From Bacteroidia bacterium (GTDB lineage: Bacteria; Bacteroidota; Bacteroidia; J057): a DNA stretch of 64,000 bases. This document shows, in pieces, positions 1 through 64,000 of the stretch; within the stretch, counting starts at the first letter, position 1, and every line of letters starts with the position of its first letter. The stretch is from NCBI GenBank assembly GCA_033391075.1, contig JAWPMV010000001.1, positions 2,232,001 to 2,296,000 of the forward strand, in the 5' to 3' direction. A program made the translations under genes and the position numbers. Under the pieces are notes generated by a model that was given only the letters and a program-made list of their open reading frames with translations, had not been told where the DNA came from and searched no databases.

Positions 1-849
1 AGAAGTATCAGCAGGAAGTTCAGCTTTCAGGGGAATGAATTTCTCTCGCAAATATTCGCAAATCCATCGGGTCGGATTTCCTACTCCTGCAGGAGTAGAG
101 GGAACGATCAATTCGTCGGCTTTCAAATGCTGGTAGGTCTGTGTATCGACCAATTTTTCTTCCGGAATCCCCAAAGCTGCCAGGGTATCCTTCATGAAGC
201 GACTCTTGCTGCTATTGATGATAATCGCGTCTGCATCATCCAAAGACATACCTGCGCGTTCTAATGAGGCCAATTTCGGAAGCAAATCATAGATCCAGTG
301 ATAAAACTGCTCTCCTTTCATAGTTACCAAAGAGATCGCTCTGCCCTGGATGTGATGAAGATTGGGAAGTTTAAACTGGCTGAATATGCTGTGCTCCCTT
401 GGATTGGGATTGAATTCATCAGAAATGGGAATGAGCACATGATCATTTTCTGTGATATGAGCTGTAGAGTTTACGTGGCCCATATTGTTGTGCTTTACCC
501 ATACCCGACCATTTCGCAAAAAAGAAACGCTGGCATCCGGAGAATCCTTGCGGTATTCTTTTTCGATAATCCAGTGAACTTTATCCTCTATGGTTTGTGG
601 TTTTTTTCGAATCAGGGCTTCTGATTCGGCGACAATCGTATATTCTCCTGCCCCGGGATCTTTCAAGCTATTGGCCCATTCTTCCAGGGTGAAATACAAG
701 CCTTTGGGAGGCCCCAATTTCTCCGAACTCATGGGCAAAGCCCTCAATGGCAAAAGCATCAGGCTTTTCGATTGCTTCTTGAGCTTGCGAAAAGAGCGTT
801 GGTAGGGCTTTACATAAGGCCTCAATGCCTCTTTTAATGCTTGTTTCAT
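1..849 (-). CDS. GT61-family glycosyltransferase (DUF563-like), 5' part only
   Basis: An uninterrupted minus-strand reading frame starts at the ATG at 849 and runs off the left edge, giving 283 codons; the C-terminus is outside the window. The N-terminus is basic (MKQALKEALRPYVKPYQR). The diagnostic stretch is near residues 180-200, reading GEQFYHWIYDLLPKLASLE, which fits the YYHW...LLP.L motif of GT61/DUF563 glycosyltransferases of capsular or exopolysaccharide clusters. It follows the sulfotransferase gene by 16 bases in the same direction and is the most distal gene seen in the glycan operon. Sugar donor and acceptor cannot be read from the sequence. The family call is fairly secure; the exact role is inferred from the neighbours. 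Confidence 0.75.
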   Translation of the reverse strand, partial: MKQALKEALRPYVKPYQRSFRKLKKQSKSLMLLPLRALPMSSEKLGPPKGLYFTLEEWANSLKDPGAGEYTIVAESEALIRKKPQTIEDKVHWIIEKEYRKDSPDASVSFLRNGRVWVKHNNMGHVNSTAHITENDHVLIPISDEFNPNPREHSIFSQFKLPNLHHIQGRAISLVTMKGEQFYHWIYDLLPKLASLERAGMSLDDADAIIINSSKSRFMKDTLAALGIPEEKLVDTQTYQHLKADELIVPSTPAGVGNPTRWICEYLREKFIPLKAELPADTS

Positions 850-865
850 GAGGGCTTCCCGGCCT

Positions 866-1720
866 TTAATTTAAATAAGACTCGTATCCGTTGTCGTGGA
901 GGTATTGAAGTACCTCTTCTGAATTTTCGATGAAACTGTCCAAAGATTTTGGAGTTACCTTGCGTAATTGAGTTTCCGGTACTTCGAAATTGATTCCAAG
1001 GAATCCGGAAAGCTTCTGAAAGGTGTCTGGATGAGATTCTGGCTTGGCCAAATCATCTTCATAGGAAAGCTTGAGGTGTGGAATGTTTTCCAACAAGCGA
1101 GCTTCAACCTGCGCCTGATCTTCCAAAGCATCCATCCACTTTTGCAATTCGGAAATCTCAACGGGCATTTTCTTGCCTTTATTCTTGACCCCTGCTTGCG
1201 CATTGCTATGAAACTGGTTCTTGTAGCGCGCATACAGATTAGACATGCCTTGTCGGAAGATATTATGACGTCTCAGGTATATGATCTTGTAGCCATTATC
1301 GACCAATTTCTCCAGATACTCTTTCTTTTCTTCCTCTGTATCCAGGCCTAAACTCAATCCTAAATGATAGGTAAGGCATTTGAAACCGTAAACGGATTTA
1401 TTGCCCAGGATAGAACGGAAACGGAGGTAAAGAAAGGGAAACATGACCTTTCTGTGATAAATCTCATTATCACAAAAAATATTGCTGTTGGAATTCAGGA
1501 GATTGACCAATAGTGTACTGCCTGATCTTCCGGTTCCAAAGATCACGAATTTGCCTTTCGGCTTACTTCTTTTGCGTAAGGGATATGATAAATAGGTAAA
1601 GAGCTCGAACAGGTACCCAAAGTTCTTGTTCAGGATAGCTGATTGCTTTAAGCGATACTTCAGCTGGTCCAGTACTTGTTCCTGAGGGCTCATACCTGGT
1701 GATCTACTAATTGATGTCAT
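866..1720 (-). CDS. PAPS-dependent sulfotransferase
   Basis: A 284-residue protein of the sulfotransferase superfamily, which moves sulfate from 3'-phosphoadenylyl sulfate onto a carbohydrate or other acceptor. The 5'-phosphosulfate loop is clear at residues 62-73 (GTGRSGSTLLVN), and a 3'-phosphate-binding segment lies around residues 148-165 (R150, R151 and S160 in YLRRHNIFRQGMSNLYAR). No signal peptide is visible, so it should act in the cytoplasm. Its ATG overlaps the stop of the upstream GT4 gene by four bases (ATGA), indicating translational coupling inside the glycan operon. It probably sulfates a sugar of the polymer made by this cluster; the acceptor is not known. Confidence 0.85.
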   Translation of the reverse strand: MTSISRSPGMSPQEQVLDQLKYRLKQSAILNKNFGYLFELFTYLSYPLRKRSKPKGKFVIFGTGRSGSTLLVNLLNSNSNIFCDNEIYHRKVMFPFLYLRFRSILGNKSVYGFKCLTYHLGLSLGLDTEEEKKEYLEKLVDNGYKIIYLRRHNIFRQGMSNLYARYKNQFHSNAQAGVKNKGKKMPVEISELQKWMDALEDQAQVEARLLENIPHLKLSYEDDLAKPESHPDTFQKLSGFLGINFEVPETQLRKVTPKSLDSFIENSEEVLQYLHDNGYESYLN

Positions 1721-2943
1721 GAATGTTGCTTCTCTACTACACTGTCAAGTGAAAGTATGTTCTCTTTGATATTTTGTAATTGCGTTTTCCAGGAAAATAG
1801 CTCCGCAGTCAATTTACGGCTATTGTCTCTCAGTTTTTCCCATGTGCTTTGATCTTCCAGAAGCTTCGCAGAATATTCTACAAAGTCCTTCATGCTATGG
1901 GTATGGTATAGGTGCGTGCCATTTTCGACAGGCATTCCTTCTGAGCCAATAGGAGTTGTAACCACAGGAATTCCTCTGAACATAGCGTTCATTACCTTTA
2001 ATTTTACTCCACTACCAAAGCGAAGAGGCGTTAGGAAAACCCTGCATTTACCATAGTAATCCTCCAGATCATCTACGAAGCCTGTCATGATTACATCTGG
2101 AAATTTATCTGCCAGAGCTACAATACGCGCATCGGGCTTACCGCCAACGATGTAAAACTTGGCATTGGGTTTTTTTGCTTTCAAAGCTTCCCATCCTTCT
2201 TCCAGGAACCAGATAAGACCATCTACATTGGCTTCCCATCCCAGAGAACCGATATAAAGCAAAGATTCTTCGGTATTATCCCATTCGAGGTCGGGCCATT
2301 CCAGCATAAAGTCTTCTCCACAAGGAATGATTTTCTCGATGTGACTATTTCCATTGGTCAAATCTGAAAGAATCTCCTGGTCATTGGGATTTGCCAGCAC
2401 CATATTGGCTCTTTGGCAAAAATCTTTTTCCTGTTTTTTGATACGTTTGGACTCCAGATAGGTAACCAGCTTTTTCAGCGGATTAGGACTTACCTCTGAG
2501 TATCTTTCCCACATTACGAATTCAGCATTGTGCTCATGCATAATGGTTTTCGCCTTCACATTTTCCGGGATGTATTGAAACATCTCATAGTGATCGACAA
2601 AAACATAATCGTAATCGTCATTGGCTAGCCATGCATGGATGACTTCTTCCAATTCTTTGTGGTAGTTTCTTACGAAATTGATAGGTACACCTTGCATATA
2701 GCTTTTGGCTACTGTGCCTACCGTTCTTTCAACATTGAGCTCGAAACTAAAATATTTGTCAAGTTTTACTTTCGAGAGAAATTCCTGCTCATAGCTAGGA
2801 TCTTCCCATTTCAACACGGTGACCATAGAGGTATCAAAGTGTTGGTTTAGAAAGTTGATGAAATTCCATGAGGTACTAGTACCACCACCCACAGGTGGGT
2901 AGGGGAGTTGCGAGGTAATGAAAAGTAATTTTTTCTGTTCCAT
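1717..2943 (-). CDS. GT4-type glycosyltransferase
   Basis: A 408-residue GT-B glycosyltransferase. The N-terminal half begins LLFITSQLPYPPVGGGTSTS, the usual glycine-rich acceptor-domain opening. The C-terminal donor domain has LLYIGSLGWEANVDGLIWFL and, near residues 305-330, GVKLKVMNAMFRGIPVV followed by TTPIGSEGM, the signature of GT4 enzymes that use nucleotide sugars. There is no signal or membrane segment, so it likely works at the cytoplasmic face on lipid-linked sugar. It lies between a GT2 gene (50 bases upstream) and the overlapping sulfotransferase. The specific sugar is unknown. Confidence 0.87.
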   Translation of the reverse strand: MEQKKLLFITSQLPYPPVGGGTSTSWNFINFLNQHFDTSMVTVLKWEDPSYEQEFLSKVKLDKYFSFELNVERTVGTVAKSYMQGVPINFVRNYHKELEEVIHAWLANDDYDYVFVDHYEMFQYIPENVKAKTIMHEHNAEFVMWERYSEVSPNPLKKLVTYLESKRIKKQEKDFCQRANMVLANPNDQEILSDLTNGNSHIEKIIPCGEDFMLEWPDLEWDNTEESLLYIGSLGWEANVDGLIWFLEEGWEALKAKKPNAKFYIVGGKPDARIVALADKFPDVIMTGFVDDLEDYYGKCRVFLTPLRFGSGVKLKVMNAMFRGIPVVTTPIGSEGMPVENGTHLYHTHSMKDFVEYSAKLLEDQSTWEKLRDNSRKLTAELFSWKTQLQNIKENILSLDSVVEKQHS

Positions 2944-2993
2944 TATTTATTTTTTCCTTGCTGATCGTCAAAATTGCGCACACGATCTATCCT

Positions 2994-3893
2994 TCAGTGG
3001 GCTTGCGCCTGTATTTTTTTGGTTCCGGTAAACATATCTTTAAGACTGAGCATTACCATATCCAGGTAGGGTTTGATCCAGAGAGCAAACCACAGAATGC
3101 CTCCATGTCTTTTGACAAAGAAGTACCAGTCTTTCTTTATATACCCTTTGATTGAATGAAAATCCTTGATCCTTTCTGAAAAGGATAGGGAAGGAGAGGC
3201 CCATCTTTCTGCGGTAGGGTTTGCTTCGCACTCTGCAACATATCCTGGCGCCAACCAGATACTACATCCCAATTTCCCGGCCCTTAATCCATAATCCGGA
3301 TCTCCCCATCTATGTGTATAGAAGGGTTCTATATTTCCTACTCTGTCAGAAACTGATCTGGGTATGAGTACGCAGTTGCCAGTGTTGCTCGTACATTTTC
3401 GAGGTTCCTTTCCTGGCATGACTGCTTCCATTTTCAGGGTCCAACGACTTAGCCTTTTAAAGCCTCCGTATGAGAACTCCTTACTAACCGGATCTACCGT
3501 CCCTCCCAAAATAATACTCTTGGGTTCTTTTTTGGCACTTACCTCCGCATGTGTGTCCAGCAATTTGTCCAAAGCATTTGGATAGAGGAAGGTGTCATCA
3601 TTTAACCAGAGATAGTAATCCAGATTATGCTGAAGGGCTTTCCCAAAAGCCAAATTCATACCTCCATTCCAGTACAAGGAACCCGTACCCTCAAAAACAT
3701 GAACTCCCGGAAAGTTTTCCTTTACGGCAGCAGCTGTTCCATCCGGACTATTGTCATCTGTAAGGAAAACTTCCAGACTAACCCTGCCGGACTGTATTGC
3801 CTCCTGCTTATAGAGCTTTTCTAAACATGCCAGGGTCTTATTTCTCCGATTAAAGCAGGTTAAAACTGCTCCGATGCGCACGTGATCTTTCAT
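2994..3893 (-). CDS. GT2-family glycosyltransferase (rhamnosyltransferase-like)
   Basis: A 299-residue GT-A fold transferase. The opening VLTCFNRRNKTLACLEKL, the D46-D47-N48-S motif and the nucleotide/metal site LWLNDDT at residues 95-101 (N98, D99, D100 in place of a strict DxD) are typical of GT2 enzymes annotated as rhamnosyl- or galactofuranosyltransferases. The acceptor part carries W-G-D-P-D-Y at HRWGDPDYGLRAG, also common in that subgroup. It begins 5 bases after the gmhB stop, so it is in the operon with the heptose genes, and a heptosyl donor is possible. That substrate assignment is only inference. Confidence 0.85.
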   Translation of the reverse strand: MKDHVRIGAVLTCFNRRNKTLACLEKLYKQEAIQSGRVSLEVFLTDDNSPDGTAAAVKENFPGVHVFEGTGSLYWNGGMNLAFGKALQHNLDYYLWLNDDTFLYPNALDKLLDTHAEVSAKKEPKSIILGGTVDPVSKEFSYGGFKRLSRWTLKMEAVMPGKEPRKCTSNTGNCVLIPRSVSDRVGNIEPFYTHRWGDPDYGLRAGKLGCSIWLAPGYVAECEANPTAERWASPSLSFSERIKDFHSIKGYIKKDWYFFVKRHGGILWFALWIKPYLDMVMLSLKDMFTGTKKIQAQAH

Positions 3894-3898
3894 ATTTG

Positions 3899-4477
3899 TT
3901 AAGCCTCTTGCTTAGCCTCCGTTTCTAATAGTTTTGCAAATTCTAATAAAGAATGTGTTTGGGTATCGATGATCGTTTTGTGTTCCTCTTTGATTTCCTT
4001 ATCCGATAGCCAAACGCTGTATATTCCTGCATTTTTTCCAAACTCCATGTCAGAGATCGAGTCTCCGATAATCAAGGACTTCTCAAAGTCTATTTCCGGA
4101 TACATTTTTTTAGCTTCAAAAGCCATGCCCGGTTTTGGTTTCCTCCATTCTCTGTGATCCTCTTCCGCCAAATCCGGACAATAAAAAATCTGATCTATCC
4201 GTCCTCCCTGCGATTCAATTTCTTTTCTCATTCGCTCGTGAATGTCCTCGACATCCTCATTTGTCATCAATTTCCGACCTACTCCCCTTTGATTGGTAAC
4301 AATGACGATCCTTCCAAACATCTTGTTGAAGATTTGCATCGCCTCGAAAACGCCGGGCAGAAAGATGAATTCTCCCCAATGTTTTACGTAGTCATTGTCT
4401 CTTTTTACGTTGATCACTCCATCTCTATCGAGAAAGAGGGTCCAGCTGTTGTCAATCTTAAAGGACGGCAAGGTCAT
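3899..4477 (-). CDS. gmhB: D-glycero-D-manno-heptose 1,7-bisphosphate phosphatase (GmhB-like HAD)
   Basis: A 192-residue HAD-superfamily phosphatase of the GmhB/HisB-N type, which removes one phosphate from D-glycero-D-manno-heptose 1,7-bisphosphate. Motif I is DRDGVIN with D17 and D19, motif II TNQRGVG at 61-67, the basic KPKPGM segment at 113-118 and motif III/IV GDSISDMEFG from 138. The zinc loop is unusual: E. coli-type GmhB has a Cys-x-His...Cys-x-Cys knuckle before the KPKPGM, whereas here only C100 and H108 are seen. The start overlaps the 3' end of hddC by 20 bases. The neighbouring gmhA, hddA and hddC make the pathway role convincing despite the altered loop. Confidence 0.87.
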   Translation of the reverse strand: MTLPSFKIDNSWTLFLDRDGVINVKRDNDYVKHWGEFIFLPGVFEAMQIFNKMFGRIVIVTNQRGVGRKLMTNEDVEDIHERMRKEIESQGGRIDQIFYCPDLAEEDHREWRKPKPGMAFEAKKMYPEIDFEKSLIIGDSISDMEFGKNAGIYSVWLSDKEIKEEHKTIIDTQTHSLLEFAKLLETEAKQEA

Positions 4478-5156
4478 GTTTTGATTTTTCGTAATCTTCC
4501 GGAATTCCTATGTCAATGAAGTAAGAATCGAATCCTGTGCCATAAAAGGCTTCTTCATCATAAAATTTCTCCAAAATATCTGTTTCAAAAGAGAACTTCT
4601 GTGGCAATTCTTCCTCCATCAGAAGACTTTTTCGGAACAAATACACCCCTCCATTGATCAAACCCTCAGCCATATATTTCTTCTCTTCAAATCCCATGAT
4701 TCGACCATCATTTCCTATTTTGACGGTTCCATACCGCTCAAAGTCTTTCATTTCTTTTAAAGCCATGCCCAGAGTGGCAGAACTTTCCGCAAAAAAGCCG
4801 TAGAACTTCTCTAAATCTACCTGAAAAAAAGTATCTCCATTGATGGCCAGTACTTCTTCTCCTTCGACCAGATTGCAGGCAAGCTTGATTGCGCCCCCCG
4901 TTCCCAGTGCTTCTTCTTCAATCGAATATTTTATGGACATTCCTTTATAGGATTCTCCAAAATAATCGAAAATCACCTCTCTTTTGTATCCAACGGCTAG
5001 GATACAACTCTCTACGCCCTGCTCCGCAAGGTCATCCAGCAAGTAGGCCAGGAAAGGCCTTCCATTTATATCCGCCATAGGTTTAGGAACGTCAGATACA
5101 ACTGATCTGAGTCTGGTTCCCTTTCCTCCGGCTAGTACTATTGCTTCTTTAATCAT
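4458..5156 (-). CDS. hddC: D-glycero-alpha-D-manno-heptose 1-phosphate guanylyltransferase
   Basis: A 232-residue nucleotidyltransferase of the RmlA/GlmU-N fold. The nucleotide loop is LAGGKGTRLRSV at residues 8-19 and the following PKPM at 24-27 is conserved; AINGDTFF near residue 105 is the metal-binding segment. In the neighbourhood of gmhA, hddA and gmhB the natural assignment is HddC, which makes GDP-D-glycero-alpha-D-manno-heptose. From sequence alone it could be another hexose-1-phosphate nucleotidyltransferase. The stop lies inside gmhB (20-base overlap), and a 72-base gap with a palindromic repeat separates it from gmhA. Confidence 0.85.
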   Translation of the reverse strand: MIKEAIVLAGGKGTRLRSVVSDVPKPMADINGRPFLAYLLDDLAEQGVESCILAVGYKREVIFDYFGESYKGMSIKYSIEEEALGTGGAIKLACNLVEGEEVLAINGDTFFQVDLEKFYGFFAESSATLGMALKEMKDFERYGTVKIGNDGRIMGFEEKKYMAEGLINGGVYLFRKSLLMEEELPQKFSFETDILEKFYDEEAFYGTGFDSYFIDIGIPEDYEKSKHDLAVL

Positions 5157-5178
5157 TTAAAAGATGTGTTGTGGTGTT

Positions 5179-5239
5179 AAGGTGTTGTAGTGTTAGGGTT
5201 TGAATTATCTAACCTGCGCACAATAACACTATAACACTT
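5179..5239. repeat. Imperfect palindrome with GTGTTRTAGTGTTA arms (copy 1)
   Basis: The left arm AAGGTGTTGTAGTGTTA (5179-5195) is complementary, with one bulge and one mismatch, to TAACACTATAACACTT (5224-5239). The right arm covers the last bases of gmhA, including its stop. The arm sequence recurs in the intergenic palindrome at 45545-45637, so this looks like a dispersed intergenic repeat. It may form a hairpin in the gmhA-hddC transcript. Confidence 0.5.
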
Positions 5240-5822
5240 GCGCACTTTCCTTAGTAAACAAAGCTTCTTCTACCAACTGACAAATGATATGCCCGAGTAA
5301 CATATGACACTCCTGGATACGAGGCGTATCTGTAGAAGGCATATTGAGGAGCATATCGCAATGATCTTTCATGTTGCCGCCTGTCTCACCGGTCATGGCG
5401 ATGATATGCATGCCATTTTCTTTTCCCTGCTTAAAGGCTTCAATTACATTTTTAGAATTGCCAGAAGTTGACATGCCGATCAGTACATCTCCCTGACGAC
5501 CTTTGGCTTTGATCAAACGGCTGTAGATCTGATCATATGAATAATCATTGGCTACTGCTGTTACATAAGAAGTGTTTACGTGCAAAGCCTCTGAAAAAAG
5601 AGGATCTCTGTCAAAGTAGAATCTTCCGGAAAATTCTGCTGCCAAGTGCTGCGCATCGGCTGCACTTCCGCCATTTCCACAAAAGAGGACTTTTTTGTCT
5701 GCACGAAAAGCTTCAACGATGATATCGCTTACTTCCTGTACTTTCTGCAATAAGGCTTCATCAGCCAACACAGCTTCTTTTGCCTTGATAGAGCTTTGTA
5801 TTAATTCTTGTATTTGGTTCAT
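5229..5822 (-). CDS. gmhA: Phosphoheptose isomerase
   Basis: A 197-residue SIS-domain isomerase that converts sedoheptulose 7-phosphate to D-glycero-D-manno-heptose 7-phosphate, the first step of heptose-nucleotide synthesis. The phosphosugar loop is FCGNGGSAADAQHLAAEFSG, with H59 and E63 in the position of the zinc/catalytic residues of GmhA. A second conserved patch is IGMSTSGNSKNVIEA. The length is normal for the family. It follows hddA by one base, so the two are co-transcribed. Assignment is firm. Confidence 0.93.
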   Translation of the reverse strand: MNQIQELIQSSIKAKEAVLADEALLQKVQEVSDIIVEAFRADKKVLFCGNGGSAADAQHLAAEFSGRFYFDRDPLFSEALHVNTSYVTAVANDYSYDQIYSRLIKAKGRQGDVLIGMSTSGNSKNVIEAFKQGKENGMHIIAMTGETGGNMKDHCDMLLNMPSTDTPRIQECHMLLGHIICQLVEEALFTKESAQVL

Positions 5823-5823
5823 T

Positions 5824-6852
5824 CTATTTTATTGTCCAGGTGGTGAGACCTGATTTGCTAAACTTAATTGGATAAACTTCTCCGCCCATTTCACGGAGTT
5901 TGTCAGAAACGCAATAGCGGGTATTGCCCGGGCAGAAGAAGGTCATAAAACCCCCACCACCTGCACCGGAAATCTTTCCTCCGGTAGCACCTACTTTTCT
6001 CGCCTCTGCATAGATTTCGTCAATGATGGGATTGCTGATTCCTGCAGCCATCTCTTTCTTAAACTTCCATCCATACTCCAGCAAATCACCGATTCTGGAA
6101 AGCTCTCCTCTCAGAAGTGCCTCCTTCATCATGTATGATTGCTTTTTGAGCTCATGCATGGCCTCAATGGATTTGCCTTTTTTCTTGGTCACACTTTCTT
6201 GCTGAGCTTCGATAATAGACGAAGAAAGTCGGCTGGTCCCTGTATAATAGGTGATGATATTGAATTCCAGTTCGAGGATGTATCGATTTCTGATCCTCAG
6301 CGGATTTACAATCACCTTGTCATCTTTGTAGAACTCCATGAAGTTGAAGCCTCCAAAGGTAGCTGCATACTGGTCCTGCTTTCCTCCGGCAAAGCCGAGA
6401 TCAACCCGCTCAATATCATGGGCCAAATGGGCAATGTCATATTCCCCTAAAGGCAATTTCAACCACTCAGTAAAGGCACCTACAATAGCTACCACCAAAG
6501 TTGAAGAAGATCCCAAACCTGATCCGGGAGGGGCATCAACATAGGTCTTTAACTCAAAAGACAGAGGTGCATTGTGATTGAAATCTTTTACGATCCTGTT
6601 ATAAACTCCCCGCAAAAGGTCCAGTTCCCCATTGATGGGTAAACGGGCCAGGCTGTCCATTTCAAATCGCTCTTTTTTGTCCATGGCATGCAAGACGATT
6701 TTTCCGTCCTTTCGAGGAATAATACTCGCATAGGCATATTTGTCTATGGTTGCATTTAGGATGGAGCCTCCAAATTCATCAGAATAAGGACTCACATCTG
6801 TTCCACCGCCGGCCAGTCCAATTCGCAAGGGAGCTTTACTACGAATGATCAT
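5824..6852 (-). CDS. hddA: D-glycero-alpha-D-manno-heptose 7-phosphate kinase
   Basis: A 342-residue GHMP kinase. Motif 1 is PLRIGLAGGGTDVSPY near residues 8-23, motif 2 is PPGSGLGSSSTLV at 108-120 and motif 3 is KISGAGGGGFMTF in the C-terminal third. This kinase type phosphorylates C1 of D-glycero-D-manno-heptose 7-phosphate in the alpha series, leading to the GDP-linked sugar used in S-layer glycans and some capsules. It sits directly before gmhA. The 119 bases upstream, to the WecG gene, hold no recognisable gene. Confidence 0.9.
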   Translation of the reverse strand: MIIRSKAPLRIGLAGGGTDVSPYSDEFGGSILNATIDKYAYASIIPRKDGKIVLHAMDKKERFEMDSLARLPINGELDLLRGVYNRIVKDFNHNAPLSFELKTYVDAPPGSGLGSSSTLVVAIVGAFTEWLKLPLGEYDIAHLAHDIERVDLGFAGGKQDQYAATFGGFNFMEFYKDDKVIVNPLRIRNRYILELEFNIITYYTGTSRLSSSIIEAQQESVTKKKGKSIEAMHELKKQSYMMKEALLRGELSRIGDLLEYGWKFKKEMAAGISNPIIDEIYAEARKVGATGGKISGAGGGGFMTFFCPGNTRYCVSDKLREMGGEVYPIKFSKSGLTTWTIK

Positions 6853-6971
6853 AAGGTTAATTTACCTATCTGTAAGGTTAAGAACAGATCGATTTTTCGA
6901 AGTTCTTAACAAAGTTTCTTTTAAGATTAATGATTGAAAAAGAACGATTAGTACTTTATTGATTACAAAGG

Positions 6972-7730
6972 CTATGCCCAAGGGTTTTGATATTTTCCGA
7001 TTTTCTGTTTGAAAATGAGAACGAAATAGGGCATGTCATCAATGATATATCTTTTGAACATCCGTTTGGGCTCCTGGGCCATTCTATATGCCCATTCCAT
7101 GCCTACTTTGGTGATCCACTTGGGAGATCGTTTTACATTGCCTGCCTGGAAGTCTATGGTAGCTCCTATGGCAAAGAAGATGTCTATGCCAGGCATACGA
7201 TTCTTATGTTTGATTATCCATTTTTCCTGCTTGGGGGCTCCTACGCCAACGGCTAGTACGCTAGCACCTGAATCATTGACCATCTGGATAATGCGATCAC
7301 ATTCATCTCGATCGTGTTCAAATCCAAAAGGGGGAGAATAACCACCGATTACTACCTGATTTCCCGCTTTGGAATTTATATTTTCCTCTGCCTGCTTGCA
7401 GGATTCCTCAGTGCCTCCCAGCAGGAATACCTTTATTTGATCTGTATTGTCTTTGTGGTATTGGCAAAAGGAAGGAAAGAAATCCGAGCCTGCAATTTGC
7501 TCTTTGATGGGATTATCAGATACCCATTTTGAAGTGGCCTGAATAATACGGCTATCACAAACCAGATAATCTGCTTTTGAATATACCTCGTAAAATTCAC
7601 GGTCTTTCTGGAGTTTCATCAAATGGTCCACATTAGGTGTGAAAACCACTCCGGATTTCAAATCCTCCAGCAATTCTTTGAAGCTAAGGTTGTCCAACGT
7701 TACGTTGAGGATGTTTGTGTTATTCCCCAT
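6972..7730 (-). CDS. WecG/TagA/CpsF-family glycosyltransferase (GT26)
   Basis: A GT26 transferase of about 252 residues that adds the second sugar to an undecaprenyl-diphosphate-linked primer at the inner face of the membrane. Conserved segments are TPNVDHLMKLQKDREF, YLVCDSRI (the acidic D used in catalysis) and VLAVGVGAPKQEKWI. I prefer the ATG at 7730, because MGNNTNILNVTLDNLSF aligns with the usual family opening. An alternative ATG at 7754 would add eight residues and overlap the stop of the upstream transferase. It pairs naturally with the initiating transferase directly upstream. Confidence 0.87.
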   Translation of the reverse strand: MGNNTNILNVTLDNLSFKELLEDLKSGVVFTPNVDHLMKLQKDREFYEVYSKADYLVCDSRIIQATSKWVSDNPIKEQIAGSDFFPSFCQYHKDNTDQIKVFLLGGTEESCKQAEENINSKAGNQVVIGGYSPPFGFEHDRDECDRIIQMVNDSGASVLAVGVGAPKQEKWIIKHKNRMPGIDIFFAIGATIDFQAGNVKRSPKWITKVGMEWAYRMAQEPKRMFKRYIIDDMPYFVLIFKQKIGKYQNPWA

Positions 7731-7743
7731 TGTTTCTTGTTTC

Positions 7744-9129
7744 CTAATATGCATTCTCTTCGCCTCTTACTGCATTCCAAACGGTAAGGAAAATGATCTT
7801 TATATCTAATAGAATGCTCCAATTCTCAATGTACCATGTATCATATTCAACTCGCTTTTTCATCATGGACGGATCAGTAGTTTCTCCTCTGAATCCATTG
7901 ACCTGTGCATGACCGGTAATACCGGGCGTGATAAAGTGGCGGAACAAATACTTATTGATGATTTGAGAATATTCGTCTGTATGTTTCAACATATGTGGGC
8001 GAGGCCCAACTACTGACATATCTCCTGTCAGTACATTTATAAATTGTGGGAATTCGTCCAGGCTGGTCTTTCTGAGAAAAGCTCCAACTTTGGTGATTCG
8101 TTTATCTCCTTTGGTTGCCTGTACAGAATCTGAGTCCTTATTGACAGCCATTGTGCGGAATTTCCAGCACAAGAATTCTTTATTGTTCTTTCCGGACCTG
8201 AGTTGTTTAAAGAAGACCGGTCCGCTGGATTCCATTTTGATCAGTATAGCCACAATGGGCATCAGGATCGGAAATACAAACAGAATCACTCCCAAAGAAA
8301 AGGCCACATCAAAAGCTCGTTTCAATGACTGATTGAAAACGGTTCTCAAAGGTTCTTTCCGTAAAGAGAGGATAGGAATATGTCCAAAGAAATCCACATT
8401 GATCTGTTTCCTTTTGAGGACATTGAAATCCGTCACCATTCGGAAATAGATGAAATTATCATCCGCAAAATCCGATAGCTCCTCTATCATTTCTTCCGAA
8501 ATCAAAGGCAGAGACATATAGATCTCATTTATCTGCTCTCGCAAACAGAAACTCTTTATATCTTCTATTTCATCCCGCACCAATGCTTCCACTTCTTTCT
8601 GGCTGAGAGAGGGATCCAGATTGTTGAGGAATCTATAAACAGTTGTATTCTTTGAATTGAAGAAATTGTATAATTCGTTGATGGAAGGGTCATTTCCTAC
8701 AACGGCAATCTTGCGAATGGTGTAGGTCATGCTGTTGTAATAGCGGTAGGCTACTAAAAGCAAAGCCCTGAAACAAATGATTGCAGGAATACTGGTAAGA
8801 TAGGTGTAAGCCAAAAATTCCCGAGAAAGAATGTGGGACTTTGTGCCTACAATATAGGTCATAACAATGAAGACCTGCAGAAAGACAGTAGAAAATAAAC
8901 TTTGTAAAAAAGCATTAATGCTGAGAAGCTTTCTTGTCTCGTATGCATTTGTAAATAGAGAAGCCCCTACCCAAGCCAGAATAAAGGTGTAGAAGAAATA
9001 AATATAATCAGTGATGATAGGCTCGGTCAGATCACCCTTGAGGTAATAGGCAAGGCGACAAGAGAGATTGATGATTACAAACTCTGTTATCAATACAAAT
9101 ACCTTGAAGAAAAATCTATTGCTACCCAT
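7744..9129 (-). CDS. Undecaprenyl-phosphate glycosylphosphotransferase (WcaJ-like initiating enzyme)
   Basis: A 461-residue polyprenyl glycosylphosphotransferase that loads the first sugar phosphate onto undecaprenyl phosphate. The N-terminal half holds four hydrophobic membrane segments, then a CoA-binding-like/NAD-fold middle (KIAVVGNDPSINELYNFF). The C-terminal catalytic domain starts around residue 265 with KRAFDVAFSLGVIL and contains CWKFRTM, LRKTSLDEFPQF and VVGPRPHM, hallmarks of the bacterial sugar transferase family. It is the first gene of the minus-strand glycan operon and sets the primer sugar. The family is certain; the sugar (glucose, galactose or another) is not. Confidence 0.9.
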   Translation of the reverse strand: MGSNRFFFKVFVLITEFVIINLSCRLAYYLKGDLTEPIITDYIYFFYTFILAWVGASLFTNAYETRKLLSINAFLQSLFSTVFLQVFIVMTYIVGTKSHILSREFLAYTYLTSIPAIICFRALLLVAYRYYNSMTYTIRKIAVVGNDPSINELYNFFNSKNTTVYRFLNNLDPSLSQKEVEALVRDEIEDIKSFCLREQINEIYMSLPLISEEMIEELSDFADDNFIYFRMVTDFNVLKRKQINVDFFGHIPILSLRKEPLRTVFNQSLKRAFDVAFSLGVILFVFPILMPIVAILIKMESSGPVFFKQLRSGKNNKEFLCWKFRTMAVNKDSDSVQATKGDKRITKVGAFLRKTSLDEFPQFINVLTGDMSVVGPRPHMLKHTDEYSQIINKYLFRHFITPGITGHAQVNGFRGETTDPSMMKKRVEYDTWYIENWSILLDIKIIFLTVWNAVRGEENAY

Positions 9130-9465
9130 GTTTTTTTTATCCAGATAAATAAAGTCTGTTTTCTCCTATGTTTTGATGCAATAATTAGCCCAAAAGTTAC
9201 ATATGTTTTAACGGGAAAAATATTTATCACCTGGAAGGCTTACGCACATGTTTGCTTTGTTGTCAATTTGGTATCCGATTATCCCCAAGTAAAGCTTGAT
9301 GTTGGTTTGCTTGTGCAGACGAACTATTTAATATCCCGAATAGTCGAAACAAATATAGGACTTGCAATCACTAATAAATGAGGATTCAGACCAGTGGCTA
9401 TGAAACACTCTTGAAAGGTAATTTTCCCCGTATGAATAGGGCTTTGTTAAATTAAGTCAGAATCA
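9130..9465. other. Intergenic region between divergent operons
   Basis: No convincing gene is seen in these 336 bases. A TATATTTG box lies on the minus strand (plus-strand CAAATATA at 9350-9357) and matches the Bacteroidota -7 consensus. It could drive the glycan operon with a leader of about 210 nt, but no clear -33 element accompanies it. The A/T-rich stretch 9130-9250 would be the leader. Confidence 0.4.
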
Positions 9466-9498
9466 TTTGAAGAATTGGGCGAAAGTAAGCTATATTTG
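9466..9498 (+). promoter_or_regulatory. Bacteroidota-type promoter of nuoE-carA
   Basis: TTTG at 9466-9469 and a perfect TAnnTTTG box (TATATTTG) at 9491-9498 are separated by 21 bases, matching the -33/-7 consensus. Transcription would start near 9505, only a few bases before the ATG at 9509. This decides the start codon and implies a nearly leaderless message. Confidence 0.65.
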
Positions 9499-9508
9499 CA
9501 AGCAGATT

Positions 9509-10051
9509 ATGGACAAGAACGACTACATCTTCACGCAAGAGGAAATCGCTGAGATCCAGAAGCACGTGGCGAAGTATCCCGATAGAAAATCGGCGGTCAT
9601 GCCAGCCCTCTGGATCGCGCAGGAGAAGTTCGGATGGCTCTCCCTTGAAGCGATTAAACTGGTGGCTACTACAATTGACATTCCCTATGCCCATGTATAT
9701 GGAGTAGCTTCATTCTACACCATGTATTTCAAAAAGCCGGTTCCCAAACATCTGATAGAGGTTTGTACCTGTTTTTCCTGCCATGAAGTAGGAGGCCCTG
9801 AAATGCTGAGCTATGTGAAAGAGAAAATTGGAGCAGATGAAAAAGGCTTTGGCAAAGACGGGAAAATTTGGGCAAGAGCAGCTGAATGTCTGGGGGCTTG
9901 TGATACTGCGCCTATGTGCCAGGTAAGCAATAAGCACTATCGCCATCACCTCACTAAGGAAAAAGTTGATACATTAATTGCTCAACTTGAAAAAGACGAA
10001 AATCTTAGCTACGAAAAAATACCGTTAAACGATCAATCTATACTAGATTAA
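9509..10051 (+). CDS. nuoE: NADH-quinone oxidoreductase subunit E (24 kDa, 2Fe-2S)
   Basis: A 180-residue thioredoxin-fold 2Fe-2S subunit of respiratory complex I. The four cluster ligands are C86 and C91 (CTCFSC) and C127 and C131 (ECLGACDTAPMC). The start at 9509 is chosen because a -7 box ends eleven bases upstream; an in-frame ATG at 9467 lies inside the promoter. The usual partner nuoF and the rest of the complex are not in this window, since carA follows after only five bases. That separation from the nuo operon is notable. Confidence 0.9.
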   Translation: MDKNDYIFTQEEIAEIQKHVAKYPDRKSAVMPALWIAQEKFGWLSLEAIKLVATTIDIPYAHVYGVASFYTMYFKKPVPKHLIEVCTCFSCHEVGGPEMLSYVKEKIGADEKGFGKDGKIWARAAECLGACDTAPMCQVSNKHYRHHLTKEKVDTLIAQLEKDENLSYEKIPLNDQSILD

Positions 10052-10056
10052 TTTCT

Positions 10057-11178
10057 ATGAAGTATATCCAAAAAACACCAGCCTATCTCTTATTAGAAGA
10101 TGGGCTTTTTTTTGAAGGAACAGCCATCGGCAAAATTGGAACCACCACAGGAGAGATGTGTTTCAATACCAGTATGACAGGATACCAGGAGGTCTTTACA
10201 GATCCTTCTTATTATGGTCAAATCCTTATTGAAACTCATACCCATATTGGTAACTATGGCGTTCATGGATCTGAGTATGAAAGTAACTCAGCCAAAATTT
10301 CCGGTCTGATCGTGAGAAATTTTTCTCAAATTTTCTCCAGAAATGATGCAGTAGAATCTCTGCACTCTTTCCTGAATCATAATAATATTGTCGGCATCGG
10401 AAATATTGATACCCGTTTGCTGGTAACTCATATTCGGGATAAGGGAGCTATGAATGCCATCATTTCCTCAGAAGTTTCAGACCGCAAAGAGTTGACAAAA
10501 CTTCTCAAAAAATGTCCTCCCATGGAAGGTCTGGAACTGTCTTCGAAAGTAAGTACCGTTCAGCCCTACTTCCACGGAAGTCCCTCAGCCAAGTATAGAG
10601 TAGCTGTTTTGGACGTTGGGATCAAAACAAATATTCTTGACCACCTGGCAGCCAGAGACTGTTACCTCAAAGTCTTTCCTGCAAATGCCGATTTTGAGGA
10701 GCTGACCAGCTTTGATCCTCACGGATTCTTTATCTCGAACGGGCCTGGTGATCCTGCAGCTATGCCTTATGCTGTAGATACGGTAAAAAAGATCCTCGAT
10801 GCAGATCTGCCCCTCTTTGGGATTTGTTTGGGACATCAGATCATTTCCCTCGCATGTGGGGTGAGTACCTATAAAATGCACAATGGGCATAGAGGTGCCA
10901 ATCATCCGGTCAAAAACCTGATTACGGGTAAATGTGAAATTACCTCTCAAAATCATGGATTTTGTGTAGATGCAAAAGAGATTGAGAATTCACCTCTTCT
11001 GGTAATTACCCATAAAAACCTGAATGATGGTACCATAGAAGGTGTCCGAGTACGGAATAAGAAAGCCTTCTCTGTGCAATTTCACCCGGAAGCTTCACCC
11101 GGACCACACGATAGCCACTATCTCTTTGACGAATTTATCGAATTGATTGAGTCAGACAGAGTACAGACACTGGCCTGA
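10057..11178 (+). CDS. carA: Carbamoyl-phosphate synthase small subunit
   Basis: A 373-residue glutamine amidotransferase subunit that supplies ammonia to CarB for carbamoyl phosphate in arginine and pyrimidine synthesis. The N-terminal CPSase small domain (LLLEDGLFFEGTAIG, GEMCFNTSMTGYQEVFTDPSY) is followed by a class I amidotransferase domain with the nucleophile in FGICLGHQ near residue 257 and the catalytic His/Glu in VQFHPEASPGPHD near the C-terminus. The partner carB is absent here. The gene lies 5 bases after nuoE and probably shares its promoter. Confidence 0.95.
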   Translation: MKYIQKTPAYLLLEDGLFFEGTAIGKIGTTTGEMCFNTSMTGYQEVFTDPSYYGQILIETHTHIGNYGVHGSEYESNSAKISGLIVRNFSQIFSRNDAVESLHSFLNHNNIVGIGNIDTRLLVTHIRDKGAMNAIISSEVSDRKELTKLLKKCPPMEGLELSSKVSTVQPYFHGSPSAKYRVAVLDVGIKTNILDHLAARDCYLKVFPANADFEELTSFDPHGFFISNGPGDPAAMPYAVDTVKKILDADLPLFGICLGHQIISLACGVSTYKMHNGHRGANHPVKNLITGKCEITSQNHGFCVDAKEIENSPLLVITHKNLNDGTIEGVRVRNKKAFSVQFHPEASPGPHDSHYLFDEFIELIESDRVQTLA

Positions 11179-11233
11179 TCGTTATTTACTTCTTGATTTT
11201 TAGTTGCTTATTATTTTTTTAAAAAAATAAGCC

Positions 11234-11291
11234 TAGATTTGCCATTCTTTCAAAATTCATCCAAATAAAAATTGAATTCTGAAAGAATGGC
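11234..11291 (+). promoter_or_regulatory. Promoter box and 51-bp inverted repeat upstream of thrA
   Basis: A TAnnTTTG box (TAGATTTG) lies at 11234-11241. An inverted repeat begins at its last base: GCCATTCTTTC (11241-11251) pairs perfectly with GAAAGAATGGC (11281-11291), and after one mismatch six more pairs form inside, leaving a loop of about 12 bases. The right arm is not followed by a T-run, so it is not a typical terminator. The overlap with the promoter suggests an operator or a leader structure for thrA; which of these is not resolvable here. Confidence 0.5.
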
Positions 11292-11300
11292 CATTAATTT

Positions 11301-13769
11301 ATGCTCATGAAAATTTTAAAATTTGGGGGCTCATCTGTTGCAAGTGCAGAAAGAATAGACAATGTTGCCCGTATCATCCAGTCTTATGTCGCAAGAGGAG
11401 AGAAATTTGCCGTAGTAGTTTCTGCTATGGGTGGGATGACGGATTTGTTGATTGAAATGAGCGAGATTGCTGCTTCGGGCAGTATGGAGTACAAAGAGAA
11501 ACTCGAGTATTTCTCCGGAAAACATAGAGAAGTTGTAAATAATCTGATCAAAGATTATAAAGGCTATGAGGCCATTCTGCAAGAGATTATAGAAGGACAG
11601 CTTGAGCTGGGTAATTTGCTCTACGGTCTTTATCTGACCCGAGATTTGACCCCTCGTACACTTGATTATATTCAGAGTTTTGGAGAAAGGTCATGTGCAT
11701 TTATGCTCAGTGAGGTGCTGAATAGCTATGGCACTGCTGCTAAGTTCGTAAATGCCCGATTGCTGGTAAAAACAGATCATAACTATGGGGCTGCGAAAGT
11801 TTCTTTCCCTGAAACTACTCGTAATATTCAACAGCATTTTGTTGATAATCCCAACAAAGTGTCCATTATTACCGGCTTTATTGCTTCTACAGAAGATGGG
11901 ATAACTACTACTTTGGGGCGAGGCGGATCTGATTATACAGCTGCGATATTTGGTTCGGCTGTAGATGCGGAGGAAATCCAGATTTGGACAGATGTGGATG
12001 GCGTCCTTACGGCTGATCCCCGTAAGGTGTCTCAGGCTTTTCCTGTGGCAACTATGAGTTATGAGGAAGCTCTGGAAATGTCCCATTTTGGGGCCAAAGT
12101 CATTTATCCTCCGACTATCCTTCCTGCTTTAGAAAAAAGAATTCCGATTCGAATCAAAAATAGTTTTAATCCGGATGCGGATGGAACCCTGATTAGCAAT
12201 AATCCTGATCCATATGAGACCACAGTTAAAGGAATCACTTCTATAAGTGATATTTCCTTGCTGACTCTGGAAGGAGGAGGAATATTTAGTGCCTCTGCTA
12301 TGGCTGCCAGACTATTCAATGTCCTGGCTATTAATAAAATCAACTCTATCCTGATTACGCAGGGCTCTTCTCAACATTCTATTTCATTCGCCATAAAACC
12401 GGGGAAGAAAGTCCTGGCAAAAAAGGTGATAGAAAAGGAATTTGAACTTGAGATTGCGGCTAAACTGGTTAAGCCGGTTCGCATAGTAGATGATTTGGCG
12501 GTTATCGCAGCGATAGGAGATAATATGAAATCCCGTCCGGGAATTTCAGGCAAGCTCTTCCAGGCTTTGGGTAAAAATGGAATCAATGTGATCGTAACGG
12601 CTCAGGGATCCTCTGAACGGAACATCTCTGTGGTTATTAAAAAGGAAGATGAGGCCAAAGCTCTGGTGGCAGTTCATGACGTATTCTTCCTCTCAAAATT
12701 TTACACCCTCAATCTCTTTTTTGTCGGTGTAGGTTTGATTGGGGGAGAACTTATCTCACAGATCAAGCAACAAGCAGCCTACCTAAGAGAACATCTTTAT
12801 GTAGAGGTTAGAATCGTAGGAATGGCCAATACCAAGCGGATGCTCTTTAATCCAGCTGGAATCTCTCTGGATAATTGGGAAGAGGAGCTGCATGCATCTG
12901 AAACGGTCTCAAATCTGAGAAACTTTGTGGACAGGATGAAGGAGATGAACCTGGCCAATAGTGTTTTTGTGGATAATACTGCCCTGGACGACATCAGACT
13001 CGTTTATCCGGAAATCCTCGCATCTTCTATCTCAATCTCTACGCCTAATAAGGTGGCTGTTTCAAGTTCTTACGAATCTTACCAGCAATTGAAGAAGATT
13101 GCGGACGAACATAGTGTGAAATTCTTTTATGAAGCTAATGTAGGAGCAGGACTACCCGTATTGACTACGCTTACAGACCTTATCAATAGCGGAGATAGAA
13201 TTCTGAAAATCGAAGGGGTTCTCAGTGGCTCTCTATCCTTCATTTTCAATTCATTCAATGGCGAAAGACCCTTTAGCGATATTGTTAAGGAAGCAGGGGA
13301 AAGAGGCTATACTGAGCCTGATCCGCGTATAGATTTGAGTGGAAAGGATGTTGCAAGGAAATTGTTGATCCTTGCCAGAGAATCAGGCTTTAAAATGGAG
13401 TTTGATGACATTGAGGTAGAAAATATTCTCCCTCAGGCTTGCCTGGATGCAAAGGATGTTGATGCCTTTATGGTAGAACTGGAAAAAGCCAATGATCATT
13501 TCGCAGCCATACAAAAAGCTGCGGCCGATGAAGGCAAGGTGCTGAGATTTATAGCTACCCTTGAAAATGGGAAGGCCTTTATTTCTCTGCAAAGTATGGA
13601 CGAAAGCAATCCTTTCTACAACCTTTCCGGCAGTGATAATATGATAGTCTTTACCACCCAACGCTACAAAGACAGACCCCTTGTGATCAAAGGGCCAGGA
13701 GCTGGAGCCGAAGTTACAGCTGCAGGTGTCTTTGCAGAGATTTTACGGGTAGGATACTATCTTTCCTAA
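11301..13769 (+). CDS. thrA: Bifunctional aspartokinase / homoserine dehydrogenase
   Basis: An 822-residue fusion enzyme catalysing the first and third steps of the aspartate pathway towards threonine, methionine and isoleucine. The aspartokinase domain starts MKILKFGGSSVASAERI and has GRGGSDYTAA; two ACT-type regulatory repeats follow (around residues 320-460, including GKNGINVIVTAQGSSERN). The homoserine dehydrogenase domain begins near residue 465 with LFFVGVGLIGGELI and contains the catalytic segment YTEPDPRIDLSGKDVARK. Two start candidates exist (11301 and 11307, MLMK). thrB and thrC are not adjacent. Feedback by threonine through the ACT region is expected from the family. Confidence 0.95.
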   Translation: MLMKILKFGGSSVASAERIDNVARIIQSYVARGEKFAVVVSAMGGMTDLLIEMSEIAASGSMEYKEKLEYFSGKHREVVNNLIKDYKGYEAILQEIIEGQLELGNLLYGLYLTRDLTPRTLDYIQSFGERSCAFMLSEVLNSYGTAAKFVNARLLVKTDHNYGAAKVSFPETTRNIQQHFVDNPNKVSIITGFIASTEDGITTTLGRGGSDYTAAIFGSAVDAEEIQIWTDVDGVLTADPRKVSQAFPVATMSYEEALEMSHFGAKVIYPPTILPALEKRIPIRIKNSFNPDADGTLISNNPDPYETTVKGITSISDISLLTLEGGGIFSASAMAARLFNVLAINKINSILITQGSSQHSISFAIKPGKKVLAKKVIEKEFELEIAAKLVKPVRIVDDLAVIAAIGDNMKSRPGISGKLFQALGKNGINVIVTAQGSSERNISVVIKKEDEAKALVAVHDVFFLSKFYTLNLFFVGVGLIGGELISQIKQQAAYLREHLYVEVRIVGMANTKRMLFNPAGISLDNWEEELHASETVSNLRNFVDRMKEMNLANSVFVDNTALDDIRLVYPEILASSISISTPNKVAVSSSYESYQQLKKIADEHSVKFFYEANVGAGLPVLTTLTDLINSGDRILKIEGVLSGSLSFIFNSFNGERPFSDIVKEAGERGYTEPDPRIDLSGKDVARKLLILARESGFKMEFDDIEVENILPQACLDAKDVDAFMVELEKANDHFAAIQKAAADEGKVLRFIATLENGKAFISLQSMDESNPFYNLSGSDNMIVFTTQRYKDRPLVIKGPGAGAEVTAAGVFAEILRVGYYLS

Positions 13770-14257
13770 TTCCCAAAGCATTCGGGACTGAGGTAAAATA
13801 AAATATCATCCAATTGCTGATCCGAGAACCCTGGAAAAGCATTCATAGCAGCTTTATTATTGGCTTCCCATAAGGCGATGGCCCGGGGATCTTTATCATC
13901 AAAGATCATTCGTGGGCTATTGCTGATCCAGCGTTTTAACCAGTCTTTATCGGAAGCATTGTATTTACCACATAAATCTCCAAGCTTTGGGCCAATAGAC
14001 TGTCTATTGAGCGTATGACAAGTGGTACAATTGCTTTCAAAAATCTGCTTTCCGTTTCTCCAGGAGATAGCAAGTTGCTCATCTTCGAATACAATTCCAC
14101 TTCCACCTTTTTCGGGCGAAGTGGCATGCTGTGAAGTTTCCTGAGGTGCAGAGATTTGATTTAGGAGTTCATCTTTAAGGAGGGTAAATCCTGTAAGACA
14201 AAGAATGAGAATAATGGCCTGCAGGCCGAATAACAAGGGGAGTATATAATTCTTCAT
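13766..14257 (-). CDS. Membrane-anchored single-heme cytochrome c
   Basis: A 163-residue c-type cytochrome. An N-terminal hydrophobic segment (ILPLLFGLQAIILILCLTGF) acts as a signal anchor, so the domain faces the periplasm. The heme motif is CTTCH in IFESNCTTCHTLN, about residue 78, and the likely axial methionine is in AAMNAFPGFSDQQ towards the C-terminus. The conserved IGPKLGDL after the heme site fits the family. It converges on thrA, and the two stop regions overlap by four bases. The redox partner is unknown. Confidence 0.87.
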   Translation of the reverse strand: MKNYILPLLFGLQAIILILCLTGFTLLKDELLNQISAPQETSQHATSPEKGGSGIVFEDEQLAISWRNGKQIFESNCTTCHTLNRQSIGPKLGDLCGKYNASDKDWLKRWISNSPRMIFDDKDPRAIALWEANNKAAMNAFPGFSDQQLDDILFYLSPECFGN

Positions 14258-14428
14258 GGTTTTAGATTGAAGTACATTTTATATACGTATTTATCCGCCT
14301 ACCGTTAACCAAAAAAATCAAAATCTGCCTGCATTTATTGTCCTTTTCTCAAGCCCATTCCTTCGGAAAATCCCTATATTTAAAAGAAGCATATTTTTCG
14401 ACTAACACTACTAAAACCCAAGCCTTAC

Positions 14429-15790
14429 ATGAAAAACCGAAAAATCACCTTGAGTGAAAAGGAGATCCCGGACAAATGGTACAACATCATTGCCGACATG
14501 CCCAACAAACCTCTCCCGCCCTTACATCCCGGAACCAAAGAACCCATCGGTCCGGATGCATTGGCGCCCCTTTTTCCTATGGAGCTTATCAAACAGGAAG
14601 TAACAGCTGAAAAATGGGTGGATATCCCGGATGAGGTGAGAAATATTTACTCAATGTGGCGTCCAACTCCTTTGTATCGAGCCTACAATCTTGAAAAGGT
14701 TCTGGATACACCTGCCAAGATCTACTACAAATATGAAGGAGTAAGTCCTTCCGGTTCTCACAAACCCAATACGGCTGTTCCTCAGGCTTACTATAATAAG
14801 CAGGAAGGGATCAAGCGTATTACCACAGAAACCGGAGCCGGACAGTGGGGGAGTGCCCTCGCTTTTGCCTGCAACATCTTTGATATGGAATGTGAGGTAT
14901 ATATGGTAAAGCTTTCCTACCATCACAAACCCTATCGAAAGATCATGATGAATACCTGGGGCGCCAAAGTCTTCCCTTCGCCTTCAGAAGCAACAGAAGC
15001 AGGGCGTAAGGTCCTGGCCGCAGATCCGAATACAACAGGTTCTTTAGGAATAGCGATATCTGAGGCAGTGGAAAGAGCAGCCTCTAATGAGGACACCAAA
15101 TACGCTTTGGGCAGTGTGTTGAACCATGTAAAACTGCATCAAACGATTATCGGGCAAGAAGCTGTCAAGCAAATGGAAAAAGCCGGAGATATGCCGGACA
15201 TTGTGATTGCTCCCTTTGGTGGAGGCTCCAATTTTGCAGGCCTGGCCTTTCCCTTCCTGCGTTTAAACCTGGAAGGGGGACACAACATCCGCTGCATAGC
15301 CAGCGAACCTACTTCCTGTCCCAAGTTGACAAGAGGGGTTTTCCGCTACGACTTTGGTGATACGGTGGGCATGACTCCTCTATTGCCCATGTACACCCTG
15401 GGACATAATTTCGTGCCTGCACCTATACATGCAGGAGGATTGCGCTACCATGGAGCAGGAGTGATCGTAAGTCAATTGTTGAAAGACAAATTGATTGAGG
15501 CTGTGGCTCATGATAATATTGAGGTATTTGAAGCTGGGGTAACCTTCGCCAAAGCTGAAGGAATAGTAGCAGCACCTGAAGCCACTCATGGTATTGCTAC
15601 TGCAATAGCTGAAGCGAAGAAGTGTAAAGAGGAAGGAGTTTCCCGAACGATCTTATTCAACCTTTGTGGACATGGCAATTTTGACATGAAAGCCTATGAG
15701 GATTATTTTGCTGGAAAGATTGTGAGGCATGAATTGACCACTGAAGATATTGAAAGATCATTAGCTGAGTTGGATACCCCAACGATTTAG
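14429..15790 (+). CDS. trpB: TrpB2-type tryptophan synthase beta-like PLP enzyme
   Basis: A 453-residue pyridoxal-phosphate enzyme of the TrpB2 subfamily, longer than classical TrpB. The Schiff-base lysine is K112 in PSGSHKPNT, ETGAGQWGSALAFA is the substrate-binding stretch and FGGGSNFAGLAF is the glycine-rich phosphate loop. The N-terminal extension and the MWRPTPLYRA segment are typical of TrpB2, which makes tryptophan from indole and serine, often without TrpA. No other trp genes are nearby, so the enzyme may salvage indole. A strong terminator follows directly. Confidence 0.92.
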   Translation: MKNRKITLSEKEIPDKWYNIIADMPNKPLPPLHPGTKEPIGPDALAPLFPMELIKQEVTAEKWVDIPDEVRNIYSMWRPTPLYRAYNLEKVLDTPAKIYYKYEGVSPSGSHKPNTAVPQAYYNKQEGIKRITTETGAGQWGSALAFACNIFDMECEVYMVKLSYHHKPYRKIMMNTWGAKVFPSPSEATEAGRKVLAADPNTTGSLGIAISEAVERAASNEDTKYALGSVLNHVKLHQTIIGQEAVKQMEKAGDMPDIVIAPFGGGSNFAGLAFPFLRLNLEGGHNIRCIASEPTSCPKLTRGVFRYDFGDTVGMTPLLPMYTLGHNFVPAPIHAGGLRYHGAGVIVSQLLKDKLIEAVAHDNIEVFEAGVTFAKAEGIVAAPEATHGIATAIAEAKKCKEEGVSRTILFNLCGHGNFDMKAYEDYFAGKIVRHELTTEDIERSLAELDTPTI

Positions 15791-15792
15791 AT

Positions 15793-15826
15793 AAAAAAGG
15801 CGATGAGGGAATCATCGCCTTTTTTT
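15793..15826 (+). terminator. Rho-independent terminator of trpB
   Basis: A-tract, GGCGATGA / TCATCGCC stem (15799-15806 with 15812-15819), 5-base loop, then seven T. It starts two bases after the trpB stop. Confidence 0.9.
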
Positions 15827-15861
15827 AAGATATATTTTGATTTATGTTGTTTTAGCGCAGC

Positions 15862-15977
15862 TGTCACCCTAACCAGCGTGGAAGGGTCCCAATCTCTTGA
15901 CTATAAATCGTCAATTTCACCTTCAACTACTTGTTTTTGACTCATCTTTGAGTTCCCTCGAGGGTGCTAAGGATGAC
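15862..15977. repeat. Degenerate TGTCA...TGACA palindromic element
   Basis: The left end TGTCACCCTAACCAGC (from 15862) and right end GGTGCTAAGGATGACA (ending 15977) are imperfect inverted repeats. The ends resemble the TGTCATTGCGAG / CAATGACA ends of the units around the GIY-YIG gene at 25 kb, so this seems a worn relative. It fills most of the gap between trpB and the 3' end of mqnA. Confidence 0.45.
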
Positions 15978-15984
15978 AAAGTTA

Positions 15985-16758
15985 TTACACTAACTGCAAT
16001 TCCGGCTGAGGCAAATCCAACAATAACTGGTAGTACAAATCCAAAGCCTTGTGCTTGCCAGCATCGAATTGAAAATCGATGTAGTGCGAGAGATACTTAT
16101 GCGCAAATTCAGGATCCAATTTATATTCAGGAGCCCATTTGGCTGCACTCCTGGGAGCTTGTTCCACTCCAAAACGCATGGCATCATTCAATTGACGAAG
16201 TTGCTCTGAAGTAAAAGCTTCTGGCAGATAGGCCCAAACAGCAAAGGCAAAGGGCAGGCCCGTCATGTCTTTCCAGGCCTGAGCCAAATCATAGGCATAG
16301 GCATATTGATCTTTGATCCGAATAGCTTTGTCTCCAATCACTACACCACCGGCACTTCCTTTGATTTTATCAAAGTGCTTGAATTCAGGCTTATGATACT
16401 TGACCTCTTTCTTCCAATGATGCTTCATCAAGATTTGCAAAAGCCCATTGGAACTACGGGAATGTCTGTCAAGGTAAATCGTATCCAATTCCTCCAAAGG
16501 TTTCTGAGAGAAAAGAAATACGGAAGCAACTTCTCCATCTGCACCTATACAATAGTTGGGCATGATGGATATATTTTTGAATTGAGCCAGAGCACCTACC
16601 GGAAGCAAAGCCATTTGGCATTTGCCCTGATGCAGATGTGTGGCGCAATCTACCGGGGGAAGTAAATGAAAACGTATCTCACGATCCTTTATACAGGCTT
16701 CAAAGCCATCCATAAAGGGACGAGTATTAATATAAGAAACCAATGCAATATCTATCAT
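15985..16758 (-). CDS. mqnA: Chorismate dehydratase (futalosine pathway)
   Basis: A 257-residue periplasmic-binding-fold enzyme. MqnA dehydrates chorismate to 3-[(1-carboxyvinyl)oxy]benzoate, the entry step of the futalosine route to menaquinone. Family features include the opening DIALVSYINTRPFMDG, QMALLPVGALAQ, YCIGADGEVASVFLFS, LDRHSRSSNGLLQ and GVVIGDKAI. It is the last gene of a five-gene minus-strand operon that begins with mqnE, which strengthens the call. mqnB, mqnC and mqnD are not in the window. Confidence 0.92.
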   Translation of the reverse strand: MIDIALVSYINTRPFMDGFEACIKDREIRFHLLPPVDCATHLHQGKCQMALLPVGALAQFKNISIMPNYCIGADGEVASVFLFSQKPLEELDTIYLDRHSRSSNGLLQILMKHHWKKEVKYHKPEFKHFDKIKGSAGGVVIGDKAIRIKDQYAYAYDLAQAWKDMTGLPFAFAVWAYLPEAFTSEQLRQLNDAMRFGVEQAPRSAAKWAPEYKLDPEFAHKYLSHYIDFQFDAGKHKALDLYYQLLLDLPQPELQLV

Positions 16759-16761
16759 ATA

Positions 16762-17415
16762 TCAGGAGGGTTTATGTGAAGCTGATATGCTTTTTAGGGG
16801 AGTTTCAGGTAAATGACTGTATTTGTCCTGAAAAACCAGTTCTTTACGCATATCAGGATGTATTCTGACCAATGTAAGGGCTGTATTCTTATGGGGAAAT
16901 TCTTCCATTCTTTCGAAGCCATATGCCAGAAACTGACTAAGGATGATTCGCAATTGACGCCCATGGGAACAAAGTAGAATTTGCCCCTTTGAATGAATCC
17001 TTGGAAGTTCCTCGAAAAATGTTCTCGCTCGATCCCAGGCAATCCTTGGGGTTTCTGCTCCTTCGACAGTTATATCGACATTACCAGTTTTCCATTTGCC
17101 GATTGTTTCAAAGAAATGGGCCCGCTGCTCGGGACTAGGCTTTAATCCTTCATGAACGCCCCAGCTAAATTCATTTAAGGCTTCTGTTGTATGAAATTCA
17201 TATCCCTGACTTTTCCAGGGAGCAAGGGTTTGATGGGTTCTTTTGAGCTTGCTTGCATATATCCTGTCAAACTTCATATGCTGATAAGCCTCGAAGAAAT
17301 GCTGCGCTTGCTTACGGCCATTTTCATTCAAGTCAGAATCAACTCCTGAACCCTGAACAATTCCTTGTCGGTTATAATCGGTTTCTCCGTGTCGTAAGAA
17401 GTATAGATCAAGCAT
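16762..17415 (-). CDS. Histidine phosphatase family protein
   Basis: A 217-residue phosphoglycerate-mutase-like phosphatase. The phosphohistidine motif is LRHGETDYN with H9, and the second catalytic histidine is in CSHGRQLRI near residue 150. YASKLKRTHQT and the acidic EFSWGVHEG are also conserved. It has no signal peptide. It starts 12 bases after the membrane-protein gene and ends four bases before mqnA, so it belongs to the menaquinone operon. A role in removing a phosphate from a pathway intermediate is possible but not shown; the substrate is unknown. Confidence 0.85.
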   Translation of the reverse strand: MLDLYFLRHGETDYNRQGIVQGSGVDSDLNENGRKQAQHFFEAYQHMKFDRIYASKLKRTHQTLAPWKSQGYEFHTTEALNEFSWGVHEGLKPSPEQRAHFFETIGKWKTGNVDITVEGAETPRIAWDRARTFFEELPRIHSKGQILLCSHGRQLRIILSQFLAYGFERMEEFPHKNTALTLVRIHPDMRKELVFQDKYSHLPETPLKSISASHKPS

Positions 17416-17426
17416 AATTATTTTGG

Positions 17427-17867
17427 CTATGATTGGATGATGTTGGATTTCAGGCCTAGATCTTCTCGAAAAATGCCCGGATGCTGTTGAAATATTTGAT
17501 AGAGGATCCAGCTGAAGCCTGGAATCCAGATTATGTCATTAAATAGATTGGACCAGAGGAATTCTGGATTCAGGACTCCTTGCCAGATGTAAAAAAGTGC
17601 GCCTAGAGGACCTAGCAGCTTTCCAATAAGACCTACCAGAATCAGTGGCCAATACCTCTTGGGATCAACAGAACAGAAATAATAGGCAATGCCATAAACA
17701 CCTACCAGCATTCCAATGCAACGTATCATGAGCAGGCTAAAATCAGTCGCCTCCGAACCGAAAAGCATGAGGTGAGGAAAAATCGAAATCGCAGCTCCCC
17801 AAATGAGGTTGTAGATGGCTGCCAGTAACATGATCCTTTTGCTAATATGTAGGTGTTTATCCTGCAT
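17427..17867 (-). CDS. Small four-helix integral membrane protein of unknown function
   Basis: A 146-residue protein with four hydrophobic segments (approximately residues 10-32, 43-65, 72-95 and 105-128) separated by short loops with few charges, such as CSVDPKRYW. I do not recognise a named family with confidence. Its start overlaps the end of the SRPBCC gene by 11 bases, so the two are translationally linked. Its place between mqnE and mqnA may point to a membrane or lipid function, but this is speculation. Confidence 0.7.
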   Translation of the reverse strand: MQDKHLHISKRIMLLAAIYNLIWGAAISIFPHLMLFGSEATDFSLLMIRCIGMLVGVYGIAYYFCSVDPKRYWPLILVGLIGKLLGPLGALFYIWQGVLNPEFLWSNLFNDIIWIPGFSWILYQIFQQHPGIFREDLGLKSNIIQS

Positions 17868-18354
17868 TATTTGCCTTGTCGATCTCTAAAATTTCTTTCC
17901 ATAACTCTGATTCTGCATAGCGTTTTATGATCAGATTTCTTTGGTAGAGGAAATTGTGCATATAGCGTTTGAGAAATAATATATCTGCTATTTTGCCTAA
18001 TATTCCCAGTGGAGACCGATAGCTAAAGCGATCTCGAACCAAAGTTCCAGTTTGAGTTGTGGTGAAAAAATGTTCGTGTTTAAAGGATTCGAAAGCACCC
18101 GCTTGCATCTCGTCGCAGAAGTAATCCGGATATTTCAGCGCAGTGATTTTGGATGTCAACTGCTGCCAAATTCCCAGATGTTTAGCTCGCCAGCTCACAC
18201 TTTCCCCCAATTCTATCAATCCCTCAGTTCTTCCTGCCACTGCTCTTTCTCCTGTATGAGAAGCTGTAATTTGGTGGAGGTCTATACTGCGAGAGAGGTC
18301 AAATACCCGTTCGATCGGTGCTGATATTTCCAGACTATGTTCGAGGATGGGCAT
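17857..18354 (-). CDS. SRPBCC-fold (START/polyketide cyclase-like) protein
   Basis: A 165-residue protein that opens with HSLEISAPIERVFDLSRSIDLH, the typical first strand and helix of the SRPBCC ligand-binding fold, and ends with a long basic helix (RNLIIKRYAESELWKEI). The middle holds LIELGESVSWRAKHLGIW and HEHFFTTTQTGTLVRDRFSYRSPLG. Proteins of this group bind hydrophobic ligands; related ones occur as cell-division-inhibitor-like or cyclase/dehydrase annotations. It lies 6 bases after mqnE and might bind a quinone precursor, which is unproven. Confidence 0.78.
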   Translation of the reverse strand: MPILEHSLEISAPIERVFDLSRSIDLHQITASHTGERAVAGRTEGLIELGESVSWRAKHLGIWQQLTSKITALKYPDYFCDEMQAGAFESFKHEHFFTTTQTGTLVRDRFSYRSPLGILGKIADILFLKRYMHNFLYQRNLIIKRYAESELWKEILEIDKANNAG

Positions 18355-18360
18355 CTCTTT

Positions 18361-19509
18361 TTATTGAACGATAAGCTCGGGATCGCTAAAGTCGTTAACG
18401 ATTCCGTAGAGGGTATCCCGCTCGATGGGTTCTTTTCCAGCCCTTCGAATCATGTCAACCAATTCTCCGGTGCTTAAAGAAGGGTTTTGATCTTCTGCAC
18501 CCGCCATAGAGTAGATTTTGGTCGTATCATCTATGGTCCCATCCAGATCATTAACTCCATATGAAAGGGAAAGCTGTGCAGTCTTCTTACCGATCATAGG
18601 CCAGTAGGCTTTCACATGATCAAAGTTGTCCAGATAAATCCTGCCTAAAGCATAATTACGCAAATCTTCCAGAACAGAAACCTCATCTAAATGACTAAGC
18701 TGATTATTCTGATTTCTGAATTTCAGGGGAATAAAAGTTTGAAAACCTCCCGTTATATCTTGTAGCTCCCTCAACCTCCTCATATGATCAACCCGATGGG
18801 CATGATTCTCTACATGGCCATAAAGCATAGTCGCATTAGAGCGATGTCCCAATTCGTGAAGAATTTGGTGCATCTCCAACCATTCTGCAGAACTACACTT
18901 TCCTCCTGCTATCTCTTTTCGAATTTCCTTATCAAAAATCTCAGCTCCGCCTCCTGGCATAGAATCCAAACCCGCATCTACCATGGCTTGCATCCCTTCC
19001 CGATAAGAAACTTTCGCCTTTTTAAAGATATAGTGATACTCAACAGGGGTGAGTGCTTTGATATGCAATTCGGGCCTGTGGGCTTTGATGGCTTTATATA
19101 AATCAAGGTAAAATTGATAATTGTATTGAGGCAAAACTCCTCCTACAATATGCACCTCGGTTACCGGCTGATCATCATAAGCTTTGACCTGATCCAGAAT
19201 TTCATCCATGCTAAACTCCCATCCTTCTTCTCGTTTTTTGATTAGCCGAGAATAAGAACAGAAGGTACAGGTATAAATACAGACATTAGTAGGCTCGACA
19301 TGAAAATTGCGATTGAAATAGGTCTTTTTGCCATGTCGCTCTGTACGTATGTGATTGGCCAACATACCCACAAAAGAGAGCTCTGGTTTTGTATACAAAT
19401 AAAGTGCGTCCTCGTCCGAGATACGCACTTTGTTCAATACCTTTTCGGCAATTTCTTTTTCTCGTCTTTCGACCTTGTTATTGCTGCTGAGATAGCTGAG
19501 AAGATTCAT
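18361..19509 (-). CDS. mqnE: Aminofutalosine synthase (radical SAM)
   Basis: A 382-residue radical SAM enzyme joining the MqnA product to SAM-derived adenosyl to form 6-amino-6-deoxyfutalosine. The 4Fe-4S motif is C77-x3-C81-x2-C84 in NVCIYTCTFCSYSR. Other conserved segments are EVHIVGGVLPQYNYQFY, SMPGGGAEIF and the HVEPTNVC lead-in. The C-terminal half (TFIPLKFRNQNN) separates MqnE from MqnC, although the two are close relatives. It is the first gene of the operon ending in mqnA, with an operator-like palindrome immediately upstream. Confidence 0.92.
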   Translation of the reverse strand: MNLLSYLSSNNKVERREKEIAEKVLNKVRISDEDALYLYTKPELSFVGMLANHIRTERHGKKTYFNRNFHVEPTNVCIYTCTFCSYSRLIKKREEGWEFSMDEILDQVKAYDDQPVTEVHIVGGVLPQYNYQFYLDLYKAIKAHRPELHIKALTPVEYHYIFKKAKVSYREGMQAMVDAGLDSMPGGGAEIFDKEIRKEIAGGKCSSAEWLEMHQILHELGHRSNATMLYGHVENHAHRVDHMRRLRELQDITGGFQTFIPLKFRNQNNQLSHLDEVSVLEDLRNYALGRIYLDNFDHVKAYWPMIGKKTAQLSLSYGVNDLDGTIDDTTKIYSMAGAEDQNPSLSTGELVDMIRRAGKEPIERDTLYGIVNDFSDPELIVQ

Positions 19510-19513
19510 AGTA

Positions 19514-19561
19514 TTTGTTTCTGAAACAAACTTACAATAATTTCTGAAACTTTTGTAAGTT
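19514..19561 (-). promoter_or_regulatory. mqnE promoter with overlapping palindromes
   Basis: A 17-bp perfect palindrome, TTTGTTTC-T-GAAACAAA, lies at 19514-19530, starting five bases upstream of the mqnE ATG. The minus-strand -7 box TAAGTTTG (plus 19527-19534) overlaps it. A second inverted repeat, AACTTACAA / TTGTAAGTT, spans 19529-19537 and 19553-19561, and TTTCTGAAAC occurs in both. This has the look of a repressor site over the promoter, which is inference. Confidence 0.5.
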
Positions 19562-19692
19562 ATTTTACGGTAGCCCTTTTATTTGGTTGTGCGAGAGATT
19601 AAATATAGTCTTTATTCTATATAAAAGAACAGATTATTTCCTGCTTTTTGTGGAATTGCCCTTGGTACTCAGTCTCTAGAGAAAACATAATC

Positions 19693-21684
19693 ATGAGACC
19701 ATACGCACTGATTCTATTACTGCTTACACAGAGTCTTTTCGCACAAGATATTAAAGATACTGAACTTGAAACTAAGATCAAGGGAGTAACCGTCTTCCTG
19801 GAAGGAGCCCAAATTTCGCGCGAAGGCAAGATCCAATTACAAAAAGGCAAAAGCATTTTAGTTGTTAAAGATCTTTCTCCTTATCTGGACGAAAAGAGTT
19901 TGGAAGTGAAAGGGGAGGGGGACTTTACCATCCTTTCTGTCAATCACAAATTCAACTACCTCAATGAGAAGAAAGCCAATGAAGAGATTGATAATCTCCG
20001 GGACCGGGCAGATTCTCTCAATTTGGAAATAGCCTACAAAAATGCTGAACTGGAAGTCCTGGCTGAAAAGATAAAACTATTGGATGCTAACAAAAGCCTT
20101 GGACATAAAGATACAGGGGCAAACTTAAATCAATTAAGAGAAGCCGTTCAATATTATGAGCAGGAAATCAGCCAGATAAAAAGAAGAGAAATTCAAATCA
20201 AACAAGAGATACTCGGCATAGATAAAGAGTTTGTGAAGTTGGAGAAAGAGCTCAAGGTATTGAATGAAGAACCGGACATGCCCAGTTCAGAAATTGAAAT
20301 TACAGTTGCGGCTGAGGCTAAAACTGAAGGCAGCTTCTTTCTAAAATACCTGGTAAGTAATGCCGGTTGGTACCCTAAATATGATGTACGGGTAGAAAGT
20401 GTAGAAAAGCCTGTTCAGCTGACCTATAAAGCAGAGGTGTTTCAGCAATGCGGAGAAGACTGGGAACAGGTCAAGCTCAGGTTTTCCAATGTCAATCCCA
20501 ATAAAAGTGGCCTGGCTCCTTTGCTGAAATCCTGGAAACTTACCTACGAGCGTTATACCAGTCCTAGTGATTTGGCTTTATGGAAATCGAGTGATGGAAA
20601 TGTAAGAGGAACCGTATTGGGGCCTGATGGAGAACCCTTAGAAGGGGCTTCTATTCTTGTAAAAGGAACTACAACAGGTATGTTCACCAATTCTGAAGGA
20701 GATTTTAGTCTGGTCATACCAAATGGAGCAAAAACGCTGGTTGTTACCTATGTGGGCTACCGAAAACAGGAAATTCCAATTGATAAGGATTACCTTCCTG
20801 TTTCCATGGCGAGGTCTGATCTCACACTTGATGAGGTAGTGGTAACTGGTTTAGGAGTAAAGAAAGAGAAAAAAGCCATTGGTTATAGTGTTTCTACTAT
20901 TGGTAGCTCTGAACTGGGCCCTGCGAATCAGGCAGGCTATGGTGGAGGAGGATCCTATGAAGGAAAATTATTTGATTTTGGAAAGCGGAAAAGATTCAGA
21001 GCGATACGGGCTCAGGATTTTGAAAAAGAAGAAGAAAGAAGAAGCAAACCTCTTGCTACCTCGGTTATCGAAAATCAAACCAGCGTAGAATTTGAAGTAA
21101 AAGTTCCCTATACCATTAAATCTGATGGAGAAAAGCGAAGCATCGATTTGCAAACCCTTCCCATAGATGTCATCTATGAATATAAGGCCATTCCCAAACT
21201 GGATAAAGATGCTTTCTTATTGGCAAGGCTCATCAATTGGGATCAAAAGCAATTGTTGGTGGGAGAAGCAAATTTGTATATGGAAGGGACTTTTGTAGGA
21301 AGAAGTATACTGGAAGCCAATGTACTATCTGATACCCTGGATCTATCTCTGGGACGAGATAAAAGTATCGTCATTGGGAGAGAGGAAATCAAGGATTATA
21401 AAAAGCGTCGTTCCATTGGCAATTCTCAAATCGAAACCAGAGCGTTCAAGGTCATAGTGAAGAACAAACGTTCAGAAACAATAAACCTCAGTTTGTATGA
21501 CCAAATCCCCGTTTCCATGCTCAATCAGATCGATGTAAAAGCAAAAAATATCAGCGGAGCAAAGTACGATGAGGATACGGGAGAACTGGTATGGGAGATA
21601 AGTTTGGAGCCCTTGGAACAAAAAGAATTCATTCTGGAGTATGAAGTAAAATATCCCAAACGGGAAAGAGTGTATTTAGAATAA
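19693..21684 (+). CDS. DUF4140/DUF4139 (MuiA-like) exported protein with inserted CarboxypepD_reg/TonB-box module
   Basis: A 663-residue secreted protein. The ATG at 19693 is preferred because it starts a clean signal peptide (MRPYALILLLLTQSLFAQ); the in-frame ATG at 19648 would add 15 unhelpful residues. The N-terminal part (about 25-125) is DUF4140-like with VTVFLEGAQISREG, followed by a coiled coil to about 195 and the first part of DUF4139 (SNAGWYPKYDVRVES). Around residues 303-372 a CarboxypepD_reg-like domain is inserted (VRGTVLGPDGEPLEGASILV), followed by LDEVVVTGLGVKKEKKAIG, which resembles the TonB box and plug start of SusC-type receptors. DUF4139 resumes near 445 and runs to the end. 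The function is unknown. Confidence 0.82.
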   Translation: MRPYALILLLLTQSLFAQDIKDTELETKIKGVTVFLEGAQISREGKIQLQKGKSILVVKDLSPYLDEKSLEVKGEGDFTILSVNHKFNYLNEKKANEEIDNLRDRADSLNLEIAYKNAELEVLAEKIKLLDANKSLGHKDTGANLNQLREAVQYYEQEISQIKRREIQIKQEILGIDKEFVKLEKELKVLNEEPDMPSSEIEITVAAEAKTEGSFFLKYLVSNAGWYPKYDVRVESVEKPVQLTYKAEVFQQCGEDWEQVKLRFSNVNPNKSGLAPLLKSWKLTYERYTSPSDLALWKSSDGNVRGTVLGPDGEPLEGASILVKGTTTGMFTNSEGDFSLVIPNGAKTLVVTYVGYRKQEIPIDKDYLPVSMARSDLTLDEVVVTGLGVKKEKKAIGYSVSTIGSSELGPANQAGYGGGGSYEGKLFDFGKRKRFRAIRAQDFEKEEERRSKPLATSVIENQTSVEFEVKVPYTIKSDGEKRSIDLQTLPIDVIYEYKAIPKLDKDAFLLARLINWDQKQLLVGEANLYMEGTFVGRSILEANVLSDTLDLSLGRDKSIVIGREEIKDYKKRRSIGNSQIETRAFKVIVKNKRSETINLSLYDQIPVSMLNQIDVKAKNISGAKYDEDTGELVWEISLEPLEQKEFILEYEVKYPKRERVYLE

Positions 21685-21725
21685 GCAATCCTTCAACAGC
21701 ACATTCATGTTTTAACAAGCTCAAC

Positions 21726-21756
21726 GAGAGGCCGCTACGGCGGTCTCTTTCTTTTT
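21726..21756 (+). terminator. Rho-independent terminator after the DUF4139 gene
   Basis: AGAGGCCGC (21727-21735) pairs with GCGGTCTCT (21740-21748) around a four-base loop, one pair being G-T. A T-rich tract follows. It lies 42 bases after the stop. Confidence 0.85.
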
Positions 21757-21804
21757 GTGTAATTACACAATTACATTATACAGTATTTGGAATATCGGAA
21801 AAAT

Positions 21805-22281
21805 CTAATGAAGATTCGGATCTCCGTTTATTTTCCACTGATGAAAGGCTTCTATGGCTTCTCTCTGCAAAATCTGTACCATGGGAATTTGCCGTTCTTC
21901 AATCCCTTTTCCCATTTCTTCGTAAATAAAGGCATCGTCAAAACCAATGGAAGCAGCATCCTTCCGTGTATTGGCAAAGAATACAGCCTGGGGACGTGCC
22001 CAATAGATCGCCCCTAAGCACATCGGACAGGGTTCGCAACTACAATAAAGTTCACAATCTGTCAATTGATAGCTGCCGAGTTCTTTGCAGGCTTTTCTAA
22101 TGGCCACAATTTCAGCATGTGCGGTAGGGTCAAAGCTACTGCTGACCTCATTAGTAGCGAGAGATATGATATTATTATCCTTTACCACCACTGCCCCAAA
22201 TGGCCCTCCGATTCCAGAACCTACATTTTGCAGGGATAGTCTGATAGCTTCCCGCATAAATGTAATTTGCATTTCGTTCAT
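21805..22281 (-). CDS. guaD: Guanine deaminase (cytidine-deaminase fold)
   Basis: A 158-residue zinc deaminase. Zinc ligands and catalytic acid are in PTAHAEIVAIR (His and Glu) and SCEPCPMCLGAIYWARP (two Cys). The C-terminal GFDDAFIYEE stretch and the size match B. subtilis-type GuaD, which converts guanine to xanthine, rather than tRNA adenosine deaminase TadA, which lacks that segment. It is divergent from the subtilase gene, 33 bases away. A nucleoside deaminase of broader specificity remains possible. Confidence 0.85.
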   Translation of the reverse strand: MNEMQITFMREAIRLSLQNVGSGIGGPFGAVVVKDNNIISLATNEVSSSFDPTAHAEIVAIRKACKELGSYQLTDCELYCSCEPCPMCLGAIYWARPQAVFFANTRKDAASIGFDDAFIYEEMGKGIEERQIPMVQILQREAIEAFHQWKINGDPNLH

Positions 22282-22314
22282 AGTTCGTTATACTGTTTCT
22301 CTTTGATTATTGAT

Positions 22315-23916
22315 ATGAATCAGCGACCCATTCTCCTTCTTCTTTTATTCATTGGAAGTTCTCTGTCTACTGAGGCTCAGGATCTTTACTATATATATTT
22401 CACAGACAAAGATACTTCTCAAGCCTTCAATCCCCATGCGTATTTTGATGAGCGAGCGATTGAGAGAAGGCTGAGGCATGAACTTCCACTTTATGATGAA
22501 AAGGACCTTCCGATAAATACCCTTTATACTGATAAAATAGATACGGAAGTCGAATTAGTTCGACATCAACTCCGTTGGTTCAATGCCATTTCCGTTGAGG
22601 CCTGGCCCGACCAAATCGAAAAAATCAAAAGCTTTCCTTTTGTAAAAAGAATTGAAGCCTTTACTCAACATACTCGCATTGCTGCCTGGGAAGAAATTGC
22701 AAACGAAAAGCTGGATACCTTGCTTGCACTTGGAAAGGCACAAACCAATTTTAAAGAACTGGAGGAACATGGACTAACGGGAAAAGGGGCTCGGATTGCG
22801 ATCTTCGACACAGGCTTTAAACGTGCGAATGAGCATGAAGCTTTTGAGCACCTTCGAAAGGATAAACAAATTGTTCAGACCTATGACTTTTACGAAGGGA
22901 AAGAGGATGTCTATCACCATGATGATCATGGCACACAGGTTTTGAGTTGCATAGGAGGGATATATGAGGGAAAACAGTTGGGGGCAGCCAAAGATGCTGA
23001 ATTTCTGCTAGCACGTACAGAACATAAATCGAAAGAGAAAGCCATTGAGGAAGATCACTGGTTGGCGGCTGCAGAATGGGCTGACAAGCATGGAGCTGAT
23101 ATTATCAATTCTTCTTTAACCTATACTTCCAAACGCTATGAATATGAAGATATGGATGGAAAGAAGACCCTGGTCAGTCGTGCGGCCAAAACAGCTACAG
23201 ACAAAGGAATACTCGTAGTTGTTTCGATGGGAAATGATGGAGGAAACAAATGGAAATACTTAGGAGCGCCTGCAGATGTGGCTGAGGTCCTTTCAGTAGG
23301 AGCCTCTATGCCCTTTATGCCAGCTCGCTTGAAATTCTCCTCTTTTGGTCCCAATGCATCGGGTGTTAGCAAACCGGATATTTCTGCTCCGGGTTATGTG
23401 GTAGTAGCCAATGGAAAAGGAAAGTATGCAGAAGCAGCAGGGACTTCTTTTTCAGCGCCCCTTATTTGTGGATTCGCCGCATGTTTGATGCAAAAGAATC
23501 CTGCAGCAAAGAGAAAGGAAATTTTTGAACAAGTGAGGCAGTCAGGGCACTATTTTCCTTATTATGATTATGAATTGGGCTATGGGGTGGTGAATGCTTC
23601 CAAACTTTTTACGCAGGATAGTTTGATTCAAAATACTTTTAGTGTTCAGCAAAGTTCAGATTCTGTCTTTGTGGCTTTCAATCCTGAATTGATGAAGGAT
23701 AGCCTGGATTTTCCCAATGGTCGGATGCTTTATGTACACCTGGAAGATAAAGAAGCTAAGCTTAGTGCTTCATTTCAGCTTCCTGTAGAGAACAAAGCTC
23801 GCTATTTTTTCTATCAAAGAGATCCCGAATTTGAAGGGATTATGCGTATATGGTTTGCGGGTTATTTATGGGAAGAAAAGATAGAACAACTACAAAATGA
23901 AAGATCCCGCCCATAG
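22315..23916 (+). CDS. Secreted subtilisin-like serine protease (S8)
   Basis: A 533-residue exported subtilase. The ATG at 22315 begins a signal peptide (MNQRPILLLLLFIGSSLSTEAQ), so the in-frame ATG at 22267, which overlaps guaD, is rejected. The catalytic residues are D165 in AIFDTGF, H205 in DDHGTQVLSC and S378 in GTSFSAPLICG. A propeptide-like region with VKRIEAFTQHTRIA precedes the catalytic domain. The last 120 residues form a separate beta-rich region without an obvious type IX sorting signal, so the final location is uncertain. The substrate is unknown. Confidence 0.9.
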   Translation: MNQRPILLLLLFIGSSLSTEAQDLYYIYFTDKDTSQAFNPHAYFDERAIERRLRHELPLYDEKDLPINTLYTDKIDTEVELVRHQLRWFNAISVEAWPDQIEKIKSFPFVKRIEAFTQHTRIAAWEEIANEKLDTLLALGKAQTNFKELEEHGLTGKGARIAIFDTGFKRANEHEAFEHLRKDKQIVQTYDFYEGKEDVYHHDDHGTQVLSCIGGIYEGKQLGAAKDAEFLLARTEHKSKEKAIEEDHWLAAAEWADKHGADIINSSLTYTSKRYEYEDMDGKKTLVSRAAKTATDKGILVVVSMGNDGGNKWKYLGAPADVAEVLSVGASMPFMPARLKFSSFGPNASGVSKPDISAPGYVVVANGKGKYAEAAGTSFSAPLICGFAACLMQKNPAAKRKEIFEQVRQSGHYFPYYDYELGYGVVNASKLFTQDSLIQNTFSVQQSSDSVFVAFNPELMKDSLDFPNGRMLYVHLEDKEAKLSASFQLPVENKARYFFYQRDPEFEGIMRIWFAGYLWEEKIEQLQNERSRP

Positions 23917-23938
23917 AGGACAGGATCTTTAGTTTTTC
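23900..23938 (+). terminator. Terminator overlapping the subtilase stop codon
   Basis: AAAGATCC (23900-23907) pairs with GGATCTTT (23923-23930) and is followed by AGTTTTT. The stop codon of the subtilase lies within the 15-base loop. Confidence 0.7.
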
Positions 23939-23956
23939 CTTGGTGATAGTGGGGTT

Positions 23957-24886
23957 TTATAGCACCCGTGCATTAAAGGTATCGCCCTGAGTAGGATCTC
24001 CGGTTTGATATCCTTTTCTAAACCATCTCATTCGTTGCTCGGAAGTACCATGTGTGAAGGATTCCGGCACAACATATCCCTGAGACTGTTTCTGCAAACG
24101 GTCATCCCCAATTGCATTAGCCGCCCGTAAGGCTTCTTCGATATCTCCATCTTCGAGGAGACCTTTTCCTTGTACTTTATTCGCCCAGACTCCTGAATAA
24201 AAGTCTGCTTGAAGTTCAAGCTTTACTGATAGTTGGTTCTGTACGGCCTGAGAAACTCTTCCTCTTTGGCTATCTACATAGCGAGTTGCACCCAGGAGAT
24301 ATTGAACATGGTGGGCAACTTCATGAGCTACTACATAGGCCATTGCAAAGTCTCCGGGAGCCCCAAATTTGTTTTTCAAATCCTGATAAAAACTCAAATC
24401 AATATAGAGTTTTTGATCTCCAGGACAGTAAAAGGGTCCGGTTGCAGCACTGGCATATCCACATGCTGATCGGGTAGAACCACTAAACAATACCAGTTTA
24501 GGCTTTTGATATCTTTTGTTGACATATTTGGGAAATAATTCATCCCAAACGTCTTCTGTTTCCTTAAGTACAACAGAAACGAATTGTGCCAGCTCATCAT
24601 CAGGATTTCCTTGCGTGGCTGTTTCTGCTGAACGTGTATTTTGATTGGGGCTAACGGCAGCACTTTGAGAGCTACTGGACCACCAAAAATAAAGAGCTAC
24701 TGCACCCAATATAAGGAGGGTACCCATGCCCATTTTCTTCTTTCTTCCAAAAAGTAAACCCAGGAGAATAACGATGATGTTACCACCTCCGCCTCCCATA
24801 CTGGGTCTGAATCCACCGCCTCCGCCGCCGCTATGTCCGCGACGATCTTCTACATTAGAACTACCTTGTCTGCCTTTCCAGCGCAT
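23957..24886 (-). CDS. ypfJ: YpfJ-family putative neutral zinc metallopeptidase
   Basis: A 309-residue membrane-anchored zinc peptidase-like protein. The N-terminal cytoplasmic tail is glycine-rich (SGGGGGGFRPSMGGGGGN), followed by a hydrophobic stretch with a GRKKK break (about residues 36-72). The catalytic motif is HEVAHH at residues 188-193, within YVVAHEVAHHVQYLLG, and FYCPGDQKLYIDLSFY and ELQADFYSGVWAN, the third-ligand region, are conserved. The C-terminal FTHGTSEQRMRWFRKGYQTGD is a family hallmark. The biological role of YpfJ proteins is not established. Confidence 0.9.
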   Translation of the reverse strand: MRWKGRQGSSNVEDRRGHSGGGGGGFRPSMGGGGGNIIVILLGLLFGRKKKMGMGTLLILGAVALYFWWSSSSQSAAVSPNQNTRSAETATQGNPDDELAQFVSVVLKETEDVWDELFPKYVNKRYQKPKLVLFSGSTRSACGYASAATGPFYCPGDQKLYIDLSFYQDLKNKFGAPGDFAMAYVVAHEVAHHVQYLLGATRYVDSQRGRVSQAVQNQLSVKLELQADFYSGVWANKVQGKGLLEDGDIEEALRAANAIGDDRLQKQSQGYVVPESFTHGTSEQRMRWFRKGYQTGDPTQGDTFNARVL

Positions 24887-25018
24887 AGTTTTTTGTGTTT
24901 ATGAGTTTTTAGGGTAAAAATTTCCAGCGTTCTCAGGCTATAGGGCTTCAATATACATAGATAATATGAAATTGGATTTAAGAGAAACGACAAAATTAGG
25001 ATGTGGCTCTGAGAAGAA

Positions 25019-25358
25019 TGTCACTTTGAGCGCCATAAATTCAGCGAAGCAATCTCCTTCGCTCCAGGGGATTATTTGTTTCAAGGGGATTGCTTCACTT
25101 CGTTTCCAATGACAAATAGAATTTGACATCCGAACACAAGCTGTCATTGCGAGCCCAAACTTTGGGCGAAGCAATCTCCTTCGCTCCAGGGGATTATTTG
25201 TTTCAAGGAGATTGCTTCACTTCGTTCGCAATGACAAATAGAATTTGACATCCAGGTACAAGCTGTCATTGCGAGCCCAAACTTTGGGCGAAGCAATCTC
25301 CTTCGCTCCAGGGGATTATTTGTTTCAAGGAGATTGCTTCACTTCGTTCGCAATGACA
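25019..25358. repeat. Left array of three 95-bp palindromic units (122-bp period)
   Basis: Three units are seen: a degenerate one at 25019-25114 and two near-identical ones at 25142-25236 and 25264-25358. Each begins TGTCATTGCGAG and ends CGCAATGACA. Inside, GAAGCAATCTCC is complementary to GGAGATTGCTTC, so each unit can fold as one hairpin. The 27-base linkers (AATAGAATTTGACATCC...) are also conserved, giving a period of exactly 122. It lies between the YpfJ-like gene and the GIY-YIG gene. Confidence 0.92.
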
Positions 25359-25404
25359 AATTGTTTGTATTTTTAGGTGGGTTATACTCCTTCTTTTTAC
25401 AGCA

Positions 25405-25692
25405 ATGAATACTTATTATATCTATATACTGACCAATGATTTAAATACTGTTTTATACACTGGAGTTACCAATGATCTCATTAGAAGAATATCAGAACAT
25501 AAAAACAAGCTTAATCCTAAAAGCTTTTCTGCTAAGTATAACCTAAATAAGCTAGTCTATTTTGAATCATTCCACAGCGTTAATGATGCCATTGCTAGTG
25601 AAAAACAGATAAAGGCTGGATCGAGGAGAAAGAAAGTAATTCTGGTCGAGTCAATGAATCCGGTTTGGAAGGATTTATATTTCGATTTATAA
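25405..25692 (+). CDS. Small GIY-YIG nuclease-domain protein embedded in palindromic repeats
   Basis: A 95-residue single-domain GIY-YIG protein of the UPF0213/UvrC-N-like type. The GIY strand is YYIYILTN (residues 4-11), the YIG strand LYTGVTN (17-23), the conserved arginine R27 or R28 in LIRRISEHK and the metal-binding glutamate E66 in AIASEKQIK. All key positions are present and the frame is intact. It is flanked on both sides by 95-bp palindromic units; its stop lies 12 bases before a half unit. Small GIY-YIG genes are often found with such repeats in Bacteroidota, and a role in repeat spread or maintenance is an inference. Confidence 0.88.
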   Translation: MNTYYIYILTNDLNTVLYTGVTNDLIRRISEHKNKLNPKSFSAKYNLNKLVYFESFHSVNDAIASEKQIKAGSRRKKVILVESMNPVWKDLYFDL

Positions 25693-25703
25693 AGAGTCCA
25701 TAA

Positions 25704-25975
25704 AGATTGCTTCACTTCGTTCGCACTGACAAATAGAATTTGACATCCGAACACAAGCTGTCATTGCGAGTCCAAACTTTGGGCGAAGCAATCTCCTTCG
25801 CTTAAGAGGATTATTTGATTCAAGGGGATTGCTTCACTTCGTTCGCTCTGACAAATAGTATTTGACATCCAAACGCAAGCTGTCATTGCGAGTCCAAACT
25901 TTGGGCGAAGCAATCTCCTTCGCTCCAGGGGATTATTTGTTTCAAGGAGATTGCTTCACTTCGTTCGCAATGACA
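25704..25975. repeat. Right array of palindromic units (one half unit, two full units)
   Basis: A right-half unit (AGATTGCTTCACTTCG... to 25731) is followed by full units at 25759-25853 and 25881-25975, again spaced by 122 bases with the same 27-base linker. The half unit directly follows the GIY-YIG stop, as if the gene replaced its left half. The final unit is almost identical to the left-array units, while 25759-25853 has several substitutions. Confidence 0.92.
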
Positions 25976-26009
25976 AACTGTATCTATTTTCCTCGGGACT
26001 AGCCTGACG

Positions 26010-26043
26010 AAAATAGAAAGGGCGACAAGTACACTTGTCGCCC
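26010..26043 (-). terminator. Terminator of the sigma-54 response regulator gene
   Basis: GGGCGACAAGT (26020-26030) and ACTTGTCGCCC (26033-26043) form an 11-bp perfect stem. Read on the minus strand it is followed by CTTTCTATTTTC. It is 26 bases after the regulator's stop. Confidence 0.8.
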
Positions 26044-26069
26044 AATTTGGCCTCGCATCTTTTTGCCGC

Positions 26070-27428
26070 CTATGCGTCTCTTTTTATCCCGAATTTCTCC
26101 ATTTTATTATAGAGGTGGCTTCTTTGGATGTCAAGAACTTCGGCCGTTTTAGAAATATTCCAATTATTTTGTTCCAGTTTACGAACGATAAATTCCTTTT
26201 CAACATGGTCTTTGAAATTTTGGAATTTGTCATGATTGTCGTACATGGTAGCACTTTTATTATTCCTTTTTTGAGGAACAGCATAGTCAAGTACGTCCTG
26301 CTCATCAATAGTTCCGTTTGAAAGGATGGATAGTCTTTCAATAACGTTATGGAGCTCACGCACATTTCCGGTCCATTGCAGGGCCTGGAGCTGAGTCATT
26401 GCACCTGGAGTAATGCTTAGGTCCGGAATACTATGTTCTTCGCTAATTTCTTTGACGAATTGAGAAACTATGAGTGGGATATCATCTCTTCTATCCTTGA
26501 GTGCAGGTACGTGAACCAGAATAACACTCAAACGATGATACAAGTCCTCGCGGAAATTTCCCTTATCAATCTCACTCAGCAGATCTTTATTGGTTGCTGA
26601 AACGATGCGCACATCAACAGATATTTGTTTATCTGATCCAATACGTGTGATTTTGTTTTCCTGTAGGGCACGCAATACTTTCGCCTGAGCAGAAAGGCTC
26701 ATATCCCCGATCTCATCCAGGAACAAAGTTCCACCATTCGCTTGCTCGAATTTGCCAATTCGCTGCTTATATGCACCTGTAAATGATCCCTTTTCATGGC
26801 CAAACAATTCACTCTCGATCAGTTCTGATGGAATAGCTGCACAGTTTACCTCTACAATAGGAGCAGTATTTCTACGGCTTTTCTCATGTATCCATCTTGC
26901 CACCAGTTCTTTACCGGTACCATTGCTTCCTGTTACCAAAACCCGTGCATCCGTAGTAGCCACTCGATTGATGGTCTCCTGGATCTTTTGCATAACAGGA
27001 GATTCACCTATGATATCCCTTACTTTCGTTACTTTTCTTCTTAATTTTTTGGTTTCAACAACCAACTCAGATTTGTCGAGGGCATTTCTTACAGTGAGTA
27101 ATAGACGATTGAGGTCTGGCGGTTTTTCCAGGAAGTCATAGGCTCCCTTTTTAGTGGCATCTACCGCTGTTTCTATATCTCCATGACCGGAGATCATGAT
27201 AAAAGGCACATCGCCTTTTGATTCCATACTCTTCTCAAGGACTTCCATTCCATTCATATTGGGCATCTTGATATCACAGATAACCGCATCATAACTGTTT
27301 TTCAGAATCTTAGCTAGTCCTTCTTCTCCATCAGCTGCTGTGTCAATCTTATAATCTTCATATTCGAGGATCTCCTGCAAGGTCATTCGGATTCCTTCCT
27401 CGTCGTCTATGATTAATATTTTGGCCAT
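26070..27428 (-). CDS. Sigma-54-dependent NtrC-family response regulator
   Basis: A 452-residue regulator. The receiver domain has D8/D9 in IIDDEEG, phospho-acceptor D52 in VICDIKMPNMNG and the lysine in FLEKPPDL. The AAA+ domain has Walker A GSNGTGKELVA, the sigma-54 contact loop as GSFTGA (the usual second residue Ala is Ser), and GGTLFLDEIGDMS. A Fis-type helix-turn-helix ends the protein (NISKTAEVLDIQRSHLYNKM). The ATG at 27428 gives the normal MAKILIIDDEEG start; an upstream in-frame start at 27464 falls in a palindrome. No histidine kinase gene is adjacent. Target genes are unknown. Confidence 0.93.
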   Translation of the reverse strand: MAKILIIDDEEGIRMTLQEILEYEDYKIDTAADGEEGLAKILKNSYDAVICDIKMPNMNGMEVLEKSMESKGDVPFIMISGHGDIETAVDATKKGAYDFLEKPPDLNRLLLTVRNALDKSELVVETKKLRRKVTKVRDIIGESPVMQKIQETINRVATTDARVLVTGSNGTGKELVARWIHEKSRRNTAPIVEVNCAAIPSELIESELFGHEKGSFTGAYKQRIGKFEQANGGTLFLDEIGDMSLSAQAKVLRALQENKITRIGSDKQISVDVRIVSATNKDLLSEIDKGNFREDLYHRLSVILVHVPALKDRRDDIPLIVSQFVKEISEEHSIPDLSITPGAMTQLQALQWTGNVRELHNVIERLSILSNGTIDEQDVLDYAVPQKRNNKSATMYDNHDKFQNFKDHVEKEFIVRKLEQNNWNISKTAEVLDIQRSHLYNKMEKFGIKRDA

Positions 27429-27448
27429 AAGGGTTGTATTGTTATGAG

Positions 27449-27505
27449 TACAATTATATTTCAAATTGTATCAAAAAGCAAACATTGTATAATATTTTAT
27501 ACAAA
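27449..27505 (-). promoter_or_regulatory. Two palindromes upstream of the response regulator
   Basis: TACAATT / AATTGTA (27449-27455 and 27464-27470) and the perfect TTGTATAA-TATT-TTATACAA (27486-27505) share the core TTGTA. They occupy the gap between the regulator start and the terminator of the upstream gene, so they could be operator sites. Confidence 0.4.
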
Positions 27506-27546
27506 AAAGTTCGGGCGGACGATGCTTTTTGCATGTCCGCCCGAAA
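27502..27546 (-). terminator. Terminator of the outer-membrane barrel gene
   Basis: TTCGGGCGGAC (27511-27521) pairs perfectly with GTCCGCCCGAA (27536-27546). On the minus strand it ends in CTTTTTTGT. It lies 17 bases after the stop of the barrel gene. Confidence 0.85.
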
Positions 27547-27563
27547 AATATGGCTTATATTTC

Positions 27564-28238
27564 TTAGAAGAAGTATCCCAGATCCAATGAAATGTATCGA
27601 ATCTTGATGATTTCATCATTCATGAAATTGTCTCTATTATTGACATTGGTGAGGCCCTGATGATAGATAATTCCAAAATTGATGGTACCTACCCGGTCTA
27701 TAATTTTTTCACCTCCTATTCCAAATATAAAGGTAAAAGCAAGTGGATTGATGTATTTGGTATTCTTACTTACCCCACTGTCAACCGTTCCATCCGGAAA
27801 AGGATTGACTCCACTAAATTCATTTTTATATCCTGCGCGAATATCGGCAGAAAGACCAAATTGACCATTGATAAAAAGGCCATTTCCCAATTCATTGGAA
27901 CGTCCTTTCAGTGCCAGAGGAATCTCAACGGTAGTAACGCTTACATCCTGAGTAGCCATTACCCCATCTACCATATCTTCACGTTTAAATCCTTTGCGCA
28001 CAATATGAACCCCACTTTTGATACCGTAGTTGTCAGTGATTCCATAATGAGTATTGAGTCCATATGAAAGTCCCACGACCGTAGAGGTCTCAAGACCAGC
28101 GGGGGTATTTCCATTTTCATCTGTAATAGATGCAAAGGAAAAAATGGGGCTAAATCTAAGGCCTAAGCTAAATCCTTGCTGTGCAAAGCTTGCAGCATAA
28201 CTCCCTAAGATCATGAGAAGTAAAAGCGTACGTTTCAT
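27564..28238 (-). CDS. PorT-like outer-membrane beta-barrel protein
   Basis: A 224-residue exported protein with signal peptide MKRTLLLLMILGSYAASFAQ followed by alternating hydrophobic/polar strands (QGFSLGLRFSPIFSF, GLSYGLNTHYGITDNYGIKSG) and an aromatic C-terminal strand ending LDLGYFF. This is the pattern of the small outer-membrane beta-barrel family (OMP_b-brl_2/PorT-like). Barrels of this kind are common in Bacteroidota and most have no known ligand. It has its own terminator. Specific function unknown. Confidence 0.8.
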   Translation of the reverse strand: MKRTLLLLMILGSYAASFAQQGFSLGLRFSPIFSFASITDENGNTPAGLETSTVVGLSYGLNTHYGITDNYGIKSGVHIVRKGFKREDMVDGVMATQDVSVTTVEIPLALKGRSNELGNGLFINGQFGLSADIRAGYKNEFSGVNPFPDGTVDSGVSKNTKYINPLAFTFIFGIGGEKIIDRVGTINFGIIYHQGLTNVNNRDNFMNDEIIKIRYISLDLGYFF

Positions 28239-28394
28239 GTTTTGGATAAAATTTCTTTTGGTGATTATTTCACGGCATCAAAACTAACCGTAAAAGCTTG
28301 AAAATCCTAGCAGGCAATATCCCCTTATAAGGATAGAAAATAGCGTAATTGACGAGGATAATTCCTCTTTATTGCCTATGCTTGCGATTAGAAA

Positions 28395-29492
28395 ATGAGA
28401 CAAAAGTCACCCCAAATGACAAAATTTAATATTGCAATCCTCTGTTTGTTGAGCAGTTTCTTCTTTTTGACAACTGCTTGTGAGGAAGAAAAAGATGCCG
28501 ATATCGCCAGCATTAAACTCAAGATGGATTTTAAACGCCTGGATCAGCAAATGTATCAGGCTGCCCAATTTTTACAGGAAAATGAGAGTATTGAAGCCGA
28601 AGAATTTCTAAATAAGTTTTTCGAAGAGGATAAAGACTTTTTCCGTCAATATCTGGGCATGACTGCGGCCGATATGGAACGAGCTGGGGTTCCTGTAGAA
28701 AAAACAGACAGCCTTATTGGTAGCCAGTTGAAGGACTTTCTTTCTGATTCAATTATGTATGATTTGCTAGAGGAAATCCAGGAGGTATTCCCGGCTGATA
28801 TGGTTTTGCTTGATCCTATTTCAGCTCCCATAAAAAGACTGAAAAAGTATTTTCCGGATACACAGATTCCCGCAATCAGAACCCATGCAAATGGGTATAT
28901 GCCCGGTTCTGATTTAAGAGGAGCTGATCAATTGGTTTCTGTACCTGGATATTATAGTCTGGGCTTGCATTACTTTCTCGGAAAGGATTTTCCCTATTAT
29001 CCCGAAAATATATATGCCTATCAAAGGAGGAGATTCAACCTGGAGCATATGGATGTAGTGGTTGCAAAAGCCATCGCAGATGAGTTTGTCGCTCCCAGAA
29101 ATCCAGCTACTAAACGTTCGCTTCTCGATGGAATGGTGCATGCTGGAATAAAACAATATTTCATCCACCAACTACTTCCTTATACGCCCGACTCTTTACT
29201 CCTTTACTATAACCGTCAGCAGATGGATTGGGCGCGTTTGTTCGAAGAAGAAAACTACAGCTTTCTTCTGGATAAACTCTTTGATTCTGATTTTAAATTT
29301 CAACGCAATTTTCTGGCCGACAAACCTTACACTACTGAGCTTTCGGATGAATCTGCTCCCCGCATTGGCGAGTATATGGGTTGGAGAATCGTAGATAGTT
29401 ATATGAAAAACAATCCGGAAATGAGCCTGGCAGAACTTTGTGAGAAGACAGATTATGAAGGAATCTTCCGGAAAGCAGGCTATAAACCCTGA
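28395..29492 (+). CDS. gldB: Gliding motility lipoprotein GldB
   Basis: A 365-residue lipoprotein. The signal peptide ends in a lipobox FLTTAC with C29 as the likely lipidated cysteine when counted from 28395; a second in-frame ATG at 28416 would also give a good lipoprotein signal. The body carries the GldB-type segments FKRLDQQMYQ, YYSLGLHYFLGKDFPYYP, RRFNLEHMDVVVAKAIADEF and GEYMGWRIVDSYMKNNPEMS. GldB is required for gliding in Flavobacterium and belongs to the gliding/T9SS machinery. A weak -7-like box TATGCTTG lies at 28376-28383. No other gld gene is adjacent. Confidence 0.83.
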   Translation: MRQKSPQMTKFNIAILCLLSSFFFLTTACEEEKDADIASIKLKMDFKRLDQQMYQAAQFLQENESIEAEEFLNKFFEEDKDFFRQYLGMTAADMERAGVPVEKTDSLIGSQLKDFLSDSIMYDLLEEIQEVFPADMVLLDPISAPIKRLKKYFPDTQIPAIRTHANGYMPGSDLRGADQLVSVPGYYSLGLHYFLGKDFPYYPENIYAYQRRRFNLEHMDVVVAKAIADEFVAPRNPATKRSLLDGMVHAGIKQYFIHQLLPYTPDSLLLYYNRQQMDWARLFEEENYSFLLDKLFDSDFKFQRNFLADKPYTTELSDESAPRIGEYMGWRIVDSYMKNNPEMSLAELCEKTDYEGIFRKAGYKP

Positions 29493-29611
29493 TGAATTTC
29501 CCCACTGATTAATGTTCCCCGAGCTGTAATATATAGGTGTTTTCTGAAATAGAAATTTCTACTTATTGAAGTAGATTGGAGTTCCAAATATGATCCTTAT
29601 AGCAGATCCAT

Positions 29612-30046
29612 ATGAGCTCCATGAAAAATGAAAACGTCCAGCAGCAACGCTACCGTTACGGATTTAAAGTAATTGCCAGCTCGCTCGGTATAATTCTCTC
29701 TGCACTACTTATGATAAAAGTTTATCCGGGAAAGGTCGATTATGAATGGCCTTCGCATGTGCGAATAGAGGAGAAAAAAAGCTCAAATAGTAAGGATACA
29801 TATAGCAAAGAGATTGGGAAATTGCTGCAAAAACGAGACAGCCTTGTCCGGGCAAAGGTTTCAGATAGTTCTGCGGAATATAAAAGAGTCAAAAAAGCAA
29901 TAGATCTCTATCACTCCTTGAAAGACTACAAATCTAAACTGAGTTTGAAATCCTTCAAGGATGCCGAGTGGAGATTGGAAGTCGAAGAAAAAGTTGAGTT
30001 GCTGGAAAAGCAGACGCATAAACTAAATAAAAACATACTGGAATAA
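29612..30046 (+). CDS. Small single-span membrane protein with coiled coil, unknown function
   Basis: A 144-residue protein. A basic N-terminus (QQQRYRYGFK) is followed by one membrane segment, VIASSLGIILSALLMIKVY (about residues 20-38), then a charged region rich in Lys/Glu heptads (KEIGKLLQKRDSLVRAK and VEEKVELLEKQTHKLNK) that should form a coiled coil. Start codons at 29612 and 29621 are both plausible. It ends 7 bases before the secreted NIDO-domain gene, so the two probably form an operon. I do not recognise a family. Confidence 0.65.
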   Translation: MSSMKNENVQQQRYRYGFKVIASSLGIILSALLMIKVYPGKVDYEWPSHVRIEEKKSSNSKDTYSKEIGKLLQKRDSLVRAKVSDSSAEYKRVKKAIDLYHSLKDYKSKLSLKSFKDAEWRLEVEEKVELLEKQTHKLNKNILE

Positions 30047-30053
30047 GGGTTCT

Positions 30054-31958
30054 ATGAGTAGAAATTTACTTCTTCTTTTCTCCCTTCTTCTAATCCTGAA
30101 TCACAGCTGGGCTCAATGTCCTTCTGGCCTGGAATCAATATATCTGGAAGAATTTGAACAGGGATTCCCTGAAAACTGGAGCTTTGAAAGTGGCAGTGAG
30201 GGAGCGAAATGGGAATTTGGCCTTGGAGGATTTGGGAACTTCAGAAACCCTGGTGAAAATCAGTGGATATATATCAATGATCAGGAAGCTGATGAAGTAG
30301 GGGAAGCCTCCTTTACTACGGAAGAGTTTGACTTGTCTGCCTATCGTTCTGAAGCAGAGCTTTCCTTTGACCTCAATTTCCAGGAATTTGACAAGCATGG
30401 TAAAATGCAGCTGGAAATGTACAGCAGGGGAAACTGGATACTCCTTTTTGAAAGAGAAGAGGATCTGGAAGGGAAGGTAATTATTGATATTTCTGAATTG
30501 ATTGGAACGGCAAATAGATTTCGTTTTAGCTATGATGATGAGGGTGTATGGGGTTGGGGAATGGGCATAGACAATTTTAGCATAGATGGGAGAAGTGCGG
30601 TCTGTGGAAATGCGATCTGTGAGCCTGGAGAAAACCCTGATAACTGTCCGGGAGATTGTCCGGCAAAAGAGGAGAAAGCCGATAGTTGGATAAATTCTAC
30701 TGAAAATATAGTGGGGGAATCTGTTCGCTACTCAAATTTTTCCGGCAATGATATCTGCGATGATTGTTCTCAGAAAATCAACTTGAATTTTAGTTTCGAT
30801 TTTTATGGAAAGGAGTACCAGAGTCTGTACATAAACTCTAATGGAAACGTCAGCTTTGAAGAGGACCATGTGGACTATGTCCCCCAGGCATTTTGCCTAA
30901 AGGGTCCCCGAATGATAGCTCCCTTTTTTAGTGATATTGATTTAAGTAAAGGCGGTAGAATAAATTTTTATCTGGCAGAGAATGAAAACTATCTGATCAT
31001 CAATTGGCAGGAGGTTGCTTATTTTGGATGTGAGAGACCTTGTGAGAAAAAAAATAGCTTTCAACTTATTCTTACGGACGGAGAGCTCAGGAAAATCGGG
31101 AATACCATTCTTCCTTTTGGTACTAATGTGATCTTTACCTATGGAGATATGCAGTGGACCGGAGGAAAAGCATCCGGTGGAATAGAGGGCTTTGGAGGGA
31201 GTCCAGCTACTGTAGGCGTAAACTCGGGAGAAGCTGGACTTTGTGATGGCTATGGAACCTTTGACCGTAGCGGATATTTTTATTGGGGAAACCAGATCGA
31301 TCAAAGCTGTCCTGCCAATGGACTTGACCACCTCGATAATTTGTCACTTTTCTTTGATGCCTCTTCCGGCAAACAAGCTAGTTACGCTGGCATAAGTGAA
31401 CTAGCAGCTGAGCGAACAGATGATTATGTCCACTTGAGTTGGTTTGTAGATTGTTTGAAAGAAGGCGGCTACTTCGAAATTGAACGTTCACTCGATTCTG
31501 TGAACTTTGATATCATAGATCTTTTGCCCATTGAGACACAAAGCTATCAGGAAGGACAAATCCTTTTTTCATATCAGGATGAGACTGCCGAAGCTGGACC
31601 TCTGCTTTATCGGGTAAAATACTATGGGAATGATTCTCAGGAGGATATAGATAGTGTCGGTGTCTTGTTTAGTACTTCAACTCTTTTAAGGGAGGCGAAT
31701 CCGTCCTTTGAGGTACTATCTTATGGCCCAAATCCATTTATTGACTTGCTGAATGTTGAACTTAAGCTGGCCGAGGCAGGAAGCATTAGTTATCAACTTA
31801 TAGATATGAGTGGACGCTTGCTAAAAGCCGGAAAAATCGACGGTATAGCCGGAAATAACAGCTTTCAACTACAGACATCCAGACTGAGTTCAGGTATGTA
31901 TAATCTCTTTATCAGAAATACAAAATTTAAACAACACTTGCGTCTTGTTAAAGCTTGA
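30054..31958 (+). CDS. Secreted NIDO-domain protein with type IX secretion sorting domain
   Basis: A 634-residue secreted protein. A signal peptide (MSRNLLLLFSLLLILNHSWAQ) precedes a beta-sandwich domain (about 25-180) that resembles jelly-roll/MAM-like modules. A short cysteine-rich motif, GNAICEPGENPDNCPGDCP, follows at about 184-202. A NIDO-like domain (about 220-425) has LYINSNGNVSFEE, MIAPFFSDIDLS and GVNSGEAGLCD. The last 80 residues (YGPNPFIDLLNVELKLAEAG ... LSSGMYNLFI) are a type A T9SS C-terminal domain, so the protein should reach the cell surface or medium. It is likely adhesive. Confidence 0.82.
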   Translation: MSRNLLLLFSLLLILNHSWAQCPSGLESIYLEEFEQGFPENWSFESGSEGAKWEFGLGGFGNFRNPGENQWIYINDQEADEVGEASFTTEEFDLSAYRSEAELSFDLNFQEFDKHGKMQLEMYSRGNWILLFEREEDLEGKVIIDISELIGTANRFRFSYDDEGVWGWGMGIDNFSIDGRSAVCGNAICEPGENPDNCPGDCPAKEEKADSWINSTENIVGESVRYSNFSGNDICDDCSQKINLNFSFDFYGKEYQSLYINSNGNVSFEEDHVDYVPQAFCLKGPRMIAPFFSDIDLSKGGRINFYLAENENYLIINWQEVAYFGCERPCEKKNSFQLILTDGELRKIGNTILPFGTNVIFTYGDMQWTGGKASGGIEGFGGSPATVGVNSGEAGLCDGYGTFDRSGYFYWGNQIDQSCPANGLDHLDNLSLFFDASSGKQASYAGISELAAERTDDYVHLSWFVDCLKEGGYFEIERSLDSVNFDIIDLLPIETQSYQEGQILFSYQDETAEAGPLLYRVKYYGNDSQEDIDSVGVLFSTSTLLREANPSFEVLSYGPNPFIDLLNVELKLAEAGSISYQLIDMSGRLLKAGKIDGIAGNNSFQLQTSRLSSGMYNLFIRNTKFKQHLRLVKA

Positions 31959-32043
31959 TATTTTTGTCCACTAAATATTTCAATAATTTAATATGTTTAG
32001 CAATCTTTGTATGCGCTTGGTAGGCTAATACTATAGGGATTAT

Positions 32044-33309
32044 ATGACCACAGGAACACAGGGTGGGAAGAATTCGATACTCACCATTTTTTTTACCGTA
32101 TTTCTCGATCTATTGGGGGTTACCCTGATTATTCCTATACTCGCGCCTCTTCTTATAGACTCGAATGATCTCCTGGGTCCCGAATATAGCTATGAATTTC
32201 GAACCCGAATCATGGGTTTTTTGATAGCTGTTTTTTCTGTCTGTCAATTTATTTCTTCTCCTTTTCTGGGATCTCTTTCCGATAAATATGGGCGAAAACC
32301 TGTATTGTTTTTTAGCTTGTTTGTGACCTTTTTTGGTTACCTGATATTTGCTTCCGGTGTTATTTATAATCAATTGACCCTGCTATTTCTGGGTAGAGCT
32401 ATGTCCGGGATTGCTGCTGGAAATATTTCTGTCATTTTCTCCGCAATAGCTGATGTGAGCAATCATGAAGAGAAGGCGCGGAACTTTGGGGTAGTGGGGA
32501 TTGCATTTGGTCTGGGCTTTATTATCGGACCTGTGTTGGGCGGTTTATTGGCAGATCCTGAAATTGTAAGTTGGTTTAGCTTTGTAACACCCTTTTTCTT
32601 TGCGGCTTTATTAGTCTGTATAAATCTGATTCTGGTATGGTTCAATTTCCCGGAAACGCTGGCTGAACCCAATAAGGAAGCCAGGGTTTCTCTGCTCGCA
32701 GGTTTTCAAAATTCTGCCAAAGCATTTAAGCATCCACAACTGAGAAACATCTTTCTGGTAGTCTTCCTTTTTACCTTTGGCTTTGCCTTCTTTACCCAAT
32801 TCTTTCAGGTCTTCCTAATCAAGAAGTTTACCTATAATCAATCAGATATAGGCCTCTTGTTTGGATTCATTGGGATAAATATAGCCCTGACTCAGGGTAT
32901 TCTGGTTCGCTTTCTTTCCAAAAGATTTAGTCCGGCTCAGGTAACCGTAGTGTCTATGCTTCTGCTGGTTTTCGCTTTCATTATACTCCTGATACCCGAT
33001 ACCAGTTTAGGATTATATATGGTTATTCCTGGTGTAGCCTTATCTCAGGGATTGGCTTCACCGAACCTTTCAGCGATCATTTCCAATAGTGTGAGTGCTG
33101 ATAAGCAGGGAGAAACTTTAGGCATGCAACAATCCATGCAATCCCTTGCACAGGCAGTTCCGCCTATCATTTCAGGCTATGCGATAAGTTTTGCACTGGA
33201 ATTTCCTATTTGGATGGCAGCTATATCCACCTTTGCTGCCTGGGGATTTTTTATGATTATCTACCGGGCAGTTAGGAAAAAGGAACAAAAAATAACGAAG
33301 GAAGAATAG
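32044..33309 (+). CDS. MFS transporter (TetA/DHA1-like)
   Basis: A 421-residue major facilitator with twelve predicted membrane segments. Motif A is SLSDKYGRKPVLFFS between helices 2 and 3, and GIAFGLGFIIGPVLGGLLAD near residues 150-170 is the helix 5 motif C region typical of drug/H+ antiporters. FNFPETLAEPN after helix 6 is also common in TetA-like proteins. The substrate cannot be told from sequence. It converges on prfA with three bases between the two coding regions. Confidence 0.9.
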   Translation: MTTGTQGGKNSILTIFFTVFLDLLGVTLIIPILAPLLIDSNDLLGPEYSYEFRTRIMGFLIAVFSVCQFISSPFLGSLSDKYGRKPVLFFSLFVTFFGYLIFASGVIYNQLTLLFLGRAMSGIAAGNISVIFSAIADVSNHEEKARNFGVVGIAFGLGFIIGPVLGGLLADPEIVSWFSFVTPFFFAALLVCINLILVWFNFPETLAEPNKEARVSLLAGFQNSAKAFKHPQLRNIFLVVFLFTFGFAFFTQFFQVFLIKKFTYNQSDIGLLFGFIGINIALTQGILVRFLSKRFSPAQVTVVSMLLLVFAFIILLIPDTSLGLYMVIPGVALSQGLASPNLSAIISNSVSADKQGETLGMQQSMQSLAQAVPPIISGYAISFALEFPIWMAAISTFAAWGFFMIIYRAVRKKEQKITKEE

Positions 33310-33312
33310 GAC

Positions 33313-34383
33313 CTATTCAGATCCCGCTTTCAACTTTTCAGCATTTTCAGCGATTCTCAAGGCTTCAATGATCTCATTGATTTCCCCATCGAGAATGGCG
33401 GATAAATTGTAAAGGGTAAGTCCAATCCGGTGATCGGTTACCCTTCCCTGTGGGAAATTGTAGGTACGGATCTTTTCACTACGATCCCCACTACCTACCA
33501 TAGACCTGCGAAGGCTGTCTTCTTCAGCCTTTCTTTTATCCATTTCCAGTTTGTAAACCCTTGCCCGAAGAATTTTCATGGCTTTCTCCAGGTTTTTTAT
33601 CTGGGATTTCCCATCCTGCATTGAAACCCTGATCCCAGTAGGGGTGTGGGTGAGTTTAACTGCAGAGTAAGTGGTGTTTACGGACTGTCCACCAGGACCA
33701 GAGGCATTGGTGTATTCTTTGATGATATCACTATCCTTAAGCTCAAGGTCGAATTCTTCGACCTCTGGCATGATCGCGACAGTTGCTGCAGAGGTATGCA
33801 CACGACCCTGAGATTCAGTTTTAGGAACGCGCTGGACCCGATGTACGCCTGCTTCAAATTTCATGATCCCATAGGCATCAGCTCCGCTGACATTGGCTAC
33901 GGCTTCCTTAATGCCGCCTTGTGAGCCTTCTGTCATGCTTTCAACTTCAAATCTCAACTTCGACCTGTCGCAGAACCTTTGGTACATACGGAATAAATCA
34001 CCAGCAAATAAGGCCGCTTCATCTCCTCCTGTACCAGCACTGATCTCGAGGACAACATTTTTAGAATCATTGGGGTCTTTGGGAATGAGGAGAATTTTGA
34101 GTTCTTCTTCTATGGTTCCTTTCCTCTCTTCCAATTCACTCAATTCCTCCTTAGCCATCTCTTTCAGCTCAGGATCAGACTCTGTACTCATGATCTCCTT
34201 CGAGTTATCAATATTACTCAGGACATCTTTGTACTCATTGGTTTTTTTTACGATCTCATCCAGTTGCTTATACTCAATGTTGAGGGCTTTATAGCGCCTC
34301 ATATCTTTCATTACTTCCGGATCGATGATCTCTTGTTTAACCTCTTCGAATCTTTGGCTAATCTGTTCTAACTTATCTAACAT
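33313..34383 (-). CDS. prfA: Peptide chain release factor 1
   Basis: A 356-residue class I release factor that terminates translation at UAA and UAG. The GGQ motif is in NASGPGGQSVNTTYSA. The segment RVQRVPKTESQGRVHTSAA, with the PxT tripeptide as PKT, matches RF1 rather than RF2. No programmed frameshift is needed, consistent with RF1. It is the last of a tightly spaced minus-strand group, ftsH-lpxH-propeller-prfA. Confidence 0.95.
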   Translation of the reverse strand: MLDKLEQISQRFEEVKQEIIDPEVMKDMRRYKALNIEYKQLDEIVKKTNEYKDVLSNIDNSKEIMSTESDPELKEMAKEELSELEERKGTIEEELKILLIPKDPNDSKNVVLEISAGTGGDEAALFAGDLFRMYQRFCDRSKLRFEVESMTEGSQGGIKEAVANVSGADAYGIMKFEAGVHRVQRVPKTESQGRVHTSAATVAIMPEVEEFDLELKDSDIIKEYTNASGPGGQSVNTTYSAVKLTHTPTGIRVSMQDGKSQIKNLEKAMKILRARVYKLEMDKRKAEEDSLRRSMVGSGDRSEKIRTYNFPQGRVTDHRIGLTLYNLSAILDGEINEIIEALRIAENAEKLKAGSE

Positions 34384-34389
34384 GGCAGG

Positions 34390-35283
34390 TCATTCCTTAA
34401 TCGGGTACAAATGTACCTCATTTTCCGACAACAAATAAATAAATTCTCTTCCGATATACAGATCGCGAAGGCTAAATTTATGGGTAGGCCGATATTGTTT
34501 TTTTTCGCGGGAAAGGGAGTTGATGATGGCAAGTTCTGACTTATTCCAAAGAATGAGAAGAGATTCATGGATGTGAAACTTTTCCCAATTAAACTCTTCT
34601 GGTAGCTCTTCGTCTTTCAGATAGACCCCAAACATATCAAAAACACTAATGCGCTGGTTTTCGACATCTCCTATGTAAACTCGATTTTGAGGGCTTAGTT
34701 GTATATCCTCCGGCTCGTAGAGCGAACCCCTCCCATAATCCAGGCCTCCAAAGACGGATTCGATCTTCCCAAAAGTATTGATCTTGTAGACCTTGTTATT
34801 GAATTTATTCAAAACAAAGGTTTCCCCTGCTGAACTAATGTCAAAACTATAGGGTTCAAATTCATCCGGAATATCGATGCTACCGCTGCTACTTATCGCA
34901 TAAAAGTCGCTGGACTCTACAACTTTGAGTTCTTTATCCAGTAAAACGATTTTTCTCCCCAGATCATCCAGCAAATAAAAGTCTTGTCGATTTTTTACCG
35001 CGAGTTTTTTGGGATGAAGAAAACCATCATCCCGGGTACTGATGCCTCCCACAACGATTGAAGAATCGTAGTGCGTAGATTTTAGATATTTATACAGAAA
35101 TCCCTTTCGGCTATCCAATAAAAAGATGTTGCCTTCTGCATCAACTTCTATCTGACTGGCATTTGGAATATCAGTTATAACATGAAAGGCAGCTTCTTTT
35201 TGACCCAATTTATCCCACTGAGCATATCCCCCAGAAAGACCAAGGAAAAAGCTGAGCAGAAATACACATAAGGTCTTAGACAT
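34390..35283 (-). CDS. Secreted NHL/six-bladed beta-propeller protein
   Basis: A 297-residue exported protein with signal peptide MSKTLCVFLLSFFLGLSGGYAQ. Repeating blade-like units are visible: QIEVDAEGNIFLLDSRKGFLY, KLAVKNRQDFYLLDDLGRKI and DIQLSPQNRVYIGDVENQRI, each with a hydrophobic strand pair, as in NHL/6-bladed propellers. No catalytic residues are apparent, so binding or scaffolding is likely. It sits between lpxH (8 bases upstream) and prfA (7 bases downstream), so it is co-transcribed. Function unknown. Confidence 0.75.
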   Translation of the reverse strand: MSKTLCVFLLSFFLGLSGGYAQWDKLGQKEAAFHVITDIPNASQIEVDAEGNIFLLDSRKGFLYKYLKSTHYDSSIVVGGISTRDDGFLHPKKLAVKNRQDFYLLDDLGRKIVLLDKELKVVESSDFYAISSSGSIDIPDEFEPYSFDISSAGETFVLNKFNNKVYKINTFGKIESVFGGLDYGRGSLYEPEDIQLSPQNRVYIGDVENQRISVFDMFGVYLKDEELPEEFNWEKFHIHESLLILWNKSELAIINSLSREKKQYRPTHKFSLRDLYIGREFIYLLSENEVHLYPIKE

Positions 35284-35290
35284 GCAGCGG

Positions 35291-36064
35291 CTATTGTTTC
35301 ATCGGGAAAACATCCAGGTGTTCCCCCTTCGGATGTACGCAAAAATAGGAGAAATATTGGATCCAATCTCCCAGAATCACGATACGTTTATTCTCTTCGA
35401 GCTCCTGATCTATCAAGGCATGACGATGGCCATAGATAAAAATATCGAGCTCTGGACGGCTTTTCAAGAGTTCTCGGGTATGGGCGAATAGGAATTCTTT
35501 CTCTCCTAAAAGCTCAACTTCATGACCGCTAAGATTATCATAATTGTGATCCCCTCCCTGGCTGGAGGTGAACTGTGCGAGGCCAATACCAAAATTGGGA
35601 TGGAGTCGGGAAAAAAGCCATTTACTCAAAGGATTCGTAAAAACTTTCTTCATCATTTTGTAGCCATGGTCTCCTGGACCTAGGCCATCCCCATGAGCCA
35701 TGTAATATTTTTTGCCGTAATACTCTTTTTCCAGCGGCTTATTATAAATCCTGGCTCCAATTTCTTTCTCCAGATAGTCTTTGTACCAAAGGTCGTGATT
35801 CCCGCTAAAAATGTGGAGCTTGATTCCTGCATCAGAAAATTCTGCCAATTTCCCCAGGACCCGCACAAAACCTTTGGGAACTGCTTTTTTGTATTCAAAC
35901 CAAAAGTCAAATACATCTCCCAGCAGGTAAAGCTCAGCAGCTTTATCCTTGATACTTTCCAGCCATTTTACGAAATGTTTTTCTCGGACGAGGCTCCTGG
36001 CTTGATCAGGAGCACCCAGGTGCAAATCTGAAGCAAAATAGATGTGATCCCTAATCGGTGCCAA
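35291..36064 (-). CDS. lpxH: UDP-2,3-diacylglucosamine diphosphatase
   Basis: A 257-residue calcineurin-like phosphoesterase. LpxH hydrolyses UDP-2,3-diacylglucosamine to lipid X in lipid A synthesis at the inner membrane. Metal-binding motifs appear in order: SDLHLG near residue 13, GDVFDFW near 49, SGNHDLW near 85, AHGDGLGPGD and YGHRHALI near the C-terminus. The FDFWFEY after motif two is typical of LpxH. It is 12 bases downstream of ftsH; in other bacteria FtsH controls lipid A synthesis, so the neighbourhood is of interest. Confidence 0.9.
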   Translation of the reverse strand: MAPIRDHIYFASDLHLGAPDQARSLVREKHFVKWLESIKDKAAELYLLGDVFDFWFEYKKAVPKGFVRVLGKLAEFSDAGIKLHIFSGNHDLWYKDYLEKEIGARIYNKPLEKEYYGKKYYMAHGDGLGPGDHGYKMMKKVFTNPLSKWLFSRLHPNFGIGLAQFTSSQGGDHNYDNLSGHEVELLGEKEFLFAHTRELLKSRPELDIFIYGHRHALIDQELEENKRIVILGDWIQYFSYFCVHPKGEHLDVFPMKQ

Positions 36065-36075
36065 GGCAACTTAGC

Positions 36076-38079
36076 TTATCCTACTTCTACTTCTGAATTG
36101 TCGTCAGACGAGTTGTCTTGCTCTTCGAGTACCGCAGCATTGCTGGTAGCATCTTTGAGGGCATCGGTATCTGAACTGAAGTAATCTTCTTCATCTTCAA
36201 AAGGCCTTTTCCCAATCAAACGAACTACATCTTCTTTAAAAATCACCTCTTTCGCCAAAAGCTCTTGAGCGATGGCTTCCAGATCACTCCGCTTTTTGTT
36301 GAGCAGTGCGATGGTTTCTTTATAAGCCTTATCAATAATCTTTTTCACTTCTTCATCGATGATACGAGAAGTAGCTTCAGAATAGGGCTTGGTGAAGTTG
36401 TACTCAGCGCTGTCTTTGAATGATACCTGTCCTACTTTGGAGTTCATTCCATAGCGAGTAACGATAGCATAAGCGCTGTCGGTAATCCGCTCCAGATCAT
36501 TTTGAGCTCCGGTAGAAACTTCTCCGAAAACAATTTCTTCAGCAGCTCTTCCGCCGAGAGCCGTACACATGAAATCAACGAGTTGATTGTAGGTATACAA
36601 GTATTGTTCTTTGGGAAGGTACTGAGCATAGCCCAGAGCAGCCAAGCCACGTGGAACAATAGATACTTTCACCAGCGGTGAAGCATGCTCCAGGTGCCAG
36701 GCAGTAACGGCATGACCTGCTTCGTGGTAAGCAACGATTCTTTTTTCACGGGGAGAAATGATTTTATTCTTTTTCTCCAAACCTCCGATCACACGGTCAA
36801 CCGCATCCTGGAAGTCGTCCATTTCAACCGCTTTCTTATTCTTTCTCGCAGCAATCAGGGCAGCTTCATTACAAACATTCATAATGTCTGCTCCTACAAA
36901 ACCGGGAGTCTGTGAGGCTAATTTATGAGAATCCACGCTATCTGCGAGGGTCAGTTTCTTCAGGTGAACATTGAAGATGGCTTCACGACCTTTGATATCC
37001 GGACGATCCACTCCAATCTGACGATCGAAACGACCGGCTCTTAGCAAGGCTGGGTCCAATACATCAGGTCTGTTGGTAGCAGCCATCAGGATAACTCCAG
37101 TATCACTCCCAAATCCATCCATTTCTACCAGCAACTGGTTGAGGGTATTTTCGCGTTCATCATTTCCTCCTGTAACATTCATTCTCCCTCTGCTTCGGCC
37201 TACTGCATCAATCTCATCAATGAATATGATACAAGGGGCTTTCTCTTTCGCCTGCTTAAACAAATCTCTTACCCTTGCAGCTCCTACTCCCACAAACATC
37301 TCTACAAAGTCAGATCCACTCAATGAGAAGAAAGGTACTTTTGCTTCTCCGGCAACGGCTTTCGCCAACAAAGTTTTACCTGTTCCGGGAGGGCCTACCA
37401 ATAAAACACCTTTGGGAATATGACCGCCCAGTTTGGTAAACTTCTGAGGATTTTTGAGAAATTCTACTACCTCCTGTACTTCTTCTTTCGCCTCTTCCAG
37501 TCCCGCAACATCATCGAAGGTAACGTTTACTTTATTTTCTTTGTCGTAAAGACTAGCTCTACTTTTTCCAATGTTAAAGATTTGGCCACCAGCTCCACCA
37601 GCTCCCACACGGCGCATAAAGAAAAAATACAGGGCTACAATGATACCAATAGGAATAAGGAAGTTAATCACACTAGTCCAGTCGGTACGTTCCTGATATT
37701 TGGCTTTAAGATCGTATTGGGCTATTTCTTTGGAGAAGGTTTCTTTATCCGGACGACTCATGAAGAAATGAGGTCCTCTGCTATTAAGTCCTTTGTATTC
37801 CTGACGTTCGCTTTTCAGTCGTTCGACTGCATCTTTCGTCAGGAAAATATGGACCTGTTTTTCATTAATAATCTGGAGTTCTTCGATATACCCATCTTCG
37901 GCAAATTTTCTAAACTCTCTGTTATCTATTTCTCCACTAGCACCTGTACCATTGATCAAGAGGGTCCCAATTACAAGAAACCCTAGTACAGCCACATAGA
38001 TCCAATAAATGTTATTATTGGGTTTCGGTGCTTTGTTTGGATAATTATTATTATCGGAATTATTCTGATTTTCGCTCAT
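36076..38079 (-). CDS. ftsH: ATP-dependent zinc metalloprotease FtsH
   Basis: A 667-residue membrane-bound AAA+ protease that degrades misassembled membrane proteins and regulatory substrates. Two membrane segments (about 24-44 and 135-155) flank a periplasmic domain. Walker A is [13 protein letters not shown] near residue 226, Walker [12 protein letters not shown], the second region of homology [22 protein letters not shown] (only its pattern is cited) and the zinc motif HEAGH at about 453. A C-terminal acidic tail ([16 protein letters not shown]) ends the protein. The 258 bases upstream contain no clear gene. Confidence 0.97.
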
Positions 38080-38337
38080 ATTGACTCTATCTGGTCATTC
38101 TTATATCATATCTGCTCCGGTTCGTCGAGCTTTATTATATAATCCTATTTTTGGGAAATTGTTCTCTTCTTTATGCGGTATTGTACAAATCCAATTCCTT
38201 AAGGCAAATTACTGCCATTTTTTCAGGATGTAAAGGATATTAGCGACAAATACCCGACAATAATACGATCTAAATGCCTTTATGTTAAATAAAGCTGATT
38301 AATTAGGACTTTTTGTCGCTTTAGCTGCTTTCAATGC
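38080..38337. other. Intergenic region between ftsH start and the CBM9-like gene end
   Basis: A 258-base A/T-rich gap. It must contain the ftsH promoter, but no exact minus-strand TAnnTTTG box is seen. No RNA gene or repeat is recognised. Confidence 0.3.
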
Positions 38338-39147
38338 CTATTCAATTTGAAAATTTATCAATTTCATTCGCTTGATCCAGAATTTCTCCGGCACGGCATA
38401 TTGACGGTAATTGTTTAGCTCTTTTTGGAAATTTCTGTCCCATTCTGAATTGAATTTCACAGGATTAGCGGGATTGCTACCACTTAGCCCTACTGCATCA
38501 TCGCCCCTAAGCTCCGGACGACCCAATTCTCCCGTTTCCCAACCTATACTGAAGCCTTTACTATTTTGATCGGCATAAACTTCTTTTTCGGAAAATACTG
38601 CCTCCAGGGGTATAGCAGCCTCATATATCATACTCCCAGCCTCATCAAAAACCAATTTGACATTGATGGCATCCGGATTATTGGTCTTTCCCCAGGTCCT
38701 GCTGTCTTTGCCATAGAAATTGAGCAATTCCATACTGACTAGCTTCTCCGCGATCTCATTTTTTTGATCCTGAACAGCTTCCAGTACTTCTCTGAATCGC
38801 ATAGGATCACTTAAAATCTCTCTTTGCTTATATCCGGTTGGATAGTGAATGCCTTTGTTCTTCTTTTTCTTGCCTTTTTCATCTATCCAAAGGGTCATTC
38901 CTGTCAGCAGAATATGACTCTGCCATTTCAAATCATAGACCTCCAGACAGACATAAAGTTTTCCCTGCCCATGCGAAAAAGCCAGGGCATATATACTGTC
39001 CTCTGCCATCTGTAAAACCGGCCAGTTCTCCTGGAGTCCATCAATCAAAAACTCTCCTTCCTGATTCTGGGCTTCATATTGCTGGGATTTAAGGCTGCTA
39101 GCGCCGAGGATGGAAAGGAGGAAAATCAATAGAAATGGCTTCTTCAT
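38338..39147 (-). CDS. Exported DOMON/CBM9-like beta-sandwich protein
   Basis: A 269-residue secreted protein. The ATG at 39147 is chosen because it starts a signal peptide (MKKPFLLIFLLSILGASSLKSQ); the open frame extends further upstream but crosses the promoter region. The mature part opens GEFLIDGLQENWPVLQMA and continues with LYVCLEVYDLKWQSHIL and MTLWIDEKGKKKKNK, resembling the DOMON/CBM9-like ligand-binding sandwich found at Bacteroidota cell surfaces. No enzymatic motif is visible. Ligand unknown. Confidence 0.7.
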   Translation of the reverse strand: MKKPFLLIFLLSILGASSLKSQQYEAQNQEGEFLIDGLQENWPVLQMAEDSIYALAFSHGQGKLYVCLEVYDLKWQSHILLTGMTLWIDEKGKKKKNKGIHYPTGYKQREILSDPMRFREVLEAVQDQKNEIAEKLVSMELLNFYGKDSRTWGKTNNPDAINVKLVFDEAGSMIYEAAIPLEAVFSEKEVYADQNSKGFSIGWETGELGRPELRGDDAVGLSGSNPANPVKFNSEWDRNFQKELNNYRQYAVPEKFWIKRMKLINFQIE

Positions 39148-39273
39148 AGTATTAAGACGGAAATAAGTACGGAAAGGTATCAGAAAAGCAGAATTTAACA
39201 ATATTTTATAAGTCCGTATTGAGGAATAATTTAAAAGCTTGTACTTTGGGAGATGAACCAAATTATAACATCT

Positions 39274-40926
39274 ATGCCTAAACAATTTTATACAATCTTT
39301 TTGCTGGCGAGCTGTATCCTGCTGTTTGCCTGTGAAGAGAAAAAAGAAGAAATGAAGGAAGAAAGTACAACTTCCATAGCCGAAGAAAGGCTTAAAATTT
39401 ATGCTCCGGTCAAACTGACGACGGACATGGATCAATTGAGTGAATCGGATAAAAAGGTAATTCCCATTTTGATTGAGGTCGCCAAAATCATGGATGACCT
39501 TTTCTATCAGGAAGCCTATCCGCAAGAGTTAAGAGTGGATAATGCAACTTTGAGTGAAGCAGAAAAAGCTTTTATCAAAATCAATTACGGACCCTGGGAT
39601 CGCCTCAACAATAATGAAGCTTTTATAGCAGGAATAGGGGAGAAGCCCAAAGGTGCTGGTTTCTATCCTCTGGATATGAGTGAAGAAGAATTTAAGGCCA
39701 TGGAGGCAGAGGATAAATCCAGCCTTTATACCCTGATCAGAAGAGATGAGGCCGGGGAACTGATTACTGTTCCCTATCATGTGGCTTTTAAAGAAGAAGT
39801 CTCAAGAGCTAGTGAATTGTTGAGAAAAGCCGCTGAACTTGCCGATAATGAATCCTTCAAAAAATACCTGAATCTGAGAGCAGATGCTCTTCTCAATGAT
39901 GATTATACAGCAAGCGATATTGCCTGGATGGATTTGGAAGGAAATAGTATCGATTTTATTGTTGGCCCTATTGAGAATTACGAAGATCAATTGAATGGAG
40001 CTAAAGCAGCTCATGAGGCCTATATTTTGGTAAAGGATAAAGAATGGTCCAAAAGGCTGGAGAAGTATGCTGCATTTATGCAGGAACTTCAGGAGGGGCT
40101 GCCGGGAGAGGATAAATATAAAGCCGAGAAACCGGGAAGCAATGCTCAATTGAATGCCTATGATGTGGTGTACTATGCCGGTGATTGCAATTCAGGAAGC
40201 AAGACCATTGCCGTTAACCTTCCCAATGATGAGGAAATTCAAATCAGCAAAGGAACTCGTCGTTCTCAGTTGAAAAATGCGATGCGCGCAAAATTTGACC
40301 AGATCCTTGTTCCTATTTCAGATATGTTGATTGCTGAGGACCAAAGAAAGCATATTACCTTTGATGCCTTTTTTGGGAATACTATGTTTCATGAGGTAGC
40401 ACATGGATTAGGGATTAAAAATACCATCAATGGGAAAGGAACAGTTCGTAAGGCCCTGGGAGCTACAGCTTCTGCTTTAGAAGAAGGGAAAGCGGATATT
40501 CTGGGGCTGTATATGGTTACCCAATTATTTGAGAAAGGGGAGATTGATGAAGGCGTTTTAGAAGATAATTACGTAACTTTTTTAGCAGGAATCTTTCGCT
40601 CGGTAAGATTTGGTGCCAGTAGTGCACATGGAAAAGCCAATATGGTCCGCTTCAATTTCTTCAAAGAAATGGGCGCTTTCAATAGAGATGAGGCAAGTGG
40701 AACCTATTCGGTAGATATGGAAAAAATGAGAGAAGCTATGAATGCTCTTTCTACCCTTATTCTGAAACTACAAGGAGATGGAGATAAAGAAGGTGTGAGT
40801 AACCTACTGGATGAAAAAGGCGTTATTGGAAGTCAGTTACAAGCGGATTTGGATCGCCTTGGAGATGCGGGAATTCCGGTCGACATTGTATTTGAACAGG
40901 GCGTAGATGTCCTGGGATTAAAATAA
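39274..40926 (+). CDS. M49-like (dipeptidyl-peptidase III-type) zinc metallopeptidase lipoprotein
   Basis: A 550-residue lipoprotein. The signal MPKQFYTIFLLASCILLFAC ends in a lipobox; an in-frame ATG at 39253 is possible, but a promoter-like TACTTTG at 39242-39248 favours 39274. The zinc-binding helix is FHEVAHGLG near residue 373 and the second motif EEGKAD near 403. The M49 family has HExxxH plus EExR/KAE, and the 30-residue spacing here is near the expected. The conserved ...AAHEAYILVKD and APVKLTTD segments match Bacteroidota M49-like proteins. Substrate unknown; exopeptidase activity is inferred. Confidence 0.8.
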   Translation: MPKQFYTIFLLASCILLFACEEKKEEMKEESTTSIAEERLKIYAPVKLTTDMDQLSESDKKVIPILIEVAKIMDDLFYQEAYPQELRVDNATLSEAEKAFIKINYGPWDRLNNNEAFIAGIGEKPKGAGFYPLDMSEEEFKAMEAEDKSSLYTLIRRDEAGELITVPYHVAFKEEVSRASELLRKAAELADNESFKKYLNLRADALLNDDYTASDIAWMDLEGNSIDFIVGPIENYEDQLNGAKAAHEAYILVKDKEWSKRLEKYAAFMQELQEGLPGEDKYKAEKPGSNAQLNAYDVVYYAGDCNSGSKTIAVNLPNDEEIQISKGTRRSQLKNAMRAKFDQILVPISDMLIAEDQRKHITFDAFFGNTMFHEVAHGLGIKNTINGKGTVRKALGATASALEEGKADILGLYMVTQLFEKGEIDEGVLEDNYVTFLAGIFRSVRFGASSAHGKANMVRFNFFKEMGAFNRDEASGTYSVDMEKMREAMNALSTLILKLQGDGDKEGVSNLLDEKGVIGSQLQADLDRLGDAGIPVDIVFEQGVDVLGLK

Positions 40927-40932
40927 ATTGAA

Positions 40933-41529
40933 ATGAAATATTTCCTCTTCATACTCTTGTCTGTACCTGCTTTTGCCTATGCTGCCGGAATAGCAGGCAA
41001 TTATGAAGAGGAAATTATTTTAGCCCTTAGCCTTTGTTCTGTTTTTCTCATTTTTGGTCTGTTGATCCAGTGGATGGACAAAAAGATCAAAGGAAATCCT
41101 CGCTATGTATTAGGAGCTCCGGACTTTGTAGACCCTATTCCGGATTTTGAAGCGACTGGTTTTCAATTAAGGGCCGATCATTTTTCGGAGAATCCAGAGG
41201 AATTTGATCTTATCTGGTGCCTTTTTGATTCTAAAAATGAGGTTCAGGGAGAAATCAGATTTATGGGGAATTATGGAGAAGGGGCATTTGTCCAAATGGC
41301 ATTCAATATTGTTCCCGAATATTCATCAAGAGAGGAACTGCTTCCCTTGATAGAAAATTGTCTCACCTACATCTGGACCCATTGGGAACAGAAGGAAATA
41401 GAAAAAATCAAAGCCTTCATTTCAGAAGATGATCTGATCGGAGAAGCTTTATTAGAAGCCCTGGGATTTGAAGAGATGGAGGTCGAAGGTGAAATCATAG
41501 AATTTGAAATAAAAAGGCCAGCTAATTAA
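40933..41529 (+). CDS. Membrane protein with C-terminal GNAT-like region, unknown function
   Basis: A 198-residue protein. The N-terminus looks like a signal peptide (MKYFLFILLSVPAFAYA) and is followed by a membrane segment (IILALSLCSVFLIFGLLIQW, about residues 27-46). The soluble C-terminal part has FNIVPEYSSREELLPLIENC, then IKAFISEDDLIGEALLEALGFEEME, which resembles the last two motifs of GNAT acetyltransferases, although the pyrophosphate-binding loop is not evident. It follows the M49-like gene by 6 bases. Function unknown. Confidence 0.6.
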   Translation: MKYFLFILLSVPAFAYAAGIAGNYEEEIILALSLCSVFLIFGLLIQWMDKKIKGNPRYVLGAPDFVDPIPDFEATGFQLRADHFSENPEEFDLIWCLFDSKNEVQGEIRFMGNYGEGAFVQMAFNIVPEYSSREELLPLIENCLTYIWTHWEQKEIEKIKAFISEDDLIGEALLEALGFEEMEVEGEIIEFEIKRPAN

Positions 41530-41541
41530 AGCTGGCTTTTT
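41511..41541 (+). terminator. Terminator overlapping the end of the preceding gene
   Basis: GCCAGCT (41517-41523) and AGCTGGC (41530-41536) form the stem, followed by five T. The 5' A-run and the stem lie in the last codons of the 198-residue protein gene. Confidence 0.8.
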
Positions 41542-41691
41542 ATCTATGCTGCAGGCGATAACAATCGCCTGACAGGAATAACATTATGAGTGTACTGGGA
41601 ATGATGGAACAAATCCCCCTTGATTTTATCGAAACTGCAGTTGCTATCAATCAACTCCTGCGAAATACATGATCCAGGTGCAGAGAATTGC

Positions 41692-44520
41692 TTAAAATCT
41701 GGACCTTCTTCTTTCTTCCTGCTTTACTTCGCCTTCTTTAAACTTTCGCATATTATAGGTGAAAGTTAGCATCACATAGCGTTGCAAAACGATGGTTGAT
41801 AAATCTTCAATATAGAAATCATTGACAGTTCGCTGCACACTGATGTTCTGTCTAAGGAGATCAAATACATTGAGCATCAATTCTCCTCTATTATTCTTTA
41901 AGAACTTTCTCCCGATACTTCCTCCCCACAACCAATAATCCTGATCGAAATCATCACTCAAGCCTCTGTAGAGTTGGTGATTTAATTGACTTCTGAACAC
42001 AAAACCGCCTCCAAATATCAAATTCAGCTTGGCCATGCTATTTTGGTTAAAATACCGATTGTTTTGTGTTTCCTGTATGGAATTGATGGCATTGTTTACA
42101 CTGCTTCGGCTGGAAATGGTAAAGTCAACATTCTCGCTGAAATTACTTGCCAGCACAAGCCCTACTCCCAGATTGGTGTTACGGGTTTCATTGAGCGCAT
42201 CATTGATTAAGCTAGGTATTCTGGAATAATCTCCGGAAAGATTAATATTCAAATTTGATTTGAGAAAAGGGACGGGTTTGCCATAGGTCAGAAAGCTTCG
42301 GACACTATAGTTTCCATCCAGATTGACAGGTATAGTCAATTGACTTCCTCTTTGAATTTCGATTCCGCTTATGGTGGTATTTCTATTGGGAATAAAGGTG
42401 CTATTCCCAATATAATTTTGCGCCATATTTCCATTCACCATAAAATAAAAGACTGATCCTTTAGCCGTATTGGTCGAATTGTAGCGGAACATCAGCATAT
42501 GAGAATAGGTCTGCTTCAGGTCCGGATTTCCTATACTCAACTGCAAAGGATTGCTATTGTCCAGTACCTCCTGCAATTGATTCATGGAAGGAGGATTGGT
42601 GGAGGCCCGATAAATAAACCGCAACTGTTTTTGCTGAGAAAGTCTATAGCGCATAAAAATAGAAGGCAATACACTAAAGAAGTTCTTGTCTATATCTGTG
42701 GGGAAAGGAAATACCTGTTGATTGTCCAGAATAGCATATTGAGCATTCACCCGACCATTGATCATAAAATCCCGACCCTTACGTAGCATGATGCCTGGTC
42801 CTGCTTCATGTGCTGTATAGGTATTGGTGAAAGTATTGGACAAAAGTGAATCCAATCGGCTATAGGAATTTGTGCTTTCGCTATAATTATTGGTCAGGGT
42901 TTCCGAATCATTCCATTGAGGAGAATAGGCATAACGGAACTGAAACATGCCGATTCGACCGATAGGTTCTGTATAAGTTACATTGGCAGAAATGTTCCAA
43001 TTGTTTGAGTTGAGACTGGATACCTGATCAACGGTATCCAGGGAAACCGGTTCGGTGAAATAGTTCAGTCCTGAAAATAGATTATTATCTCCTTCGCTGC
43101 TTTTATAACCGGTTCGGGCCATGACTGAAAGAGTTCTACCTCTTTTCTCAAAGCGGTGTCGAAAGAGAATAAAGCTGTTTACATCCAAAGCCTTAAGGTC
43201 TGAGGAAAAATCTGTAAAGGATTGATTCAAGAGATTATCTTCCAAACTGGTGCTTCCCAGGGTGTTTTCACTTCCATCATTGAGTTGAAAGGTAAATCTG
43301 GGACGAATCAAGAGAGAGGTTCTGTCATTAAATTTATAATCAATTCGTGCATTGAAGCGGTGATTGATGTTGGTGCTTTCCGTGTCCGAATCTTCTCTAT
43401 ATACCTGACCTGAATCCTGATCGAGGATATACAATTGGGAAAGTAACTGATCAGAAGTATTGTCTGCCTGATTGAAAAAATAGCTTCCGCTGATTTTGAG
43501 CTTTTTGCCGATCTCATCGCTATAATTGAGACCTACAGCAGTGGTATTGGAAATTCCGTTTTGCTGTCCCACCAGAAAATCACCGGCACTTCCTCCTCCA
43601 AAACCTCCGCCTCGACTTCCGCCACCGCGACCTCCTCTTCCACCGCCTCTTCTTCCTCTACCTCCTGATGCACTGGTGATTCCTAATAAATCTTCTGAGG
43701 CGAAATTCTGTTGATTGATATTATTGCTTTGTCCGAGGATACTTAGGCGTTGGTCCGTATTGAACATATTGTAGTTTCCTCCCGCCTTATAACGTTCCTG
43801 ATCTCCGTAGCCGCCGTAGAATCGACCGAACTCCCCATTACGCATATTAATACGGGTAACAATATTGATGGTCTTGGTGGTCTGTCCGTCGTCTATACCG
43901 GTAAATTGTGATTGATCACTTTGTTGGTCAAAAACCTGGATTTTATCTACGATCTCTGCCGGCAAGTTTTTCAAAGCAGCTGAGGGATCATTGCCAAAAA
44001 AGACCCGCCCATCTACCAGTACTTGCTGAACATTTTCTCCCTGTGCCTTCACCTGCCCATTTTCCAGGGTAACGCCTGGCATCTTGGTAACCAAATCTTC
44101 TGCAGTTGCATCCGGATTGGTTTTGAAAGCTCCTGCATTGAATTCGGTGGTATCTCCTTTTTGGATAGCCGGGGTTACGTCACGTTCAATAGCCACCTCA
44201 TCCATATTGTAGCTTTTGGTCAGCTTGATGGGAGGGAGCTTTTGGGGAACGGGCGTGATTTCCACTTGCTGGCTATGCTCGACTGAACCAAACATTTCTA
44301 TGCTCAGGGTATAACTGCCGGAAGGCGTAGTGACAAAGCGGAAACTTCCTTTTTCATCGGTCAATACCCCTTCTTCATGCTCAGCACTTTTGAGTAAAAC
44401 CTTGGCCCCTAAAACGGGCTGATCAGAGGCATTTATAACTGTCCCTCTCAAGGTCGGTGCCTGAGCAAAAGCCAGAGAGGTGATGCTTAATAAAAGGATT
44501 ATAGGGAGAAGTCTTTTCAT
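41692..44520 (-). CDS. TonB-dependent-receptor-like outer-membrane beta-barrel with RG-rich segment
   Basis: A 942-residue outer-membrane protein. After the signal peptide (MKRLLPIILLLSITSLAFAQ) comes a CarboxypepD_reg-like domain (LRGTVINASDQPVLGAKVLL, residues about 24-100) and a plug-like domain (DLVTKMPGVTLENGQVKAQG, VLVDGRVFFGNDPSAALKNL). The rest is a long barrel of the OMP_b-brl_3 type ending in EVKQEERRRSRF, without an aromatic last residue typical of BamA substrates apart from the final F. Residues about 283-312 are almost pure Gly/Arg/Ser (GRGRRGGGRGGRGGG...), which is unusual for a barrel. It may import a siderophore or other ligand, but this is not determinable. Confidence 0.85.
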   Translation of the reverse strand: MKRLLPIILLLSITSLAFAQAPTLRGTVINASDQPVLGAKVLLKSAEHEEGVLTDEKGSFRFVTTPSGSYTLSIEMFGSVEHSQQVEITPVPQKLPPIKLTKSYNMDEVAIERDVTPAIQKGDTTEFNAGAFKTNPDATAEDLVTKMPGVTLENGQVKAQGENVQQVLVDGRVFFGNDPSAALKNLPAEIVDKIQVFDQQSDQSQFTGIDDGQTTKTINIVTRINMRNGEFGRFYGGYGDQERYKAGGNYNMFNTDQRLSILGQSNNINQQNFASEDLLGITSASGGRGRRGGGRGGRGGGSRGGGFGGGSAGDFLVGQQNGISNTTAVGLNYSDEIGKKLKISGSYFFNQADNTSDQLLSQLYILDQDSGQVYREDSDTESTNINHRFNARIDYKFNDRTSLLIRPRFTFQLNDGSENTLGSTSLEDNLLNQSFTDFSSDLKALDVNSFILFRHRFEKRGRTLSVMARTGYKSSEGDNNLFSGLNYFTEPVSLDTVDQVSSLNSNNWNISANVTYTEPIGRIGMFQFRYAYSPQWNDSETLTNNYSESTNSYSRLDSLLSNTFTNTYTAHEAGPGIMLRKGRDFMINGRVNAQYAILDNQQVFPFPTDIDKNFFSVLPSIFMRYRLSQQKQLRFIYRASTNPPSMNQLQEVLDNSNPLQLSIGNPDLKQTYSHMLMFRYNSTNTAKGSVFYFMVNGNMAQNYIGNSTFIPNRNTTISGIEIQRGSQLTIPVNLDGNYSVRSFLTYGKPVPFLKSNLNINLSGDYSRIPSLINDALNETRNTNLGVGLVLASNFSENVDFTISSRSSVNNAINSIQETQNNRYFNQNSMAKLNLIFGGGFVFRSQLNHQLYRGLSDDFDQDYWLWGGSIGRKFLKNNRGELMLNVFDLLRQNISVQRTVNDFYIEDLSTIVLQRYVMLTFTYNMRKFKEGEVKQEERRRSRF

Positions 44521-44597
44521 TTGTTTCGATTGTTGTGTATGTGCCGTTTAGACAGAAGGCAATCGAAAATTATTCCCCAACAAAAATGAGACTATGC

Positions 44598-45482
44598 TTA
44601 ATAGCCAAAATCTCCCAGATGGAAATCGCTGTTTTTCCAGCCTGAGGATACTTTAACGTAGAGTTTGAGAAAAACCTTTTGTCCCAGAAATTTTTCAATA
44701 TCCTTTCTGGCAAGTGATCCAATCAGTTTCAGCATACTTCCCCCTTTGCCTATGACAATTCCTTTCTGGGTTTTCCTTTCGACATGGATGGTTGCATGGA
44801 TACGCGTTAGATTATCTTCTTCTTCAAACTCTTCTATAACTACTTCTGTGCTATATGGAATTTCATCCTTGAGCCTTTCAAACAACTTCTCTCGGATCAT
44901 CTCTGCGACGAAGAACCTTTCGGGTCTATCCGACACCTGATCTTTATCAAAAAAGGGAGGGCCTTTCGGAAGGTATTTTATAATCAGGGATTTTAGTAAA
45001 TCTACATTCATCCCATTCAGGGCTGAAACCGGGACGGCTTCTTCAAATTTAACTTTAGCCGCCAATTCCTGCATACGTGCAAAAGCTACATCCTGCTTCA
45101 CTGCATCCACTTTGTTCAGCACCAGCATTTTGGGGATTTCAGTTTTCTCTGCCAGTTTGATCAGGTCCTCTTCCGGGAAACTTTCATCTACCGCAATCAG
45201 GAGAATAATCAGATCGGCATCTTCGAGGGCATTGCCTACAAAACCCATCATGCGTTGCTGAAGGGCATATTTAGGTCGAATCAATCCAGGCGTATCTGAA
45301 TATACTACCTGGTAATCTTCGCCGCTATCAATCCCGAAAATACGGTGCCGGGTCGTCTGAGCCTTAGCAGTAGTAATGCTCAGCTTTCGACCCAGAATAC
45401 GATTTAGTAGGGTGGACTTGCCGGCATTGGGCTTGCCAATGATGGATACAAATCCTGATTTATGATTTTCCGGGATATTCAA
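44598..45482 (-). CDS. era: GTPase Era
   Basis: A 294-residue GTPase for 16S rRNA and small-subunit maturation. G1 is IIGKPNAGKSTLLN, the following TTAKAQTTRHRI is the G2 region, G3 is SDTPGLI and G4 LVLNKVD. The KH domain has VIGKGGSMLKLIG in the C-terminal third. The reading frame starts at TTG (45482), and no in-frame ATG is available before the G1 motif, so TTG is probably the real start. It is a single gene, divergent from the tRNA locus. Confidence 0.93.
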   Translation of the reverse strand: MNIPENHKSGFVSIIGKPNAGKSTLLNRILGRKLSITTAKAQTTRHRIFGIDSGEDYQVVYSDTPGLIRPKYALQQRMMGFVGNALEDADLIILLIAVDESFPEEDLIKLAEKTEIPKMLVLNKVDAVKQDVAFARMQELAAKVKFEEAVPVSALNGMNVDLLKSLIIKYLPKGPPFFDKDQVSDRPERFFVAEMIREKLFERLKDEIPYSTEVVIEEFEEEDNLTRIHATIHVERKTQKGIVIGKGGSMLKLIGSLARKDIEKFLGQKVFLKLYVKVSSGWKNSDFHLGDFGY

Positions 45483-45544
45483 ATGAGTTTTGATTAAGTG
45501 TGCGGCAAAAATAAGAAAATGTATTCTAGTGTTCTAAGGATTGG

Positions 45545-45637
45545 AAAGTGTTTTAGTGTTATGGTGTTATAGTGCGGTAGTTCGTGTTCAAAGGATAGCT
45601 ACTTTACCTCAGCACTACAACACTAAAACACATCTTT
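45545..45637. repeat. Intergenic palindrome with GTGTTTTAGTGTT arms (copy 2)
   Basis: GTGTTTTAGTGTT (45548-45560) is exactly complementary to AACACTAAAACAC (45619-45631), and flanking ATAGTGC / GCACTAC pair further. The arm motif TGTTRTAGTGTTA also occurs at 5179-5239. It lies between era and the tRNA-fMet gene; the remaining gap up to 45750 shows nothing recognisable apart from A/T-rich sequence. Confidence 0.55.
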
Positions 45638-45750
45638 CAACTTCCCCTTAATAAATTCCTAATTTTATTTGTATATAAAATTTAAAACCTTTATCTATGC
45701 ACTCCCGTAGAGAAAACGGTTGTTAAGAAAGTTATTTACATAAAATATAT

Positions 45751-46097
45751 TGCGGGGTGGAGCAGTTGGTAGCTCGTCGGGCTCAAGTAAGGAAATTGTA
45801 CTGAAATGCTAAGCCACACTTAGGATTTCGCAAAGGTACAACTTGCAAGGGCTGCATAGTCAGAAATGATTATGTGAATTCTGTCAAATTCGGGGAAGGC
45901 TGTAGTGTGCTAATCCCGAGCCAAGCTTCTCAGAGTATCGAGAAGAAGGTGTAGAGACTTGACGGCAGATATCCTCCTCCGAAAGGAAAGGATAAAGAGA
46001 AAGTCCAGCCTACAAATCTGCGTGAGCAGAGCAGTGAAAACTGTAGATAGGAAGCATAACCCGAAGGTCACTGGTTCGAGTCCAGTCCCCGCTACTA
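45751..46097 (+). tRNA. Initiator tRNA-fMet(CAU), interrupted by a group I intron
   Basis: Exon 1 is 45751-45783 and exon 2 46055-46097. The joined exons fold as a tRNA: acceptor GCGGGG/CCCCGC, D arm GAGC/GCTC, anticodon loop CTCATAA on stem TCGGG/CCCGA, T arm ACTGG-TTCGAGT-CCAGT. Initiator identity is clear from three G:C pairs at the base of the anticodon stem, an A11:U24 pair and an unpaired first base (U1 opposite U72). The anticodon CAU is restored only when the intron is removed between U33 and C34. The 3' end reads CTA, not CCA, so the terminal CCA must be completed enzymatically. If this is the only initiator tRNA gene, splicing is essential. A terminator follows at 46102. Confidence 0.93.
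45784..46054 (+). ncRNA. Group I intron (IC3-like) in tRNA-fMet
   Basis: A 271-nt intron; exon 1 ends in U and the intron ends in G, as the group I rules require. Helices can be placed: P2 CATAGTCA/TGATTATG (45855-45874, GAAA loop), P3 TCTGTC/GGCAGA (45880-45885, 45964-45969), P4 TCGGG/CCCGA (45890-45894, 45915-45919), P6 CTTCTC/GAGAAG (45926-45945), P7 GACTT/AAGTC (45956-45960, 46001-46005), P8 TATCCT/AGGATA (45970-45994) and P9 with two GNRA hairpins (46009-46046). Core strings such as TGTCAAATTCGG, GAGCCAAGCTTC and GTGTAGAGACTTGACGGC closely resemble the Azoarcus tRNA-Ile intron. No reading frame of size lies within it. The guide sequence for P1 is less certain. Confidence 0.92.
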
Positions 46098-46101
46098 AGC
46101 A

Positions 46102-46135
46102 AAAGTCCTTATTTCATTTGAAATAAGGACTTTTT
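46102..46135 (+). terminator. Strong terminator after the split tRNA gene
   Basis: AAAGTCCTTATTTC (46102-46115) and GAAATAAGGACTTT (46120-46133) form a 14-bp perfect stem with loop ATTT and a T-run. It separates the tRNA transcript from the endonuclease gene that begins at 46150. Confidence 0.92.
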
Positions 46136-46149
46136 GTATTTTGTGACCC

Positions 46150-46572
46150 ATGAAAAACACAAAACTCAAAGGCGACATCGCCGAGCAGAGGCTTATTCTT
46201 GAAGCTTTGAAAAGAGGTTGGGGCGTTTCTATACCTCTTGGCGATCGGCTCCCTTATGATCTCATTCTTGATATTAATTCCACACTCCTAAAAATACAGA
46301 TCAAATCTGCCTGGTTTGATCAGGTCAAAGGGAATTATGTAATTGATGTTCGAAGGAGTCTTACAAATCAAAGAACGATTATCCATCGTCCTTATTCATT
46401 ACAAGATTTTGACTTTGCGATCATTTACCTGGATGAAATAGACATATTTTATATTCTTCCCACAAAGGCTTTTTTGTCTTATAAAAGTGAAATCCATTTT
46501 GTCGAAGCTGAGAAAAGGCAAAGAAAGCCTCAATCAGCAAAATATAGGGAAGCCTGGCATTTGTTAATGTGA
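46150..46572 (+). CDS. PD-(D/E)XK homing endonuclease of the I-Ssp6803I type, freestanding
   Basis: A 140-residue protein. The catalytic pattern is E12 (KGDIAEQ), D37 (PYDLILD) and Q50-x-K52 (KIQIKSAW). The glutamine in place of the usual Asp/Glu of PD-(D/E)XK nucleases is the feature known from I-Ssp6803I, the endonuclease of the Synechocystis initiator-tRNA intron, and spacing is nearly the same as I recall it. Other shared-looking parts are VRRSLTNQRT, YSLQDFDFAIIYL and FYILPTKAFLSY. The gene starts 53 bases after the end of the tRNA, behind a terminator, and is outside the intron. A promoter-like TATTTTG lies at 46137-46143. Family membership is well supported; cleavage of the intronless tRNA-fMet gene is inferred. 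Confidence 0.87.
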   Translation: MKNTKLKGDIAEQRLILEALKRGWGVSIPLGDRLPYDLILDINSTLLKIQIKSAWFDQVKGNYVIDVRRSLTNQRTIIHRPYSLQDFDFAIIYLDEIDIFYILPTKAFLSYKSEIHFVEAEKRQRKPQSAKYREAWHLLM

Positions 46573-46599
46573 GCATGCATTCTCATCTTCTTTCTTTGT

Positions 46600-46627
46600 A
46601 ATTTTAAGTAGACTACTACTTAAAATT
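46600..46627. promoter_or_regulatory. Perfect 12-bp inverted repeat upstream of the Tat lipoprotein gene
   Basis: AATTTTAAGTAG (46600-46611) and CTACTTAAAATT (46616-46627) flank a 4-base loop. It ends 6 bases before the GTG start at 46634 and 28 bases after the endonuclease stop. It may be a terminator of the endonuclease gene without a long T-run, or an operator. Confidence 0.5.
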
Positions 46628-46633
46628 GAATTC

Positions 46634-47788
46634 GTGAAACGTCGATCCTTCCTCAACTCTACGCTATCAGCAAGCGCCTTAATCCTGAGTTTTCCCATCA
46701 TCAGTTGCTCCGAAGAAATTCAGGCCCAAAATACTTCAAGCAACTTCTTCACCCTCCATAACCGCAAAGACCGCTGGTGGCTCATGACTCCCGAAGGCAA
46801 GCCTTTCTTTTCCATCGGCCTCAACCACATCGATCCGGCCAGTATGCGCTATCCGGAAAATATCCATCTGTGGAGGGAGAAATATGAGGGCAAGACAACC
46901 AAATGGCTCAAAGAATCCGTGGCCAAAAATCTACAAGAATGGGGCTTCAATACCATCGGCTGGGAACAGGAAGTTACCGTTCGGCAGTGGCGACATTCTC
47001 GATCCTTTACCTATGAAGAATACCAGGCGCTGAATATGCCTTACTGCCATATGCTGCCTTTTACAGAATTTCACCAATGGGAACAACATACCAGCCATTT
47101 TGATTTCTTCGATCCGGAATGGGAAGAATGGTGCGATTATGTAGCTCGATCTCATTGCGCCGAATTGAGTGAAGATCCCAAACTGATTGGCTATTTCTAC
47201 AGTGATTGCCCAACCTGGATCCACAACCGACCTCACAATAAATGGAGAGGACCCTTATTTGATCCGGAAAAACTGGATTCAGAAGCGGGTAGAAAAGAGC
47301 TAACAGCAATGGCTAGCAAATATTATAAAACTATCTATGAAGCCATCCGACGCTATGACAAAAATCACCTCATTTTTGGCGATCGTTACGAAGCCAATGC
47401 ACCCATAGCAGATGAAGTAATAAATGCTGCTTTGCCCTATGTCGATGTACTTTCTTTTCAGGACTTTCGCGATCCGGTTAAGCATCTTAAGGAATGGCAT
47501 ACAAAAACTGGCAAACCCGTCCTACTCGCGGATGCTGCTAAAATGAAATGGCAGACGGTAAAAGGAGAGTTTAGCCGAAACAATGGGAAATGGTATGCAG
47601 AAACACTTGCTCAGTTATTCGAAAATCCCGGCTGTATCGGTTTTCATTTGTGTGGAGCGTATCAGAGAAATAAAGCACGCCGTTATGGTTTGCTGGATGA
47701 GCAGGAAAGGCCTGATGGAGAAAATGTCGCCCTTATGAAGGAAGCGAATGAGAAGATCCTGCAATTGGTGAAAGAGAGTCCTCAGTGA
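46634..47788 (+). CDS. Agarase-like glycoside hydrolase (GH-A clan-like), Tat lipoprotein
   Basis: A 384-residue protein. The GTG at 46634 starts a signal with a twin-arginine-like motif (MKRRSFLNSTLSASALIL) and ends in a lipobox-like IISC, so export in folded form and lipid anchoring are likely. The mature part has WWLMTPEGKPFFSIGLNHID, WGFNTIGWEQEV and KYYKTIYEAIRRYDKNHLIFGDRYEA, then DVLSFQDF and GFHLCGAYQRNKAR, features of TIM-barrel hydrolases similar to agarases and other GH-A enzymes. Candidate catalytic acids cannot be fixed by eye. The substrate is unknown, probably a marine or plant polysaccharide. Confidence 0.72.
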   Translation: MKRRSFLNSTLSASALILSFPIISCSEEIQAQNTSSNFFTLHNRKDRWWLMTPEGKPFFSIGLNHIDPASMRYPENIHLWREKYEGKTTKWLKESVAKNLQEWGFNTIGWEQEVTVRQWRHSRSFTYEEYQALNMPYCHMLPFTEFHQWEQHTSHFDFFDPEWEEWCDYVARSHCAELSEDPKLIGYFYSDCPTWIHNRPHNKWRGPLFDPEKLDSEAGRKELTAMASKYYKTIYEAIRRYDKNHLIFGDRYEANAPIADEVINAALPYVDVLSFQDFRDPVKHLKEWHTKTGKPVLLADAAKMKWQTVKGEFSRNNGKWYAETLAQLFENPGCIGFHLCGAYQRNKARRYGLLDEQERPDGENVALMKEANEKILQLVKESPQ

Positions 47789-47824
47789 GGATAAGTATAC
47801 ACTACAAAGTGTTTTTGTAGCCGC

Positions 47825-47967
47825 TTGAACCCTTCCCCTCAATCCCCGTTTCCCTTATTTTGAAAATAATGGAAATAACCCGCATAGTCATTTCAATTAG
47901 TGGCAGGAGGGCGCATTTCCATTAATCGAGCATTAAGGGAAATGGAGATATTGGCGAAAGGGTTCAA
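47825..47967. repeat. 143-bp nested inverted-repeat element
   Basis: Three concentric arms are seen: TTGAACCCTT/AAGGGTTCAA (47825-47834, 47958-47967), TTTCCCTTA/TAAGGGAAA (47849-47857, 47934-47942) and AATGGAAAT/ATTTCCATT (47868-47876, 47915-47923). The whole could fold into one long interrupted hairpin, like a miniature palindromic element. No coding capacity. It fills more than half of the 259-base gap between the GH-like gene and the first vWA gene. Confidence 0.65.
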
Positions 47968-48047
47968 AGGGGCATTTTGAGAATTTTTGTGGAAAGGCAA
48001 CCAACTTCTAGTCTTTAGGACATACAACAAATTCTAATGCTATAAAC

Positions 48048-49928
48048 ATGAAAACAAAGATTCTATTTCTAGCCTCCTTTCTACTTACAACACTTTTTTC
48101 AACGCCTCAACTTTTTGCCCAACGTATAATTACGGGTAAAGTAGTCCAGGCAGACAATGGAGAGCCCTTGGTAGGAGCAGCTGTCCTGCTAAAGGGTACT
48201 ACTATAGGCACATTTACCGATCAGTTGGGCAAATTTAGTTTGGAGGCACCAGCAACTGCCAAAATTCTCGAAGTTTCCTATGTCGGTTTTAAAAAGACAG
48301 AAGTTAAACTCAATAAGCAGAATGACTACCTGATCAAAATGGTAGTTGAAAGTATGCATCTGGATGAAGTAGTAATTTCGGGACAAGTCGCAGGAGTTCA
48401 AGTCAGAGGAAATCGCAAGCTAAAACTATTCGAGAAAAGAAGATTCCCCAGAAAAAAGCGTCAGGATGTGGATACCTCAGATGATTGGGGGATGGATTAT
48501 GAGGACGAAAGCTATGCCGAAATCAAAGAAAATGAGTTTCAAACGGTTGAGTCAGAAGCCCTAAGCACCTTCTCCATTGATGTAGACAAGGCCTCCTATG
48601 CCAATGTTCGTCGCTTTCTTAATGATGGAGCTTTGCCCCCCAAAGATGCCGTACGTATCGAAGAACTCATCAATTATTTTGACTACGCCTATGCCGAACC
48701 CAAAGGAGATTCACCTATCGGCATTCAGACTGAGTTGAGTACTTGTCCCTGGAATGAAAAGAATCAACTCTTTCGTATAGGACTCAAAGGAAAATCTCTC
48801 AATATAGAAGAAGCCCCTAAAAGCAATCTGGTTTTTCTATTGGATGTATCGGGTTCTATGAATAGTGAGGATAAACTTCCTTTGCTCAAAAAGTCCTTCT
48901 CTTTGCTGGTTGATAATATGAGGGCGGAAGATCGAGTAGCCATCGTTGTCTATGCAGGGAGCAGCGGAGTGGTTTTGCCTTCAACTTCTGGAAAGAATAA
49001 AGAAAAGATTCTGGCTTCTCTGGATAGATTGAGTGCGGGTGGTTCTACAGCTGGAGGACAAGGCTTGCGAAAAGCCTATGATATTGCCGAAAAGTATTTC
49101 ATCAAAAACGGGAATAACCGCATCATCCTGGCTACAGATGGAGACTTCAATGTAGGCGAAAGCAGCGATGATGCCATGCAAAAGCTGATCGAAAAGCAAA
49201 GAGATAAAGGGATCTTTCTCAGTGTGCTGGGCTTTGGAACAGGAAATCTGAAGGACTCCAAAATGGAACGAATCGCTGACCATGGAAATGGGAATTATGC
49301 CTACATCGACAATCTCCTGGAAGCTAAGAAGGTATTGGTAAATGAAATGAGCGGAACCCTCTACACCATAGCCAAGGATGTCAAATTGCAGATTGAATTC
49401 AATCCTCTTTATGTGCAATCTTATCGCCTCATCGGTTATGAGAATCGCATGCTCGAAAAAGAAGATTTCAATGATGACACCAAAGATGCGGGCGAAATGG
49501 GAGCCGGACATACGGTAACGGCACTTTATGAGATCGTACCTACCAATAATGCAGAAAAAGTCGTCGCATCTGTCGATCCTTTAAAATACCAAAGCCTGAA
49601 TCCCACAGAAACTTCCCGAACTTCCGGAGAAATCCTCACCGTCAAGTTCCGCTACAAGGAACCCAAAGGCAAAAAGAGCCTGCTGATCAATTATCCCGTT
49701 CCAAATTCTTTAACTGAATTTGAGCAAAGCTCTGATGATTTTCGCTTTTCTGCTTCTGTAGCAAATTTTGGAATGCTGCTTCGCCAATCAAAAAAGGCTA
49801 AGAAATCCAGCTGGCAGGATGTGATTGAGATGGCAAAGGCTTCAAAAGGAAGCGATGAAAATGGGTACCGGGCCGAATTAATTAGATTAGTAGAACTGGC
49901 AGAATTATTGGCTAAAAAATCTAAATAA
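48048..49928 (+). CDS. Exported vWA (YfbK-like) protein with CarboxypepD_reg domain
   Basis: A 626-residue exported protein. The signal peptide (MKTKILFLASFLLTTLFSTPQLFAQ) leads into a CarboxypepD_reg-like domain (ITGKVVQADNGEPLVGAAVL, about 27-105) and a short LDEVVISG TonB-box-like strand. A vWF_N-type segment follows (STFSIDVDKASYANVRRFLN, about 180-200), then the vWA domain with MIDAS DVSGSMN near residue 264 and ATDGDFNVG. The C-terminal DUF3520-type region ends the protein (AELIRLVELAELLAKKSK). It has a tandem paralogue 24 bases downstream. Function unknown; YfbK-like proteins are often in periplasmic or surface assemblies. Confidence 0.87.
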   Translation: MKTKILFLASFLLTTLFSTPQLFAQRIITGKVVQADNGEPLVGAAVLLKGTTIGTFTDQLGKFSLEAPATAKILEVSYVGFKKTEVKLNKQNDYLIKMVVESMHLDEVVISGQVAGVQVRGNRKLKLFEKRRFPRKKRQDVDTSDDWGMDYEDESYAEIKENEFQTVESEALSTFSIDVDKASYANVRRFLNDGALPPKDAVRIEELINYFDYAYAEPKGDSPIGIQTELSTCPWNEKNQLFRIGLKGKSLNIEEAPKSNLVFLLDVSGSMNSEDKLPLLKKSFSLLVDNMRAEDRVAIVVYAGSSGVVLPSTSGKNKEKILASLDRLSAGGSTAGGQGLRKAYDIAEKYFIKNGNNRIILATDGDFNVGESSDDAMQKLIEKQRDKGIFLSVLGFGTGNLKDSKMERIADHGNGNYAYIDNLLEAKKVLVNEMSGTLYTIAKDVKLQIEFNPLYVQSYRLIGYENRMLEKEDFNDDTKDAGEMGAGHTVTALYEIVPTNNAEKVVASVDPLKYQSLNPTETSRTSGEILTVKFRYKEPKGKKSLLINYPVPNSLTEFEQSSDDFRFSASVANFGMLLRQSKKAKKSSWQDVIEMAKASKGSDENGYRAELIRLVELAELLAKKSK

Positions 49929-49952
49929 ATCATACCACAAAATCACAATCAG

Positions 49953-51590
49953 ATGATACAAAGAAAAAGTCTTCTCATAGGATTCCTCTTAGTACTTTTT
50001 GCTTTTCAATCCTGTAGCAGAAAAACCGGACATCATGGCGAATTGACAGGCGTCCAAGATGCTGCTATGAAGCCCGCTCCCAGTGATGGATATGCTGACG
50101 AAGGATGGGAAATGTATGCCCCTGAGGATAATTGGGATGAAGAGAAGCCTGATCCTTTCGGAAATGAAAGCTATGATGAAATTGTAGAGAATGAATTTCG
50201 TCTGGTCAAAGATCAGCCACTAAGCACCTTTTCTGTAGATGTGGACAGGGCTTCTTATGCGAATATTCGCCGTATGCTGAATTTCGATCAACTTCCTCCG
50301 GCTAATGCGGTTCGAATTGAAGAAATGATTAATTATTTCAATTATTCCTATCCTGATCCTATGGACGATGCTCCTATCGCTCTCTATTCTGAGCTTAGCG
50401 ACTGTCCCTGGAATCCAGCCCATAAACTGGCAAGGATTGCCTTGAAGGGAAAATCCCTGGACCTGAAAGAAGCCCCAAAATCAAATTTGGTCTTCCTTCT
50501 GGATGTATCAGGTTCTATGAGCGATTATGACAAATTGCCTCTATTGAAAAAATCATTAAAACTATTGGTAAACAACATGAGGGAAGAAGATCGGGTAGCC
50601 ATCGTGGTCTATGCCAGTGCTTCAGGTTTGGTCTTAGGCTCTACCAGTGCCAGGAAGAAAGATAAAATCATCGCGGCCCTTGAAAAACTGGATGCGGGAG
50701 GTTCGACAGCTGGAGGAGAAGGATTGCGTCTGGCCTATAAAGTGGCGGAAGAAAACTTTATCAAAAATGGAAACAACCGAGTGATCCTTGCAACGGATGG
50801 AGACTTCAATGTAGGGGAAAGTAGTGATGAGGCTATGGTGAAGTTGATTGAAGAGAAACGGGAGTCAGGTATTTTTATTTCTGTCTTAGGTTTCGGAAGA
50901 GGCAATCTCAAAGACAGTAAAATGGAGAAGATTGCTGATAAGGGCAATGGGAACTATGCATATATCGACAATTTGCTGGAAGCAAAAAAAGTATTGGTTA
51001 AAGAAATGGGAGGAACCCTGTTTACCATTGCGAAAGATGTGAAATTGCAAGTAGAGTTTAATCCTACGCATGTTACATCCTATCGCCTCATTGGGTACGA
51101 AAATCGTTTGCTAAAAAACGAAGACTTCAATGACGATAAAAAAGATGCAGGTGAAATGGGAGCCGGTCATAGCGTAACGGCTCTGTATGAACTTATTCCT
51201 GCTGGTACAGAAACAGATGTTACAGCTTCTATTGATCCCTTAAAATACCAGGAAACCAACAAGACTTCGGCAGCCAATTCCTATGAATTGATGCAGGTGA
51301 AATTTCGCTACAAAGAACCAGATGGCGATACCAGTAAGCTTATAAGCCAGGCGGTTTTAAATGGGCATGAAAACTGGAATGGGGCATCTCAAGATTTTCG
51401 TTTTGCAGCTTGTGTTGCTCACTTTGGTTTGATTTTGAGAAACTCTCAGTATATGAAAGCCGGGAATTATGAGTCCCTGATAAAGGAATCGAAATCAGCC
51501 AAAGGAGAGGATGATGAAGGATACCGCGCTGAGTTCATTCAACTGCTCGAAAAAGCAGCTTTGATAAGTCCTGATGAAAAGGCTGAATAG
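49953..51590 (+). CDS. vWA (YfbK-like) lipoprotein, tandem paralogue
   Basis: A 545-residue lipoprotein with signal MIQRKSLLIGFLLVLFAFQSC; the cysteine of FQSC is the likely anchor. It lacks the CarboxypepD_reg domain of its neighbour, having instead a short acidic linker (GYADEGWEMYAPEDNWDEE). From about residue 70 the two proteins are strongly alike: STFSVDVDRASYANIRRML, MIDAS DVSGSMS near 184, GGSTAGGEGLRLAYKVAEE and the same C-terminal region with FRFAACVAHFGLILRNS. This is a tandem duplication with divergent N-termini. The pair is probably co-transcribed and ends at a terminator. Confidence 0.87.
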   Translation: MIQRKSLLIGFLLVLFAFQSCSRKTGHHGELTGVQDAAMKPAPSDGYADEGWEMYAPEDNWDEEKPDPFGNESYDEIVENEFRLVKDQPLSTFSVDVDRASYANIRRMLNFDQLPPANAVRIEEMINYFNYSYPDPMDDAPIALYSELSDCPWNPAHKLARIALKGKSLDLKEAPKSNLVFLLDVSGSMSDYDKLPLLKKSLKLLVNNMREEDRVAIVVYASASGLVLGSTSARKKDKIIAALEKLDAGGSTAGGEGLRLAYKVAEENFIKNGNNRVILATDGDFNVGESSDEAMVKLIEEKRESGIFISVLGFGRGNLKDSKMEKIADKGNGNYAYIDNLLEAKKVLVKEMGGTLFTIAKDVKLQVEFNPTHVTSYRLIGYENRLLKNEDFNDDKKDAGEMGAGHSVTALYELIPAGTETDVTASIDPLKYQETNKTSAANSYELMQVKFRYKEPDGDTSKLISQAVLNGHENWNGASQDFRFAACVAHFGLILRNSQYMKAGNYESLIKESKSAKGEDDEGYRAEFIQLLEKAALISPDEKAE

Positions 51591-51634
51591 GTGGACGAAT
51601 AAATCCGAGAACAGCAGAATAATAAAGGCTTCTG

Positions 51635-51671
51635 AAAGCTGGCTTTCGATTTCGGTCGGAGCCAGCTTTTA
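51635..51671 (+). terminator. Hairpin terminator after the vWA pair
   Basis: AAAGCTGGCT (51635-51644) is complementary to AGCCAGCTTT (51660-51669), with a 15-base loop and a short T tail. Confidence 0.65.
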
Positions 51672-51691
51672 TGCTAAGTCGGATTTTTGTT

Positions 51692-51699
51692 TATCTTTG
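51692..51699 (+). promoter_or_regulatory. -7 promoter box of the amidase gene
   Basis: TATCTTTG matches TAnnTTTG. Transcription near 51706 would place the ATG at 51723 in a short leader and excludes the in-frame start at 51687. No clear -33 element. Confidence 0.5.
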
Positions 51700-51722
51700 A
51701 TCATTCAGCTAATCGTAACATT

Positions 51723-52619
51723 ATGTGGGAACTCATCAAATCTTTTTTTCAACAACTTTTTGGTACCTCTGAGCCGATCATAGAAGACGCTTCTGACCTG
51801 GGGGAAGAACCAATTGTCATTTCTGAAGAACAACCTTCAGAAGCAGAAATGGCAGAACGTATGCGGAGCCGGGGATTGGGCGGAAGAGGAAGTCGTAGTA
51901 TAGTCGTTGGAGAGGTGATTGATGCAGACGGTGATGCAGGAAGCGATAATATAGTTACGATCAGCAATCCCCGCTTTATGTGGCTTCTGGATAATGGCCA
52001 TGGGGAATTACAAAATGGAAAACGTTCGCCTTTTTTCGCTGATGGGACTCGCTTTGAGGAATGGGAATTCAATAGAGTAGTGGTGCGGAAAATGGTTGAG
52101 AAATTGGAGCAGGCAGGGGTTCAGTTTAAGAACCTCGTTCCTGAAGATAAAATTGGTTCCTTTCTCTCCGAAAGAGTTGGCCGAGCCAATGCCGCTAAAT
52201 CCGAACTGGGACTGCCCCGTATATTCGTTTCTATCCATGCCAATGCTCTGGGAATGAATGAGTGGAGGAATGGAGCTAAAGGAATAGAAACCTGGCATTA
52301 TCCCGGCAATACAACGGGCGAAAAGTTGGCTTCCGTCTTTCAGGACGAAATCATGAAAGCTCTGCCGGGTTGGGTAGATCGTGGTATTAAAAGCCACCAA
52401 AGAGGTAGTCGTAAAATTTTCTATGTATTGAGAAATACAGCTATGCCAGCAGTTCTCACAGAAAATGGTTTTTATACCGATGAAAATGAAGCAGCCTTAT
52501 TGATGAAGGATGAAATTCGTCAGGCGATAGCCGATGCGCATGTAAATGCCATTCTGAAAGTAGAACAAGATGGCTATGATAATATTCCGGTTTATAAGCC
52601 GCGGATGATTATTGGCTAA
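51723..52619 (+). CDS. N-acetylmuramoyl-L-alanine amidase (Amidase_3), no signal peptide
   Basis: A 298-residue zinc amidase. The catalytic domain starts near residue 80 with the first histidine in WLLDNGHGE; a second ligand is the glutamate in FEEWEFNRVVV, the third the histidine in VSIHANALG, and the catalytic glutamate is in AVLTENGFYTD. Such enzymes split the lactyl-peptide amide bond in peptidoglycan. The N-terminus (MWELIKSFFQQLFGT) is amphipathic and not a clear signal peptide, and residues 20-75 are acidic and then Gly/Arg-rich. Export route is therefore unclear. Either the enzyme is released by an unusual route or the start lies elsewhere; the -7 box supports the chosen start. Confidence 0.87.
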   Translation: MWELIKSFFQQLFGTSEPIIEDASDLGEEPIVISEEQPSEAEMAERMRSRGLGGRGSRSIVVGEVIDADGDAGSDNIVTISNPRFMWLLDNGHGELQNGKRSPFFADGTRFEEWEFNRVVVRKMVEKLEQAGVQFKNLVPEDKIGSFLSERVGRANAAKSELGLPRIFVSIHANALGMNEWRNGAKGIETWHYPGNTTGEKLASVFQDEIMKALPGWVDRGIKSHQRGSRKIFYVLRNTAMPAVLTENGFYTDENEAALLMKDEIRQAIADAHVNAILKVEQDGYDNIPVYKPRMIIG

Positions 52620-52915
52620 ATAATCGTAAGCAAATTGTGTCATCTCGAGCGCAGTCAAGGGACTTCATTTATTCTACCATTTATTTTCCAAATCCGTATA
52701 AGAGGAGTAAAGGATAAGGGGTGATAGGTAGACCATTTGAAAGCATATTTCCCTACCTGCTATTTTCTTTGTTTCGGCATCTCTTATACCTCTTGAACAC
52801 CAAGCAGTTCGTCCTTAAATTAGCCTACTTGAACAAAAGATCGTAACTTGCGTTTTAGTACATTTGGATATATAAGGATATCCATTCCCCATTCAAAATC
52901 TCAGACATCAAGCTC
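52620..52915. other. Intergenic region before nfu with a repeat remnant
   Basis: Nothing coding is seen in these 296 bases. At 52638-52662 lies TGTCATCTCGAGCGCAGTCA followed by AGGGA, a form of the TGTCA-type intergenic repeat common in Bacteroidota, here without a matching right end. Confidence 0.4.
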
Positions 52916-53467
52916 ATGATATATACAGAAATCACCCCCAATCCCTCTTCCCTGAAATTTGTGGTAGATCGCCATCTTATCAAAAATGGCAATAGCGCAG
53001 ATTGTCCTACTGTGGAAGAAACGGAAAACGTACCCGTTGCAAAGAAACTCTTTGATTTCAAGTTTGTAGAACGTGTATTCGTTGGGGCTAACTTTATCAC
53101 TATCACAAAAGACGCAGCTTTCCAGTGGGAAGAGATTATCCCCATTGTAAAGGATTTCCTCAAAGCTTTCTTTGAAAGTGGTCAGGAAGCGGTTACAGGC
53201 CCTTATACCGAAGCTCCTGTACAAGAAGAAATAGACGAAAGTGATGTAACGCAAAGAATCAAAGCCCTGCTAGCTAGCCATGTTAGGCCTGCAGTTGCTT
53301 CAGATGGGGGAGACATCATTTATGATGACTTTGTAGATGGTATTCTAAAGTTGCGTTTGCAAGGAAGTTGCTCCGGTTGCCCTTCATCAACTCTTACGTT
53401 GAAAAATGGAATCGAAGGACTCATGACTCGCATGATTCCTGAAGTTAAGTCTGTAGAGGCTATCTAA
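52916..53467 (+). CDS. Nfu-type iron-sulfur cluster scaffold protein
   Basis: A 183-residue two-domain protein. The N-terminal Nfu domain opens YTEITPNPSSLKFVVDR. The C-terminal NifU-like domain (from about 105) has RPAVASDGGDI and the cluster-binding C-x-x-C of LQGSCSGCPSSTLTLK, near residues 153-156. Nfu proteins deliver 4Fe-4S clusters to target proteins. The many iron-sulfur enzymes of this window (mqnE, moaA, nuoE) would be possible clients, which is only suggestion. The gene overlaps the convergent DUF4230 gene by four bases. Confidence 0.9.
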   Translation: MIYTEITPNPSSLKFVVDRHLIKNGNSADCPTVEETENVPVAKKLFDFKFVERVFVGANFITITKDAAFQWEEIIPIVKDFLKAFFESGQEAVTGPYTEAPVQEEIDESDVTQRIKALLASHVRPAVASDGGDIIYDDFVDGILKLRLQGSCSGCPSSTLTLKNGIEGLMTRMIPEVKSVEAI

Positions 53468-54852
53468 TTATTTCCTGAACTCGGTACCGCTTGCGTATCT
53501 GAAATCGATCGACTATTGATCGAACGGGTTTTCTGTGCATCTTCTTTCAGCAGAATGTCCAGAGAATCACTCAGGTTTTTCAATTCTGTACTATCCGGAC
53601 CGCTGAATTCCTCAATCGGACTACTTGCACTTTCTGCTTCAGCAAAGCCTACATTGAATCCGGTAGATTTGCCGACATCTCTGATATAGTCGTGAGCCAT
53701 GCGATTGGTTTCGTCTAATATGCCAGATTCAATTGCTTTTTTTCTGACACGTGATTCTGTTTCTATGATGGCATCTTTGAGTTGCTGGTAGACTTCGAAA
53801 TAAAGACCTTCCTCTGCGGAGGAAAATAGCCCATTCTTTTTCTTCCCGGCCAGAAATCTCTTGGTATTGGACATGCGAATGTACACAGAGTCTGTAATAG
53901 CTTGTGGCATTTGGGTAACGGCCAGAGAATCTCTGCCTATGGTTTCAAATTGCATTTCCTGTAGATTTACCATACCAGTCACTTCCGCTGAAACTACTAC
54001 CAGCAATTTGGGCAATGGATCTCCTTCCAATTTCTCTAATTCTGCCCTGGCTTCCAGGAGGTCTTCTTCTTCTTTCTCCAGCTCACCCCTCAATTTCAAG
54101 ACCTTCTGAGCTGCATCCTGAAAATTATTCTCAGCCTTTCGTTTTACATCTTTCAAGTCTTTCCGCAATACTTTAGATTGCCTGGACATCTGCTGGAAAA
54201 CCTTCTTTTTGCTATCTCGCAATTCTTTGAATCGTTTTGCCTTGAGGTCCATGACCTTCATGATGTCTTCCTGCAATTCTTTTTGACGTTGCTTCATGAA
54301 TCTTCGGTCTCGGTTCCTCGTTCCCGGGCCCGGTTCATTCAGGCGATATTCCTGAATCATCTTGCGAATCCTGCCCTCAAAAAGCCCTTGTCTCTGAGGA
54401 CTCATTTTCATCAACTTTTTGAAGTTGCCAACATCAAATTTGTCTAAAGAATCACTCAAGGCGAGTAAATCATCCTCTATTCGGATCAAGGTCGTATCTA
54501 TGGCTTCATGTGACTCGATGGCCCTTTCCATTTTTATTTTCAAACTGTCTCGAATCAATTCTGCGAAAATCACTGAGCGTTTGGCTTCTTCTACTTTGTC
54601 CTCGGCTTTATTGACCAGTTTTTGTAAACGATCAGAGGTGCCAATGGCTACAATTTCTTCATAGAAATAGGAGACCAGGCGAAGGTTCTCGACGTATTCG
54701 ATTTTTTGGAACAAGGAAGTAACCTGTATCTGTTCATCGGTCTTATTGAAAAAGCGGTTCTTGATCAAAAAGAAAATGACGATGACCAGGGCAAAGGTGA
54801 GTATGTTTCGAAATCCCACCCAGCGGAAAAATGTGATGATGCTAGTTATCAT
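53464..54852 (-). CDS. DUF4230-type membrane protein with long coiled coil
   Basis: A 462-residue protein. One N-terminal membrane segment (ILTFALVIVIFFLIKN, about residues 15-32) is followed by a start of the DUF4230 domain (QVTSLFQKIEYVENLRLVSY). A long charged coiled coil of roughly 200 residues follows (SKKKVFQQMSRQSKVLRKDL and similar). The DUF4230 body then resumes (VVSAEVTGMVNLQEMQFETIG). So the coiled coil seems inserted in the domain. The neighbour upstream is a shorter DUF4230 protein, 6 bases away. Function unknown. Confidence 0.7.
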   Translation of the reverse strand: MITSIITFFRWVGFRNILTFALVIVIFFLIKNRFFNKTDEQIQVTSLFQKIEYVENLRLVSYFYEEIVAIGTSDRLQKLVNKAEDKVEEAKRSVIFAELIRDSLKIKMERAIESHEAIDTTLIRIEDDLLALSDSLDKFDVGNFKKLMKMSPQRQGLFEGRIRKMIQEYRLNEPGPGTRNRDRRFMKQRQKELQEDIMKVMDLKAKRFKELRDSKKKVFQQMSRQSKVLRKDLKDVKRKAENNFQDAAQKVLKLRGELEKEEEDLLEARAELEKLEGDPLPKLLVVVSAEVTGMVNLQEMQFETIGRDSLAVTQMPQAITDSVYIRMSNTKRFLAGKKKNGLFSSAEEGLYFEVYQQLKDAIIETESRVRKKAIESGILDETNRMAHDYIRDVGKSTGFNVGFAEAESASSPIEEFSGPDSTELKNLSDSLDILLKEDAQKTRSINSRSISDTQAVPSSGNN

Positions 54853-54858
54853 AATAGA

Positions 54859-55704
54859 CTAGGGTAGGAGGTTCTTACTTTTTCTCAGGAGGCGAAACAA
54901 ATTCAATTTATACTTTTCCCGTTCTGAGGGTTCAGCTGTATTGATCAATTTCTCATAGATGAAATTGACACTGTCTGTTACCATGATGTTCGGGTTCTCT
55001 TCAAATTCCACCCGATAGCCCAGATTGTTGACCATATTTCTGATGTAGTCCTCTGCTTTATCCTGGGTATCATCCAGGATTCCATTGATGATGGCTCTGT
55101 TTCTAATGTCTGCCCTTGCGCTATCTATGGCAGAACGAATGCGATCATAGGCGGACAAATAATTGGTTTTTCGATCCAGGTTCTCTTTGAATTTTTGCCA
55201 GAAGGAACGTTGGAAGGTGTATTCTTTGGTGTTTTTGAGGCTGATAAGAGTTTGGGAAATCTCGGAAGGAGGAAGCATTACTTTGATCAGGCTGTCTTCT
55301 TCGACGGTAAATTTCAGTTTGGAGAGGTCAATAAAGCCATTAACCTCAGCTGGAGCGACCATCAAAAACTGCAATTTTGGATCATTATTACCTTTTGCCG
55401 GTTTTGTAATCGGAATAATGGTTTCATAATGGTGCTTGACCAGCTGGAGCTCTTTGATCCGCTTGATCGCTTCTACCTTTGAATAGGCAGGATCTACTTT
55501 CTTTTCCTTCCAGATCAGAGGTCTTAAGAGGAAGAAGGCAGCGATAAGTACCCCTACGACGATTACCCCAATGATTGCAGTACTCCAAATATCATCATCG
55601 TCATCTTGCGAATTAGATAAGAGATTCTTGATTTGTTGGAGCAGTTTGGTTTGTTGTTCACTGGCAGGGTCCAAAGACCTCGAATTGCCCGGCTTTTTTG
55701 CCAT
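54859..55704 (-). CDS. DUF4230-domain membrane protein
   Basis: A 281-residue protein with one membrane segment (STAIIGVIVVGVLIAAFFLL, about residues 41-60) preceded by an acidic stretch (NSQDDDDDIW). The rest matches DUF4230: IKRIKELQLVKHHYETIIP, FLMVAPAEVNGFIDLSKLKF and IKVMLPPSEISQTLISLKN. The same final pattern (NGILDDTQDKAEDYIRNMV) occurs in the next gene, NGILDDTQ versus SGILDETN, so the two are paralogues. The role of DUF4230 proteins is unknown. Confidence 0.75.
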   Translation of the reverse strand: MAKKPGNSRSLDPASEQQTKLLQQIKNLLSNSQDDDDDIWSTAIIGVIVVGVLIAAFFLLRPLIWKEKKVDPAYSKVEAIKRIKELQLVKHHYETIIPITKPAKGNNDPKLQFLMVAPAEVNGFIDLSKLKFTVEEDSLIKVMLPPSEISQTLISLKNTKEYTFQRSFWQKFKENLDRKTNYLSAYDRIRSAIDSARADIRNRAIINGILDDTQDKAEDYIRNMVNNLGYRVEFEENPNIMVTDSVNFIYEKLINTAEPSEREKYKLNLFRLLRKSKNLLP

Positions 55705-55824
55705 AGTAAAATTCTTTGTGGAACATAATATACATATTCAGGTATATTATTCTACCATCAAAGGCAAAAAAGCGGCTTTCATGCGTTTAAACGGAAAGAT
55801 TTGTCGGTTTACCTGAGAGAATGC

Positions 55825-56817
55825 TTAAGCATTTTCCTTAGGTACATATGCTTCCAAAAGCTTAAATTCTCCTTTTGGGTGAAGTTCCAGGTAATTGATG
55901 CTTGCAGGAATAAGACTAGCATCACCCAGTTTCATCTCCATTTTTCCTCCAGGATAATTCAATTCCAATTCTCCACCAACACAAACGAGGATAACGAAGG
56001 AATCCAGATCTGAATAATCCCGAGCTATGGATTGGGTACAATGTAACCTTTGGGTAGAGAAATAAGGCGAAGTGACAATAGTATCCGCTGAATTTTCTTT
56101 GGCTTCGTACTCGGTTTTATATTGGGGATAAAAATTGTAGTCAATGGCATCAAGGGCCTGTTCTACATGCAATTCTCTTTTGTTTCCCTCTGCATCTACC
56201 CGATCAAAATCATAAATGCGATAGGTGATGTCTGAAGTTTGCTGAATTTCTGCGAGTAATAATCCTTTCCCTATCGTATGAACCCGTCCTGCGGGTAAGT
56301 AGAATACATCATCTGCATCAACTTCCTCCTGGTTGAGGATTTCTGTTAATCTACCACTTTCAAAATATTCGACATAGGTATTCTTATCCAATTCTCTATT
56401 GAATCCCGCAATCAATTTGGAACCCGGGTCTGCTTGAAAGATATACCACATCTCACTTTTGCCAAAAGAATCGTGGCGTTGACGAGCCAGGGCATCATCG
56501 GGATGAACCTGAATTGAAAGATCTGCATTTGCATCAATAAATTTTACCAAGAGCGGGAACTCATTGCCAAATTTCTCATATACCCTTTCTCCCATCAACT
56601 TCCCTTTATAAGTCTCGATCAAACTTCTCAGGCTTTCACCCGCAAGTTTTCCTTCTTTTACAATGGAAACATTGCCTTTGACTCCGGATATCTCCCAGGT
56701 CTCCCCACAATTGGGTAAGGGGCTGAAGTCTTTACCTAATATTGTACGGATTTTTTCACCGCCCCAGAGCTTGTCTTTAAATATGGTCTCAAAAGTGAGA
56801 GGATATAATTCTTGCAT
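55825..56817 (-). CDS. manA: Class I mannose-6-phosphate isomerase
   Basis: A 330-residue zinc isomerase that interconverts mannose 6-phosphate and fructose 6-phosphate. Metal-binding residues are visible in LVKFIDANADLSIQVHPDD (Q and H) and the conserved SEMWYIFQ glutamate; the histidine in LPAGRVHTIGKG completes the site. The opening YPLTFETIFKDKLWGGEKI matches the short Bacillus/Bacteroidota type of ManA. It may feed GDP-mannose for the glycan cluster at the other end of the window, or mannose catabolism. It is a single gene. Confidence 0.9.
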   Translation of the reverse strand: MQELYPLTFETIFKDKLWGGEKIRTILGKDFSPLPNCGETWEISGVKGNVSIVKEGKLAGESLRSLIETYKGKLMGERVYEKFGNEFPLLVKFIDANADLSIQVHPDDALARQRHDSFGKSEMWYIFQADPGSKLIAGFNRELDKNTYVEYFESGRLTEILNQEEVDADDVFYLPAGRVHTIGKGLLLAEIQQTSDITYRIYDFDRVDAEGNKRELHVEQALDAIDYNFYPQYKTEYEAKENSADTIVTSPYFSTQRLHCTQSIARDYSDLDSFVILVCVGGELELNYPGGKMEMKLGDASLIPASINYLELHPKGEFKLLEAYVPKENA

Positions 56818-56975
56818 CTACATCAATATTCTGCGCAAATATATATTTCAGTCCGCATTCTTTTCCTACATTTTTTCTGTTTGTCTTAAATATCGTCCGA
56901 ATGGAGGAAATGACTTCATATTCTGCCAATGGGAAAAAGCCTTGAAGCATATATACAAGGGCTTCAATTATTTTA

Positions 56976-56983
56976 TATATTTG
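56976..56983 (+). promoter_or_regulatory. -7 promoter box of the methyltransferase gene
   Basis: TATATTTG matches TAnnTTTG and places transcription near 56990, just before the ATG at 57001. The in-frame start at 56929 is upstream of it and is rejected. Confidence 0.5.
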
Positions 56984-57000
56984 AGCATAGCTTTTTCCCT

Positions 57001-57753
57001 ATGGACAGCACACACTGGAAGCGTCTAAACGGCGTTTACCATCTTTCTGAATCCCCCTACGACTTTGAAACTCCTTATATCCGGTATCGGAAAAAGGAGA
57101 GTTATGTCCTTTCGGATGCAGAAGTAAGTGAATTGCCCAAAACTTTCCTGTATAATCTGCATAGAAAAGAATGGGAGTTGAGAAGTAAATCTGTGAAAAG
57201 ACTCTATAACTATCTCAAAAAGAAAGGTGGCAGGGTACGTATTCTGGATTTAGGTTGTGGAAATGGATGGATTACCCATAAGATCGCTCAATTGGAAGGG
57301 GTTGAGGTCTACGGCCTCGATATCAATTTATTTGAATTGGAGCAGGCAGCTCGAGTTTTTCCCGCGGAGAATTTGAAGTTTTGTTATGGGAATGTATATG
57401 AACCCATATTTGAGGATGGAAGTTTTGATTATGTAATCATAGGCGATTCGATTCCTTATTTTTCCAATTTACAGCAATTGATAAACAGATGCAGAAGTTT
57501 GCTGAAAGGTGGAGGGGAAGTTCACATTTTCGATAGTTCCATACATACTGAAAATCAGATCGAAGAGGCTAAAGAGCAGAAAGAATTGTATTTCGAAAAA
57601 CTGGCCTGCTCAGAAATGATGGAATTTTATCACTTTCATATCAAACAGGATTTTTCCCATTATGACTATGAATACCTCTATAGTTATGGTTTTTTCAAGC
57701 GACTCCTGAGAAAGAAAGATTCTCCTTATCCCTGGATCAAGATTGTGAACTGA
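57001..57753 (+). CDS. Class I SAM-dependent methyltransferase
   Basis: A 250-residue methyltransferase. Motif I is RILDLGCGNGWITHKIAQ, followed by the acidic end of strand 2 in VEVYGLDINLFELEQA and motif III-like FEDGSFDYVIIGDSIPYF. An N-terminal region of about 70 residues precedes the Rossmann domain. The C-terminus is aromatic-rich (HYDYEYLYSYGFFKRLL). There is no signal peptide. The methyl acceptor is unknown. It ends at the same point as the convergent amidohydrolase-like gene, with no gap. Confidence 0.85.
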   Translation: MDSTHWKRLNGVYHLSESPYDFETPYIRYRKKESYVLSDAEVSELPKTFLYNLHRKEWELRSKSVKRLYNYLKKKGGRVRILDLGCGNGWITHKIAQLEGVEVYGLDINLFELEQAARVFPAENLKFCYGNVYEPIFEDGSFDYVIIGDSIPYFSNLQQLINRCRSLLKGGGEVHIFDSSIHTENQIEEAKEQKELYFEKLACSEMMEFYHFHIKQDFSHYDYEYLYSYGFFKRLLRKKDSPYPWIKIVN

Positions 57754-59043
57754 TCAATTGATCAATTCCCCTTTATCCATGATTACTTTCCCTTCCTGAA
57801 TCACATACTGAAGTTTTTTTATCTGTGAGATATCTTCCCAGGCTTTGCCTGAGGAAATGAGGATGTCTGCCAGTTTCCCTTCTTCAATACTTCCCAATCT
57901 ATCATCTACTTTTATGGCAATAGCTGCGCCGAGGCTAGCTGCTTTAATTACTTCGGATGCAGGTATTCCCGCTTCTACAAGAAGCTCCATTTCTCTCTGG
58001 ATACTTTTCCCAAAACTTTGGTAGGCTTTATTATCCGTAGCTAATCCAATGGATACGCCAGCTTCATAGAGGCGTTTTACATTCTCAATCTGTTGATTTA
58101 ATAGCTTTTCCTCCTCTTCCAGGGAAGAAAGCATAGGTAGATAGCTTACTTCCTGAGCCTTAAGCAGCTGTACAAGGCTTGTATCCAGTTTTGCCAGGCT
58201 CCCTCCTTCTATGAGTTTTGCTCCTGCATTGACAGCAGTTTTCAATTCCTCATTATTGCCGGTCAGAACACTTGCCCAGATATTTCTTTCATCAGCTTTT
58301 TTAAGTGCTGCTTCTAATATTCCGGCTTCCATGATAGGATACTTTCCCCCAAAGCTTTTAAAAACAAGCTTAAAACCATCCACTTCAAGATTGTTCAGTT
58401 CTTCAACTGCCTCCTGGAGTTCATTGGGGCCGGTTAAACTTCTGACTCCATTCTCCAACATAAACTCATTTCCCTGATATTCAGAAGCAAGGGGATAAGC
58501 TCCCTCTATGCTGAGCATAAGTCCGGCAGCATATATGCGAGGGCCAGCAAGTTTCCCACTAGCCAATTGTTCTCTCAAAACGAGGATATTCTGTGGAGCA
58601 TCTCCTACAGAACGAATACTCGTGATACCAGCTCGATGAAAATTCTTTCGCACTTCTGGTCTTTGTCGGGTAAAGGAAAAGAATTGTTGGAAGGAAGAAA
58701 GTTCCCGGTCTTCCCCACTTGCCCGATAAAACTGAACCCCTAAATCCATAAATGCAGGCATAATATACATCCCCTCAGCATCTATCAGCCAGGCATCTTC
58801 CGGTGCTTCACAATCACTTCCGATACAGCTGATGCTCTCAGCCCGAATGAGGATATTGGTTTTGATTTCAGCTTCATTGAGGCCACTAAAGAGGGTGCCA
58901 TTTTTGATAAATACACTTTTGTATTCAATCTCCTCATGCGCATACATGCCACTGGTGAAACTAAAATAAAGGAAAGCCGAACTCAGGCTCACCAATAGGA
59001 TGATTGCGATCAGTACTTTTCTTAACAAGGAAGAATTATTCAT
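57754..59043 (-). CDS. Amidohydrolase-fold exported protein lacking the metal-binding histidines
   Basis: A 429-residue protein with one N-terminal signal anchor (VLIAIILLVSLSSAFLYFSF). Its fold is that of the amidohydrolase superfamily: the small beta domain (SVFIKNGTLFSGLNEAEIKT), the barrel, and the C-terminal AASLGAAIAIKVDDRLGSIEEGKLADILI. The usual PGFIDxHxH is MPAFMDLGVQF, with G102 and Q104 where histidines belong. The whole protein has only two histidines (in MYAHEE and FHRAG), so the other metal histidines are lost too; the lysine in DGFKLVF and the aspartate in LATDNK remain. It is probably not a metallohydrolase. The reading frame is intact, suggesting a retained non-catalytic role. 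Confidence 0.82.
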   Translation of the reverse strand: MNNSSLLRKVLIAIILLVSLSSAFLYFSFTSGMYAHEEIEYKSVFIKNGTLFSGLNEAEIKTNILIRAESISCIGSDCEAPEDAWLIDAEGMYIMPAFMDLGVQFYRASGEDRELSSFQQFFSFTRQRPEVRKNFHRAGITSIRSVGDAPQNILVLREQLASGKLAGPRIYAAGLMLSIEGAYPLASEYQGNEFMLENGVRSLTGPNELQEAVEELNNLEVDGFKLVFKSFGGKYPIMEAGILEAALKKADERNIWASVLTGNNEELKTAVNAGAKLIEGGSLAKLDTSLVQLLKAQEVSYLPMLSSLEEEEKLLNQQIENVKRLYEAGVSIGLATDNKAYQSFGKSIQREMELLVEAGIPASEVIKAASLGAAIAIKVDDRLGSIEEGKLADILISSGKAWEDISQIKKLQYVIQEGKVIMDKGELIN

Positions 59044-59109
59044 AGAAGCGGCTTTGGATCGTCCGCAAAATTAGGAATAAATTTCAAGGCAGGAAGAAAG
59101 CGACATAAT

Positions 59110-59907
59110 TTATTGAATGCCGAGGAGCTGGAGTTGAAGCGGTTCCAAATCCGCGACACGAGCGTAGATTTGAGGAGCTTCATCTGCATAGATGATGGCG
59201 TTTACCATTTCTACCATATAATTGGAGAAAATTAGAAAAGTTTCTCCTTCATAATCATTGGGCTTTAATTCAATAAAAAGGTCCGGATGAAACTGGATTT
59301 CAATTGGGACACTATTGTAGCCTCGGGTTAAACCTTTGGATTTAAAGCTAACAATCTTCCCTACTGAATTCGGTAAATCCTTTGTTAAGGATCCGAAGTC
59401 TGGATAGGAAACTTCCCACTTATGAATCTTGGCCGCATCATGGAGAGCCTGAAAGCCAAGTTCAAAGGCTTCAAAATGTTGATCTTTTGCCAGAAAAGGT
59501 ATCATTTCCTGAAGAATGTCATTTGCATCTACGACAGGAATGTCCCATTCCAGGCCATAATTAACTTCTACCTTTGCCTGTCTATCTTGTTTGGATAATA
59601 AAATGGTAGCACCATTATTGAGACCCGCTTTTCCAGCCTTGAATTCGGTAGATGCCTGAATCCCCAATTGCTGAATACTCTGTTCTGATTCCAGCTTTTC
59701 GACCGTATATAATCCCAGTTCCAGTCCACTACTATCCGCATAGGCCTGAAGGAGTTTCTCCAATTGCTTTTTTTCTGAATTTTTGAGGATGCTAGCTTTA
59801 TCCAGCACTCGCTTATCAGAAATGCTTTGCTCAGAAGTACGAGTATCTGAGGCACAGCTTTGAAACAAGAGCAGAATGAGGATGATGATACTTGGGAGTT
59901 TATTCAT
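59110..59907 (-). CDS. TPM-domain lipoprotein (YgcG-like)
   Basis: A 265-residue lipoprotein: the signal MNKLPSIIILILLLFQSC ends in a lipobox. The TPM domain (about residues 30-150) has VLDKASILKNSEKKQLEKLL, SGLELGLYTVEKLE and NNGATILLSKQDRQAKVEVN, then GLEWDIP where the family has GYGLEG-like sequence. Related TPM proteins (YgcG, Psb32) are associated with membrane protein turnover or phosphatase activity. The C-terminal 100 residues are unlike known domains to me. It lies 66 bases after the amidohydrolase-like start. Confidence 0.75.
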   Translation of the reverse strand: MNKLPSIIILILLLFQSCASDTRTSEQSISDKRVLDKASILKNSEKKQLEKLLQAYADSSGLELGLYTVEKLESEQSIQQLGIQASTEFKAGKAGLNNGATILLSKQDRQAKVEVNYGLEWDIPVVDANDILQEMIPFLAKDQHFEAFELGFQALHDAAKIHKWEVSYPDFGSLTKDLPNSVGKIVSFKSKGLTRGYNSVPIEIQFHPDLFIELKPNDYEGETFLIFSNYMVEMVNAIIYADEAPQIYARVADLEPLQLQLLGIQ

Positions 59908-59927
59908 GGGTATTCTAAATGGGCTAT

Positions 59928-60917
59928 CTATCCACCTATGCTTGACATGGACTCATGTACCTTACCGCTTTTTGAGCGTTTGGCCTGGGCTTCGAATCCA
60001 TCTTTCGCCCTCTTTTGAAATAAGTCAAGGAAAGTATCCCTGATCTTTTCATTGGGAGAGCCATCTCTTAGCATTTCTATCATATTAAATACGCCCTCAT
60101 CATAGAGGCAGGTTTTGATCTCTCCTTTGGGAGTAATGCGTATTCTATTGCAAGATCCACAGAAGGTACGACTAAATGCAGGTATGACACCTATACTACC
60201 AGCGAATCCCGGAATTTGATAATTGAAAGAAGTACTATTAGGCCCGTCATCCAATTTATTTAATTCGGGGAATTCTGTTTTTATATGTTCAAGAATTCTT
60301 TTGTGATTCCATTTTAGTCCACTTCCATCTCTACCAGTTCCATTGAAAGGCATTTCTTCAATAAAGCGAATACCGACCTTATTCTTCTCTGTAAATCGGG
60401 CAAAAGGCAGGATGTCTTCTGTGTTTTTTCCTTCCATCACCACCGCATTGACTTTGGTTTTTATACCAGCGTCTAGTAAAGCATACAGGCAGTCCAGAAC
60501 TTTGGGATGCTCGTTCCTTCGTGTGATGGTAAAAAATCGTTCAGGATCAAGGGTATCCATGCTTAAATTCACGGAATCAATTCTGATCTTTTTTAAGAGC
60601 GGAAGGTATCGTTTAGTTAATACTCCATTGGTTGTAATGTGAATCGATTCAATACCTTCGGTTTCTCTTAATTTTTCCAGGAATTCTGACAGGCCTTTTC
60701 TGACAAATGGCTCTCCACCGGTAATGCGGACTTTTGAAATACCCATGCTTGCCAAAATTTCGACTAGCCTAAGCATTTCCTCATAGGTTAGCAATTCTGC
60801 ACGTGGTACATATTCTATTCCCTCAGCCGGCATACAATAAAAGCAACGCAAGTTGCACCTGTCTGTTACCGCGAGCCTCACATAGTTGAGTAATCTTCCG
60901 TGATTATCTAACAGCAT
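59928..60917 (-). CDS. moaA: GTP 3',8-cyclase (molybdopterin synthesis)
   Basis: A 329-residue radical SAM enzyme making (8S)-3',8-cyclo-7,8-dihydroguanosine triphosphate, the first step of molybdenum cofactor synthesis. The first cluster site is C21-x3-C25-x2-C28 in CNLRCFYCM, and the second is in FCGSCNRIRITPKGEIKTC near the C-terminus; the essential terminal GG is present (SMSSIGG). The ATG at 60917 gives the normal opening MLLDNHGRLLNYVRLAVTDRC; one at 60944 would add nine residues. moaD and moaE are on the opposite strand 1.4 kb away. Confidence 0.95.
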   Translation of the reverse strand: MLLDNHGRLLNYVRLAVTDRCNLRCFYCMPAEGIEYVPRAELLTYEEMLRLVEILASMGISKVRITGGEPFVRKGLSEFLEKLRETEGIESIHITTNGVLTKRYLPLLKKIRIDSVNLSMDTLDPERFFTITRRNEHPKVLDCLYALLDAGIKTKVNAVVMEGKNTEDILPFARFTEKNKVGIRFIEEMPFNGTGRDGSGLKWNHKRILEHIKTEFPELNKLDDGPNSTSFNYQIPGFAGSIGVIPAFSRTFCGSCNRIRITPKGEIKTCLYDEGVFNMIEMLRDGSPNEKIRDTFLDLFQKRAKDGFEAQAKRSKSGKVHESMSSIGG

Positions 60918-60984
60918 ATCTGCAAGATAAAAAATCAAAGGCATTATTCTTGTAAAAATTAGAGCGGTAAGTTCTAATTAATAC

Positions 60985-62268
60985 ATGAGGCGAAGATTTA
61001 TACTCTATCTATCTGCCTTGCTCATTCTGTTACCTGCTTCTGTTCTCGCCCAAACACCTTTCTGGGACGTTTTTGACACCCAAAACACAGTATTGCCTTC
61101 CAATCAGATCCAGGATCTGAGTTTCGATGTACATGGAGACCTTTGGGTTGCCACTACACAGGGATTGGCCCGCCGCAATGATAGCAGCTGGGACCTGGGA
61201 CCTAGCCTGACAGGCATAGGATTGGATTCGGACTATGTGAGTGAAGTGGCCTATTATGATGGCGATAATGCCATGTGGATCGGCACCCAACTCTATGGTT
61301 TATTCAGGCTCGATTCCGGAAACTGGATACAACAAGGACCTGTTTTCAGCGGGACCAATGATATCTTTTCTGATCCGGAGGATGGCTCGATATGGGTGGC
61401 TAGCGAAAGTGGCCTAAGGCACTACAATGGAAGTGTTTGGAACGTTTATAATGATAGTACTTCTCGCTTTCCCAGCGAGAAAGTCAAGGCTGTCAAGAAA
61501 GATGCCTTCGGGCAAATCTGGGTGGGTACCCATCCATTTGGAAATTATCCAGGTGGTCTTGCCTGGTTTGATGGGAACAACTGGTTCACCGTGAATCGTT
61601 CCGATGGTTTGCCAAATTCATTTATCAATGATTTTGTCTTTGATGTAAGTGGCAATCTTTGGATCGCGAGTGATGGTGGGGTGTTCAAGCGAACGCTCAA
61701 TAATAATTGGCAGACCTTTACTCCCAATAATACGGCTCTACCTAATATCAAGGCTAATACGATTACCATCGATAGCCAGGGTAATATTTGGGTCGGAACC
61801 GAAGGAGGCATAGGAGTCAATACGCCAAAAGGCTGGACAAATTTCCTCTCTGCAAATTCTGGTTTGCCCGATGATCGGATCAGAGATATCCTCATTGATC
61901 CACAGGATGGTACTGCCTGGATTGCAACTGAAAACGGAGTGGCTCACTTTGATCGGGTTATAGCTACTTCAACTTCAATAGCTCCCTCCCTGGAAGAAAT
62001 GGGACATAGCCTAAACGGCCCTTATCCAAATCCTGTAATCAATCAGGACATGATCTATGCGAGTCTTGAGCTATCCAGCTCGGAGAAGTTGAGCATAGAC
62101 TTGTATGACTGGCAGGGAAAAAAGGTCTATAGTTGGGCAAATAAAGCCTATCCGGCTGGCGTACATAATTTTGAATTTCCTTTGTCAAGTAGTATTGCAA
62201 AGGGCTTGTATCTCTTCTCTATAAAGGCAGGAGATGCGCATACAATGAGGAAAATTTTCCTCCAATAG
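60985..62268 (+). CDS. Secreted two-component-regulator-propeller-like protein with T9SS sorting domain
   Basis: A 427-residue secreted protein. After the signal peptide (MRRRFILYLSALLILLPASVLAQ), repeated units of the Reg_prop type follow: QDLSFDVHGDLWVATTQGLAR, DFVFDVSGNLWIASDGGV and TITIDSQGNIWVGTEGGI, with the D-x-x-G-x-x-W-x-G/A pattern typical of periplasmic propellers. The final 80 residues (YPNPVINQDMIYASLELS, then KGLYLFSIKAGD) are a T9SS type A sorting domain. The propeller is here a free secreted protein, without the kinase usually found with it. It is divergent from moaA. Confidence 0.85.
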   Translation: MRRRFILYLSALLILLPASVLAQTPFWDVFDTQNTVLPSNQIQDLSFDVHGDLWVATTQGLARRNDSSWDLGPSLTGIGLDSDYVSEVAYYDGDNAMWIGTQLYGLFRLDSGNWIQQGPVFSGTNDIFSDPEDGSIWVASESGLRHYNGSVWNVYNDSTSRFPSEKVKAVKKDAFGQIWVGTHPFGNYPGGLAWFDGNNWFTVNRSDGLPNSFINDFVFDVSGNLWIASDGGVFKRTLNNNWQTFTPNNTALPNIKANTITIDSQGNIWVGTEGGIGVNTPKGWTNFLSANSGLPDDRIRDILIDPQDGTAWIATENGVAHFDRVIATSTSIAPSLEEMGHSLNGPYPNPVINQDMIYASLELSSSEKLSIDLYDWQGKKVYSWANKAYPAGVHNFEFPLSSSIAKGLYLFSIKAGDAHTMRKIFLQ

Positions 62269-62287
62269 TCATAATAATTCAATCATT

Positions 62288-62326
62288 AGGCCTCCTGATA
62301 CAATTTTGTATTAGGGGGCTTTTTTC
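62288..62326 (+). terminator. Terminator between the propeller gene and moaD
   Basis: GCCTCCTGATACAA (62290-62303) pairs with TTGTATTAGGGGGC (62306-62319) including two G-T pairs, and is followed by six T. Confidence 0.85.
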
Positions 62327-62340
62327 TTGGATAAAACTGC

Positions 62341-62348
62341 TAAATTTG
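62341..62348 (+). promoter_or_regulatory. -7 promoter box of moaDE
   Basis: TAAATTTG fits TAnnTTTG and lies 20 bases upstream of the moaD ATG at 62369; no clear -33 element is present. Confidence 0.5.
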
Positions 62349-62368
62349 AGAATAATAAAATCGATAGG

Positions 62369-62611
62369 ATGAAAATAAATCTGGTGGCTTTTGGTATTAC
62401 GAAAGATATACTGGGAGCAAGAGAAGTAGAATATAGCTGGGAAGGTGCCCAAACTGTTGGAGGCTTATTAAAGGATTTGGGCGAAAAATATCCTCAACTC
62501 GTTGACTTGACAAGTCTGAAGGTGGCTGTGAACAATGAATATGCGGATAATACTAAAGAAATAACGGAAAAAGACGAGGTGGTGCTAATCCCACCGGTAA
62601 GTGGAGGATGA
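62369..62611 (+). CDS. moaD: Molybdopterin synthase sulfur carrier subunit
   Basis: An 80-residue ubiquitin-like sulfur carrier. The C-terminal GG (PPVSGG), where the thiocarboxylate forms, is present, as is VLIPP just before it. The ATG at 62369 is preferred to the in-frame start at 62327, since the -7 box at 62341 lies between them and the family is about 80 residues long. Its stop overlaps the moaE start by four bases (ATGA), indicating translational coupling with its partner. Confidence 0.92.
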   Translation: MKINLVAFGITKDILGAREVEYSWEGAQTVGGLLKDLGEKYPQLVDLTSLKVAVNNEYADNTKEITEKDEVVLIPPVSGG

Positions 62612-63036
62612 GTATGAATTTACCCCTGATACATATTAGTGAAAAGCCACTTGAGCTGGAGAAAATTACTCAAATGGTGACGGATGATGGCTGCGGAGCC
62701 ATAGATATTTTTGTAGGAACAGTTCGGAATCAGACCAAAGGAAAGCCGGTGTTGAAACTGGACTTTGAAGCTTATGAAAAAATGGCGATATCCGAAATGG
62801 CTAAATTGGCGGAGGAAGCTTCAGAAAGGTGGCCGGTAAAGAAAATGGCTATTCATCACCGAGTAGGAACCTTAGGCATAGGTGAAACGGCTGTAATCAT
62901 TGCAGTTTCTACTCCCCATAGAAATGCTTCTTTTGAAGCCTGCAAATTTGTAATTGATACCTTAAAGCAAACCGTTCCCATCTGGAAGAAAGAGATTTTT
63001 GAAGATGGAGAAGTCTGGGTTGCTGCTCACCCCTGA
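62608..63036 (+). CDS. moaE: Molybdopterin synthase catalytic subunit
   Basis: A 142-residue MoaE. It transfers sulfur from MoaD to precursor Z to form molybdopterin. Conserved segments are IDIFVGTVRNQTKGKPVLKL, LDFEAYEKMAISEM, IHHRVGTLGIGETAVIIAV and the catalytic lysine region TVPIWKKEIFEDGEVWVAAHP. The HRNASFEAC stretch, with an arginine that contacts MoaD, is present. Two start codons (62608 and 62614, MSMN) are possible. It converges on the GNAT gene without a gap. Confidence 0.95.
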   Translation: MSMNLPLIHISEKPLELEKITQMVTDDGCGAIDIFVGTVRNQTKGKPVLKLDFEAYEKMAISEMAKLAEEASERWPVKKMAIHHRVGTLGIGETAVIIAVSTPHRNASFEACKFVIDTLKQTVPIWKKEIFEDGEVWVAAHP

Positions 63037-63501
63037 TTATAATTTTTGTTCGAAAAAGCGGATTCCGGGAGTAGGATTCTGGTTATATCTTTCTATTTCG
63101 TAAAATCCCATTTGGGCATAAAGGCGATGTGCTGCTTTCATGCGTGGATGCGTATCCAGCCTCATGCGCTGGTAGCCATTCCTTTTTGCCTCCGCGATTA
63201 GAAGCTCAACCAATTTTTTCCCTATCCCTCTTTTCCTAAAATCATCCAGGACAAACATGCGTTTCATTTCGCAGATTCCTTCTCCAATTTTTTGATAAGC
63301 GATCATCCCGGCTGGCTGTCCTTCTTCCTCTGCCAAAAACAGGGCGCCATCAGGAGGGCCATACTTCCCTGGCAATTCATCCAGTTCTTTTTGAAAATCA
63401 CCAAGAGCTGCATCGTGATTTCTCCACAATCCGTAGCTGATAAAAAGCGATCGAATTGCTTCCAGTTCTTCCTTTGTTTTTACAGAAACAATTCGCGTCA
63501 T
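63037..63501 (-). CDS. GNAT-family N-acetyltransferase
   Basis: A 154-residue acetyltransferase. The acetyl-CoA loop is seen in VLDDFRKRGIGKKLVELLIAE (the R-x-x-G-x-G/A pattern), and the last motif in HRLYAQMGFYEIERY. The N-terminal part (IRSLFISYGLWRNHD) is likely the substrate-binding region. Acceptor unknown. Its ATG overlaps the stop of the DoxX-like gene by four bases, so the two are co-translated. Confidence 0.88.
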   Translation of the reverse strand: MTRIVSVKTKEELEAIRSLFISYGLWRNHDAALGDFQKELDELPGKYGPPDGALFLAEEEGQPAGMIAYQKIGEGICEMKRMFVLDDFRKRGIGKKLVELLIAEAKRNGYQRMRLDTHPRMKAAHRLYAQMGFYEIERYNQNPTPGIRFFEQKL

Positions 63502-63911
63502 CCAGCAGCAATATCAGAAAATAGTACGATTGCAATCAGAACAAAAGAGGCATAGGATATCAGAGTTGCGGCTCCTTCATAATCTTTGGCCACTCTTTGT
63601 CCAAAAAACAGCATAACCAGACTTAAGCCAGCCAGTTGAGCTCCTACCATAGCAAAATCTGTTGAGCCATCAACGATTAGCATGACTAAACCAATGCCGG
63701 ATACGATACCTGTCAGCAATTCCAGAAAAGTGATGATTCCTAGATTAGCCGGGACCATATTTTTGAGGGGACTATTTTTGAAATGATCCTGTAACCAGGA
63801 TAGATTCCCTTTCCAGTCGACAAGTTTATCTATGCCTGATTGTAGAAAAAGTATGGCTAAAAATGCAGCCGCAATCATCCGGGCGGATGGTATAGCTTGT
63901 AGTAATTCCAT
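63498..63911 (-). CDS. DoxX-like four-helix membrane protein
   Basis: A 137-residue membrane protein with four hydrophobic segments (about residues 10-25, 54-80, 83-105 and 114-134). The pattern of helix one, AFLAILFLQSGIDKLVDW, followed by LITFLELLTGIVSG..., is characteristic of DoxX/DoxD-like proteins (the GxxKL/DWKGN segment after helix one). The role of this family is not settled; some members take part in thiosulfate or quinone redox chemistry. The upstream 29 bases are close to another, cut gene. Confidence 0.78.
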   Translation of the reverse strand: MELLQAIPSARMIAAAFLAILFLQSGIDKLVDWKGNLSWLQDHFKNSPLKNMVPANLGIITFLELLTGIVSGIGLVMLIVDGSTDFAMVGAQLAGLSLVMLFFGQRVAKDYEGAATLISYASFVLIAIVLFSDIAAG

Positions 63912-63940
63912 GTTATTATCCTTATTGTTCTGGCTCGAAA

Positions 63941-64000
63941 TTAGCCAGAAATGATTTCATAATCTATTTCTTCCTGTTGGTTAGCCGCATTTTTCTTTTT
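63941..64000 (-). CDS. C-terminal end of a gene cut by the right edge
   Basis: The minus strand reads KKKNAANQQEEIDYEIISG and then a TAA at 63943-63941. This looks like the hydrophilic C-terminus of a protein, but 19 residues are too few to name a family. It may be spurious. A small CTGGCT/AGCCAG hairpin overlaps its end. Confidence 0.35.
   Translation of the reverse strand, partial: KKKNAANQQEEIDYEIISG

Follow-up and report, generated by a model that had tools for sequence, protein, structure and literature searches.

A freestanding I-Ssp6803I-family endonuclease gene beside an intron-split initiator tRNA gene, a probable two-part homing unit on a bacterial chromosome

The homing endonuclease I-Ssp6803I, whose gene lies in the group I intron of the Synechocystis tRNA-fMet gene, cuts the intronless form. 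In PMC1995217 it is the PD-(D/E)XK entry and is called the first representative, and an excerpt of PMC3943268 counts the PD-(D/E)xK family among six. The tRNA-fMet gene of Nodularia spumigena CCY9414 is described as intron free, unlike that of some other cyanobacteria, in the accessible part of PMC3610870. A different arrangement, collaborative or trans homing, has been described from work on two phages (section 12 of a 2014 review, PMC3984707): an intron without an ORF is paired with a separate endonuclease whose target is the intron insertion site. The same review also names invasion of an intron by a freestanding endonuclease as one way for mobile introns to arise. Passages of PMC4853749 and PMC6293099 contain nothing on loci in which a freestanding endonuclease gene accompanies a split tRNA gene. 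The open-licence PMC literature, as far as its text was accessible, reports no copies outside the intron at tRNA-fMet; the primary I-Ssp6803I papers lie outside that coverage, and an earlier mention is possible.

We analyzed a 64,000-nucleotide stretch of a Bacteroidia genome (positions 2,232,001 to 2,296,000 of contig JAWPMV010000001.1, assembly GCA_033391075.1; here called the window) that contains a tRNA-fMet gene split on the forward strand. The 5' exon (45751 to 45783), assigned from the sequence, ends at U33 (..GGGCT), and the 3' exon (46055 to 46094) begins with CATAACCC and does not encode CCA. Between them lies an ORF-less group I intron of 271 nt (45784 to 46054, forward strand), supported by Rfam RF00028, by comparison with loci that carry the endonuclease gene inside the intron, and by folding. 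The Rfam match (Intron_gpI, 45833 to 46024) scored 58.6 bits against a gathering score of 50 and was the only RF00028 match at E ≤ 0.001 in the whole genome. In group I introns a U precedes the 5' splice site and a G closes the intron, and the ends found here, ..GGGCT and ..GGAAG, agree with this rule. No ORF of 80 amino acids or more overlaps the intron; a short hairpin stands shortly 3' of the 5' exon, where introns of the inside type hold the endonuclease. ARAGORN reported zero tRNAs in the window, in line with what a split gene would give. Self-splicing of the intron is likely, since a search allowing up to 3 mismatches found no intronless tRNA-fMet site in this genome. The tRNA gene adjoins a gene for an Era-like GTPase with MMR_HSR1 and KH domains (44598 to 45482); an era-like gene also flanks the tRNA-fMet locus of Arcicella, on the opposite side and in the other orientation.

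Downstream of the tRNA gene, on the same strand, the sequence and the fold of 45751 to 46140 place a terminator-like hairpin with a T-run (46101 to 46135). Past it, 55 nt after tRNA position 73, starts the ORF of a 140-residue protein (46150 to 46572, forward strand) that has no detectable intron-derived tail. The product matched Pfam PF11645 (PDDEXK_5) with an E value of 2.8e-45 and 154.2 bits against a cut-off of 26.1, and this family was detected once in the genome. It was 58% identical to PDB entry 2ost over nearly its whole length (phmmer E 3.5e-55). Its predicted model (pLDDT 90) gave a Foldseek query TM of 0.92 to 2ost_A, and the best query TM outside the 2ost chains, among the 50 matches listed, was 0.52. 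All 50 aligned sequences, that of the window included, share E12, D37, Q50 and K52; 2ost carries Q at the position of E12, which we take to be a catalytic mutation. The ORF thus encodes an I-Ssp6803I homolog, a freestanding rather than intron-encoded member of the family. An earlier note, made from the letters of this locus, had named the enzyme type, the residues E12, D37 and Q50-x-K52, the position beside rather than inside the intron and the intervening terminator; all of these are borne out, its spacing of 53 bp differing from ours by where the tRNA end is set.

The enzyme has family, fold and catalytic residues in common with I-Ssp6803I. The target logic proposed in that note also finds support, since the joined exons of the window are identical over 23 bp to the site of Synechocystis salina, whose endonuclease gene is intronic (L083). 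Exact matches to this 23-bp site were found at 34 of 38 loci with an outside gene and 19 of 40 with an inside gene (L012 and L082 uncounted). In contrast to I-Ssp6803I, the gene of the window lies outside the intron and past the tRNA terminator, with the hairpin in its place. In pairing an ORF-less intron with a separate endonuclease whose predicted target is the insertion site, the locus resembles the collaborative homing of phages (PMC3984707). It differs in being on a bacterial chromosome, in a tRNA gene and with a PD-(D/E)XK enzyme, and in that close relatives of the enzyme occur within introns of this kind as well.

Our scan of named genomes recovered 139 relatives, and the best 80 of these were analyzed, which is a sample and no census. 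Within these 80 loci, the gene lay inside the tRNA-fMet intron in 40, downstream of an intron-split tRNA-fMet on the same strand in 37, upstream of one in 1 (L023) and displaced from one in 2 (L047 and L054). The downstream genes, of which 30 of 37 are from cyanobacteria and 7 from Bacteroidota, started 67 to 147 nt past the matched part of the 3' exon in 32 cases and 247 to 2099 nt past it in 5. Inside copies came from many phyla, as named in the records, and largely from metagenome assemblies. Plasmid records yielded zero matches.

L047 and L054 are displaced downstream copies. In genome G476, the split tRNA and the endonuclease gene are on one contig, 8.8 kb apart, separated by 8.7 kb of DNA that carries a gene for a tyrosine-type integrase and has a 14-bp repeat of the tRNA 3' end at either border; from the start of the second repeat to the endonuclease gene it is 92 nt. 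In G473, the split tRNA (L193) and the gene (L047, behind a copy of the tRNA 3' end) are on different contigs, and we infer that an inserted element parted them as in G476. Elements inserted at the 3' end of tRNA-fMet and parting it from the endonuclease were observed at L210 (G476), L193, L196 and L047. Such insertions, and the fact that tRNA genes are common insertion sites, are what an unrelated nuclease that came to rest beside a tRNA by chance would lead one to expect. Against such a chance neighbor, the family is that of the intronic enzyme, and 38 outside copies, counting that of the window, are known from Bacteroidota and cyanobacteria, 33 of them beginning no more than 147 nt past the matched part of the 3' exon; this recurrence excludes the explanation, to which we leave a negligible probability. 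The suggestion that homologs would be found near initiator tRNA genes thus held in the best 80 of the 139 relatives.

The genus Arcicella offers natural empty sites. The intron is present in three of its eight genomes, and all three have the endonuclease gene (in G473 on another contig). Among the five intronless genomes, three (L194, L197 and L198) have era, an era-like GTPase gene by Pfam, directly behind the tRNA and no endonuclease gene there; G786 has none in the 4.7 kb up to the contig end behind an inserted element, and the contig of G785 ends too early to judge. Both parts or neither were therefore present in 6 of 6 judgeable genomes (3 and 3, with G785 and G786 undecided), absence of the gene being judged at the tRNA locus. 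Compared with the empty sites, L191 and L192 carry 262 extra bp in the anticodon loop, plus another insert between the tRNA terminator and era. Homology to era resumes at +551 or +582 at these loci and at +104 to +109 at the empty sites, so intron and endonuclease gene are two insertions. Pairwise BLAST identities of rpoB, compared for 5 of the 8 genomes, put G450 (both parts) at 94.3% to G784 (neither) and at 88.6% and 89.7% to the carriers G449 and G473; in a multiple alignment whose common columns took in flanks of G473 without a match, G450 was still nearest G784. From the rpoB pattern and the empty sites, both parts were gained or lost between close species, and joint loss could account for the pattern as well as joint gain. 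The comparison of related genomes for presence and absence proposed earlier thus found the two parts paired in all 6 judgeable genomes out of the 8 from Arcicella.

If the intron shields the tRNA-fMet gene of the host from the endonuclease, intact targets should be rare where the gene is present. An intronless tRNA-fMet site with up to 3 mismatches occurred in 0 of 50 genomes bearing the gene (those of 40 outside-type loci and of 10 of the 40 inside-type loci), many of which are drafts whose assembly may miss a tRNA copy. The single match in this search was a different tRNA by its anticodon. Four copies on viral contigs, which form one group in the endonuclease tree (100/89), adjoin intronless tRNA-Met genes whose anticodon stems deviate from the site at 5 to 8 of 24 positions. 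At L092, L094 and L095, the viral endonuclease ORF appears, by eye, to terminate inside the 5' end of the next tRNA-Met gene. A further 21 phage records had a PDDEXK_5 match, at about 30 to 44% identity and mostly over part of the protein. The six of these that were examined are homologous and freestanding near tRNAs, like the gene of the window, adjoining tRNA genes or lying within 140 nt of them; unlike in the window, the tRNAs are intronless and the proteins distant. These six genes (L185 to L190) are in or near tRNA clusters, and four are annotated as hypothetical or with another function.

The viral and phage genes lend some weight to an endonuclease that homes by itself beside tRNA-fMet, the intron being unrelated, having arrived first and having made the site safe. 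We regard this as very unlikely, given that no intact site was found in the 50 cellular genomes with the gene and that all three Arcicella intron carriers also hold it. Other tRNAs have family members as well. At L007 and L009 (Bacteroidota), PDDEXK_5 genes lie in apparent introns of a tRNA, apparently tRNA-Arg(TCT) by eye, and these two loci gave no Rfam group I match over threshold; at L177, L178 and L182 (cyanobacteria), distant PDDEXK_5 proteins with a C-terminal extension are encoded beside intronless tRNA-Arg(TCT).

The two parts do not always stay together. Among relatives of the window genome, 31 of 39 matched the tRNA core pattern, 29 as intronless genes and 2 with an intron junction. 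The family of this genome, with 12 members, includes 8 intronless members, 2 with the intron (G002 and G010) and 2 without a match, and PDDEXK_5 was found in 0 of the 12. In their exons, G002 and G010 depart from the pattern seen in the rest of the family, which may reflect co-conversion. Another family member, G003 (L107), has seven tandem intronless tRNA-fMet copies spaced by about 113 bp.

In a cyanobacterial order with 291 genomes, the endonuclease profile matched 24. All 16 matches with E < 1e-50, at least 6 of them in genomes already among the best 80 loci, accompanied an intron-split tRNA-fMet, 5 lying within its intron and 11 downstream; three of the 16 were damaged, one by a stop and two by N-terminal truncation. 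The other matches comprised three remnants, one with an intron (G620) and two near an intronless tRNA (G575 and G543), and five distant family members. Among the matches listed, the intron junction was present in at least 29 genomes (G618 is ambiguous), and 22 or 23 of 29 lacked any match to the endonuclease. The locus of G575 is 88 to 89% identical in its flanks to the intact one of G606, the intron is exactly missing, and about 40 codons of the gene are left. The remnants of G575 and G543 fit decay, and intron and gene can part.

Placing the labels inside and outside on the endonuclease tree (87 rows) requires 8 and 9 changes, of which at least 3 and at least 5 are forced by well-supported branches; the intron tree (82 rows) requires 12 for each label, at least 5 of them forced. 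The gene has thus switched between inside and outside. The two trees are congruent only in part. Because intron-only genomes exist and the trees differ in places, intron and endonuclease gene also travel or are lost separately. The earlier idea that the tRNA gene, its intron and the endonuclease gene are transferred together as a single block is not established by these data, given this partial congruence and the two same-family genomes with an intron and no endonuclease gene.

A single clade of outside copies, a group named after the tree had been seen, was rejected (p-AU 0.019). A set of 26 cyanobacterial outside copies, mostly Nostocales, forms one clade (97/84, endonuclease tree). We built a profile of the DNA 3' of inside genes, which at a threshold of E 10 had matches immediately 3' of the gene in 14 of the 26, all in reading register and 3 with E < 0.01; it matched 0 of 15 other outside loci behind the gene, and 5 weak matches fell elsewhere in the 41 outside loci. 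Conversely, a profile made from the 26 outside loci recovered 18 of 42 inside loci at E ≤ 1 (best 3.5e-7), and each of these matches fell no more than 3 bases from the corresponding offset. Decayed intron core encodes tails such as ..SPVQLGEAGF. Because that core is part of the ribozyme, the Nostocales-clade outside genes must have escaped from an intron. Both this origin of the Nostocales-clade layout and the wide occurrence of the split layout go beyond what was claimed earlier from one locus. Many apparent endonuclease remnants in the introns of outside loci were discarded as trivial, since intronic ORFs run into the ribozyme core.

These fossils raise the question of whether outside genes in general are stranded escapees or relics that began inside an intron, were placed behind the tRNA through illegitimate recombination and are now merely inherited along with it. 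Truncated and remnant copies exist, and 3 of 87 domains have an internal stop, two of them in outside copies (L064 and L077). We nevertheless consider it unlikely that the copies are relics. Median dN/dS was 0.093 over 206 pairs of Nostocales-clade outside copies and 0.08 in two Arcicella-group pairs; these figures come from other lineages, the window copy being too diverged for dN/dS, and the outside copies of these two lineages are under purifying selection. In addition, the catalytic residues are invariant in all 50 sequences aligned, and the window copy has no detectable intron tail. The same holds for the six other Bacteroidota outside copies, in which no intron fossil was detectable behind the gene and tails are 0 to 7 residues long; L018 has a short GGGCTGC stretch that is a possible fossil. 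These seven copies may never have been intronic. For the window lineage, a freestanding state before any intronic one is plausible, because the viral and phage copies are freestanding beside intronless tRNAs, although the root of the tree is weak. An outgroup-rooted tree (51 of the 87 endonuclease rows and 11 rows of distant PDDEXK_5 proteins) that placed the window basal (94/74) was not relied on, its outgroup branches being very long and carrying a warning of joined long branches.

Over the relic and lone-homing readings, the preferred explanation is that intron and endonuclease probably form a two-part homing unit, a chromosomal form of collaborative homing in which the intron shields the target and the nuclease converts intronless alleles. 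In the simplest mechanism, intronless alleles would be cut and then repaired with the split allele as template. The endonuclease would recognize the anticodon region of intronless initiator tRNA genes, as I-Ssp6803I does, and would cut incoming or recipient intronless alleles. Repair of the break from the intron-bearing allele would copy the intron and flanking DNA, and because the endonuclease gene starts only 55 nt behind the tRNA, the same conversion tract could include it. By splitting the recognition site, the intron would protect the only tRNA-fMet gene detected in the host, and self-splicing would keep the split tRNA functional. Cleavage by the window protein, repair-driven transfer, co-transfer of both parts and splicing are inferred steps of this model.

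A broader history can be offered tentatively, and it is somewhat less probable than not. One lineage may have cycled from freestanding genes beside viral tRNAs to partners of a chromosomal intron (the window and six Bacteroidota), to intron-encoded genes (many phyla) and, in a Nostocales clade, to escape marked by an intron-fossil C-terminal tail; the window would then be a living pre-intronic stage. With numerous natural copies both within and beside the intron, empty sites within one genus and a fossil that fixes one direction of switching, this chromosomal tRNA system would make the question of how selfish endonucleases and self-splicing introns merged into a single mobile element testable in ordinary bacteria.
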